Assembly (NCBI GenBank): GCA_030248295.1
Contig: JASANH010000243.1
Location: 272,636 to 336,635 of the forward strand
DNA: 64,000 bases
Reading direction: 5' to 3'
From: Mesodorylaimus sp. YZB2_4
Lineage: Eukaryota; Nematoda; Enoplea; Dorylaimida; Dorylaimidae
Position 1 is the first letter of the stretch. Every line of letters begins with the position of its first letter. Below, one piece after another: positions 1 through 64,000 of the stretch. The notes below the pieces were generated by a model. The model was not told the origin of the DNA. It ran no database searches and saw nothing but the letters and a program-made list of their open reading frames with translations. A program made the translations under genes and the position numbers.

Positions 1-1109
1 CGCGTCCCACGAACAAATACCGCGGCGGAATGCTACAGTCAACTCTGCAGCTGGAAGTATAGTTCGATGCGATGCGTCAAATAAGCTTGCGATGCGACGT
101 TTTAGGCACCTTTTTACATCGTCAGGACCCAAAGGCCGCCCCCCCCCCTCCCCCCCCCACACCTCGGGCTGTAGTCTGTAAGTTTTAACATAAGATTCGT
201 TACCGTACTTAATTTCGCAAAACCTTTCAAAAAAGGCAAATCTTGTGAGCCGAGTGCGAACTTCTCCACTCGTGCGCTCGTGCTTTTAATATCCCCAAAT
301 GGATATGCCACAGTTTTATTGACAGCGAAATACTGTTCCTCGGGTGGAGTTTCTGACAAAATAGACCATTGGTGTCCCCTCCAGGGTAAGTCCATCGAAC
401 AAGGGGGTCATGCGTGTATTAATCCTTATCGTGTATTAATCCTTATCACACACACGCTGCATCTTATGTATGTCTAAGGTGTCATCTGATCACTACACAG
501 GGGTCACCAAACGTCAATCCAGTATTGTCATCTTGTGCATCGCACGCTCATCGCCGATAGGGTACGGGGTCATGGCAACTTTCTCGTTCGCTCCAGTGGG
601 TGCTGAGGCCAAGAGTCTTATTAGCTCCAAAGGAATTGGAGAAAATGAATTAATAACAGCCAAAATGAGCTCCTAGGGCAAAGAAAAGTAAAGGCTTGGG
701 CGAGTCAGACACGGTTCTTTCTTTTGCAAACAACTGCTGTCATGGCACCGTTACAATAGATTACATCGTTAGATGCCTAGGGAATTGGTGGAGCCCATTT
801 GTTAAAAACATCCTTGACCTTTTACAGCACGTTTGGTCTCGTTCCCTTGTCAAACGACACGTCTAGTGAGCCGTGCAGCGCATGGGAGCTCCTTCTAGGC
901 TACATTTTCCAATACATCTGATAATAACGCCCGAAGGAAGACTTGCGAAAGATAAATGAGCTAATGTAGGTGAGTAAAATCCCGTTGGTTTTCTGTTTAG
1001 CAAGTCCATGAAAACCTGAGACACGCAGATTCCTTTTTCCATTGCTGGCAGCCGATTTTCATGATTCTTTTCTTGTTTTAGACCAAAAAAATTATTGATT
1101 TCCGTGATC
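1..1109. other. 5' flank of the DEG/ENaC channel gene, no gene seen
   Basis: I see no convincing coding exon here. The short open frames have no recognisable domain and no consistent splice sites. A C-rich homopolymer stretch lies at about 139-161. The segment presumably holds the promoter or 5' UTR of the channel gene starting at 1110, but I could not pick out a specific promoter element. Confidence 0.5.
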
Positions 1110-4100
1110 ATGGATGATCTGAAGGCTGACTTTTCGCAGTCTTCTCTTCATTCAATATTTTCACCTGGGTTTGCCACAAGAACATCGGCAAAAGTGGCCT
1201 GGGCTCTTGCCTTTTTTGCCTGCCTGACAGTATTCGTTACTTTTGTTGTCCAGTCGACACTGTTCTTCTTCACGTACCCTGTCGGAACGTCAACCAAAGT
1301 AAGCCATGAGTCTGCGTGTTGTTTGTTGTGAAAGGACAGAGAAAAAAGTTTCAGATCGAAAATGGTCCATTGGAATTCCCATCTGTGTCCGCGTGCAACT
1401 TGAATCCGTACAAGGTCTCTGCTCTGAAGCAGAAAGCACCCAACGTTTATAGAGAGGTAAGTTATTTCGTATTCATATGTTAGTTACATTCACTCTGTTC
1501 GAGATCTGTTCAAATCCTATGTCGAAACCATATTTGCACTGCATTGGCTGGCTTCAGTAGAGTTTATACAATACAATCATGCGCTCTGTGCACCAGCAAC
1601 TCTGTTGGCCTTTTCTAAATCTTTCCGTTTTTCAAAGGTTCTAACTAGCTCGAGTCAAACAGTGAACAGAGAACGGTAGGAGACAAGACAGAGAGGCTTT
1701 TGCACAGATGCAATCAGTCCACATGACTAGACTCCTGCATTCTGTTTCCATCGTCACCGCACTACACTCTCAACTTTGCACTCACGCTGTAGCAAACGGA
1801 CAGGAGTGGTTTGCTGGACAGTGTGCAGTAAAAACAGTCTCCCCACCCCGAAACAATCACATCCTCTCATGAAGGCAAACAAACATTGATTTTGCGCTAA
1901 AAAACTCTGGATGACGTTTGCTTTTACAGCTTCAACAATACAGCGCACAAATCATCGCGAAAAACAAGTCGTCTCGAAAAAAGCGACAGATTGAACATGC
2001 AGTCCGAAATATAACAGAAGAGCGAAGTTCGCAAAACTCCGCAGCCGTACCCATCGAGGTCATTGAGAATGAAAGAGCCTTGGCGAACACAGAAACATTT
2101 TGGCTTGAAACTGAGGGAAACATCCGACGTCGCCGATCGATATCTGCTAGTCAAGGTATGACATGTAATACCCGTTTGTTACAAAGGCCGACTGCAAGAC
2201 GCCAACTACTTGGCTATGTCATTGGCTCCCCAAACTACAGTATAGGGTCGTAGCAAAAGGAAGCTGTATGTTTTACTGATATACAGTCGTCTCCGCTTAA
2301 TTAATGTGTTTCGCCAGGGAATGAGACTGAAGGTGGCTATGATTGTAATACTGTACAAGTACAGTAGATATTATTCCGCTCTCCGTCCCTTAAAATTATC
2401 TCACAGCTCATGTCTTGCAGATGTGCCAGACAATGTTGGCAAGGTATTTTACACCGCATTTGCGCCAAATCCATACAATTGCACAAGAGAGCTAGCGTTA
2501 GCGACCACATACGCCACTCCATTCAACGTGACTATCACGACCCGAGACAACAGTTTTACATCGGTGACAAAAATCGATAGCTCGAAAGTCTACATTGTCA
2601 AATTTACGTCTGAGTCATCAGTGGGCATAAAACTGGTAGCCGATTACGACTTCATGGTTTACAGTATGTTGTATGAGAAGAGTGGTTCGGCGGAAGGCTT
2701 CCTGGTTCTGCCAGTTGATGTACTCGGCACAGAGTACATTGTAACTGGCATCGATAAATACAGGGACAACAACATCCTGATTGTGGCCACTCAAATCGGA
2801 ACATCGATATCAGTGTCTGGCGGCCTCAATGGAAGCTTCTTGGCGAACGAGAGAGATGTAGTTGATTTGAGGAATCAGACTGATCTCACAGGAACAAGAA
2901 TAACATCGAATTATCCTGTAGCAGTCATTATTAGCTACGGATGTCTCTACTTTCCTGCCGGCTGCAATTGGTGTGATCATGCGGTTGAACAAGTAGGTCT
3001 TGTGCAATGTGCTGAACCCTTAGGATGATAAGATCTCCGAATATGTCATAAAAATTTGACTGAACTTTTTTCTTATCCTGTCAGCTTACACCAACAATCA
3101 AATGGGGCATGCGGTTCGTGCTGTCTCCATTCCAAGCAACGTGCACGTCAACTCCGACTTGCTGCAAGAACGCAACGTATTGCGCGCAGTGCTACGAATT
3201 CTTCAAGGTTGTTGCTTACACTGACGGCACAGTTGTGAACAGGATTGGAACGTTTTCCACGGAAACTTTCACTCTGAACACTCGCGAATGGCGGATGGTC
3301 TTGACGAGGCAAGGCGAATATTCGTACCTATCTGCGAACAAACCATTGCAAATCGTCCAGATTATGACTGGAACGTTTTATATTGATCCAGGTATACTTT
3401 GCTGTGTACAAGTACAGTGGCTTGGAATAGGGCTTCACAGCACAAAGCTTCGAATTTGAAATTCCCGCTTAGGCTGCTTATGACAATACCTACATAAAGG
3501 ATACATATGACAATACCGGATAGAGCAGATCTTTGCGCGATCTTATGCAAATTTTGAATGAGGCGGCAAAGATCAATTTTTATTACTAAATTTATCGAGG
3601 AGGGATTATTAAGTGAATTTTCAAATACATACGCTCGCGATGATCTCAATTATTAATTTGGATCGCTAGATCAAATACTTTAGATCTGCTCACCAATCTG
3701 CTGTAGATCCGTGATCAGATTGTCATAAGCAAACTCCCTAACATAATTGCGCTGCTCAAATCTTTGCTGACACTGAAATAATCTATGGGGTATGGACACA
3801 GAGATGTCATCATTAGAGTGCTCTGCATCACTCATATTTTTATTTGCATGGGGCTCGTGACTTTCTTTGCACTAGGGTGTGTGGACGGGACCTTGAGTCA
3901 TGGCCTGAGCTATTGCGCCAGCTTTTGATCACACATCCAAATTCAAAGGTTTTAACAATAAGGGCATGACGCCAGCCATTTTTCACGCCTGATTTATCTG
4001 GGCACAAACTTTGCTTTTTCTCTTGCCATGATACTGTGGAAGAATAAGCCTCATGAGTAACTCATTAAATCTCAGCTCGATATCCCGAGCCTCATCGTGA

Positions 4101-7100
4101 TTGATAAAGCTATTCATCAACGAAACGTAAATTGCTGTGAATTTTGCGTGATCCAATTCTTGAAGCCCAGCTGCGGGGAAACTCAACGAACTGATGGCTA
4201 GACGATTGTCTGAAGAACAGCAACCAATCAGTTCGCTTAGGATACCAATTTATCTGAATCAGACTGGATTCGGCAATCGATCGAATCCACCTAAATTGCG
4301 ACCACCGATCCGACCGACCGATCGGATCCACCTAAACATACACACATATACAAAAAGCATACGGTGTCTGAATTTTCTGTGCAAAAGTTTTTCTTTCTCG
4401 TTCAAGGGAATGGATCCCTATCAAGCGATCCATCTTTGCTGATGATACCTCCAACTGACGGATTCACCAACATTTACCACATTGTTTCTTGCAACAAAAA
4501 GTTCACCGACCACTACCTCAGACTCGCGATTGACACAAGCAAGGCGACAGGGCTCCTGTTAAATGGACTGCCTTTCCTTGGTCTGACTCCCGCAAATCCT
4601 GTCCCAAACACAACCCTGAGCGTTTACCAGTACCGGATCCCATGCTCTGGCGTGTCCGAGTCCTTTGTCATATCACACAACGATGTCGACGTCCTCTTTG
4701 GGGTCACAGCGTACGGCTTTGGGGACGACATCAGCTACGCTTACGTGGCTGGAATGCGTTTGGGTGATGGCTCATTCTTTTGCACGCCTGTTGCCGACTC
4801 TGATCCACCTGATGGGCTCGACAACGACTGTGATGGCTGGGTGGATGAAGAAAAACGCAACTTTATCGATGATGACAATGATGGCAGAATCGACGAGGAC
4901 CTTGCAGCAGTGATTCCAGTCATTAGCATCAACAATTCACTGATCACAACTTGCGATCTCATCACTATCCCACCTCCCGTCAACAATTCAGAGCCTGATC
5001 TGGCCGAGGCGTACGGCGATCCAAGATGCACCCCGTTCAACCTAACGTACAAGGACATCAGTGACAACCAGTCCAACTGCTCGACAGTCATCAGCCGCAT
5101 GTGGCTACTAATCGATGACTGTGGCAATGTTGCAGACAACGTCACCCAGGTGATCACACTGATACCACAAATGGACAACTACACAGCGCCTGCCCAAGCC
5201 TACTTAAACACAACAGCGGACTTAGCCAACATGAATGCCACGGGGATACCGAGTGTAGTGGCGGCTTGCGACTTGATTACGGGCGGAACGATCGTGCAGC
5301 CGTGGACAAACACCTACACTGACGTATTTGTAAATGCCACTTATGTCAATCGCACGTGGACAGTGAAACCAATGTGCTCAAACGTGACCACCGAATTGCA
5401 TCAGGATATCTTCATCAGTAAGCAGAGTACATTTCACACAGTCGCCTCTTTTCGTGCTGACTTGGTTATGGTTTTTAGAAATGGAGACGACGACCTCGAG
5501 TACAACCACGTCAACAGCTACAACGACCACCGTTGCAACTACTACAACTACGTCCTCCACCACCTCCACTGTCACAACCACGACAACAGAGGCCACAACG
5601 GTCTTATCGTCAGTCACACCTGTCAGCACGAGCACAGCACCAACCACAGCACCAACCACAGCACCAACCACAGCACCAACCACAGCACCAACCACTATTA
5701 CAACAAGTACAAGCGTGCCAATAGCAGCGCCCACCACGTCTGACGGCGCGATCTCTACAACAACTATGCTGACAAGTGCGCAAACCTCACCAATTAGCGC
5801 AAGCGCAGGATCAACCACTGTTCTGACAAAGACAAGTGCGCCACCAACAACAGGGCCCACAACATTCGCCAACACGAGCACGACATCAACAACTGTGATG
5901 ACACGTACGAGTGCGCAAACCTCGGCCTTTGACTCAAACACAACACCAACCATTTTTTCGACCAGTACGAGTGCGACAGCGGCATTCACATCTATAAGCA
6001 CAAGCTTTGCACAAACTACTGAGTCGAGAATTATGAGCGCACAAACCTCGTCTGTTGGCTCTAGCTCCGCATCAGTCATTTCTGGTGCAGGCAGTACTAG
6101 CTCATTATCGCCCTTCAAATCCTCGAGCACAGCCACGAGTACATCCAGTCAAAGCACAAGTGCCTCTCTGATGACATTTGCATCAACAGACACTGGTAGC
6201 GACACAACAGCTTCGACAGAAACAACCTACAGCAGCCCCGTGTCAGTCGAACAGTCTAGTTCATCGATGGCCGCATCCATCACCGCCTCAGAGAACACGT
6301 TCACAACCTCCAGCAACAGTGCCGCATCAATATCAGGCGCAGTCACATCTACTTCATCGACACTTTCAAATAGTGTCGTTTTCACAACCATATCCACAGT
6401 CCCTAGGTCATCGAGTGAGCCAAGTACCACGAGCAGTACAGCCATGCTAGCTTCGAGTGCAATGCAGAGCGGCAGCACTGTTTCTTTCCAAACCTTCCAA
6501 CCAGCTTCTGCAAATTCTACAATCATGACATCATCGCTACCACTCAATAGCCATTATTCAAAGCAAGCCATTACAAGCACTCCACGGTCAACTGATCCGG
6601 CATCGCAGACCATCGCAACTTCCACACCGACTAAACCCACGGTCCCGCTATCTAGTGCGAGCAGTGCACACTTCACGTCTTCTCCCGCTTCCTCAGCAAC
6701 CTCCTCTCCATTTACCGGATCGTCGGGTGCTACTGTGTCAAATCCATTGTCAGCAGCGACTTCGAAAGGCTTCAGTGCAGCTGTTACTTCAGAGGCTCCC
6801 ACATCGAGATCCAGTATAACCATCAAAATCACGTCGGAATCAGCTATACTCTCTGCGACAACCTCAAAGTCACAAGCAGCATCTCCTCAAATCATCAAAT
6901 CCACAAGCGACAGCTTATCAACAATCATAACCACTTATGCTCAAAAATCATCCCCGTCATCATCATCAAAAGCTTACAGCAGCAGTGCAGCCAGTACAGT
7001 GTTCGCAGATAAAACCACAGTTAGCTCAGCAACGTCCACACCTCTAGAACGACTTGCCAGTAGCTCAGCCGCAGTGCCGACAACGCGGCTGCAAACTGCT

Positions 7101-10100
7101 AGCTTCTCATCACTCACCTCAACGCACAGCCAGTCTGTTTCAAGTACGCCGTCCACCACGCAACTAACCAAGCAAACTGCATTACCGTCCGCTGAGACCA
7201 CACATATTCCATCATCTATTGAGAGCAAAAAGCAAACAACATCAAATGCTGACTCAAATTTTATGAGCAATGCAGTGCACACATCCAGCGCGGCCAACTT
7301 ACCCAGTAGTAGCAGCCCCGAGACGATGGTTTCACTGACAAGCCTTCGGTCAAGTCTTCACGACACAGGAACAACTAGCACATGGCCAGCAGCGTCGACA
7401 TCGGGAGAAAGTAGCAGCCCTCAAACACTTCTAGCCAGCAATTTTGAGTCAGCAAGCAAACCATCTAGCGTGTCGGCAATGCTCAGCAGCTCCTCATTTC
7501 CAAGGTCTGTTCTTTCAACAGCATCGCTGTTCAGTTTGGCCTATCCAACAACTGATCGTGATACTACCACGTGCCCATTTACACACTTCCTGTCAACAGT
7601 CAGCGCCATAAGCTTGCCGCTCAGTCAATTGCACTTTCCAACGTCTACATTCAAAACACCAAGGCGCAAAACACATCCAACAGTGGCAGTTCTGCAAGCA
7701 GAGGATGGACGAGCAGTGTCAACACTAGCTGTGGAGTCCAGTATGAATCCCACAACCCCGCAAAGCACCAGAGGGGAGCAAACAGAAAACCTTGGGGCAG
7801 CCACGACTGGTCCTGTTTTCACAACTGAAGAGTCGCCTGTCCTTGAACCATTCTCAACCGACATAGCGTCATCAGTTCCATCAGAGAGTCCAACAACGAT
7901 CAAGCTAGGCATAAAGAGAATGCGCACACCAGGAACCAATGTGCAGCCACAAATCTTCGCTGGAACTGCTAAGTCGACCACAATCGGCCGGAGCGCTCCA
8001 ACTGATACGAATGAGCAGACTAGCATAACGACAGTTTCCTTACCATCAACTCAGCCGCTCAGCACAGATGAGCTAATAGCTATAAGCGACTACGATGAAG
8101 CTGTGGGTTTGAATATTGATGTCGAAAGCTTGACCGACCGAGCAACCTCATTTGAGCATCCATCGTCTCTGCCAGCAAACGTTGTTGGGCTTACTTTTTC
8201 AAATCAAGAACAGACATCAGCTCATTCAACTAGAAAACTTGGTGTCATGAGAAAGGCAACTCCAGGATTCATGCTTAACTTAGTCGACGAGGCCCAAATT
8301 ACAAACTTCGAGAGGATAGGAAGCACAGTTCCTGCTCTGCAATCTCTGCTGGACTCTTCGATCAGCGCCAATCAAAGTTATGAGACAGCGCAGGCACAGG
8401 CAGCTCTTCTGTCAGACGCTGACTCGACCAGAGCTGTTGGAAATGCTGGTTTTCTGCATGAAGGTGAGGCTCCCAACACCAGCTTTCCTCATAATCCCTC
8501 GACGTCGCCACAGGTAGATTTGGTGACATCGACCTCACCCAAACCCCCCACCGGATCTGCTGGGACATTTGAATCAACAGTCCCGCATATTAGAACCACA
8601 CCTGCGCCCACCCTCACTGCACTTGTAGACACCAAATCAACTTTATCTTCCCGAACATCTGCTGGAGATATTTCACCAGGCAAAACAGAACCTTTTGAGC
8701 CTCCACCTGTCTTTGCGACTTCTGCAGTAACCAAACTTTCAAGCTCCCATTCAATCCTTCAAACGAAACAGCAAGTGCAGAGCTTATTTGATATTTTCGC
8801 ACCGAGTGGCACTGTGCTATTCGGTCTAGAGGAAGCTACAAGTGCAATAATTGACCCAAAAGCTAAATTAACTGGGGCCGAGCAAGAGATGTCGGCGTTC
8901 TCAAACCCACTATACACCGACAGTGATGTCACACCCCTTTCCACATCGCCAGGCACACGGAGGTCCAGATCCGCCATTCGTCACAGCTCAAGCACAAGAT
9001 CAATTTATAACGATGTCGACACTTCCAGCACAGGAGGGACAAAAGCAGCAAGTTCACAGGCCATGAAATTAGGAGCATCAAGGCCAATAATCACGCCTTA
9101 TACTCAGTTATCCGAACTGACTGCGCTGTCATCAGGGCCTGATGTGCCTTCCGCAGCCCCGACTTTCAAGTCAAACACCATCATCCACCGCAGGCTCACA
9201 GTGCAGCCGAATGCAGAAAGGTTCTCAGCGCATGTTTCTAATAGTGCACCATACATGTCTACAGAAGGGCTTCTTTCCTCAGTTGGTACATCGAACCAGC
9301 CGATAGAACTGCCATGGACACCTCGAATGAAATATACCTACTCGAGTGCACCACTTATTGCCGCTGCACTAGCAAACCAATACAGCAACATCGTATCAGT
9401 GAAAACAACAACTTCACTCTCTCCCGCGTACCTCCTCCCTGGACAGCCATTGCTTAGGCGGCCCGTTAAAGGACGCACTTTATTTTTTGCCATTGAAACA
9501 TCCAACCCGCCTGATCTTATTCCAACTGTTCCTCCGAGCCCACGCAAACTCCCTGTTCTTTTCTCTGCCGCAACTAGCCTTTCCGATGCATCTGGACAGT
9601 CTAAGCCAGACAATGAGTTGCAAGGCATGAAAGCTATGAGCCCTCGTGTAACAGATTCAATCCAATTAGTTTCAAATGACACACACAAAAATGACCCTAT
9701 GATCAGCAATGCTGCTCTGAACCCCACACCTGAAGAGACAGAGCAAAAAGAACCCAGCAGTCAAAATAGAGGCATCCCAGGAGCCGCCAGTATTGATCAA
9801 AGCGCAGGTCCAACAGCAACTGCAAAGACTGATTCCAGTATTTATGCCGATTATTCCAAGCCAAAAGACACAGATCCAGAAGATCCCGACCAACAGAACC
9901 AGGGATCAGCAACTACAGTCGCATTGCAACAAATGGCGCCATCAATCGTGAATGCGTCGTTGCCCATACTTGCTGCAACCATGACCCAGCCAGATTACCT
10001 GACTCAAAGCGAGGCCGCACCAGCTTTCGATGCAAGTATTGACGAGGGCAAACTGCTGATTTCTAAGCAACAGCCTTCGACCCGAAACTTTGGCATCAAC

Positions 10101-11838
10101 GACCAGGTGCCAGAAGATCGAGCGAAAGAACGTCGGACGACAGACGGAGATCCTAACATACCTGACATTGCGGACGAAACTAGAGAGCTTACCGGCAATT
10201 TTGGCGAGGACGACTTCAATCTGACGATTAGTGTAAGTTTATAAACTTCTTAACCACTGCTTTCAAAAAGTATCAGCTTCCAAGCTGCGCATTCTATGGC
10301 TTCTTGTTTTCTCAGGCGGACGACATGGACACATTGGCATGGGCGAGCCAGATGCAAGATGCACTGGCCTACTTTATGAAATCTGACGACCCCGACAGCA
10401 CAATAGCATCACTGCTTGGATACCAGCTCGACGAGTTCATCTTCTGGTGTCGATACGCGGGGCAGAAATGCGCGCTGTCCAAGTAAGGTTGCCATCCTCC
10501 TCTAGCTGCCAGCCATAATTCTGCTCTGTTGAGCAGGGAAGTCAAAATGTTTTCTGACGCAAACTACGGAAATTGCTTCACCTTCAACTGGATTCCGCAA
10601 TCACATTTCGCAAGTCGAGCTGGCCAAAGGCTCGGTCTGAGAATCATCTTCAACACACCCTCCGACGATTACTTGCCCTTCACGTTGCCAACGGGCTTTG
10701 CATTGGCCTTTCATGAAGCGGATGAAGAACCCATGATCCAGTCTCTCGGAATCAAAGGCTCTCCTGGAGTGCACTATATTTATGCAGTGTCAAAAGTAAA
10801 TGTTACACAGAATAACCAGGCCGACGTGACGGGCGACGGGCGACGGGCGATCTGAATTCTGATCTGATCATCCTTTCAGATGACAGTGTCCCGTGCCGGC
10901 GATCCATATTCTCCCTGCATAAATAGCCAAGGCGATTCAGAGAACTATTACGTAAACAAGTCCTATTCGGTCGAGGTGAGCTGAAAAGTTTGTTGATCAC
11001 TTCGCCTGTGACGATGGTTTTTTAATCCCAGACATGCCTGGCTACTTGTTATCAGAGAACTGTCATCATACACTGCGCATGCGGGGATCCTCGCTATCCC
11101 TTGCCCGCTGGTCACTCCTATTGCAATATCTCTCAAAGTAGGTTTTTTTCTCGCTTCGACAACTGACGTTACAGTAAATTCATGTTCTGCATGGTTACAG
11201 AGTCATGTGTCGACCAAATGGCAGCAAACGCGTCCGATTACATGACGGTTCATCGATGTGGATGCAAGTCGGCGTGCAGGTGCCGCTAAGGTTTTTAAAG
11301 ATGTTTCGAGAAATCAAATCCTGCAATTTTAGCAGCACTCATTTCGAATTCGTGCAAACCAGAGCTTTATGGCCAACAGATGGTTTCACAGTATGTTTAA
11401 TATTGACAGCTTTTAGAAATCTGTGACGACATTCTTCGTTTTTTCAGCCTCCTAAATGCGAAGGCAAAGTGTTGTCGGACCTTGACGAGTGCAAGAATAG
11501 TTTCAGGTAAGCTGTTGTGCTGATCAGCCATCGACTCAGTTTTATCGCCTGCATCTGCTTTCAGAGCAAATTTTAGTCGAGTGGACATTTACTTCAGTTC
11601 AATGGTTGGCACAGGCTTGGAGGAATATGCTGAATATACGGTACTGTAGTCACATCCATCCAGTGTGGCCTATTTGGGGAATAAGGTGCTTTTGTTTCAG
11701 ATAGCAAATATTGCCTCCGACCTTTTCGCCAATTTCGGATTTTGGCTGGGCTGCTGTGCCATTTCTGTTATCGAATTGGTTGTCTTCCCTGCCGTGGCCT
11801 CATTCAAAGCCATATTTACAACATTGCAAAAGAAGTAG
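1110..11838 (+). CDS. Giant DEG/ENaC (ASC) channel with IgGFc-binding-type and mucin-like ectodomain
   Basis: Proposed exons: 1110-1298, 1355-1456, 1930-2155, 2421-2992, 3085-3391, 4407-5417, 5479-10232, 10316-10482, 10537-10795, 10880-10975, 11032-11137, 11201-11279, 11333-11390, 11448-11506, 11565-11640, 11701-11838. All phases agree and sum to 8,199 nt (2,732 aa), several times the usual family length. Seen: TM1 about residues 29-54, then YPV and the family motif FPSVSACNLNPYK; RKKR (113-116) and RRRR (163-166); an IgGFc-binding-type region (about 173-700) with the motif LTPTIKWG; an acidic DNDCDGWVDEE / DDDNDGRIDED segment near 600-630; one 4.75-kb Ser/Thr/Pro-rich exon (about 803-2387); then the DEG/ENaC core with GNCFTFN, paired Cys motifs, WP and TM2. 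Known: the family forms trimeric cation channels opened by protons, peptides or force. Inferred: the extra domains replace or extend the finger region, making a mucin-tethered channel. Oddities: the N-terminal HG motif reads HS (14-15) and the TM2 filter reads GCC (2704-2706). The donor at 11280 is weak. Confidence 0.88.
5479..10232 (+). other. Single mucin-like exon of the channel gene
   Basis: This uninterrupted 4,754-nt exon encodes about 1,584 residues dominated by Ser and Thr, most densely in its first half. Such composition is typical of heavily O-glycosylated stalks. It joins in phase to exon 6 (donor 5418, acceptor ending 5478) and to the channel-core exon at 10316. The later half is less biased but still rich in S, T and P. 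No Cys-bearing fold is apparent within it. The valine-rich frames on the opposite strand here are shadows of the repeats. Confidence 0.85.
5634..5693 (+). repeat. 12-bp tandem repeat, five units, encoding TAPT
   Basis: The unit ACAGCACCAACC is repeated five times without error and encodes Thr-Ala-Pro-Thr in the mucin-like exon. A perfect coding minisatellite like this is a likely site of length variation among individuals. Confidence 0.95.
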
Positions 11839-12765
11839 GACAAGGAAAATAATGCATGTCGAGAATGTGGCAAAACCTGACCCGCCTGCTATAAAAATCC
11901 AAAGTTTGGATTTTAGGAAAAACTGTCATAATGGTGTCATATTATTTAACGCTATCAAACTATGCGTGGATTTGTTGCCTTCGCAGTTTTGAGCTTTTCA
12001 AAATGTGTTGGCCAAAAGTGGCTTGGATAAGAATGTATGTTGGACTCAAGAACAGCGAGATCCATTGCAAAGCTTCATCAGGCAACGTGGCTTAAAAATT
12101 GGAGTGCAAAGTTTGAAATCCCAGACACGTGCGGGTAAACCTAAACTTTTTTTCTGGGCTTTTTATGGCCCGTGAACACATAATATGATGTTATAGTCCT
12201 CAAGTGTTTGACCATGTTGAGCTTACCATTTTTCCCTTAGCTGCAAACTGGTGGTGATGGAGTATTTTGAACGACATTGCTGGTGTCTAACTAAACTGTT
12301 CTTTAAAAAATGTTTTTGATCTCTCCTGCGCAAGCTTAACTTAACACACATTACACGCACTAGGATAGTACACAGGTGCATAGAATTCATGACGAAGGAC
12401 TTATTCTGCCAGCAACACATGAAGAAACAGAAACATAATGAAAACCATGAACCCAGAGCGGGAGTCCAACCTGCACCCAACACATGGATGTTCCAAACGA
12501 GATCAACCTCGTGTAGTATACAGCATCCATGCAGAGCATGCCATCAATGTACAACATATGTCGTCAAAGGATGTTACTAAAAAAATTTATTTGAACCTTT
12601 TGCATTTCTTTAAAATCTAGCAACTACAGTATTTAGGACCAATTCATGGCACGCAGACAAATGGCAGTGAAATAATAAAAATTGTAGCGTGATTCAACCA
12701 TTCTCCGAGAAACGGACTAAAGTAAATCAATTTCTACATAGTTGCACTTGATGGCAGCACGATGA
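11839..12765. other. Spacer between convergent channel and collagen genes
   Basis: The two genes point at each other here, so the spacer should hold both 3' UTRs. On the minus strand an AATAAA hexamer (TTTATT at 12586-12591) lies about 175 nt past the collagen stop and is a reasonable poly(A) signal. A possible fragment of a tRNA-derived repeat lies around 12440-12560. No gene is seen. Confidence 0.5.
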
Positions 12766-21279
<8,514 letters not shown>

Positions 21280-24200
21280 TACGAAATTTCAAAGCCAAGT
21301 GTCATCACCCGAGTTTAGTAAGCTAGAACCAAAAAGTTCGAAATATGGTACTTTAGCCGGTCACACTTCGTCGCAGCTCGAGCACTTGTACAGCCCGAAA
21401 CGCTGCTTCCGACCGGGTTTGTACGCAGCTCAACTGGCTCGCTGGGGTTGCCGAGAGAGTAGGTTGAAATTTCTTACCGTTTTTCCAACGAAAACATTTC
21501 CCTACGCTCGCCTATTAGATCCCGTCAGTACTTTGCTCAACCTACGTCTGTGTTTATGAGACGGTCACTTTGCTAAGCCTCCGATCCACACGTGCCTCAC
21601 TGGCACACCCGCCCGTGGCGAACACGGATTTTACGACTTGGTACCCAAGATTTACGCAGAGGAGTTAAGAGATGCGAAAAGCCCCCGGGTCATGCTCACA
21701 TGAAGTCCAGAAGCAGCCCGTAAAGCGGACTGCCTGCTCGAACATTAGCCTCTGGTTTAGGACTTTCTCAATCCGGGCTCCAATGTACATACGTACACAC
21801 AGTCAGACTACAGGCATATGCAAAAATCATTCTGTTTCTGCCATAGAAAATTCTGTGATATCGATTTTTCTATGCCGTGTGATTTCCGCCGCGAGACATT
21901 GAAGAACCGTTTCCAAACCATGCCAAAGATCTAAGGACCAACCATTCGGCGACCGAAGTTACGATGAGCTGGTGGACCACGGTTATACGTTTGCCTCGTG
22001 AAAAGGTTTCGTCGATTTGCACGACTTGGCCCGGTTCGCCCATCGCTGGTGCTTCCCCCCGATCGACTGAACAGGATTTCTCGGATGTAGTTGAACCAGT
22101 CGACGAAGACGCGATTGCTGCCCCAGCAACGGGTACAGGTGCCTGCGTTATGCAACAGTTCTTGGGCCAGCACCTAAAAAGCAAGATGATCGTGGAGATC
22201 TGCAGATTCGAGTTGGGCCGTCCGCTCTGATCAATTGATGCGAACCAAGTCGTGTTAGCCTGCCCACCAACCACAGCGGTACCCGCTCGGAGGCTCTTGG
22301 TGCTTTTGCATTTCGTACAACGATAAATCGCACGAGTCTTCCCTCGTTGCTTCAGCTCGGTTTCATAGAGCAACCCGGTACAGTTGGGCGTCAAGATGCT
22401 GGGGAAACGGTTGCCGTGATGGTCAGGGAGCAGCCGCTTTTCCTTGGCGAAGTTAATGGCTGAGCTTTCAGTTTGACAAGCGAGCGAAATCTCGACCATG
22501 CTTGGATCCCGCCGGACGGGCACATTGACTCTGCCAGGCATGATACAAGAGCGCAGTCACAATCGCGAAAAAGCGACCAACTCTGATCGTTACTTCGTTG
22601 AGGAAACCATATATGTATACTCTAATTCAGCACTGTTTTTCGACCTTTCCATGCAGAACCGTTTTTGGATAGACCGCCATTTGACCTGTGTTCGCTCTCT
22701 TCTCCCATAGGGCCTTTGTTTCTACAACCCAAACTCACTTGTCTTGGTGTTGCCACTATGCACCGCTGAGTGTTGCCCCCAGAACGGGGGTGTTGCCATA
22801 ATGCACTAATACCGTAAGCTTCTAGTTGCATACTAAAAACGTCTCAGGTGGGTGTTCGCTCTTTGCCCGAGTTTTAGAGAATACAGTAGAGCTCCCCAAA
22901 TGTGTCCACGGATCACTGAGTGCCAGCCTGGGCTTGCTGACACAACGGCACCCTGGTCAATCTGGCCATCCCGCAGTTTTTGCTACAAACCATTCCCGAC
23001 CAAGGGCACCAAGAAATCTGACCCGCAATACTTTGGCTGGAATTAATGAGCCATGCAGAAGTCGATCTACAGGAATAGCTAATTGACCCAAATCTGGACC
23101 GGGAGCAGCTAACTAGGGCCCTGTATGTGTACTGCACTGTATACTGTTTGCACACAATTTGAATTCGCATGCCTCCATCGATGAACGCCTGACGAAAAGA
23201 AAGGAGATCCTTCACAAACGGCTGGATCGATCAAGAAAATACGAGATCATGTACACGTATGTGCGCTAATGAGTGTCTCTGTCATAAATGCCGACGAAAA
23301 AGGCAGTAACGGCGCGTAATTCAAATTCAAAACAATGCCTGATATTCTCCATAGTCAAATGACTGAACAACAGGAACTGCAAAAGATATTCTCGCCACTT
23401 TTCAGCAATGTTTTCAAGGAATTTATGACGTATTATACGTATTTCCAGGCTTTCGATGACTAATAAGGTTGCAGCTACCTTATGTTGACTTTACAGCTTA
23501 CGCACCTCGTTGCGTCATCACCAACTTGTTATGTGTCTTTTCGGATCTTATGAAGTCCTACCTTGATTATTGCGCATCACCCACTGACTCACCATGTGCT
23601 GAAAGTCAGCTGCAGCTTTTTCAGAAATATACGAGTCTGATACAATGTTTATTCTTGGGGGGGCGCAGTTCCTATTCTTAGGCCCTATTCCAAGTCAACG
23701 TCGCCTCAAAGTAGCCAATCGAAGTCGAAAATAAATGCGAAGAGTTTGTAATGCGCAACTTCGAGATTTCAGGGCTTGACATATTTTTGGATGAATCTCG
23801 CTAATTCAAGCGCAAGTGGGTGAATCGCGGGCATAAAGCAAATCCAGTTGCGAAATAACCTGTTTTTGAAATACAATTCTTATTCAGAAGGAATAAGTTT
23901 TTTGAAAAGTTTGAAGAGAGCTTATCAGCTTAAAGAAAAAACGTCAGGAACTAGCCATAAGCAGGTTATGAAACATAGGAATAAGAAATTATGCTTACTC
24001 ATCTAGTGCGCTGAGAAACAAGAAAATCCCGTGCTTGTCATGCCTAGGCCAAGCTTATGACAGATCTTGCGACAGACTTTTCGCCAAGACGCTTTCTATT
24101 AGGCTATGAAAAAGATTCGTTTGGAAATTTCTCTGTTGCGTAGTACACAGTCGAAACGGTGTTGTTTCAGGGGTTATTTTTTTGAAAAATTCGCATCAGG

Positions 24201-24459
24201 CGGTAGACGAAATTCTCTGCTCTCTTAGACGCCTTAAACTCGACACAGATCCTTGTCCGACGTCGGCGGGTGTTGAAAAAGTTAGTTTGCGTGAATTTAT
24301 AAATAGTACTTGAAATCTGGTCGGTCGGCCCTCGCTCGGTCTTGACGGTTTAGTAATAAGCCCCTTCGAGCACTCGGCTGGCGCTAGGCGCCGAGTCATG
24401 GCCTCAACAGGCGCTCGGTGCTTCCTGCCAACGCAGGCCCGGTAGCTACTTGCACGCAC
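21280..24459. other. Divergent intergenic region between collagen and LIM genes
   Basis: The collagen (-) and LIM (+) genes diverge from here, so both promoters should lie in this segment. It contains the degenerate transposase fragment at 21870-22541. A triple short motif TGTTGCC recurs about every 20 nt at 22748-22800. No other coding exon is recognisable. Confidence 0.5.
21870..22541 (-). pseudogene. IS1595/Merlin-type (ISXO2-like) transposase fragment
   Basis: The minus-strand frame shows GEPGQVVQIDETFSRGK, matching the first catalytic Asp region (IDE) of ISXO2-like DDE transposases. It is preceded by a CTKCK-type Cys pair in the N-terminal zinc-binding part. After the RGK motif the expected YNRG.P.H continuation sits in another minus-strand frame (TYNRGPPAH within 21931-22173). 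The copy is therefore frameshifted inside its catalytic domain and then lost. I could not find terminal inverted repeats. It is most likely a dead Merlin-family DNA transposon remnant. Confidence 0.72.
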
Positions 24460-24468
24460 TATATATTT
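24460..24468 (+). promoter_or_regulatory. TATA-box candidate for the LIM gene
   Basis: TATATATTT lies about 260 nt upstream of a good splice donor (24725, AAA|GTAAGC) that would end a non-coding first exon. The second UTR exon would begin at 25001 after TTTTAG and run to the ATG at 25068. This is positional inference only. Confidence 0.35.
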
Positions 24469-25067
24469 TCATTTTACCTGACTACGCGAAGAAGTTGACG
24501 AACTCGAACTTCTGACTCGCGCCGTTTCGTGAAAAGTTTGCTCGTTTGGACGGCAAAGAGAGGATCTCGGCTTTTCCACTTTACTCATCCTCTTTTCCTT
24601 CGAGTCTAGCCCCTCGCGTTTTGTTCTAGTGTGTAATATCGGGCTTTCTCCCGAGACGTCGGCTCCGCGTGATTTCGGCCTCCTTCATCGACTACGGTAG
24701 CAGTTTTCGTTGCAGTCTACGAAAGTAAGCTTCCAATTTTCCATAGTTTGCATCATAGAAGTTGGGGATGGCACAGGCTTTTGAGTTTTCCGAAGGCAGA
24801 TTTTATATTACATTCTTCCAAACTGAATTACGGCTGGTTCGCCGTGGGCCTTGACCCGCATTCTTCATCATTGACTGCTGGGCCACAAACGCGTGTGGAC
24901 TGCGACGCGTAGTAACCTTTTATGGCTGGACTGTGTCTGCCTACTTTTTGTATGGTCGAAAAATCTCGACATAATCGCGTAAATTTTGTTTCTCTTTTAG
25001 ATTTTTCGTGCCAATTTTAGTGGTGCTATTTGAGTTTTATTTTCGGTAGCTTCGAGTGATCCAAAAA

Positions 25068-26360
25068 ATGCCTTTCAAGCCTATCGAAGTCCCAAAATGT
25101 CCGAAATGCGGCAAATCCGTCTATGCGGCCGAAGAAATGGTTGCCGGCGGCTATAAATGGCATAAATTCTGCTTCAAATGCTGTAAGTATGAGTGACACC
25201 AGCCTGAATCATCTGCATGACTTTTCTGTTTTTTGGATTTTTAAACATTGTTTGTGCTGGTGCGATAACATCTGCGGTTTTGAGGATTCGACTGATGATT
25301 CAGCGGGGTTTTTGTTCGAGTACAACTTCTACAATTCGGAACAGTTTAACCTTGTATTTCCACTTTGAAATCCTGCCTCATAGAAAACTCCTTCGTCCCT
25401 CCAAACCACTTTGTTCTCCCGGGTTGTGTTTTTCCTCAAAATCTATTCAGGCCCCTGGGAGCTGTTTCTTTCCTGCACCCAGACGCCCGCACGTCTCAGT
25501 TGGTAGCAAGTCTGCAAACATAAGCGGAAACTGGCATCAGGTAGTGCCAGTGCTTTTCTGCCTCCTACTCACAATTTAGCCATGAATCCGTCCGACTGGT
25601 TAACACGTGTGTTTTACTAGCAGAAATTGAATAATTAGCACGAATTTGTTACGTTTGCATGGACATGTCTTTTTGGTTATGTTGCAGCTATGTGTAATAA
25701 GTTACTCGATTCGGTGACTGTGGCCGAGCACCAGGCCGAACTGTATTGTAAGCAGTGCCACGGACGACGGTACGGACCAAAAGGTGTGGGGTTCGGGATC
25801 GGTGCCGGTGCTTTGACCATGGACAGTGGTGAACAATTCGGCAATAAACGAGTCGAAATGACGTAAGTGCATGCTGTCTACAGTTACTAGCAATGCACGT
25901 TTCGCATGCTGCCAGAAATTTCAATGATTTTCTGTGTTCGTCGCTGTCCTCGTCTTTTATTTTCGAAAGAAGCCCAAATCTTTGCTTTACGGAATCTTTG
26001 CTACACTTGACGTTTCCTTTCATTTCTGTAGCCATGTGCAATAAATTATTGGATTCGACAAATGTAGCTGAACACGGAGCCACACTTTTTTGTAAAATTT
26101 GCCATTGTCGAAAACACGGACCGAAGGGTGTTGGATTCGGTTTGGGTGCCGGCACGTTGACAACTGACATCGGGGAGCGATTTGGAAATACTGAATGCGC
26201 CATGAAGTATATTTCACTTTCTTTCCATTCTTTCCTATTTTTTCACAAATTGTACAGACTTTAGGGAAATGTGAATTTACAATGGGGTCGTGTATTTTTT
26301 AGGAACAGTACATTGATGGCCGAAGCTTTCACGGCTCCAATTCAACCAACGCACAAGTGA
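25068..26360 (+). CDS. Muscle-LIM/CRP-type single-LIM protein with alternative exons
   Basis: Exons: 25068-25182, then either 25688-25862 (2a) or 26032-26206 (2b), then 26303-26360. Each version gives 115 aa. Exon 1 carries the first zinc finger (CPKC..HKFCFKC). Exon 2 carries the second (SMCNKLLDS ... YCKQC or FCKIC) followed by the CRP-specific [11 protein letters not shown] tail and basic cluster. All eight LIM Cys/His ligands are present in both forms. The protein belongs to the CSRP/Mlp60A class, whose members bind alpha-actinin and actin at muscle Z-discs and also enter nuclei. Length matches short one-LIM MLPs. A non-coding first exon ending at 24724 is likely. Confidence in the family is high; the tissue role is by homology. 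Confidence 0.93.
25688..25862 (+). other. Alternative LIM exon 2a
   Basis: This 175-nt exon enters at phase 1 (acceptor GCAG at 25684-25687) and leaves at phase 2 (donor GTAAGT). It encodes the second zinc finger with [14 protein letters not shown]. Because 175 is not a multiple of three it cannot be used together with 2b without shifting the frame. Confidence 0.88.
26032..26206 (+). other. Alternative LIM exon 2b
   Basis: This second 175-nt exon has the same phases as 2a and a clearly homologous product. It differs at several positions: [14 protein letters not shown] has an extra Cys and lacks the Tyr of the nuclear-targeting-like motif. Its donor, GTATAT, is weaker than that of 2a, which may make inclusion regulated. 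Confidence 0.87.
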
Positions 26361-27269
26361 ACGAACGTGGACGGGCTAAAAAATACAATGGAGCCTTTTG
26401 CCGCCACAACGAAAACGCGGAGTGCGGCTCTTTTTTCCTTGAAACTTTTATCCGTTGTTTTTATTATCTCGTCCTGTTTTCTTATTTATAACATTCACAT
26501 TCTTAAATTATCTTAAAATTAAAACGGTGCTGTTTCATTATTTATAACTTATGATTATTGTACTTTACACATTACAACTTTTTTATTTTGTTACCTTGGA
26601 TTTTGAAAAAAAAGTAGTCCTACAGCAGATTTCTGGGAATGTTGTTGTTTTTTAGATGATAGCTGAAGTCTTCGAAGTGTAACTCGATTACTTGATTGGT
26701 ACGATACTATCACATGCCGTAAATGCTTGGTTATCTCCCAGGTCGAACACCATTGAAATCATGGATCCCCTTGTAGCGAGAGCGGCGTTGTGGAAGCGTA
26801 GTTGAAGAGAGCGACGAGAGAACCGACTGCTCAGGTCGGCTAGAGGAGAGAGACTGAATATATCACAGCTTCGTTACACTGTCTTTTACGGACAAAGATA
26901 AGCAGGCGACCACTCTGGTCGGAGACAGAACGAAGAATCTGAGCCACAGGAAAGCGAACTAAGCATAAAAAGGAAAGAATCACATCGTAAAGTCACAAAT
27001 TGACGATGCTTCTCCTGGGCAGTAATGTGAGCCTTGAATTCCATCGCGCTCCGTCGCGACACCCCTGGAGTAAAACCTGGGACCTGGGACCTGTAAAACT
27101 ATTATGAGTACCTAAATCATAACATTGACTTTGAGGACCTGCTGGTTCTTTTTGCAATTTTCCCCTCCCTTATGGTCTTTCTTGTTAGCTCTGCAGAACT
27201 GTTTATTATTAGGGGCCCCTTGCCAATGTGGCATTCGAGTGGGCCCTCAACCAAAACCGTAGACATTTT

Positions 27270-27425
27270 CCTGGTCATACTTCCTTTATCCATAGACAAG
27301 CACTACCTGTACAGCACACGAGGGCTGAGGAACACCTCGTATTCGACATTCATTTTTTACCCGTGCGGGGGTCGAACCTTCCCATGTAAGTGCCTGCCCA
27401 ACGTGAGAGGTACGCCTTAATCCGC
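27270..27425 (-). repeat. tRNA-derived SINE-like repeat, copy 1
   Basis: Read on the minus strand, a box-B-like GGTTCGACCCCCG is followed by a body ending near 'ctatggataaaggaagtatgac'-type sequence shared with the copies at 30440-30592 and 34035-34203. The acceptor stem does not pair, so this is not a functional tRNA gene. Confidence 0.6.
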
Positions 27426-27639
27426 TTGACCCCTTTTAAACCCTCTCCCAGGTTGCGCGAGGATTTTTGGTAGCCCTTAACCATCGATGCATCTACAGTC
27501 AAGCAGTAGAGAGTCAACGAGATTTCTGACGAAAGATATGGCATAATCAGATTTGATTTACGTAATCAGGCATATTGGATTTTGATTTCGGACGTTTTGG
27601 TGAAGTTGCTGTTGATGATACTGTCGCGGCCGTCGGCAA

Positions 27640-27800
27640 ATCGCCCTGATACACTGGTACTGGCACAGGATGATTTCCAATGAGGCCCTCGTGGTTGGCA
27701 TCGGACAGTTGGTTGCCTCGCCACCCCGCTCAGCACGTCATGACTGCTGGCCAGATACAGGCAAATCGGGTTGGAAATCCTTTGGGGGGGGGGGGGGGGC
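27640..27800 (+). repeat. Fragment of SINE-like family B
   Basis: It shares with 50205-50385 and 43870-43980 the landmarks 'ctggtactggcacaggatg', 'catgactgctggc' and 'aggcaaa.cgggttg'. The fragment ends in a long G run. It is diverged and partial. Confidence 0.5.
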
Positions 27801-28347
27801 ATAAGGCCCTGCTGTAAAGACGCAGCTTGATTGGTTTGCGCGACCGATATGAACACAGAAGTAAAGGCCTTCAAGAATAGTGAATTTCTGTGAGGTAACT
27901 CCACCTGGAATTGCTCCGCTGCCGGTGTGAAAGGGTCGAGATTTGTATCTCCCACCTCCCTCTACTAGTACTAGTGTCACAGCCTGACTCCAGATCTGAC
28001 ATTCGGTCCCAAAACCCAACCTAACCCATTTTTTTGGGTTGGGTTGGGTCTGGTTTTTAGGCAGGGTGGTTTTGGGTTGTGGAGCTTGACCTTTTTTCGA
28101 GCCCAACCCAAAAAAACTACTTTTCCACTTGGGGTCAGCATTAGTATGTGGCTGATCGGCCCAGCGTGTTGAAACCATCACGATTTGATGTCTGTTGGTT
28201 TCGAATCGATAGATCCTGGTGCTTCAAAAATGTACCCAGTGCCCCCAGCTACAATCTGTTTTCTTTGGGAATGTTTTTCAATTCGACATGTCAGTCTGGC
28301 TGTGACGGAAATGAAAAATCGTCTACCAGAAGATGATATCGAGCTCT

Positions 28348-28385
28348 GACCTGATCTCTTGTCGACTCGCAGTCAGAGATCAGGT
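28348..28385. repeat. Perfect 12-bp inverted repeat (hairpin)
   Basis: GACCTGATCTCT and its exact reverse complement AGAGATCAGGTC flank a short loop. The function is unknown. It could be the core of a miniature transposable element. Confidence 0.75.
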
Positions 28386-29911
28386 CTGTAAGGGCCTAAT
28401 TTTGAAAGTTTGAAAGCTTGGCTAGTCAGAATCCATGAAGAAACCTCCTGCTTTTTGGCAGGAGGCGGGCTTAAGTTTTAGTGGGTTTAAGAGTGTGATA
28501 TCTTGACTTGAAACAGGTACTTCCTGCAAATTAATTGATAGACTAGTCAGAAATTATGTCCGCGGGAGGCCAATCTTGCAAAAATTTTGTCTCAAGCGGA
28601 GCAGGGGCCTGTCTGGCAGAACAAAATTAAACATTTGATGTTAAGTTAGACTTTGATTAAAAACACGTGCTCGTCAGCGACGTGGGCTACTGATTTATGC
28701 TCACTATACCACTGACAATGAGTGGCTTTATTGAAAACTGCCTGGTTTAAGTTTCGAGTTGGGTAAAACTCAGAAATTTTACTGCTTGTCATAAACTGAC
28801 TGAGTCTGAAAGTCGAGTCTGAGTCTATTCCGTCTTTGAAATAAGCAATTCACAGAGTTAGGTTTTACTGGACCCGCCTAGGGAATCTAATCGTAAGATT
28901 TTGTTGTTGAGGGGGCGCCCATTGCTCGGAGAAACGTTGTCCGTTTAATCGAACCCCTCCGTCCAGACGTACAGTATGTCGGAAAATGCGAGCAGATCGT
29001 GTCAGACAGTGAAGGCCAGTATGTGCATGATGATCTCATTAGTAGACTTTCGACAAGTTCTCTCCTGCCAGCATGGCACAGATAAATTTCATACTTCCTT
29101 ACAGGACGCGGTCACAGTAGACAGACAGACACCTTTGACCTCATAAGGCCCCAAACCAGCAGGTCCTTTTGGAGTTTGCCAAACCCAGTTTGACGTCTTT
29201 CGGCTAACAACGATTGTCGCTTGTCGAATACAGCTTTTGGGCGTTGACTAAATCCTTTTCTCCTATTTCATTTGAACAACCATTTGTCCATGTGCTAGAA
29301 GATTGGGTTTGCGCAATTGCGGTGTTAAAGTTCTAGTGCAATCAAGCTCCTCTCAGGTGACGATGCCAAGTAGAATGCACTGATCGTGAGATACCTACAG
29401 CATTACACCATCAGCGAACCCAAATGTTCATGTCGAATGCGCCCAAAATGTCCTGAACACTGAGATCTCCACAAACTAGTGGGCGAATCAGACTGGAAAA
29501 TGGCAAAAAATATTTTAATTCACCAGCTTATGCACCACCTTCTAATGCATGGGCTTCCATATTGAGCATCTTCGACAGAAAGAAGCCAGGTGATAGAAAA
29601 TGATTTTCAATGATCTATTTGCACTGAGGGTATCAGAAGCGTAACGGGTCCGGATTAGAGCCATTTTATTTCCAACCTTATCCTCCTTCGCCTTTGCGAT
29701 GCCTGACACACACACGGGGGTGGGTGAATGGGCGAAGATTTCGAGAGCGGTCGAGCTTTGATCTGCTAGTCGCGCCTACTGTAAACAAACTTAACCCGAA
29801 GATTCGTCAATTCACCGAAGCCTATGTGTAAACGAAATTGAAGTGCCAGTCGGCGAGCTAATGTGCTTGCGTGGAAACGTTCGACAAGTAGGCTATAGAT
29901 TGCCAGCAGCT

Positions 29912-32900
29912 ATGTGCCGATTGCTCATTTGGACAATCGTCATCGTATCTCTTTGTTCCACGGTTCGAGCCCAGTTTGGTCCAGTCAGGAATAACACCCA
30001 ATTCCAACCCCAATTCCAATCGCCATTCGGCCCGCAGCCATTTCAACAAACTCAGTTCGGCCAATTTGGTCAATTCGGCCAGTTTAACCAGTTTGGTCAA
30101 GCTGGCCAGTTTCAAAGGACGCCATGTATTTTTATGGGCGATATGAGAATGGTTGATCGAAGGGCTGAGGACGGTAAAACTGAGTTTTTGCATCTTCTCT
30201 TTTGGGAATGCAAACCTTACAAAACCTCGAAACAAAAGTATACAGGCTGGTCGATGAGTCATTTGTGTATGAACCCTACTTGTAGGATGGTGGAACCTTT
30301 ATCCATTTGGGGAACGCTACAACGATGTGGACATGTCAGAGAAGCCGTGGAAGGATTTGCAAATTGATCTCGATTTTTATTTCCCATTTTATGGATTCCG
30401 CTACAATTATACGTTTGTGAGTCTGAGGCCGTACCACATCATGTCATGCATACTTATTCATAGCCGAGCACCATACAGCGCACTCGAGTTCCAGGGGACA
30501 CATATTTTACCCAGGCGGGAGTCGAACCCTTCCCTCACCCTCACCTAAGTGAGAGGCAGACGCTGTAAGCGCTAGGCCACAACCCACGGTATATCCATAT
30601 TCATCGATCGGTTTCTCGCATGCTTTCTGGTTAGGTGACCGTCCCGCAGTAAGGGGACCACGTTATTGTGCTTACTTGGTTTCTACCATTTCTATATTTC
30701 TGATCACGTCACACTAAAAAGTCATTATGTCCTATAATCACCGGCCCTAAATACGGCCTCCAGCTCCAGCTCAGTCTCCAGCTTTTCAGCTAGCTTTAGT
30801 TTCAGGGGGATCAGCTTGAATGAACTCTACTCGCAATCATTGTTATACTGGAAAAGTTGTTTTGTCAAATTAGCTCTATCAGATTATCAGTTAGTTTTGT
30901 CCTGCCGAGAGATGCACGAGCTCAATGGTAGATGAGAGACTTGTTAAAAAGAGCCACTGCAAATTAAATCCAGCTGATAAGCTTATATATCGGAATGGAC
31001 TGCAGAGCTATCGTGCAGTATGATGAGTTGCACTCGTCAACTGAGTTTCATCCTGCCCCTGCCCTGCCTCTGATGCTAGTGGTTTTGCATACAAGCTCCA
31101 TGTCGTGTCGTCTCGTGCAACACAAAGTATGACCTCGTGCAGTAAGCCTCGCATCGAGTGGAAAACATGAGACTATTTTGACCCAAGTTACAACATTGAA
31201 AAGTGTACTTTTTCTGCAGATTTACCCCGAGGGTTTTATCGCCTTCAACCGACCACAGTTCATTCAACCACCCTATCAATTTCCCCATCCTCGATGGCCC
31301 GACGACCCAGATCCAAGTTTTATCGCGGCTTTTCTCACTGAACAAACATTTGCTCACATCGGCGAAACTAAAATCAGCCACATTTGGTATCGTGTAGTCA
31401 CCAGTCCAGCGTATCGATTTCGATTGCCAGATTTGCAAATTCAGACATCACAAGCAAACCTGCTATCGTATCCTGGTCGTGTAGAGGATCCTGAACTGCT
31501 GATGCAGATTACGAGGTAAGCCTGTCATCTGTGTACAGTGGACTTGATCTACAAGTAATGTTGTATTGGCTGACATATCAGCCCATAGTGCCTCTAATTG
31601 TGAGTGTGTGAAAGTGATCAGCGGAAAAAACCGGGGTCCTAAAGTCTTCCGACCTGATCCATGGCTGAAACATCACCCTGACGGGTGGTGTTCCTGGCTC
31701 GTGGCTCTGTGAATGGACTGATTGCTGTTGGCGGGGAGCAGTGTAGGACGCGCAGTGTGTCTTCTCTGCAGAGACCTACGGGATGGCATGGTGGGCACGC
31801 GAGGGTTCACAGCACAGTTTGCGTTGATCGTCACCTGGGAACGGATGGGATACGGAGGACAGCCAAAGTACCTGCGCTTAGAACAGTGTCGGCAATTCAA
31901 AAAATGGGTAAGCCATGTCTCTAATTTCTTATCCAACCCCATTCAAATGTTGAATCATCCTGTGGGTTGCTTTTTAGCTGAACACTTATCAAATGGTTCT
32001 TGTAACTGAGGAAATTCGCTCTTATGTCATTCTTAATTACGCCCATATTAATTACACATCGTCAGTGGCTGCTGGAGGCTGGGGTGGCAGAGGCGGCCGC
32101 CAGTCAGCTCTGGTAAGTTGCGGTGAATCCTTAAAAACATAGTTTGGACTGCTCACCTGTGTTAGCATCAGTGACGAGTGCAAGTCAACCTACAGCTGTC
32201 CTCTAGGTTGGTTTCAACGGTGGAAATGGCACTGGATTCTGGCAGCTGCCTTACTCTGCGCAGGGGGACTCTTACAAGCTGGTGCAGTATGGCAGCACCG
32301 AAACAGCTGGTCGATGGCTGGCTAGAGTGGACGAAAGCCCTCAATATGGAGGGTGCTCGAATTCTAGCAATGGTGAGCATGTTCTTCATAAAAACCTTGC
32401 TTCCAGGACACCCTTCGAGTTTTAGGCAAAGTCACATTCGATACACCTTACATCAACATGGTCGGTGGCACTGTTTTCAATGTATCAGGGCCCTGTTTCC
32501 GACCAACTGACTATATCACCATGGAGATCGATGAGGAGATATTCGACTGTGGTTATGTACTGTCCAAGACGTTCCATCAGCTTTTGCTTCCTTTTACTGC
32601 TAGTTATTTTAGCTGAACATGGTCAAGGCCACGTGCGTCCTCCCATTTCAAGGCATTTTCAAAACGGGTTTTGTCACAATACAAATTACGCAAGACGGAA
32701 AAAATTACGCTTGGGTCAGCGCCTTGTACATTCGTAAGGCCTACTTTAGCTGTTTTTTGCCAGTTTTATTTCACTTTTTGAATTTTAGATTTTCCCGCTT
32801 TGGGTACACCTGGGCAGATCACATTGGCGAATTCTATAAGCGAGTCAACGAACGTGTGGCAAACTGATTGGCACAAGCTCGACGTGGAGAACCTGACATT

Positions 32901-35900
32901 GCGATGGAAGGCCCCAAATATATCCAGCTTGCCCAATAGTCTGATCGATATTAATTTATTTGGATATTGGGAGGACGTGATGGACAGAGATTTCGTCAAG
33001 GTAGGGGCTGATGCTAAACTCCTTTCCCAGGTCAGCATGTCAAGGCAACGTGCACTGGGGCTCATGCACCTAAGCACTGATTAAGAGACTATGCTGCCCT
33101 TGCGGCTGAAACTATATTTTACCCACATCATGCTATAATTTGGCACTTCCTGTCAAGATGGGCGGCCGACGAGTAAACTAAAGTTTCTGGGTCCTTTATT
33201 GCAAACGCTTACTTGCCTCGGAGTCTCAGCTACTGCGATAGACTGTCTGCGTGAAACCCACGTTCCTAAACTGAGATGACCTGTGGCCATACTTGACTTG
33301 ATTGATCAAATTAATACCCAAATAAATGCAATGTCACAAAGGCATTGTTGGAGTGTTCAATCTGTTTAGGTCGGCAGTATCGCGACTTCCATTCCCAACA
33401 CTGGCGTTTATTCATTCAATCCAAAAATGTTAGTCAAAAACGACATCGAGCCCGATGCATGGCGTAAATTTTGGGGCGGTGTTATCCAGATTCACGTGGC
33501 TGATCATCAAAAACACGACCGTGGCGACAGACTAGTATGGTCAAAGTTGATCCCTTTCGGATGGTACTTTCAAGATGTCTGGAGGCGGGAGTACGGCCCC
33601 GATTGGGCCTTGCATATGTGTATTGAGTGGTTCGATTTTGATGGGAGAAGGGATAACTTTATGATGGAATTAGAACGTGATAGCCCGTGCCCGTGTACTC
33701 TTAATCAAGCTGATGCAGATTTCGGACGATTTCTACCACTTCCCGAATGCGACATGTACGGCGACGCCTCCTGCTTCTATTCGAAAGGAGCCCAGCATTG
33801 CGTTGTGGCAGCAGCGGCTACGTAAGTCACAGCTAAGGACAAACAGAAAGCTAGCAGAGGCGTCTGGTCCCGAAAGCAGAGAGCTAAGAGCTCCGTAAAA
33901 GGCACGCACCCACGATTGAGGAATCGAGTAGGAAGAGGCCTAGAATATTGAATAGACTAATCTCTGAGCCTCAAGGGGGACTTGAACTCTGACCTCTCTG
34001 GCAAAAAAACCAGGCTAAAGCTTTTTGTATGTCATGTCATACTTTATCCGTAGCCGAGCACTATACTCGAGGGCTCACACAGGATCACGAGGATCACACA
34101 GATTGACAACCATGCGTTACCCAGGCGGGAGTCGAAGCCTTCCCTCTAAGTGCGCTCTTAGCGTGAGAGCCAGACGCCTAACCTGCTAGGCCACCCCCCA
34201 GGCGGGGCATAATGCATGATGACCGCATCATTGATTGTCCAGTTTATGCCATGTGCCAAATTCGCCCTCTTGATGGCAGGACTCTAAAGAGCCACAACTA
34301 TTGTCACCTCAGGTTCCAAATACTGTCTGATCCAGAAAGGATTCGCATGGATTCCACAAGGACAGTACATACTGACCCACATGCATCTACGCTTTTTTCG
34401 GATGTAGCCCAGATGGATCCTCGACTTTTGAGGATTCTTGTTCGAATGTTCCTCGATCCTCACTTCACCTTCTTTTAGGGTTCGTGGAGCAACTCAAGTG
34501 TGCTGTTACGATTTCAGTGGTTGGCTCATGTTTTCCCAAGACTATGAGTACAACATGGACTATTTGCGTTACGCATCGGCCGGGGTGCCATATCGTGCTC
34601 ATCCCTGGGGTGGCTATCGATATAAGAAGCCTCCCCACGTACCCTCGTGGTCAAATTTTTACAACGACCTGTTACCCTACGACGTGTGCTGTCGATGGGC
34701 TGGTCGATGCGAGTTCTATTACTGGCGCAGAATCACATCGGGATGCGAGAATTATAAACCTGTCGCACTGGGTAAGTTCTGAAAGGCAATCCATCGGGTG
34801 CAACTTGCCGTTTACTCAAAAGTTTCCCCAGGGTCCCGGCGGGATCGATTGAGGTCTATATTTCAAGGTTGACGTCAATTTTTGTAGCTCACAAAGCGAA
34901 ATCCAGACGGGTTTCGCAATCAGAGGCCGAATCAACTCATGATGATAATGTCAGCCGCAAAACTAAACCTGCGGCCTGTGTGCGCCCTGAGGCCCCAGGG
35001 GCCGTATTTGAGGAGAGACTTTGGAGAATAGTTAAGTCCGATTTGAGGTGCATAGGCAGCAGGAGAACATGCTTGAATTTTAAAGCATGAACAAGTGTAT
35101 CCTGGTGGGCCAAGGCAGGTTAAAGATAATAATCGCCCTTGGCTGTGAAACGTTCAGCCAGAAACGCAGAAACGCGCAGTGGGAATGTAGGCCGCATTTT
35201 CTCCTGTACCTGCCAGCCTTGGCTACATAAACGATAATTGTGAAACTATTGGGAGTCTGCTGAGTAGTCTACGTCAGATAGATCATGGTGAGTGGGTGCA
35301 ACCCGTGCAGACAAGCGTGGGAGAGAGTGTGGTCGATCAAAGTCGGCAGGACAAAAAGTGTGATTGGAGGTAGGAGTCTCGCGCTATACCTGCCCTAGGA
35401 ACATCAACCGAAGAGGTTGACGTCCCAGCCAGGGGAGAGTATCGATCACTCTCTCCCACTCGCCATGGTCTGCCTGGCTAGGGGTTACATGGCTATCTCG
35501 TGCCTTCTAGGCTCGGTGTATGGTCACGGGCATTACATCACTTTCGACAATACCAAGTTCACATTCGCTGGCCGTGGTTATTATACTCTGGTGGCTTATA
35601 AATCGCCCCACCACGATCTGAAGATTCAGATTCGTACGGAACAGTCACCCAAAACATTGTGTAAGTCTCGTGAATTCATGATTTTGCAGTCCAAAACAAG
35701 GCACTTTCAGACAACACTGCTGTGCCCGCCACAGTGGTGACAGGAGTTGCCATGCAAGACAACGGCTCGTCGATCGTTCAGGTGTTCGCCAGAAAAGAAC
35801 ATCGTCGATGGCGATACAAGACCGATCTCTACGTGGATGGCTTGCGCGTCTTCACTGACCTGACCAAAAAGAAGTTACAACATTTCAATCGGGTCACAGT

Positions 35901-38510
35901 CCGTTCGCCGCACATGAACATGAACCAGTCAGAATTGGACTTACAGTTTGCCACAGGAGTCGGTGTCAAAGTCTATGAAATGAATGGATATCTGCAAGTT
36001 ATCGTGTCCTTACCACCTAATTACAACGAAACTGCCATGGTAATATTTAACTTTTTGTAACCATAATTACACTTTTATGTCAATTGTAGGATGAAAATCG
36101 ACCAGAGGCCTATTTTGGATCGTCTAGATGTCAGAATTTCTATCGGACAACTGGTCTATTAGGCCCGTATAATGGAGAGCCGCGCGACGATTTGACAAAT
36201 CCGAATTGCCAGACATTAACTATCCGGGGGCAAACTGAACAAGATCTAAGAACTATATTTTACGAATTTGGAGAAAAATGTAAGTTAGTCTTTTTTCTCT
36301 CACAGAAACCCCAGTGACCTTCCTGGCGGTCGCGATCGTCGGTTTTTTCTGGCTGGTCAACCACTACAGTTGATGCTTCAGCGGCAGGCGGTCGAGAGAC
36401 TTGCCTCCATCCCTCAGTTGAAGCTTTGGCTGCCGCCTGAGTGCACTGGCTACATGGCGGGCTTACCAGGCGCCGGCAGAGTACGAACATAAAAGCTTTC
36501 ATTTCGTGGTTCCTTCTCGAGGATTTATAAGTTTTTAAATCGGAAGCGTTATACTATTGAAAACTTGCGTTATCTTCAGGGCGCGTCACAGCCGGATCAG
36601 AAATCTTGTTTGACCGCCGTCGTGCTCCTCTCTACTATCCACTGGGATGGGCATCCAATTTCACCCCTAGTTTCGACCCGTGGCAAGACTATAGCAACAT
36701 CGACGAGGAGTCACTGATTTTCAATAGGGCCACTGAAGTTGCAGTACGTTGGTTTTTTCGCAATAATTTAAAATATCGTAGAAATAAATTTTTAGTCCAC
36801 ATGCCAAAATCTTTTTTCTTGCGAATACGACTTTCTGGTGACTGCACGACGAGAAGATGGTTTGGAGACATTGTCAACTGAAAAGAAATTTGAAGGAATG
36901 AAGCAACGCGGGCAACAAAAACGTACATTTTTGTTTCCCATACCGTCAATTTATTGACTACCCTCTCCTCCTTTTAGTGACTAGCTGTGGACCACTGCAG
37001 AAAAATGACGGAGTACTCAAATATCCGATCGGGAATAACTATCTGGACGGGGTGACAGTGACTTTCAGTTGCAAAGTGGAATATTTTCTTCACGGAGCTT
37101 CGCAACGCACATGCCAAAATGGAACGTGGTCACCCGGATGGTGGAATTGGTGCAGAAGTAGGTGATTGAACAGCGTAACCAAGCATGGCAGGCATAGGAG
37201 GAAGGAGTGTGACAAGAACTGCGACTAGAGCGGGCAAGTCTTGCGGCTATACTTGAGGCTGAAACATCAACCCGGCGGGTTGACGTTTCCATGCCAAGGG
37301 GGATAGATTACTCTCTCAAAATCGTCACGGCCTGCTAAGCACGAGGCTTACATCAGACTGGCCCGAGTCAAAGTGCTTCAAGTTCGAGTATGGATTTCAG
37401 GTCGAAACGAAGAATTAGCCCTTAAATGGATAACAGGTCTTCTGGTCACTGGCTGTTTCGTGGCCATGATAGCCGGTTTCTTCTACTGGTTGTATAAAGG
37501 ACGGTTTGACAAGCAAAGATTATGGGGAGGCAAGGTAGCGCCAGAAATCACGGCAGCAAAGCGTATTGATGGCCCGGATGATGAATACAAGGAGTCGTCA
37601 ACGCCAGATGACCAGACTGTGACTGACCAGTACGAGCCATCACCACCTCAGTCTATCCGATCTTTCGATTCGACACCAACGTTGCCTAAAGTGAGAAGGG
37701 CCGTGCGGAGGTAAGTGCGCACCCCGCTTTTATTGGCTTGTTATATACAAAGTAACGAGACTTGCATATTTCCCTCAATAATTTACTGTAGGGTCTCCTT
37801 TTTGGTTTTATTGTGGAGCACTTGCATGAAAATCGTTCTGGCTGTATTTTGTGCATTCATTTAGGGTCTTTGCTGTAGTAAAGATGGGCCATGTTACACA
37901 GAATGATAGAAGGTGAAGGATAGGCAATGCTGAAGGATAGGACATGGTGAAAGATACTTAAAAAAGTAGTGACACAAGGATGACTCCAGTGAAAGAAAAC
38001 TGATTTACACCGTCTTTTTCTTCTAGAATTATTCGCAAAATCTCTGAAGTTGCTAACCCGCCTCCCATACAACCAACCATGACTACTCCGAGTCCACGCG
38101 CGCTAGAACGCCCCGTAATCGCCGTTTCGGATTTCTCAGAACCTCAACAACCGAGAAATGTGCCAATTGTGGAAGAGGATACAGTTTCGGAAAGGGCATG
38201 GTCCTTTTCTTCATTTTTCGGTCGTCGTCCATCAGCTGCGAGCCCTACCGGAACGAATTTACAGTTGCCTGAGGAGAGTCTCGCTAGACCAATGCCCAAT
38301 CCGAGGCGATCGATGGCTAGAGCACCCGGTCTGGCAACGATTAGTGAGACAGTGCCACCACCTTGGATACCACCTCCTGAAGCCATTGCCCGACCAGCTG
38401 AACTGGCGCCCACCCATCGTCAGATGGATAGTCGCGATAGCGTGTATACAAGCGTGAATAAAGGCGCTAAACAACCAACCAGGACCCTGTTCACGGAAAG
38501 CAGCTTTTGA
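29912..38510 (+). CDS. mesh-like: Mesh-like NIDO-AMOP-VWD-sushi transmembrane protein
   Basis: Nineteen exons: 29912-30173, 30286-30416, 31220-31515, 31772-31907, 31978-32112, 32207-32372, 32407-32556, 32613-32733, 32789-33000, 33370-33821, 34479-34771, 35511-35660, 35711-36039, 36090-36279, 36580-36743, 36796-36922, 36978-37157, 37401-37710, 38027-38510. About 1,430 aa, like Drosophila Mesh. Order: signal peptide (1-22), QFG-rich stretch, NIDO domain (WWNLYPFGERYNDVD, later LIVTWERM.YGG), a PYINMVGGTVFNVSGPC region, AMOP (CPCTL.QA..D.GRF, YSKGAQHCV), VWD (HYITFDN.KFTFAG), sushi domain, TM near 1170-1193, and a Pro/Ser-rich cytoplasmic tail of about 235 aa ending SSF. Mesh organises smooth septate junctions in gut epithelium; the C. 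elegans relative is K03H1.5. The start was chosen at 29912 because the signal peptide begins there. The junction of exons 6 and 7 is out of phase by one base with a 34-nt gap, probably a sequence error. Confidence 0.92.
30041..30110 (+). repeat. Imperfect QFG-coding tandem repeat
   Basis: Degenerate 9-12-nt units such as CAATTTGGT and CAATTCGGC encode repeated Gln-Phe-Gly just after the signal peptide of the Mesh-like protein. Codon drift between units shows the repeat is old. Confidence 0.8.
30440..30592 (-). repeat. tRNA-derived SINE-like repeat, copy 2
   Basis: The minus strand shows a box-A-like TGGCCTAGCGCTTACAGCG and box-B-like GGGTTCGACTCCCGCC, then a body shared with copies 1 and 3 ('ggtgctcggctatgaataagtatgc'). 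It lies in intron 2 of the Mesh-like gene. Confidence 0.7.
31664..31698. repeat. Palindromic repeat family, copy in Mesh intron 3
   Basis: GCTGAAACATCACCC and GGGTGGTGTTCC form an inverted pair. The same arrangement recurs at 35399-35428, 37256-37293, 41862-41889 and 62872-62911. Confidence 0.65.
34035..34203 (-). repeat. tRNA-derived SINE-like repeat, copy 3
   Basis: The minus strand shows TGGCCTAGCAGGTTAGGCG (box A), an extra arm, and GGCTTCGACTCCCGCC (box B), followed by the shared 'ctcggctacggataaagtatgac' tail. The long variable arm suggests a Leu- or Ser-type tRNA ancestor. It lies in intron 10 of the Mesh-like gene. Confidence 0.7.
35399..35428. repeat. Palindromic repeat family, copy in Mesh intron 11
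   Basis: ACATCAACC and GGTTGACGT are exact-type inverted halves around a 6-nt centre. The flank with 'gggagagagtgtggtcgatc' resembles the flank of the copy at 62872, so the repeat unit extends beyond the hairpin. Confidence 0.65.
37256..37293. repeat. Palindromic repeat family, copy in Mesh intron 17
   Basis: GAAACATCAACCCG faces CGGGTTGACGTTTC, a 14-bp stem with one mismatch-type position. This is the best preserved copy of the family in the window. Confidence 0.75.
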
Positions 38511-39710
38511 AGCCAAGATACTGTAATTTCGAAGTGCGTTTATTGTTTTTTGTATTCCAGAGAATCGGTATGATAGTATTTATGTATCTTATTCTGAGGT
38601 ATGGAGTCTGGGTGCTGCTCCTTGATAATATCAAGTCAGGCCTCAACTTCATGCCGTATTTTCTTCGTCAGTCTGGTAAGGTTGGGAATGAAATCGAAGC
38701 ATGAGAGGTCATTTCAATTGAGCAGCTCGAAGATTCGAATAGCAAGCGAGAATTCAAGTGAAATATCGAGGAGGCAATATCTGGCTGACCAGTTTTATGG
38801 CTAGTTGCACAGACTGTACTTCATGCACTGTACTTTGGCCCAATGTTCCCGTTTTCCCACATCAAACGCTTGCTCACCAGAGGGTGAAAGGACATGTCAC
38901 ATACGAAATGTCTTCCCTTGAATCCCTGAATGGCATACCGAAGTGGGGAATGGTCCCTCTGATCTTGAACCAAGCCAACTATGTTTTACGCCAGTATTTA
39001 ATTTGGGCTGGACTCTCGTTTTCCCATGCGTCTACCCTTAAACGATCCTTCCGTATGTCGACTACCGGCAATACCACTGCACGCATTGAGTACATCCGCA
39101 CTGGTCTACTTTTAACGACGCAAGAAGTTCGATTCATGAAGGTGCATATGATCGATCGCAGCGTTGCCTTTGTTGCAAACGTACTGCTAGATAAACACAG
39201 ACTGCCTACATTCGTGTTCTTTTTCCTGACCAGCAACTTGATAAGGACAACTTGAGTGCCAGCTGGTAGTGTATGTTACGAGTATTCTTGTGGCCTCCTT
39301 GGAATAGAACAAAGACCGGACGGGTATTTTTTGCTGGTCTCATTTAGAGCACGCCAGGGGTTGGTAGTTAGCCATTCTACAGTTGTGTGGCCAGTAATTA
39401 TAATAGTACCAGACGCAGTTCCCTCCCCCTCCTCTTTCCAAATATCTTTTGTCTCAACTCAATCTCAAATTTCCATTGTCGGCGTAAGTCGGTAACGAGA
39501 CATCTAGCGCCTCCGCGCGCCCGCGCGTCTGACTGAAGCCACGGTCAGACAGTTTATGTAGCGAGAATATGTAAGTAGAACATAATGTACAATCACGTGG
39601 CACAGTAAGGTCATAAGTTTGGTCGTCACGCAGGGACAGTGCACAGGACACAAGACCGACTAGCTGTAACGATGTGCATATCACAAAAGTGATCACGTTT
39701 AAGATCCTTA
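38511..39710. other. Spacer between convergent Mesh-like and WDSUB1-like genes
   Basis: The spacer presumably contains both 3' UTRs. A 165-codon open frame (38758-39255, +) starts here but matches no family I know, has no clear splice partners and has unconvincing composition. I did not call it. Confidence 0.45.
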
Positions 39711-42572
39711 TCAAACAGGAGCCGACTTCTGGATTAGCATTTTTAACACACGATTCGGCATCAAATCCAAATGCGGCAATGGCGCATTGGTCATTGGACT
39801 AGTGCGTTTGCCACTGTCGATCCAGGCCGTAATAGCCGAACGCTCGTAAGTGTAGCCGTCTAAAGTGTACCAGGAAGCTAACGGCCTCTCAATATGTCAG
39901 CTGTGATGAAGCTATGCTGGAATGTTAGCGTGCGTCTGAGCGTAGCTGAATGAGTGTAATGCAGCGTACTTCTGGTCGGGTATGTGCGTGCTATTATGCT
40001 AGAGAGACCGGGTTGACTGTCACCGAGAGTTGGTGTGCCGTGCATTTCGGGAATATTTGTGCGCTCAATAATCGAGTATGGCTCATCGTAGTCTGCTCAC
40101 GTTCGGTGAGTTTGGTTCCGGGTTGTGAGTCCCCGTACTACAACCTGAAGCCCCTGGAACCCGAGCCCGTAGACAAGTGGTTAGGCGAGCGACATTGGGA
40201 TTGTCGTCACACAGCGACCAGAGCCCTTACCTGCAGCCACGACAGGATCAGTCATAAGTTCATGAGTGATTGCACAATAGAATTCGTGCGGTAATGGATC
40301 ACCCACAGAATTGGCCTTGGTCAAAAATGCTTGATGGGAGCCGCGTCGATAATGCAAAAGCTTTAAAGCGCGGAGGATGCGGTTTCTATGACCCAAGGAT
40401 TCTAGAAAAAGACCTGGGTACTTGTCTTCTTACTGTTAAAACAAAGCAAACATACCCACGCCCAATACATTCTTCAACATGCTTTCATTCAAGTTCAGTA
40501 GTTCCTCTCCGTCGATATGATGTTTGCGGAATGCACTGCCGTACTCCTCGCATTTCAAACTAGCCAACCACAAACAGGCATCGTCCACATTCCATTCGCT
40601 CACTGCCTTGCCCTCATTGACTAAAACTGATTTGCGACGACACGACGCCTCCTCGTCGTCTTCTGGCTGTTTTTTTCCTTGCTCTCGTTTTTCTTCCAAT
40701 GAAAAATCGATTAGGTTTATATCTGTGAAAATGTGATTTAATTTTTGTCATAGAGGTCTAGGCAGAGCATTGTTACTCGTACCAACGCTGCTGGCCGAAT
40801 CGACGCGCCAAATACTGACGGTTTTGTCATTCGAGCCACAAGCTAACAAAGTGCTGTCGGATGAGAAGGCGCAGCAGGTGACATAGCGTTGATGATGTTC
40901 TATTTGGTGCAGTTTCTCGCCCTTGATTGGATCCCAAATTATCACAATCTTATCACCAGCCCTAAACGAATTGTGCCTGCTCCATTTCCCCGGGCTAACC
41001 AAATCCACAACTCGCTTACCCCGATGCTAACAAACTTCCATTTGAGGAGAATGCCAAGCACATGACATTGGATGTATGACCTTCCAAAATCGTATACAAC
41101 GAAATGTTCAGTTGGGCATCGCCTGGAGTCGTGACGGACAAACGCCAAATCTTGACGGCGTCGTCATTGCCACCCGAAGCCAGCAAATACATGCAACTTC
41201 CGCTGCTAGCTTCAGCTGATGGACCTAGAGTCAAGAGCAGTTATAGAAACCAATAGGGAAACAGTCACTGTCGTACCTTGCGCTCCAATACTTGGTGAAA
41301 ACTGACAGCATGTTACGCCCAAATCATGCGCTTCTTTCACAAGTGCCAAGTGGCGTCCGTGTCCGAATCTGGCATCCCAAAAACGCAGGTCGCCCAAAGT
41401 GGAACCGCTGACAATGTATGACCCGTCCGGGGTGAATGATAACGCGACTATGCTGGCTTCGTGCCCTTCCAGCATCCTTAAAAGGTCACAAGACTCGCTT
41501 TGTGTCCTTGTACGGCAGTCGAAAGAATTCTAGCGTATCACCTTATTCTGACAGAGTAGTAAGACTGCATCTACTTCTGGCCCGGGGATGCCATTGATTA
41601 CAAGCATACGGCTAACAGAAAAAAACAAGTGCGAATAGGATACATACCTGAGCACTTTGCGACTTGGTATGTCCCACAGTCCGATAAATTCATCGTCACT
41701 ACCCGTAGCCAGTAGGCGAGCGTCTGGCGCGAATTGGCACACTCGGAGGCTGTTTCTGCTCGTGTGTTCAAAATGGCATATTTTCTTTCCTGAATATGAG
41801 GGACTGACTGATATTGGGTTGTCCTAAGCTTATGGTCTCCTTGGGCTCCATCGACGCTCTGCACCCGTCAGGGTGACGTTTCAGATGGACTAGGTCGGAT
41901 GACTTGTGTGACCGCACTGGTTTTTGGCGTGGTGCAAAAGCTCCACGGGTCATTTCCCCCAGTAAGATGGACCTAGTCGCAATAGATTTATATTTCAATT
42001 TTTTATATATGTGGTCGTACATTCACTTTAGGAGCTATCGAGAAAAGCTACGACCAAAACTCAATTTTACCATACTGCTAAACGTGTGCAAGGAAAAAAT
42101 GAAGTATAATGATGCCTAATGTCAGTCAGTCATCAGAGGCGGGATAGGATGTAAAACTATTTTCACAATTAAGCGGTCTTTTCACTCACACCTGCCGATT
42201 CCATTTCGAGAATGCATGAAAACAGTCTTTAGCATGTTCTATGAACAGAGGTGCTTGGCACTTGATTCCAATCAATCTAGCCAAGGACATCCCTCACTCA
42301 CCAGTTCTAACATCCCAAATCACAGCTTTGCCATCTTGCGAGCACGAGGCCAGCATTGTTCCCAGAGGGGTGAACTGACAGTAATTCACAGCATATCCGT
42401 GAGCGCACAGAGGACTTTGGGGCAATTCACTAAATCCTGAGCCGTCGGCATCGATTGCGAACAGGCGAACCAACTTGTCCGCCGAGCCAATGGCCAAAAT
42501 ACGCCCAGAAAAACAACAAGTCAATACATCGCCCGAATAGTTCAGAATGGTTTGTAAAAATTTCACTTTCAT
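39711..42572 (-). CDS. WDSUB1-like: WD40-SAM-U-box protein (WDSUB1-like E3 ligase)
   Basis: Eight minus-strand exons: 42302-42572, 41648-41789, 41277-41476, 41020-41224, 40783-40961, 40456-40722, 40231-40401, 39711-39859. Phases agree and total 1,584 nt (527 aa; human WDSUB1 is about 476). The first five exons encode WD repeats, each with a GH or equivalent and a terminal (L/I)WD/W-type strand, for example VIWDVR, GLWDI, RFWDAR, KIWRLS, VIIWDP and SIWRVD. Exon 6 and the start of 7 carry a SAM domain ([13 protein letters not shown] ... [13 protein letters not shown]). Exons 7-8 carry a U-box ([21 protein letters not shown], then [10 protein letters not shown] and SPMTNAPL). U-boxes recruit E2 enzymes, so a cytoplasmic ubiquitin ligase is expected with the propeller as substrate or scaffold site. 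This is the only clearly intracellular protein in the window besides the LIM protein. Confidence 0.95.
41862..41889. repeat. Palindromic repeat family, diverged copy in WDSUB1 intron 1
   Basis: CACCC ... GGGTGACGTTTCAGATGG keeps the right half of the palindrome. The left half is degraded. Confidence 0.5.
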
Positions 42573-45500
42573 TTTTTCCAGATTTTAGATGTTAATGTGA
42601 ACTGAAACAGAAAGGAATGCAGGCAGGATCGAACGCGCAAGATTCCTCTTTCGTATGTTTTACAAAAAGCTATCAAAAAAGCACATTAATTTCGACACAG
42701 CCTCTCTCCGCTAGCACCCGCAATGCGTACCAACGGCCCACTTCCCCCATTTTGCACTCTGTGCATTATAAATTTCTGGAAACCAGGGCACCAACCTAGC
42801 ACGTACAGTTTGCCAATATTAATCAAAGGCAAGCTAATGGATGAAACGTAAGCATGGAGCCGAGATACGTCGCAGTTTTATCTCTCGTAGCAAACAAACA
42901 AGATCAGGGTCCCCTTTCAGACTAGCCGTCCACTTTCCAACTAGCAACGAGAACCTTGTCATTGGCTGCAAAGTAAAAAAATCGTTCAGCTAAAGCGAGT
43001 AGGCCTAGTCGCTCTACAATTTCCCCACAGAGGCATCCATAGAAACGTATCGAAGACCAGCATGTGATCCCCCGGTTAGCTGGTCATAATCCTAGCCCGT
43101 GGGAGAAGGCCCGGCCAGAGCGGGCGCAACTCCTCAACGAACAATGAGCCCCGCCCATCAGAACTGCCACCACTAAATTGACATTGCGTGACAAGCTGGC
43201 AACTAAGGTCAATGAGAAACTGGCACGGAAAAACACAATTCCGCCACTATTCCGCCGCAACTTAACTACGAAGTCAAGTCTAGAAAGTAAGAGAACCAGG
43301 AAAAGTTGCGAATAGTTTTCAAAACAAACTTTTAAAAGACTGGAATCAAGAATATTCTAGACAAATGAGTCAATGTTTTGTGAAAAACTTATTGGAGTTT
43401 AAAAACTTGCGCCTGGCACTTTCTAATAAACCAGCCAGGCAAATATTTCTGGAGATCTCGAAAATATGTCAGCTGCGGACTGGCGAACTGATAAATCGAT
43501 GGAAAGAAGATTGGCACGCGCATAGCCCCTAAGTTTATGGCCAAAGATATTTCTGCCCAAATATGGATCCTATTTTTCAGGCCGTGTTAGCCAAAGTACC
43601 AGAATGGAAGCCACCATGTCTTAACATGTCGAAGCTGAACCATCAGAGAGGGCACGGTTCGATGCCGAAAGGTGGAAGTTGCCTTCCCGTTCCGCACATG
43701 TTTGCCATTGCACAATTTACTGAATCGATTCAATTATTTAACACGTCCCCCACCACTGTTGCCACACGGCTGCCTCCTGCGGTGCTTGCTAAGCGCCAAC
43801 TTGAATGTTAGAAACACGTGCGCATGGCATGTGGCACAAACAGCGGTGGAGTAGCAAAAAGAGCACTGCTGAAACACTTTGGGCCACTGCTACATGACTG
43901 CTGGCATACAGGCAAAACGGGTTGAAGTCCACTGGGGAAATGGGGCAGCACGGGGCCAACCTACAAAAAACTTTTAAAAATAAATCCTCACTGACAATGA
44001 ATAATCTGCTCGAGGCTTCCGATTAGCTCGGAGCGTATTCGTGGTGATGCTCAGAAGCCTCAGCACTTGGGGCTTGGTGCAAGCCAACCTTGCCACAGCA
44101 CAGCGGAATTCGAAGGCTCACCACAGTAGAAAGAAATGGCCGTCGTGGTAGGCGCTGCAAAGCAAGAAGCACAGTAGACACGTTGTTATGGGTGTTTTGG
44201 TTTGGGCAAGCGTGACAGATCTTCTCCGCTCTCGCACCGGCGGGTTCGGGCTGATCTTACAAGCGAGCGGTCCCAAGTCTTCAATAGCCCAAGCCTGGTC
44301 GAAAGGCTTATTCCTGCGAAGTATGGATCACTAAGACCCCGATTCCTCAATACACCCCTCAGACGTGTTTGCCGCGCCTCCCTGCAACTGCTCTGTGCAA
44401 TGATGCACTAGCCTGGCGCTGGTCGAATGCACCCGGTCCTAAGATGCCTACGCTGACGAGCAGTTCCACTGTCGGTGGCGCAGTAAAGACTCAGTCAACA
44501 CCAGAGGATCCTTTACGAAGCACGACAATGCACGACCATGTCTCGACAGTTATAGATCTTACCCACAGACAAGTTTGCAGACGAACCAAGTACCTGCCCT
44601 GGAGTCAACTCCTGAACTTTTCCAGTATGAACCACATGAAACGACGACCGCAGAGGCCCTTTGAGAGATGCTAATCGAAGTCCCTGGCTGGCGCCTGGCC
44701 TGCTACACAGTTCTGCCAATGGGGTGGACCTCATGGAGGGGTTGCTTTTCCCGAAGGGAGAGCACTAATCTCACCCAGCAGCCTGTTCTTATACTGCCCT
44801 GGCTCCCCCTCACCGAGCCAGCTGCCCAAGCCACTCGCCCAAGAACTCCAGGCGCCCCCAAGCGGCAATGGTCACAACAACGTGTTCTCGGATACACACT
44901 TTGCCCGAAATGTAATTGCAGGCTAGCATGACATACAGTACTGTGCAACGTTTGGATGCAATTTGCGCATCCTTTGTGTTTTCTTTGTGCTTCACGCTTG
45001 AGCTGACCAGGCTTTCGCCTGGTAGAATGACAATATAGTGGCTTTTACTCGATTGGCTTGTTTTTTGTTGTGTACGACATGAATACAAATGAGCTGAGTA
45101 TGACCCTGAGTACAATGGTCACTCGAGTGGCGGCGTTGCGATGCCTGCAAAACATGTGACTCAATTAAAATTGACTGCGCCTCACTAAGGTTTTAGTATG
45201 CTCTGCTTTTCCTTAGGAGTTTTTGTCCCTGCCAAATAGGCTGCTGCTGAACCATGTACAATAGGAGCAAGTCGCCCCCCAATTTTGCTTCTACGAACGC
45301 CAAAGCACGATTCTATTCATCATCGCTGACGTCTCATGTCACAGCAATTAGGCCTTTTGGCAACTCAAATTTGCAGACACCTCCAACCAGTTTGGAGTCT
45401 CTACCTTCAACTTCGTGCCAGAATGTCTGTTTAGGTAGCGCGACCCTAGAACTTTGCCAACACCTTCTGATGTCACTCGACTGGTTGCTTGGATACTCGG

Positions 45501-46631
45501 TACATGACAGCCCCCTTATAACTAATAACCTCTGCTTGTTCCAGCGTGAAACCATTGTTGTGTCCAGGAACTAAGAAGTACTCTTTTCCGACGCTAAGAA
45601 CAGCTAGTCGACATTGTCTCTACGCCATCTGCACATTCTAGGGCTAGAAGTCCATACATGGTTTGACTTAGCCTTAATCGATTTTCATTAAGTTTTTTCA
45701 ATCCTTTCCTCGGCTTGTCTTAGAAACATGCACAAACCTAGAGACGAGCAAGGAGGAAGCTTCCATTAGTGGCTTTTCTGGTGTCGTCTTTAGTGTGGGT
45801 GTGAAGGTGCGAAATAAAAAAGTGTCTTTGATGCTGGAGGGCGTATGATTGAGGGTCTTACATGACTAAGGCTCACGCTTGGCCTCCTTCTATTTTCCAC
45901 CCCGGCATTCCTTAAATGAGACGAACCCCATGGTCCATTCTAAGAAATGAGCTTCTTTAGTTAGTAGCGTCTTGTAGCAAAGAAACAGGGAGTACGCTGT
46001 GATTACTAAGTGGAATGTGTGACCGACTGCACTTTTGAATAGCATTTCGAATTTTCCAAAAATATTTTATTCCTGAGGCTCTTTAGGTGTGCCTTGGTTT
46101 TTCTGCGCTTGCTTGGCCTATACTGACTTGGCACCTATGCCCGCCTCCTCCATGACATTCATTTGGCTCTGGTGACTGACGTAGTCGATTGCGTCAAAAT
46201 GATTCTGTAAGGACATGACCGCGCATTTTCACCTAATTAGCCTTGTCGCGAAGGAGCTAGTTGGGAGGGCGGACGGTGAATGATTATATCTTACCTTTGC
46301 TAGTAGGTTGTAACAGGATATATATGTACACTCTTTCCATATTTGCCCCCCTCCGAGAGTGTGGGCTGATGCGACAGGGTGTCGAATGCTTAGGATGCTC
46401 GCTAGTATTTTAGGAACTACGTGTTTTTGAAAACAGGCATTGTTTCTCGGCGAAGTACTCGATGTTTGGGCGGATAAAGTAAAAATTCATTGGGACTCTT
46501 TCTGATCATTAGCCCCTAAATATAAGTTTCTTGTTGGCCTTGTTCAAAATTCTTCAATCCGTCTAGCTCGGCATGAAGAGAGGCTGGCGCGAAAATTGCG
46601 TAATTTTTAAATGTTTTCTAGGACCACAGCA
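42573..46631. other. Spacer upstream of WDSUB1-like and Cys-rich genes
   Basis: This 4-kb divergent spacer holds a fragment of SINE-like family B (about 43860-43980). Several 70-106-codon open frames (for example at 44369 and 45254) resemble nothing I recognise and lack consistent splice signals. I see no gene I can support. Confidence 0.45.
43860..43980 (+). repeat. 3' fragment of SINE-like family B
   Basis: It shares 'catgactgctggcatacaggcaaaacgggttg' landmarks and the terminal 'ggggccaac.yacaaaaa' with the long copy ending near 50385. It is truncated at its 5' end. Confidence 0.6.
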
Positions 46632-47018
46632 ATGTTGGCCAAAACGCTGATTATCCTCTTATTATTTCCAATTCTCGTGCAAGCTTGTGGATGCGGAGAT
46701 TCGTGCTCGTTCGAGTCGCCCATCGAATGCGCACGTTGTTGCGCATCATTGGTGAAAAGATCGGCCCCCGCGAGACCACCTTTTGCCACGTCGTATTCGA
46801 TGACACCAAGCGAACCGATTAATGAAGATCAAGAAGTAATTATCGTTGGAAAGCTAAAATCTCTTGAAAAATTGGTTTTCTCCGCTTTCTTAAGAAAGTT
46901 GGTCGAATCTGAATTGAATTCATGCCAGTGTACAAGTATTCCTTCCTGTTCTCTCCTCGATCCAATCTCTTGCGATCGATGCTGTCGTCTTTCGAGTTTT
47001 GATGAAAGGAAAAGATGA
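46632..47018 (+). CDS. Secreted precursor with two six-cysteine peptide motifs
   Basis: A single-exon frame of 128 aa. The ATG at 46632 follows TTTTCTAG|GACCACAGCA, a likely 5' UTR acceptor or trans-splice site. An upstream in-frame ATG at 46611 lies inside that acceptor, so I prefer 46632. Residues 1-18 form a signal peptide. Two copies of C-x-C-x(3 or 5)-C-x7-C-x2-CC follow: CGCGDSCSFESPIECARCC just after cleavage, then CQCTSIPSCSLLDPISCDRC near the C-terminus, both with a conserved Pro-Ile. The first is followed by KR and the second ends in ERKR. This looks like a prohormone giving two disulfide-rich peptides. The spacing recalls trissin-type peptides only loosely, and an antimicrobial or other Cys-rich role is possible. 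I do not recognise the family. Confidence 0.72.
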   Translation: MLAKTLIILLLFPILVQACGCGDSCSFESPIECARCCASLVKRSAPARPPFATSYSMTPSEPINEDQEVIIVGKLKSLEKLVFSAFLRKLVESELNSCQCTSIPSCSLLDPISCDRCCRLSSFDERKR

Positions 47019-47939
47019 TTAATTAGTAGGGAGGAAGATAAAACTGTGGTAATGAGGCGCCTGTGCAAAATGACATGGTGCGCTTCAGAATGGTGGGATG
47101 GCGCTGAAAATCTATATTGAATAGAAATTATGGGACCATGTAGATAAAAGGCTCAGTCACATTTACTGTATGTGTTGCTTGTCGCCTGATTGCGCCCCGA
47201 GATGTGGGTTTCTTCCATCTGACATCGTAAGCCCCGCACTTGCGAGATCTGCATCCGTTCATGCATGCATTCCTCCCACGCTACAAGCATTACCATTATT
47301 TTAATTAATTACATATACAGCGGGATTGTCAACGAATAGCAAATCATTGCGTGGGTAAACTAACAACCTGACCAAACGAGTTATCTGGGTTTCCTATGTG
47401 TTCAACAATAAGGAGGCGTAGAATTTCAAATGTCGGACGGGCTGCCAAGAAAGTGTAATGGCCCGATCTTTTGCCCCCTGATAAGAAAATGAAGGGATTG
47501 GAGCGCGAAATGAGGTTTCAACTTCTAGAAATCCAATCGATATTTCAGTGCTGACTCACAGAATATGTACACAAACGTGAAAAACTTGCGCGAATGTTTA
47601 TTTGCCTTGTGTCCTAGAGCCTGCATTGACTGTCCATCCCTCAGTAGGTATCTACTCCATTAGCGACCCCCACTTGTATACACATTCCCACAGTTTCCGC
47701 ACACCATAGCCTTGGACTAACGTGAAACTGGTTTTATTGAAAACTCAAGGCCGCTCGATTTCGCGACAATGTCAACTTATCGACTTGAATGCGGACGCCT
47801 TGAAAATGCGCGTCACACATGACTCACGATCAGAGTGTTCAATGTAGACTCGTCTGTGCTGGTTTATTAGAACCTATTTTCTCGTTCACACGACAAACGA
47901 GAACAGCCGACGCCAAATCTGGCGCGTCTCGAAGTGGCA
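47019..47939. other. Spacer, nothing recognised
   Basis: No exon, repeat or clear promoter element stands out. It should contain the 3' UTR of the Cys-rich gene and the promoter of the amidase-like gene. Confidence 0.45.
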
Positions 47940-50900
47940 ATGGCTGGGCTTACAACAAGTCTACTCCCCTTATTTCTCTTTTTTTATTTAAGTTCTTGCG
48001 TAGAAATTGATTTTGCTAGAATTACTGTAGAGCATATTAGACAGGCCCTGTTGACTGGAGCTAATTGCGCGGAAATTATTGACCTGTTCTTGAGGAGGAT
48101 TGAGAAATATGAAAGAGGCCCGTTGCAGCTGAAGGCCATAATCAGTCTCAATCCGCATGCCAGGCAAGAGGCTGCTGATTTGGATAATCATTTCCGTCGA
48201 ATGGGGAGTCTAGTGGGGACTTTACACTGCGTGCCGATTGTGGTTGGTGATAACATCGATGTGGCTCAGATGGCAACCACAGCCGGGGTTAGAGGTAAGC
48301 CGCCAATCCATTGTAAGCTTTTTAAATTTGGCGCCTAATCTGATTTTATTTGCATGCAGCCGTCGGTCTGCTTTCAAAATACCGACTGTTTTCAAAAAAT
48401 AGTGAAGACTAGAGGGTCAGGTAAAAAAAATTGAGTGCGAGCGAGAAAAACTTTGCGCACAGAAACACTGAATTCTGACTTTCCGTTTAGGTTTCGGTTG
48501 ACGTGAACTTTGACTTTTTAGGTTCTCGCCTAATTTAAATTTGTGGGAATTCAAATACAGGCCTTTCTGGCGTGGGAAATGAACTATCTCCTCGATACTA
48601 CATCTCACAACTTTAAATTGGCGGGAACTTACGAATATTGGTGACTGTGCGCAAAGTATTAATTCTTTCATCAGTTGGTTAGTCATGATGCTCTCTCCTT
48701 CTCGGGCACCAATCAGAAGAAAGCTATGGCCTGAATTAAGTTAGTACATGCTTTGAACTGATCAGCTATGAGCAAATCCAATATTTTTAGCCTTGTCTGA
48801 CTCATTCGCCCCGAGGGACGCGGATATTGTGCAGCTGCTGAAAAACCAAGGCGCAATCGTGGTCGGCAAAGGGAACATCTCGCCGTTCGCTTGGGAGCAT
48901 CGTTACGTGGAGAGTCAGACAGGCGGTTTGGCTAAGAATGCATATTGTGTAGGCTGCACTACTTACGGGGCCAGTGCAGGTGCAGCTCAAGCCACGACTG
49001 TAGTCTATGGACTGATCGGATTGGGCACAGATTCGGGTGGTTCGATTGCCCTGCCAGCTAGTGCAGCCTCGTGCTTAGGTCTCAGGCCGTCTTGGAATCT
49101 GGTGAGCACACGAGGCATAATTCCCGTCCAAGATTTTACAGACGTCGTAGGCCCCTTCACGAGGTACGCGTCCGATATGGCTGTCGTTATGGACATTCTG
49201 GATCCGGCAAAGCGAGGACGAGGACACTATGATAAAATAGTGCGAGAGGCTGAACATGGATCAAATGACATGAGGATCGGGATTATGGCTGATCTGGTTT
49301 ATCAGAAGGTCGTCTGGCCAATGGCCAATTCTCAAGGCTCGTCTTTGGTCACGTTCCAACTTGGCGACGATGTACGAAGTCTGGTTAGCAAGGCGATTAG
49401 TGATATGAGGTCACTTGGTGCCGAAATGACAAACATGACACTTGGTATGCAACGAATATTTTCTCATCTGGCAGCATTTGGCCGTAAGTTCCTTCGTACT
49501 CATTGATGGGGGGAGGGGGGATTCCTCAGAAAGTTAGTGGACTATAAGCCTGCTAAGCGACTAAACATAAGCTATACGCCATGGTGTCGTCGAATCGTTT
49601 AGCAACAGCTTCTGATTTCGCGATTCAGCGGCTCTAATTAGGGTTATGGGATAACTGCAACAGGTTTCGGCGTCTTGAGTGGTTGCACTTGACCGACTTG
49701 GACTGCATCCGTACTGTATGTGTCGCAGGTCTGCCAAATCCAGGTGCTTCTACCCGTTTTCTGCGTACCGCAATTTTCCGTCGAGTCCGTGCAATGACAC
49801 TGGCCCCAATGGGTTGTGGTGTCAGCTTAACCTCGCTCCGACCCTGACCAGGGAGGAAGAGAAATAGTCCGTACATCAGGTGCACGCCAGATATTCTATG
49901 CTGACAGAGTACACTGGGGCATCTATTAAACGTAAGAGCCGCGGTGGCTCAGTTGGTGGGCGTTGGTCCCGCATTTCTTGGGCGAAACCCTGACTGGAGG
50001 CCGCACTTTTGTTCGAGCTGAGGACGGCACTCTGGACGGTAAGCCCGTTCTCAGAGTTGGAACCGGCCTTCGACGGTGATTTAGTAAGTCCGTCGCTAAC
50101 CTGGCTCAGGGCGACTCACCACGCCAAACGAGTGGAAAATTGGGAACCTGGTCGTCGGAAACCAGTCGGGCAGGATCTCCCTTCTCTCCCATTATCATCC
50201 TGGGACGCTGGTGCTGGCACAGGATGCCTCGCGTGGAGGTGCTCCTAATGGAGACACACACAGGGAAGCTGGTCACCTCACGGCCTCGATTTTCATATGA
50301 CTGTTGGCTAGCTAGGCAAAACGATTTGGAAATCCCGTGGGGAAACTGGGGCGGCATGGGGTCCAACCCACAAAAATCTTAAAACAACTGTTACATAACG
50401 CAGAATGTACAAGGTGTCGACATCGATCGATGCACTCTCAGTTCTGGTTTCAGAATTCGACATCACATCCTGCAGTGCCGACTGGCTCAATTCCTATTTG
50501 CGTCGTTTGACATCCCCGGCCCCTTACCACAGCCTGAGCCAAGTACTCCGAAGCCGCACCTTACCAGAAACATTTCAACGCTACTTTGAAACTTCTCAGC
50601 GCAAATCCATCCTTCAACAGTGTGATACAGCGTCAGACACGTTCCACAAGGCAAGAGCTTCTTTAAAAGAGTACATTATGGAACCTTTGTTCAATGGAAA
50701 TAAGGACGTGCTGTTATTCCCAATGTTATCCGATTTTCCTCCCACAATCCACGACCGTCGCGATCAGCCCCTCATCGGGGTCCAGCTGGCTGCTTTGGCC
50801 GGGTACCCCACCCTCACGCTGCCAATTGGGTTCAGCATCCCGACCAATGGTGCCCCGCAAGGACTGCCGACCAGTGTACTCTTGATGGCCCAGCCTGGAC

Positions 50901-51058
50901 GGATGGACGCATTGATCAAAGTGGCTGCGGCTTATCAGAATCAATTTGGAAAGATAGTTTTGCCTGAGGTGGTGTCAGGAAGTGGAAAACTGGGCACAAG
51001 TATGAACCAAATCATTTTGCTATCACTAAGCCTAGTGCTGTTTCGTTGGTGGGCATGA
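47940..51058 (+). CDS. Secreted, membrane-anchored amidase-signature protein, probable pseudoenzyme
   Basis: Exons 47940-48294 and 48791-49483 join in phase 1. The last exon ends at 51058 and starts near 50404-50414, but neither candidate acceptor gives the required phase, so that junction is unresolved. The product has an N-terminal signal peptide (LLPLFLFFYLSS) and an amidase-signature fold with TTAG, GLGTDSGGSIALPAS and a normal C-terminal half. It ends in a hydrophobic tail (IILLSLSLVLF) after SGSG, as in GPI-anchored or membrane-tethered proteins. Active family members use Lys, cis-Ser and Ser. The Lys in LLKDN is Gly here (VVGDN), the cis-Ser position in GGSSGG reads Ala (YGASAG), and only the nucleophile Ser in GGSI remains. 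Hydrolase activity is therefore unlikely, and a binding or scavenger role is inference. About 560 aa. Confidence 0.85.
49930..50388 (+). repeat. SINE-like family B, long copy in amidase-gene intron
   Basis: It starts with a tRNA-like head (GCCGCGGTGGCTCAGTTGG resembles box A, with TGTTCGAGC about 75 nt on as box B), a body with 'gctggtgctggcacaggatg', and ends in 'ccaacccacaaaaatctt'. The head and body match 54045-54330. Its 3' end lies about 16-26 nt before the last exon of the amidase-like gene. Confidence 0.75.
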
Positions 51059-51554
51059 TGCTCTGGTATGCATTGCGTCCGAAGCTCAAAATGCGATCTT
51101 TTGTAAAGTTTTGATGGCAGTTTAGCTAATTTTTAATATGTTGTGTTCCCATTGCATTTAAGACCAGCACTCGATCAAAGCCATTAAACTATGCATGCAA
51201 GGCCCTTTGCCACACAGCAGTGACCTTTATCATAAATGCCATCCCTACAGCACGCATCATCTTTGCCGTTTCTGTATATCGGGCTGATATGTAACCCACG
51301 CCCTTCGCAAACTTGGCCTTTTCCGATGTTCATAACAGTGGAAGGGTGAGGTGAGCACTGGTGGAATATACGTTGGCAAAAATTTAGACATTTTTCAAAA
51401 TCCAATTTATAATGTGCTGTGAGCTAAGGCCTTATCAAAGTGTCAACAAATACCACAGCGACAATTCACGGTGCAGCATCCAGCCAGTGGTGAGTGCTAC
51501 TAGTAGTCAGCATCGGTTAGGGAAAGTGGCTGTGACAGCTGTACACTGCCCAAC
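51059..51554. other. Spacer with an unexplained Cys-rich minus-strand frame
   Basis: The spacer holds the amidase 3' end and the VWA promoter. A minus-strand frame at 51184-51405 contains nine or more Cys in about 70 codons (for example DACCRDGIYDKGHCC). It is not assigned because no signal peptide or splice partner was found. Confidence 0.35.
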
Positions 51555-52687
51555 ATGCTTTGTACCATCTTCATTCTTTCTGTTGTTGGATCTGTGGTGG
51601 GGGATACGCAAAGGTATGGTCTGTTTGCACTCTCTCCTGGTTTGTACTTTGCTGGTCACTTGAGATCCAAGTATTATTTCAGATGCTCAACAGACATGGC
51701 CTTCCTCGTGGACCACTCCAGCAGTATCACAAGTACCAACTACGTCAATACGGTAGGCACTATGAGTGTAGCCCTGGTGACTTTAGCTTGCATAAATATT
51801 TTAGATCATTCCCTTCCTCCAAAACCTCGTAGACGGCTTGGACGTCGATGATCGTGTTGCATTGGTGCCTTTCTCCGATCCAGACCTGACAGAGGTCGCG
51901 TTCCATTTTAATAAATACTCGACAAAGGCGGATATAATTAATGCCATGAAAAATGCAGAATTCAGAGGCGGAAACACCGCAACCAGGAAGTAAGTCTCCC
52001 AGTTCTAGTCTCAGTCTCCAATCATGATTGCTCAGCCTACAGTCGTTGAAAAACATGGAATCAGGCAGGGGTGCTCGTCTGGGGCTCGAAACTGACGAGC
52101 TTGGTGACAAGTTGCGTCAACCATTGCTTTTATCTCGCAAAAATCAATCAATAAAAGGTCTCCATCAGCGTCTGAAAACCCATATGCCCTTATTTGGCAG
52201 TGTCGATCACTCTTCATCAGCAGAGTTGTACAGGATAAAAAATGTCCAATTAGTTTGTGAAAATTGATGTCATGTGTCACTTTTCAGGGCACTCGAACTA
52301 GCCCGCGATTACGTATATGATCCGAGCAACGGTGCCAGGACATCCAGTTATAAGGCCGACGTGGCCCCAACTCTTCTCATTATCACCGATGGAGTGGCGT
52401 ATGTCTCGCCTGCACGTGACCATAGATCATATAAACATCAAATTTATTTTAGAACTGATCGCGATCCCGCCTCGATAGCTGAACAGCTCAATGTTTTTGG
52501 CATTTCCATATTCGCCGTCAAAGTCGGTCCTTTGGTCAACGAAGATTATCTCGCTCAGATCACTGGCGACCCGAAACGAGTGTTCTCGGCCGACAGTTAC
52601 GAAGATTTGACCCAAGAATTGGCCAATGCCATCATCGCCAGTACGACCGCGTGCTCGCAAAGAAATGGTGTTTATCGTAGTTTTTAA
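51555..52687 (+). CDS. Secreted single VWA-domain protein
   Basis: Exons 51555-51613, 51683-51752, 51805-51989, 52288-52398 and 52453-52687 give 660 nt (219 aa) with matching phases. A signal peptide (MLCTIFILSVVGSVVG) is followed almost directly by a VWA domain. The MIDAS is complete: DHSSS (D-x-S-x-S), the Thr of GGNTATRK, and the Asp of IITDG. The motif IFAVKVG and a C-terminal Cys close the fold, pairing with the Cys just before strand 1, as in matrilin or collagen-VI VWA domains. Such domains bind matrix or adhesion partners through a divalent metal. The 54-nt intron 52399-52452 is itself open and in frame, so a retained form would add 18 residues after ITDGVA. Removal restores the family sequence ITDGVATDRD. 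Confidence 0.9.
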
Positions 52688-53692
52688 TCACAGGATTTGG
52701 AAGGGGGGTTGTTGAAGTTAGTGCTATAGTCTTCGATACCATGCCTGGTGATGGATAGGGTCCTCTTGCTGATACTGTGTTAGTGTTATTCCATATTGCA
52801 CTCTAGTGTGACGTAAATACGCTTGGCTGTGTGCCCACCTTCATCCCTGCCATATGCCCTTCGTACAGTAATGAAATATGCAAATACTCCAGAATAAGGT
52901 CACTGTTACTGAATGGGACTGCTCCTTTCTAGTGTCAGCACAAACTTAACACAAGCTTTATGAAGACACGTTTCTGAGGCATGGATAAAATAATTATGCA
53001 AAAGGTGCCCTTTTCCCAAACACTGTTACGTCGTCGAGGACTAGCTCTTATTTACGGACTGACAATGAGAGTGTACGCTAGGACTTGTCAGTACGTACAT
53101 CCTGACAAATAGCCAATTCTGAAGAGGCGACGGCATAATGCATGAGTTCTGATGCCAGCAGCGATGCTTTACTTTGGACTTTTCCAATTGCTAGCCTTTC
53201 GGTTCTAGACGTACATCGTTGCTAAACTCACGCACTCAGACCGAAGAGTATCTAAGATGAGATGGTGATTGAATAAGTTGTTTCGCAACACCGAATATTG
53301 TGCTTTCGATCATGAAGCACGTGACGAAATAATATAATCAAACTTGGTCCGTCTAAATGATTTTGTAGCTGTAAATATGTGCGCCAGTCAGTAAATTTGC
53401 GTATGCTCCATTAAGCACCATCTTTTACATTTTCGGCTCTACTGACCATGATTGGCCGGAAAAAGTTTTTACGCAATGCAAGTAGACCGCCGAGCAAAGG
53501 CTAGGCTGTGTCGACCATAGTCGGTCTTCTCAATTGCTGAGTGGCCCGTTTCGACTGCTGCTCTCTAGCACCGCGGTCGGGTGGGGTTGGTGTGCGTCTT
53601 ATGCCGTTGCAGAACCTCGCCTAAAAAGTGCACTCTAGCTCCTATATTACCTCAACGTTTTATGATTTTCAGTTTCCAGGACAAAGTACAGT
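52688..53692. other. Spacer upstream of the FLP gene
   Basis: No coding exon is recognised. TTTTCAG at 53665-53671 just before the FLP ATG looks like a 5' UTR acceptor or trans-splice site. Confidence 0.45.
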
Positions 53693-55634
53693 ATGGCCAT
53701 TCATGCGTTTCTGGCATCTTCGACTTGTTTCCTGGTTTTGTGCACGTTAAGTAGCAGTAATCCACTTCTGACACCTGAAAAACTCGGCGACCCGAAAATG
53801 ATTGAGAAAGAGTTGAACAACGATTGCGTACAATTGTTGCAGTGGTTTGATCAAGTTGGAAATCAAGAGTGGTTTGACCAGTACCATTCGCAGTTGGACG
53901 ATTGCGCTCATTTGATCCTCGCTTCGCAAAATGGCCAGCTGAAAAAAGTCAACTTGGTGCCAGAACATGAAAAAGGAACAGGGGAGCCATCGGGTGAGTT
54001 AAACTTGATGATTCGAAGCCATGCCGTCATCTGTTTTATCCCAGAGCCCCGCGGTGGCTTCGTTGGCTGTGTTGGTCCCGCATTGCTTGGACCAGCAGCC
54101 CTGAACGGGAGGCCGCAGTTGTGTTCTGGCCGAGGTTGAAAGTTTAGGAAGGCCATTCTCAGAGTGGGAACTGGTCTCGAACACCAATCGGGAAGTTCTC
54201 TCCCCTCTCGCCCAGTATCATCCTGGGATGCTGGTGCTGGCGCAGGGATGCCCTCGTGGAGGTGCTCCTAGTGAAGACGCACAGAGGCAAGCTGTCGTGA
54301 GAGCTGGCCATCGATCGGCCTCGCTTAGCATATCATGGTCAAACCCGAAATTTTTTTTAAATTCTGTTTTCCCTATGCTTAAGGAGGGACTTGCAGCTGG
54401 GAGTATGGGAGCGTGGAGAGCACACGAGTACATATACTGTACTGCGTACATTCATGTTCATGTTCATGATCTACATCAAGCGCAGGCGAGTGTAGAGTGT
54501 TTATGTAGGGCCACATTGTACACGAAATGATGCGATGTGTGATGTGACAGCATTTGACACACTGTACTCTGGGAGGGGGTACTCAAGGCTGATGCACGAC
54601 CTGAGCAGGCAGTGAACTTATAAATGCTATGTGGTTTGTAATAGGCGCGGACTGGTCTCTCCGGCCTCTCTCTCTGTGCAGGGTCCAAGGAACCAATCTG
54701 CCTCTCCTGACTGACTGTTAATGGGCTGGCACGAGCCCCAGAGCGAGATCGATGTCGAGGTTGTGTCCAGTTTGGTTTGCAGGCATCATAGAGTCTAGAG
54801 TCCCTGGTCTGAACCTGCTTAGGGCTCAGGGTTGTCATAACCCCTTTGACGGCTGACACGAACGGCTGCTCCCCGAATAGAAGGTCTATATCACTTAGGG
54901 TGATGCCACGAAACTCAACACGATGCCTGTGGTGCCTGTAGACTGCATGGGCTCGTTCCTGTGGCTTCAGCCATCCTTTAGTCAGCCCTACTTTGGCACG
55001 AAGCGAGCCAAGGATTTCAAAGTGTGGGCGCCTGTGGGCTCGTAGAAAATCACAAGTGCAAAAAAGCAAATAAGCAATAGCTGCATCGTGAAACTCATTT
55101 GCTTACGAGCCCCTTTGTTTTATGCTTCATGTACCATTCTGAAATTTGGCCAGTTGCCGGTTCGTTGCGGTTGAAATTTTTCTACAAGCCTGATTTTACC
55201 ACTTCCCGTTTTTTTGTTGGGTTGACATTTGAAAACGATTCCTTTAATTTTTTCGCCTCATAAAATGCATTCACAAGCAAGAGAAAACTTCCGATTGTGT
55301 TTTGCCTGAAATCATTTCATGAAAGTCCACATTTTTGTTTGCCATGCATATTAGCACTAATGCATTCGATATCCATTTTTTCGCTAGGCAAATCGGACGA
55401 TAGCACCCCGTCGAAAGCACTTAACCGCCGCGCGTACGATTACATCCGTTTCGGTAAGCGATTGAGCGTCGACGAGGACAAACGTAAGAGAAATTCAATT
55501 AACACGAGCCAATGAGTTTGTGACGCAGTAGACTGCAGTCACTTTGCTCAAACTTCTTGCTGATTTTAGGAATGACGCCAAAAAGCGCCAAGAAACTGGG
55601 AACGCACGAATATATTCGGTTCGGGAAGAAGTAA
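53693..55634 (+). CDS. flp-25-like: FMRFamide-like (FLP) neuropeptide precursor with two YIRFG peptides
   Basis: Exons 53693-53993, 55388-55483 and 55570-55634 join in phase (462 nt, 153 aa). Residues 1 to about 22 are a signal peptide. A 75-residue spacer follows. The peptide units are RRAYDYIRFGKR, split from the spacer by intron 1, and KKLGTHEYIRFGKK at the C-terminus. Dibasic sites and the amidation Gly predict AYDYIRF-amide (or a shorter form) and LGTHEYIRF-amide. C. elegans flp-25 encodes DYDFVRF and ASYDYIRF amides, the closest match I know. The peptides would be released from neurons and act on GPCRs. Intron 1 (1.4 kb) contains a SINE-like copy and a 400-bp repeat. Confidence 0.92.
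54045..54330 (+). repeat. SINE-like family B, second long copy in FLP intron 1
   Basis: It matches the copy at 49930 through 'gcggtggct.cgttggc.gtgttggtcccgcat', 'ctcagagtgggaactggt', 'tcatcctgggatgctggtgctggc' and 'ggaggtgctcct'. It lacks the last 60-70 nt of that copy. Confidence 0.75.
54640..55045 (+). repeat. 400-bp dispersed repeat, copy 1
   Basis: It shares many blocks with 63070-63450, including 'agcgagatcga.gt..aggttg', 'gggtttgcaggcatca', 'aacccctttgac', 'cggctgctcc' and 'ctcctgtggctt.agcc'. No coding potential was recognised. Confidence 0.75.
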
Positions 55635-56585
55635 AATGACAGAAAGATGATTCAGAATACCGGCACCAAGTCGACATACCTATAGTATATATATTGTACT
55701 GCATGGCACAATGAACACGAATTAGTTGTACCCGGTTTCTATGGTGGTAAAAATGTGACAAGCGTTGCTGCGAGGCGAATGTATGTGGTCTAAGGATTTT
55801 CAGTTCTGGCAAAGTTCGATGTCTGTTTTATTCTTTTGCGACCATATATAGCATGATATCGTTTCAAAATTTTTAGTCCACACGCGAGAATTTTTAGTAC
55901 GGATTACAGTGGGTAACAGACTTCAAAAGATCAACTGAAAATTGAAACACTTCTGGCAGACTGAACTATCGAACCGAGGTTGTGTTTCTTGTCGTACAAG
56001 ACTAAGCAGACTTCCTTGGTGTCGAAGAAAACACGGCTGCATCACAAAACTGCTTGATCATGTTGCAGCAGACATTTCAACAAGCCAAACATGTGATCGT
56101 CACTTACGATTAACTTTCTCTCCATTTCTGTTGTTGACGCTATGCACGATAATTCCATTAGTTGGTTGATTAGACCCATGCTGTCACTCGAAGCAGGACG
56201 CTCGACATTTACTGCATCCTGCCAGGGTGGGGGAAAACACACGCAGAGTCATTGGAAATACCTATTAAAAAGCAATTTCGAACTCATGTGGTCGAGGCTG
56301 GTAGACCCTCTGGTCAAAAAGGTCACAGAACAGATACTGATCAAATCGCTGGCTAGTGGACAGGATGATCCTATGAAGTGGGTGGGGGGGAACAAAAATC
56401 GATTTTCATGGAGCTTTTCATGTTTCTCAATTCCAGATAGTATTGTAATGCGTGTTTGGCCTGACCGTGAGGGGTCTACGCAGAGCAGTGTATCGCGCCT
56501 TCCAAAGCACCACCCCAAAAAAAAAACAAAAAAAAACCCAAAAAACCAAAACAAAAAAAAAACACACAAAACAACAAAAAAAACA

Positions 56586-56621
<36 letters not shown>

Positions 56622-56627
56622 AAAAAA

Positions 56628-56704
<77 letters not shown>

Positions 56705-56718
56705 AAAAAAAAAAAAAA

Positions 56719-56752
<34 letters not shown>

Positions 56753-56762
56753 AAAAAAAGGG
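55635..56762. other. Spacer ending in an A/C-only low-complexity tract
   Basis: No gene is seen. The last 250 nt are almost pure A with scattered C. The Lys-rich and Phe-rich open frames here are artefacts of that tract. Confidence 0.6.
56513..56760. repeat. Low-complexity poly(A)-rich tract with scattered C, no T
   Basis: About 247 nt consist of A with isolated C and essentially no G or T. It directly abuts the 5' LTR. It may be a poor consensus or gap-fill artefact, or a true simple repeat. Confidence 0.9.
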
Positions 56763-57060
56763 TGTGGCTATTCGAATTTGGTTTGCCCCCCTCTCTTTTT
56801 CGATCTGGTGACCCAGACGGCCTTGCCGTGAGTCAGACACTTCCTTCCTGCCCGTCTCTAGTTAGCCACGCCTTGCGTGCTTATGATTGGTTGCTTTGCC
56901 ATTTGATGTATCTATGCGCCAGTGCTTTGTGGTCTGTCGAGATTTCGTCAGTCAGTCTGAATTGTGTGTTTGTCCCGTGCGGTTGTAGAATAAAAGGTCT
57001 CGTTGACTCGTTTACGTTTGCTATCGTACGGCACCTAGCTTGACTCGCTAGGTTACCACA
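56763..57060 (+). repeat. 5' LTR of a Ty3/gypsy-type retroelement
   Basis: The 298-bp segment begins TGTGG and ends CCACA, the inverted TG...CA ends expected of an LTR. AATAAA sits at 56990-56995, just upstream of the likely R/U5 part. A TGG that could start a primer-binding site follows at 57062. Confidence 0.8.
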
Positions 57061-57230
57061 TTGGTTCCCATGCCCGATCGAACCCAGAAGTTCGGTTGGT
57101 GAATTATTTTACGTATTTCGTCCGTTTATTTCGTTCGATTTTGATTTCGATATTGACCCAGACCCTGTCTGTCCCGATTATTCCGATTTTGACCGATTTT
57201 CGAATCGTACTGTATTCAGTCGACGACCAG

Positions 57231-60200
57231 ATGGCAACGTCGACCCCGCCCAATCCCGGCCCGTCTAATCAGGGTTCGGTGATTCAGATCGATCAGCCCA
57301 GCGGCCAGCAATCATCTGGCCTGGCCAGTGACCCGCCTATTGGTACGTCACCAGGGGTGGCAACCAGCAACACCCCGCCACGAATCCCATGGCTGGTGCC
57401 GCCCGTGTTGGATCCGCACAGTAACCGATCAACGACAGAGTCGGACCTGGTCCGCCAACGAGCTCGAGAATTGCAAGAATACGAGAACCGAGTAGACGAA
57501 CGAGCCCGTCAAGTTCAACGCGATCAAGCCCGTCTCGATGCCGAGCGACAGCAATGGCGTGCCCAAACGACGGCCCAGTCCCGAACCGATTCGTTAACGA
57601 CCACGGCCACGACGGCTGTGCACGTAAGTACCGCTGATTCAGGGGGTGCGTCTAAGGGTCCCGGTCCCACCCCCCCTGCGCCCGTTTCCGAAGAACGATG
57701 GTTCACGTGGATCGAATTGATGGCTATCAACGATCCCGTCTTTTGGCAACAAATGCTCTCGGCTTTGGCCCCACGTGCTGCACGTGAACCCGACGAATTA
57801 TCCGATTTTATGGCCCTGCGGCAGGCTGCCCGAGTCGCTGCTGCAGCGCACGCCCAGCTTGAGGCATCCGTGGCTTTTGGTCCGACGTCTGGTCTAATGC
57901 AATTCTGGATCCATGAAGCTCGTCAGTCAAATTCTCGCTGCCCCGACGATGCCGTCTACTACGTCCCCCTGCCTATTCGTATCCGATACCTGCACCCGCA
58001 GACCCGTCAGCCGCTTCAGCGCGATTTGGTCACGAATCGATACATTTTGCCTGATTCTGCGCCACCCCAGACCTTGTCTGTTCCCCCGCAGCATCGACCC
58101 CCGCCACCCGTGGATCAGCAACAGTTCGGAGCCCAGGGCCCGTATGGTTACACCGATCAGCAGGCCTATGATTTGGCCCAGCAATACGACCAAGTGATGG
58201 AAGAATATGATGGCTACGACCCCCCACCCGCCAACACCCAGGGAAATGGTCACCCGGCACCGCCAGTCAACCCGTCGCAGCCCATGGCAAAATTGGCTTC
58301 TGAAGTGACAGCAGCGATGTCTGAAATGTTCCAACAGATTAAATCGCTGCGAGACAATGTGGTGGCATTGTCTAAACCGAACCCACCTCAACCAGCCCGC
58401 GGCAAGGCCCAATCTGTACTGGCCTTGCCAGAAGCGACGGCCTACGACCATGCTACCGACCAATCAGACGGCGAAGCGGCTGCGCCCCGTGATTATGAAG
58501 TGCGTAAACGTCGTGAAGCGAACAATAAGACGGCTCCGCCCCCTGGGCGCTTGCGGCGAACCGAATCCAACGCCGAAATGCGAATGTCAAAATTGCAGCT
58601 TGCGCTCGACAAGGGCAAGGTCCCTAGATTGATGATCACGTCGTATACTGGTGGCCCTGACTCGCCTCCCCTCGACGAATGGCTCCACGAGTACTATACG
58701 AAAATGCGGGTCTATGGTTATGTCACAGACGACGAGCTGCTTCAGCTTTTGCCGATGTACTTGAGCGATGCAGCCACGCAATGGTTCGCTGATTATGTGG
58801 CCCAAGCTCCAGAAGGGGCTTCCGTCTCTTGGACGAAATTGAAAACCGATATGTGCGCCCATTTCCAGCTACGCGACGAATCCTATCTGATCACCCAGTT
58901 CCAGGAACTGAAACCTAACCCCGGCGAATCCTATCTTGATTTTGGAAACCGTTTGGAAAAGGCTGCCCGACGCGCCTATCCGGGGGCTTCCTCCGATTAC
59001 CTGCGATGGCCCCTCATCGACGCCTTCAGGAAGCATGTGCCGTCTGAGTTGGCCAAGCTTATTCAAGATCTCCACATCGACGCTGCTCAGAAGACCACGT
59101 TCGAAGACATCAAACTGCGTGCTGCAAAGTGGCAGCTGCGAAATCCATCAGTTGCGACTATGAAGAAACCCGGGTCTGGCCCGTCTGCCGTTGCTGGAGC
59201 AGTCTCCGCCGAAGGGCACGAAGAAACGTCAAATTCTGCCGATGCGTATTATGTGAAGGCACCGCCCAATAACCCGCAATATTTCCGTAACTCTGGCAAC
59301 CGACCATTTTCTGTCCCGCCTGGCCAGCGATCGTATTCCAAGCCCCAGGGGCGATACCAGGCCAATGCCCAATTGCAAATGCCCACGCCTGCTTATTGGA
59401 CGCCTCAGCACGCTCAGGTCCTTGACCGTATCGCCACGCAAGCTGCTAGCGGCCCGGCCGCGTTTATTGGTATGCCCCGTGATCCTCACGCCTTGGTTGC
59501 ACCTCGCCCTCAAAATCCGATGATCCCAGCGCCTGGCCTGGGTCCGTATACGGTGCCTATTACTGCCGGTGTCTCCCAACCGTCACGTCCGCCACGTCCA
59601 CCTGCCGAAGGCTTGGGCATGCGACCATATCGTTCGCCGGATACTGGTCATGTCTACGATACTATTGCTCCCCTGCCGATCCCGTTGAACGCCGCTAACA
59701 TGCAATGCCGCGAATGTCATCAGCTTGGCCACATCGCCGCTCACTGCCCTGGGCGTCCCTTCTGCGGCATGTGTAATCGAACTCCCGGCCATGGTCGGCT
59801 GCGGTGCCCGAATTTGTATCAGTCCGACTTGGAAAGTGTCCGTCGCCTGCAGGCCCATGAACAGCACGTCAGTCAATACGGTCCTGGACCGCATTATGAT
59901 CCGCCTCAAGCCCCTGCCCCACCGCCCATGCAACAGCAGTCAGCGCCGACTGCCCAAGGTGCACATCCGACGCCAGCTCCGCCGTCTCAGCCAGCCCCGA
60001 CGCCCTCAGCTCATGTTAGCTGTGTGGCTGCTCATTCTCGTCAATTGCCCGACTCTTTGCCGCCTGTGGCTACTAGGCAGCTGCGATCCTTGATCGAACC
60101 ATTTGCCCCGCTGCCGCCTGATATTTTCGTCGTGCCCCCCCATGCTATTCCGTCAGACGCCGTTAAGCCTGGTTGGGTCTTTGATAGCGATGAGCATTCC

Positions 60201-61565
60201 CGTCGAGTTGCATTTCGACATATCAACGCCTTGCGTGTCACTGCTCTGGACATTCCAATTGTTCGCCCCCTACAACGTCGAGAATCACCCGAAATAATTA
60301 TCGGTATTGATGGCCGCCGAGTGCAGGTCCTTATTGATTCTGGGGCGCAGGCATCTGTTATTTCGGATAAGCTGTATTCAGAAATTCACCCGGATTGGGA
60401 TGGAACCGTCGACCCGTGTCCTTTGACTTTCCGTTCTATTGACAACGATCAGCCACGAATTATTGGCACCCGTCACGTCCATCTGACGTTTGGTTTGGTC
60501 ACCGTGCTTCACGAAGTGGCTCTTCTTCACGATCCCAAGGGCCTCATTACTATGCTATTGGGTCAAGACATCAATAATCGGTACAAGCATACACTTTCTG
60601 AAAGTGCCCGAACTGTGCTGTACTGCGCTGGTGAACTGAAGGGTGTGCAAATCCCGTATGCGTCCAAGGACCCCGATTTGCCAGTGGGTAACGCGACTGT
60701 CGCGTATGGTTCAGCTGCGATTCCGCCCCGATCAAAAGTCAACGTCGATGTGGTGCTAAATGGCTTCCACGTCCAGGACCGTCCTGTGCTATATTTCGAC
60801 CAAAGTCCGCATACTAGAAGTGGTTTGGAAGTGGTGATTCCTCGTGGACTATGGACTAAGGAAGACCTGGGAACTACGTTCAAAGTGCCTGTATTCAATC
60901 TGTCCGACCAGCCGAAAGTTCTGTCAGGTGTCGTCCTGGACGCGTATGTCCCTGACCCATTCGTCTATCGCGCTGCCCAAGATACGTCAGCGTCTATGAT
61001 TGCGTCCTTGCTACCTGGCCCGGCCAGAACGACTGATACTCCGCCTGTGGTAGTCAATGCCCTCGATTCGCACCCGTTGCTTGCTCAAAATCAGCAACAA
61101 GGGTCTGCTGCATCCCCGTCTATGGAAGCGCCTCTAATTGGAACGCCGGAGCATCTCCGAGGGGTCATGGAGAGAGTGGTTATCAACCCCAACTGTTCTG
61201 AACAGCATCAAGAAATGTTACGACAGGTTATTCGAAATAACGCCGATATCTTTGCCTATCACGACTCTCATCTGACGAAGACTAATCTGGTGCAGCACCG
61301 CATTGACACGGGTGACCACCCTCCTGTTCGACAGCCAGCTCGGCGGGTGGCCCCTCCTCTGATACCGAAAGTGCGCGAATGGCTCACGACTTATTTGGAT
61401 GCTGGCATAATTGAGCCGTCTTATTCCGCCTATGCCTCGCCAGTCGTCATGGTTAAGAAGAAAGATGGAGGCATTCGATTCTGTATCGACTTTCGTGAAG
61501 TGAACAAACAAACGGTCTCGTTGACTCGTTTACGTTTGCTATCGTACGGCACCAGCGACCGCTAG
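57231..61565 (+). pseudogene. Gag-pol polyprotein, truncated in reverse transcriptase
   Basis: The frame runs from the ATG at 57231 to a TAG at 61563-61565 (about 1,444 codons). It encodes a Gag-like N-terminus with a charged helical stretch (57430-57560), a retrotransposon Gag core (about 58610-59170), a CCHC knuckle C-x2-C-x4-H-x4-C (about 59703-59750) with a second looser one after it, an aspartic protease with LIDSGA (about 60331-60350), and the first 40 residues of RT (SPVVMVKKKDGGIRFCIDFR). The catalytic YxDD region and everything after it are absent. Gag and pol are in one frame. The last 17 residues come from LTR sequence. Confidence 0.88.
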
Positions 61566-61572
61566 CACCACA

Positions 61573-61982
61573 CCACCCAAGAAAACATAATCCCGCAAAA
61601 TCGGAAACGCCCCCCCCCCCCACCCCCAAAGAAAACCCCCCCCCCCCCCAAAAAACCCAAAAAAAAAAAAACACAAAAAAAAAAAAACAAAACAAAAAAA
61701 AAAAAACAACAAAACCCCCCCACACCCCACACACAAACCACAGAACACCATCCCACCCCCAGCAAAAACAAGCACCAAAACCAACAAAAACTCCACCCTT
61801 CTCCCCCCCCCCGCCCCCTCCCCACCCCCCCCTCCCACCCCCCCCCACACACAACAAAAAAAAATAGGTTTTTCCGAACTCGTCTCCAATAATAAGTAAG
61901 ACGTTCTCAGTGCAACTATCGTATGACTTCTCATTTTGGTACATAGTAGGGCGGCTAGCTGCCGTTGGTTAGCCCAGTTTGA
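61573..61982. other. C/A-only low-complexity tract and short spacer
   Basis: From about 61600 to 61862 the plus strand is nearly pure C and A, mirroring the tract before the element. The opposite strand gives spurious Gly/Phe-rich open frames. From 61863 to 61982 the sequence is ordinary and should be the 5' flank of the Gly-rich gene. Confidence 0.75.
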
Positions 61983-62676
61983 ATGGCTGGACTGTGCTTT
62001 GTTCGAGTTTCTAATGTAGGAATATGGACGGCATTTATGGTCACTGTATTCTTGCATGAGAATCTGCTAGTCAACGCAAAGGGAGGTGGACGTGGAGGCC
62101 GTGGCGGCGGGGGAGGTGGCGGACGAGGTGGTGGACGTGTTGGCGGTGGAGGCGGCAGCTTCTCCAAGCCAGGCAGTGGTGGCGCCACCATGGCAGCTGT
62201 TGGAGGATTTGCGGCGGGATACGCCTCGAGTAGACTCGGTCACTCGATCGGACATTCTATTGGGCCCCATAATTACGCTGGATATTATGGCGGGCAATAT
62301 TATTGGGTCGGAAATCGATATTATCCCGGCACAGTATGTCTCTAATTAGAGTAATAGAGCGATATGTACAATATCCAAAAAACTTTTCCTTCAAAAATTT
62401 CAATTTCCATTATGGACAGTAATGATTTTTCAGGATAATTTTGTATTGTAGAGTCTTGGGAAACTCAAGTGTATTATCGAGACTCCGTCTGACTTCAACG
62501 TCACTTACAATGACACAAGCGAACGAGTGACTGAACTCATATACGAGTAGGCGTGATAGAATCTACCAGCATGGCCACTCTTTACAAGACTGGTCTTTTT
62601 TAGATGCGATTCACGTCAGTATTGCTGTCCTGACGGCTGCTGCGCCAGTCAGCTTTGTGTCGGTGCTATTGTGTAA
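61983..62676 (+). CDS. Gly-rich secreted protein with CX-module-like Cys end
   Basis: Exons 61983-62333, 62452-62546 and 62604-62676 join in phase (519 nt, 172 aa). The N-terminus has a hydrophobic signal segment, then a GGRGG-rich stretch and a hydrophobic Ala/Gly segment (GGATMAAVGGFAAGY), followed by HNYAGYYGGQYYW.GNRYYPGT. The last exons carry KCIIETP and ECDSRQYCCPDGCC. This order, with YYW..YY before a Cys-rich E-C-x5-CC-x3-CC end, resembles nematode CX-module proteins, whose function is unknown. The stop at 62674 may not be the end: a donor GTGTAAG at 62671 would allow further exons, and many relatives continue into a TM segment. The assignment is by pattern only. Confidence 0.7.
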
Positions 62677-62871
62677 GCTTACGGAATCAGTAGTTCAAGG
62701 CTGTTTAGACTGACTATCCCCGGGATATTACTTTTTTTCAAACGCGTCCAGTGTAGGGAAATAAGTTTAGGGAAGGGGAGGAACTAATTTGAAACAAATT
62801 TTGGGGTTCAAGTTTGCAGTGCTCACGCCTGGTGGGTCATGGCGAGTGGGAGAGAGTAGTCGATCTTCCCT

Positions 62872-62911
62872 GGCTGGGAAACGTCAACCTCTCGGGTTGA
62901 TGTTCCAGCCG
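62872..62911. repeat. Palindromic repeat family, right-edge copy
   Basis: GGCTGGGAAACGTCAACC faces GGTTGATGTTCCAGCC across a short loop. The 5' flank 'ggcgagtgggagagagtagtcgatc' matches the flank of the copy at 35399. Confidence 0.75.
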
Positions 62912-63069
62912 CAGGTAAAGTCGCATGACTTTCCTGCTCCAGTCGGAGGTGTTGTCAGCAACCTCCTTCCTAGGCCTCTCAGGACTGGTTACAAGTTCTG
63001 CCAGATACTTAATCACGAAGAAATTCACTGGTTGAGCACAGTCCGCGGTGGGTTGAGTCACCAGTGTAC

Positions 63070-63450
63070 TAGGTGTGAACTGGTCTCTTCAGCCTATCAG
63101 TGCACTGGTTCAAGAAACCGTCCACCTCTTCATAGCCAAGCCAGCAGAGACCGACAGCGAGATCGAGGTTGAGTGTCTGATTGGGTTTGCAGGCATCAGT
63201 TGTGGACTGGTCTTGAGTTCCTGGTCTTGAGTTCCTGGTCTGAACTCCTCTGTAAGCATTTCGGGCGGGTCCGCCAGAACCCCTTTGACGACCGACACCT
63301 CCGGCTGCTCCCGGAATTTAGGCCTTCTCGGTGAGTGGCTAAAGCTCATCACGATATGTCCGTGGACTGCGTGGGGTAGCTCCTGTGGCTTGAGCCGTCC
63401 TCTGGTCAGCCCTACTGTAGTTGGACCCAGGGCGAACCAAGGAAACACCC
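63070..63450 (+). repeat. 400-bp dispersed repeat, copy 2
   Basis: This is the partner of 54640-55045. It contains a local duplication of 'ttgagttcctggtc' at about 63213-63241 that is not present in copy 1. Confidence 0.75.
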
Positions 63451-64000
63451 ACATATTTTCGCAGGAGACACAGCTTGTGTGCAAACCAGTGATCAGTCGG
63501 TTGATGATTTCGAAACCGTCGGTATTTGGCTGTTACGCAGCATACCATCATCGAAACTGATGCCGAAAAGTACTGGGAATAGTCGAGGAGTAATGAAAAA
63601 TTGAAGCAATCTAAAAAAATCAAACCAGTCAAAAAGGGCAAACTGGCAGTAACAATGAAGTGGTCTAATTATCTTTTGTTAATCCATATGGATCAGCCTT
63701 TGTTGATAATGGGCGATCAGTCGCAGGATGATTTAGTCTGTTCCAGTGCGTCAAATCACGCCAAAGTAGCGCAATTCAATGCACCATACCCGCATTTTCA
63801 TTCTGCAAAGCTTCTGAGTGAGTCAGAACAAGATCTGAATATGACATCAATTTCTAGGTAACTTCTGTACAGGCATCTATTTCTGAGTAAGATCTCTTAG
63901 CATCTCTGAATAGTACACAGATCCAACATGAATCTGAGTAAGACATAATAATCTTGACAAGTCATTAGTAAAGTTCATCTATAATCGATTTCTGGCCATG

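Follow-up and report, generated by a model that had tools for sequence, protein, structure and literature searches.

The window, by which we mean the whole stretch of 64,000 nucleotides analysed, contains a gene whose product combines a DEG/ENaC channel subunit with a long insert made up of an IgGFc_binding domain, a calcium/HYR-like segment and a mucin-like arm, and this one-gene architecture is well supported. The 16 predicted exons (Table 1) join free of phase conflict, with GT donors and AG acceptors throughout, and the only stop among the 2,732 codons is the last one. Both of the families for which the original prediction had proposed an HMM search, ASC and IgGFc_binding, were matched in a Pfam scan that covered 803 residues at the N-terminus and 392 at the C-terminus (exon 7 left out), with IgGFc_binding located between the two halves of ASC.

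Table 1. Features of the gene (positions in the window)
Feature	Position	Strand	Basis
Coding region, DEG/ENaC subunit with IgGFc/HYR-like/mucin-like insert	1110..11838	+	16 exons, 2,732 aa, single frame
Exon 1, TM1 after a short cytoplasmic N-terminus	1110..1298	+	Hydrophobic segment aa 25-56
Exon 2, FPSVSACNLNPYK motif and beginning of finger helix alpha1	1355..1456	+	phmmer alignment to gamma-ENaC
Exon 3, linker, two furin-type motifs, GRIP position	1930..2155	+	Spliced model, alignment
Proximal furin-type motif RKKR/Q (aa 113-116)	1975..1986	+	Aligns with gamma-ENaC RKRR/E
Distal furin-type motif RRRR/S (aa 163-166), upstream of the IgGFc exons	2125..2136	+	Translation
Exons 4-6, bearing the IgGFc_binding domain	2421-2992, 3085-3391, 4407-5417	+	Spliced model
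IgGFc_binding domain PF17517 (aa 265-569)	2696..4717	+	E=2.5e-43, profile 2-297 of 297
Exon 6 end, DNDCDG and DDDNDGRIDEDL loops, then HYR-like sequence with DDCGN	4820..5417	+	Homology to C11 unit
Exon 7, mucin-like arm rich in Ser/Thr (1,584 aa)	5479..10232	+	Spliced model, composition
Exon 8, re-entry to finger domain (LAWAS) and FIFWCRYAGQKC	10316..10482	+	alpha2 region by inference
Exons 9-15, remaining ASC ectodomain: GNCFTFN, Cys-rich part, WP	10537..11640	+	Pfam, PDB-chain alignment
Exon 16, TM2 (aa 2695-2729), G-C-C selectivity filter (11749-11757) and stop	11701..11838	+	Kyte-Doolittle, translation

Gene structure and its paralogs

The N-half of ASC (PF00858; cut-off 23.6 bits) covers profile positions 5-125 of 455 (E=2.5e-12, 47.0 bits) and the C-half positions 129-455 (E=4.3e-49, 168.2 bits), the match being interrupted at 125/129 and picking up again four profile positions on. 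The C-half also aligned with the beta-ENaC chain 6wth_B (E=1.9e-37) and the N-terminal part with the gamma-ENaC chain 6wth_C (E=9.5e-8). Kyte-Doolittle profiles of the window protein contain only the two hydrophobic segments of Table 1, on either side of one large ectodomain. The layout that had been proposed, a channel and its insert in one gene, is supported. The C79 and C1a proteins likewise have two such segments, and the C90 protein an extra weak one at 537-555. In eight of the nine paralog first exons shown, the Met is at the same place as in the window; the exception is C11.

Channel, IgGFc and channel exons are collinear at nine loci of the 145-Mb genome, window included, on seven contigs, and the fusion was seen in part at four further loci. 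The closest paralog, C79 (2,954 aa), has an identical exon count (16) and identical phases, and 28 of the 28 splice sites compared fall on the predicted base. This repetition of exon order and phases in paralogs takes the architecture far beyond chance. The fusion genes form one side of a single branch (support 86/92), with a tandem cluster of family members on C233. Prokaryote contigs, scanned once with exon 9, contained no relative, as expected. Copies of COX1 occur inside long, nuclear-size contigs, with TGA where Trp is expected, a usage that fits the invertebrate mitochondrial code but points to no particular phylum. A search for SL1 had no match, and neither had its controls.

The architecture was derived from genomic sequence, and IgGFc genes standing alone exist in this genome, so the possibility that an assembly error, or two genes lying side by side or nested, produced the appearance of one gene deserves attention. 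However, the nine collinear loci speak strongly against two neighbouring or nested genes, and identical structure on seven contigs speaks strongly against an assembly error. Paralog splice sites lie on or near the predicted bases, and the window protein has no third hydrophobic segment; given this absence and the nine loci, two genes separated somewhere between exons 2 and 8, the arrangement that would contradict the original prediction, are very unlikely. We consider an artefact highly improbable, and this reading close to refuted.

Between the window gene and C79, exons 4-6 (IgGFc and HYR-like) share 76% identity with dN/dS of 0.12, and the ASC C-half shares 72% identity, with pN of 0.16 versus pS of 0.78. 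Among the three of six pairs with finite dS, dN/dS of the ASC C-half was 0.08-0.22. These substitution patterns indicate that the insert part and the channel part are both under purifying selection.

The insert and its long arm

The IgGFc-binding-type region noted originally is a complete IgGFc_binding domain, matched over its full length with 148.9 bits against a cut-off of 25.6 bits. IgG is a vertebrate protein, and Fc binding is therefore not implied by the family name. The stretch that follows had been described as an acidic repeat; it consists of a pair of DxDxDG-type loops (from residue 604), which we take to be calcium-type, and then HYR-like sequence. The paralog C11 carries about 27 copies of a homologous unit, with weak Pfam matches to MopE and HYR_4C. 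No EGF family was matched at E<=1 in the residues scanned with Pfam. A PDB search with the IgGFc region gave a single match, at chance level (E=0.86), and one with an exon-6 profile gave none. A whole-genome search with the HYR_4C profile had no match, and neither had its controls.

The giant Ser/Thr exon is confirmed as a single open exon, but it is strongly mucin-like in its first half only, since Ser and Thr make up 48% of that half and 25% of the second (36% overall, with one Cys). A non-coding arm is rejected in view of the open frame of 4.75 kb in the window and of 5.1-5.4 kb in C79, C1a and C90. In C387, the long arm frame is interrupted close to the arm's end, where a different frame continues.

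Arm types differ across the family: mucin-like in the window, about 27 calcium/HYR-like modules in C11, and short linkers in place of a long arm in C1b and C233A, from which it follows that a long arm is not required. C233B has the channel and a long arm, with IgGFc below detection. Where long arms are present, their sequence changes and their length and composition are retained. The existence of two unrelated kinds of long arm, and of an arm without detectable IgGFc, suggests selection for reach. The same observations bear on whether the protein might instead be a ligand-gated immune or chemosensor, in which the IgGFc domain would bind a mucus, microbial or matrix ligand, the arm would be a spacer and binding, not force, would open the channel. 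A complete and constrained PF17517 domain would fit such a role, as would the family expansion with its tandem cluster, often seen in recognition families. Against this, C233B retains channel and long arm with IgGFc undetected, and long arms hold length and composition while their sequence changes; we regard a sensor of this kind as improbable.

Furin-type motifs and pore

By alignment only (the ASC profile break and phmmer), the insert is placed between finger helices alpha1 and alpha2. The helix assignment was taken from PMC6197857, according to which the GRIP domain sits between alpha1 and alpha2 and contains the ENaC furin sites. At this position, the distal motif is present in all 11 exon-3 frames found in the clade, a figure that leans towards presence because several frames were chosen by scans seeking basic motifs and because the C233-89k gene has no basic-motif exon-3 frame within 1.2 kb upstream of exon 4; in three further genes, exon 3 was not found. 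The proximal motif is full in five of these 11 frames, partial in three and lacking in three, giving a full pair in five, window included. Of the four full proteins, three have no R-X-[KR]-R motifs beyond the exon 3 pair, and C90 has the distal one only. Shuffles of the four proteins contained a mean of 0.13-0.17 such motifs, with at least two in 0.7-1.35% of the shuffles, which argues against a chance origin. Given that two of eight non-fusion ENaC frames of this genome also have an R-X-[KR]-R motif, it is the position and conservation of the motifs that count, and not their presence. PMC8791634 places paired cutting sites in vertebrates and ties them to vertebrate evolution; on that placement, the paired motifs here would be an independent case.

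Motif conservation also bears on alternative splicing. Exons 3-7 form a cassette with both borders in phase 0, and thus splicing from exon 2 straight to exon 8 may also occur; joining residues 1-97 to 2388-2732 gives 442 aa, and the main product could be a channel of about 440 residues, while the giant form would be uncommon or limited to some tissues. Skipping would, however, delete part of a domain, as the ASC N-half match enters exon 3 (to aa 129), and the conserved frame and motifs of the insert argue that the long form is used. It appears quite improbable that the short channel is the principal form.

The usual DEG/ENaC selectivity filter is GxS and the usual motif preceding TM1 is HG; neither was among our criteria for DEG/ENaC membership. 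The window filter reads GCC, and among nine clade filters read the third residue is Cys in eight and Gly in one, versus GAS or GLS in four of the five filters readable among eight non-fusion loci. The HG motif is absent: the window has H-S, and none of nine further first exons shown has HG. With HG lost and the third filter residue changed, ion conduction may be altered or absent.

These changes, common to the clade filters and first exons read, would fit a membrane-anchored mucin, whose DEG/ENaC part would no longer be a regulated sodium channel but a (perhaps trimeric) anchor that displays an IgGFc-mucin coat and sheds or presents it after proteolysis. That the insert is viable as a separate protein is indicated by the stand-alone IgGFc/HYR-like genes C14 and C175, the former with a Thr-rich tail. 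Yet constraint on the ASC C-half exceeds the need of a mere anchor, and a distal cut would keep the arm on the TM2 chain, without shedding. We think an anchored mucin rather unlikely.

Proposed mechanism and known systems

Our preferred reading, which we hold to be evenly balanced between right and wrong, is that of a DEG/ENaC subunit processed by furin, with an extracellular tether as part of its own chain. Its basis is what was observed of gene structure, alignment position, motifs, paralogs and constraint; cleavage, trimer, matrix binding and gating are what we infer from them, as is the idea first suggested for this gene, that it is tethered to mucus or glycocalyx and senses force or ligands. 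The original prediction did not include the GRIP placement, the furin-type motifs, the alternative kinds of arm or the changed filter. The window gene would be a member of an old DEG/ENaC subunit family in which a secreted-type IgGFc/HYR-like/mucin-like protein occupies the alpha1-alpha2 finger loop, the site taken up by GRIP in ENaC. Once the protein is made, a protease of the furin type would cleave it upstream of the IgGFc exons, often with a second cut about 35-50 residues before the distal one. The products would be one chain with TM1 and another with TM2, the latter having a new N-terminus ahead of the IgGFc domain; both cuts together would release a short peptide, which also happens in alpha-ENaC. 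With about 1,600-1,800 Ser/Thr-rich residues, or about 27 calcium/HYR-like modules, the arm would extend into mucus, glycocalyx or a cuticle-type matrix, and its drag, or binding by the IgGFc domain, would act on the finger helix next to the cut and change pore opening. A bolder version, less likely than not, is a force-from-filament DEG/ENaC with filament, anchor domain and protease-set gate in one polypeptide, paired furin cleavage that arose independently in an invertebrate lineage at the site of GRIP, an altered filter, and an arm of perhaps hundreds of nanometres, either a mucin or a calcium-binding rod of about 27 modules.

Knowledge of tethers linking DEG/ENaC channels to the extracellular matrix is scarce, according to PMC7958617. 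This gene family offers a candidate tether fused within the finger domain, and its naturally occurring versions (long arm, rod arm, short arm, no IgGFc) make the manner of attachment testable by arm deletion or swap. The literature searched, with most subscription journals and preprints outside its scope, never paired IgGFc with degenerin, nor IgGFc-binding with 'amiloride-sensitive sodium channel', which is no proof of novelty.

C. elegans EGAS-1 to -4, a name expanded in PMC10424705 as EGF plus ASC domain channels, are likewise DEG/ENaC proteins with an additional ectodomain module; theirs is EGF, whereas the window gene has another module and no EGF match in the parts scanned. The insert follows the order, IgGFc then HYR-like, of proteins such as the stand-alone C14 and C175 genes, which differ in that the 14 and 13 kb of sequence read contain no channel exon on the same strand at E<=0.1; FCGBP, an IgGFc_binding protein, belongs to the same comparison. 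The DEG/ENaC genes L004 (on C14), L006 (on C30) and C7, with no IgGFc match nearby, were the best matches outside the clade in the C-half search. In L004 and L006, a low-complexity loop of about 100-250 aa (by eye) follows the alpha1 region, Ser/Thr-rich with RPRR/S in L006, and the filter is GAS, compared with GCC in the window gene. Vertebrate ENaC alpha and gamma belong to the same fold family, have their insertion at the same alpha1-alpha2 place by alignment, and carry paired furin or furin/prostasin sites, as the window protein carries basic motifs in a pair, with gamma-ENaC RKRR the aligned counterpart of its proximal motif. ENaC releases a short tract and has a small GRIP domain, whereas here the motifs are followed by about 2,200 inserted residues. 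If true, this would be an example, in an invertebrate, of furin motifs paired at the site of GRIP, and one that probably arose independently of the vertebrate pair.

Architecture of the gene and its recurrence in the genome

All sixteen exons of the original prediction are present in the window gene, every boundary being GT-AG, and they join into one frame of 2,732 residues whose sole stop is at the end. An hmmscan of the product, its scope excluding nearly all of exon 7 (1,584 residues), split the ASC domain, with profile positions 5-125 coming from exons 1-3 and 129-455 from the C-terminal 392 residues, and the two pieces flank an IgGFc_binding domain that is itself complete (E=2.5e-43). Hydropathy along the full protein marks only two hydrophobic segments (aa 25-56 and 2695-2729), so the predicted product looks like a single channel subunit whose ectodomain is about 2,640 residues long. 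Two segments were likewise found in the paralogs C79 and C1a (named by contig), and C90 has a third, weak one.

Genome-wide searches of this animal (145 Mb, 1,067 contigs) for IgGFc and for the channel C-half matched many common places on the same strand, both match lists being lower bounds. Searching the window exons against fetched stretches of the genome gave nine collinear loci, window included, with channel exons 1-2, the IgGFc exons and the channel C-half exons in that order; in some, short or diverged exons were missed, the final exons went undetected in C11, and in C387 and C233C they fall at the edge of the stretch searched or outside it. This repetition of the channel-IgGFc-channel order bears out the proposal of a single gene rather than two. 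Four further C233 loci were seen partially (C233-15k, -64k, -75k and -89k), and these and the nine make up 13 of the 19 IgGFc loci in an exon-5 census. Channel exons were checked for at five of the other six, the sixth being C49: C14 and C175, over 14 and 13 kb, yielded none on the same strand at E<=0.1, and C151, C41 and C257 (3.5-3.7 kb each searched) gave no significant channel match (best E=0.013, opposite strand). An additional match, C18, appeared in the IgGFc search only and is absent from the census.

Splice sites in C79 fall exactly at the window-predicted positions in 28/28 comparisons, and with exon 7 also placed, its 16-exon model has the phases of the window gene and 2,954 residues. 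Sites in the other paralogs are mostly exact, some being offset by 3-36 bases or not found; the C1a and C90 models (2,811 and 2,855 residues) have one GC donor each.

The DEG/ENaC family is large in this genome, with at least 114 ASC matches, many within long open frames, in a search for which 1 of 14 control genomes was positive (Thermotoga maritima). Short ASC exons are the probable reason why the window's own gene is missing among the matches listed genome-wide.

Coordinates of the fusion loci, related genes and other features (window positions unless a contig is named)
Feature	Location	Strand	Remarks
Collinear locus	window, 1110-11838	+	
Collinear locus C79	C79		
Collinear locus C1a	C1, 1.96 Mb		
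Collinear locus C90	C90		
Collinear locus C387	C387		
Collinear locus C1b	C1, 2.49 Mb		
Collinear locus C11	C11		
Collinear loci C233A, C233C	C233		
Paralog C11 with the repeated modules (L018, L053, L054)	G000:C11 ~1,109,960-1,121,990		inside DEG/ENaC gene
C233B (L036, L056, L062)	G000:C233 ~39.2-49.7 kb	-	
Stand-alone IgGFc genes with HYR-like sequence	C14 (L010, L063, L064); C175 (L011, L065, L066)		no channel exons found nearby
Collagen triple-helix repeats	14561-15034	-	domain scan; adjoining frames to ~19.7 kb similar by eye
AMOP domain in two pieces, then VWD piece	33370-36057	+	a mesh- or mucin-4-type gene
Amidase domain gene piece	48772-49503	+	
VWA domain gene piece	52268-52684	+	
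Retrotransposon-like open frame, 1,508 codons	57039-61562	+	Retrotrans_gag, aspartyl protease; flanked by homopolymer-rich sequence (~56.4-56.8 and 61.5-61.9 kb)
COX1-like copy, TGA read as Trp (L060)	C73, 253 kb		inside 488-kb contig; ND4-like frame directly after; probably a mitochondrial insertion in the nuclear genome or a wrongly joined contig

Arm types and a possible source of the insert

Long Ser/Thr-rich arms occur in the window gene, C79, C1a, C90, C233C and C387, the frame of the last being broken near the arm end. Across the window gene, C79, C1a and C90 the arm is conserved in length (1,584-1,812 residues) and composition (35-36% S+T) and little in sequence, with 20-31% identity outside the close pair C1a and C90, a level at which alignments are weak. 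In C11 the arm repeats the exon-6 unit (PPDGxDNDCDG...DDDGDG...CGN..., ~143 residues) head-to-tail about 27 times in one ~4,000-residue open frame. Pfam matches to two-unit stretches were weak (MopE 10/10, best 6.1e-6; HYR_4C 6/10, best 0.0045), so we call the units calcium/HYR-like only tentatively. C1b and C233A have short linkers instead of an arm. C233B keeps the channel exons together with S/T-rich frames of 308 and 2,065 residues (24% and 30% S+T), and no IgGFc domain was detectable in a window-exon search of this locus. Its arm includes a lysine-run (homopolymer) stretch that may be an assembly fault.

In the C14 gene IgGFc is followed by HYR-like sequence and then by a Thr-rich tail, as in the window insert, which suggests that the insert may derive from a gene of this kind. 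A hydrophobic, signal-like stretch was seen by eye ahead of the IgGFc domain of C175.

Selection, kinship and pore

Between the window gene and C79, exons 4-6 (629 aligned residues) are 76% identical, with dN 0.165 and dS 1.43, and the ASC C-half (342 residues) is 72% identical, with pN 0.164 and pS 0.782, dS being saturated. In the younger pair, C1a and C90, dN/dS is 0.33 for exons 4-6, 0.22 for the ASC C-half, 0.30 for exon 3 and 0.72 for the arm. Judged by the values for exons 4-6 and the C-half, the IgGFc part and the channel part are both maintained by selection. In an exon 8-11 tree of this genome's loci alone, a single branch (support 86/92) separates 11 members of the clade of the window gene and its channel-fusion relatives, including the IgGFc-less C233B, from the other channel loci (all of the eight except L008). 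The tree omits L037 (C-half of C233-15k), C233-64k and C233-75k, and the program flagged a meeting of long branches within the non-clade channels.

In DEG/ENaC channels in general, filter positions and a His-Gly motif before TM1 govern selectivity and gating. The filter is GCC in the window gene, C1a and C90, GIC in C79, GLG in C1b, and SVC, SLC, SMC and NLC in four C233 genes; the five of eight non-fusion loci with readable filters have GAS (L001, L004, L006), GLS (L003) and GAG (L008). The His-Gly motif is absent from the first exons examined, those of the window gene and nine other clade members. Conduction may possibly be altered or lost in the clade, and such pore changes favour the main rival reading, a channel-derived membrane mucin, against which the constraint on the channel part speaks.

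Furin-type motifs and comparison with ENaC

We give about an even chance to the reading that the window gene encodes a channel which furin processes and which carries its own tether to the matrix. The sequence itself supports the architecture, the position by alignment, the motifs, the constraint and the arm diversity. The protein would be cleaved at the furin-type motifs and assemble as two chains, the arm would extend into the matrix, and pull or ligand would gate the channel.

In the alignment of the window N-part with gamma-ENaC, SRKKR/Q stands opposite SRKRR/E, the human gamma site being RKRR in PMC8791634, and the C-part resumes alignment at beta-ENaC residue 238. These alignments support a predicted insert position at the ENaC GRIP domain. 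PMC6197857 assigns this domain to the stretch that joins finger helix alpha1 to alpha2 and locates the ENaC furin sites within it. Low-complexity loops rich in Ser/Thr, Gly or Pro lie at roughly this position in two DEG/ENaC relatives without IgGFc, L006 (C30) and L004 (C14, 358 kb), and L006 has RPRR/S.

A distal R-X-[KR]-R precedes the IgGFc exons (in C233B, the arm) in 11/11 clade genes with an exon-3 frame found, namely the nine collinear genes, C233B and C233-15k, a count that leaves out C233-75k (136 bases searched, exon 3 not found) and C233-64k and in which the frames of C11, C233B, C233C and C233-15k were chosen by scans requiring a basic motif; most of these four share a YS-helix start with the window gene. 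For C233-89k, exon 3 was not found, nor any motif-bearing frame within 1.2 kb ahead of exon 4. Among the 11 frames the proximal motif is absent in three, partial in three (C90, C233-15k, C233C) and complete in five (window, C79, C1a, C387, C11). Over the whole protein, R-X-[KR]-R occurs only as the exon-3 pair in the window gene, C79 and C1a, and only as the distal motif in C90; 2/8 other channel frames of this genome, taken as a control, contain it. Paired furin sites were concluded to have arisen in vertebrates in PMC8791634, where the word "invertebrate" occurs nowhere in the main text; the paired motifs of the window clade would thus be an independent case, in no conflict with its data.
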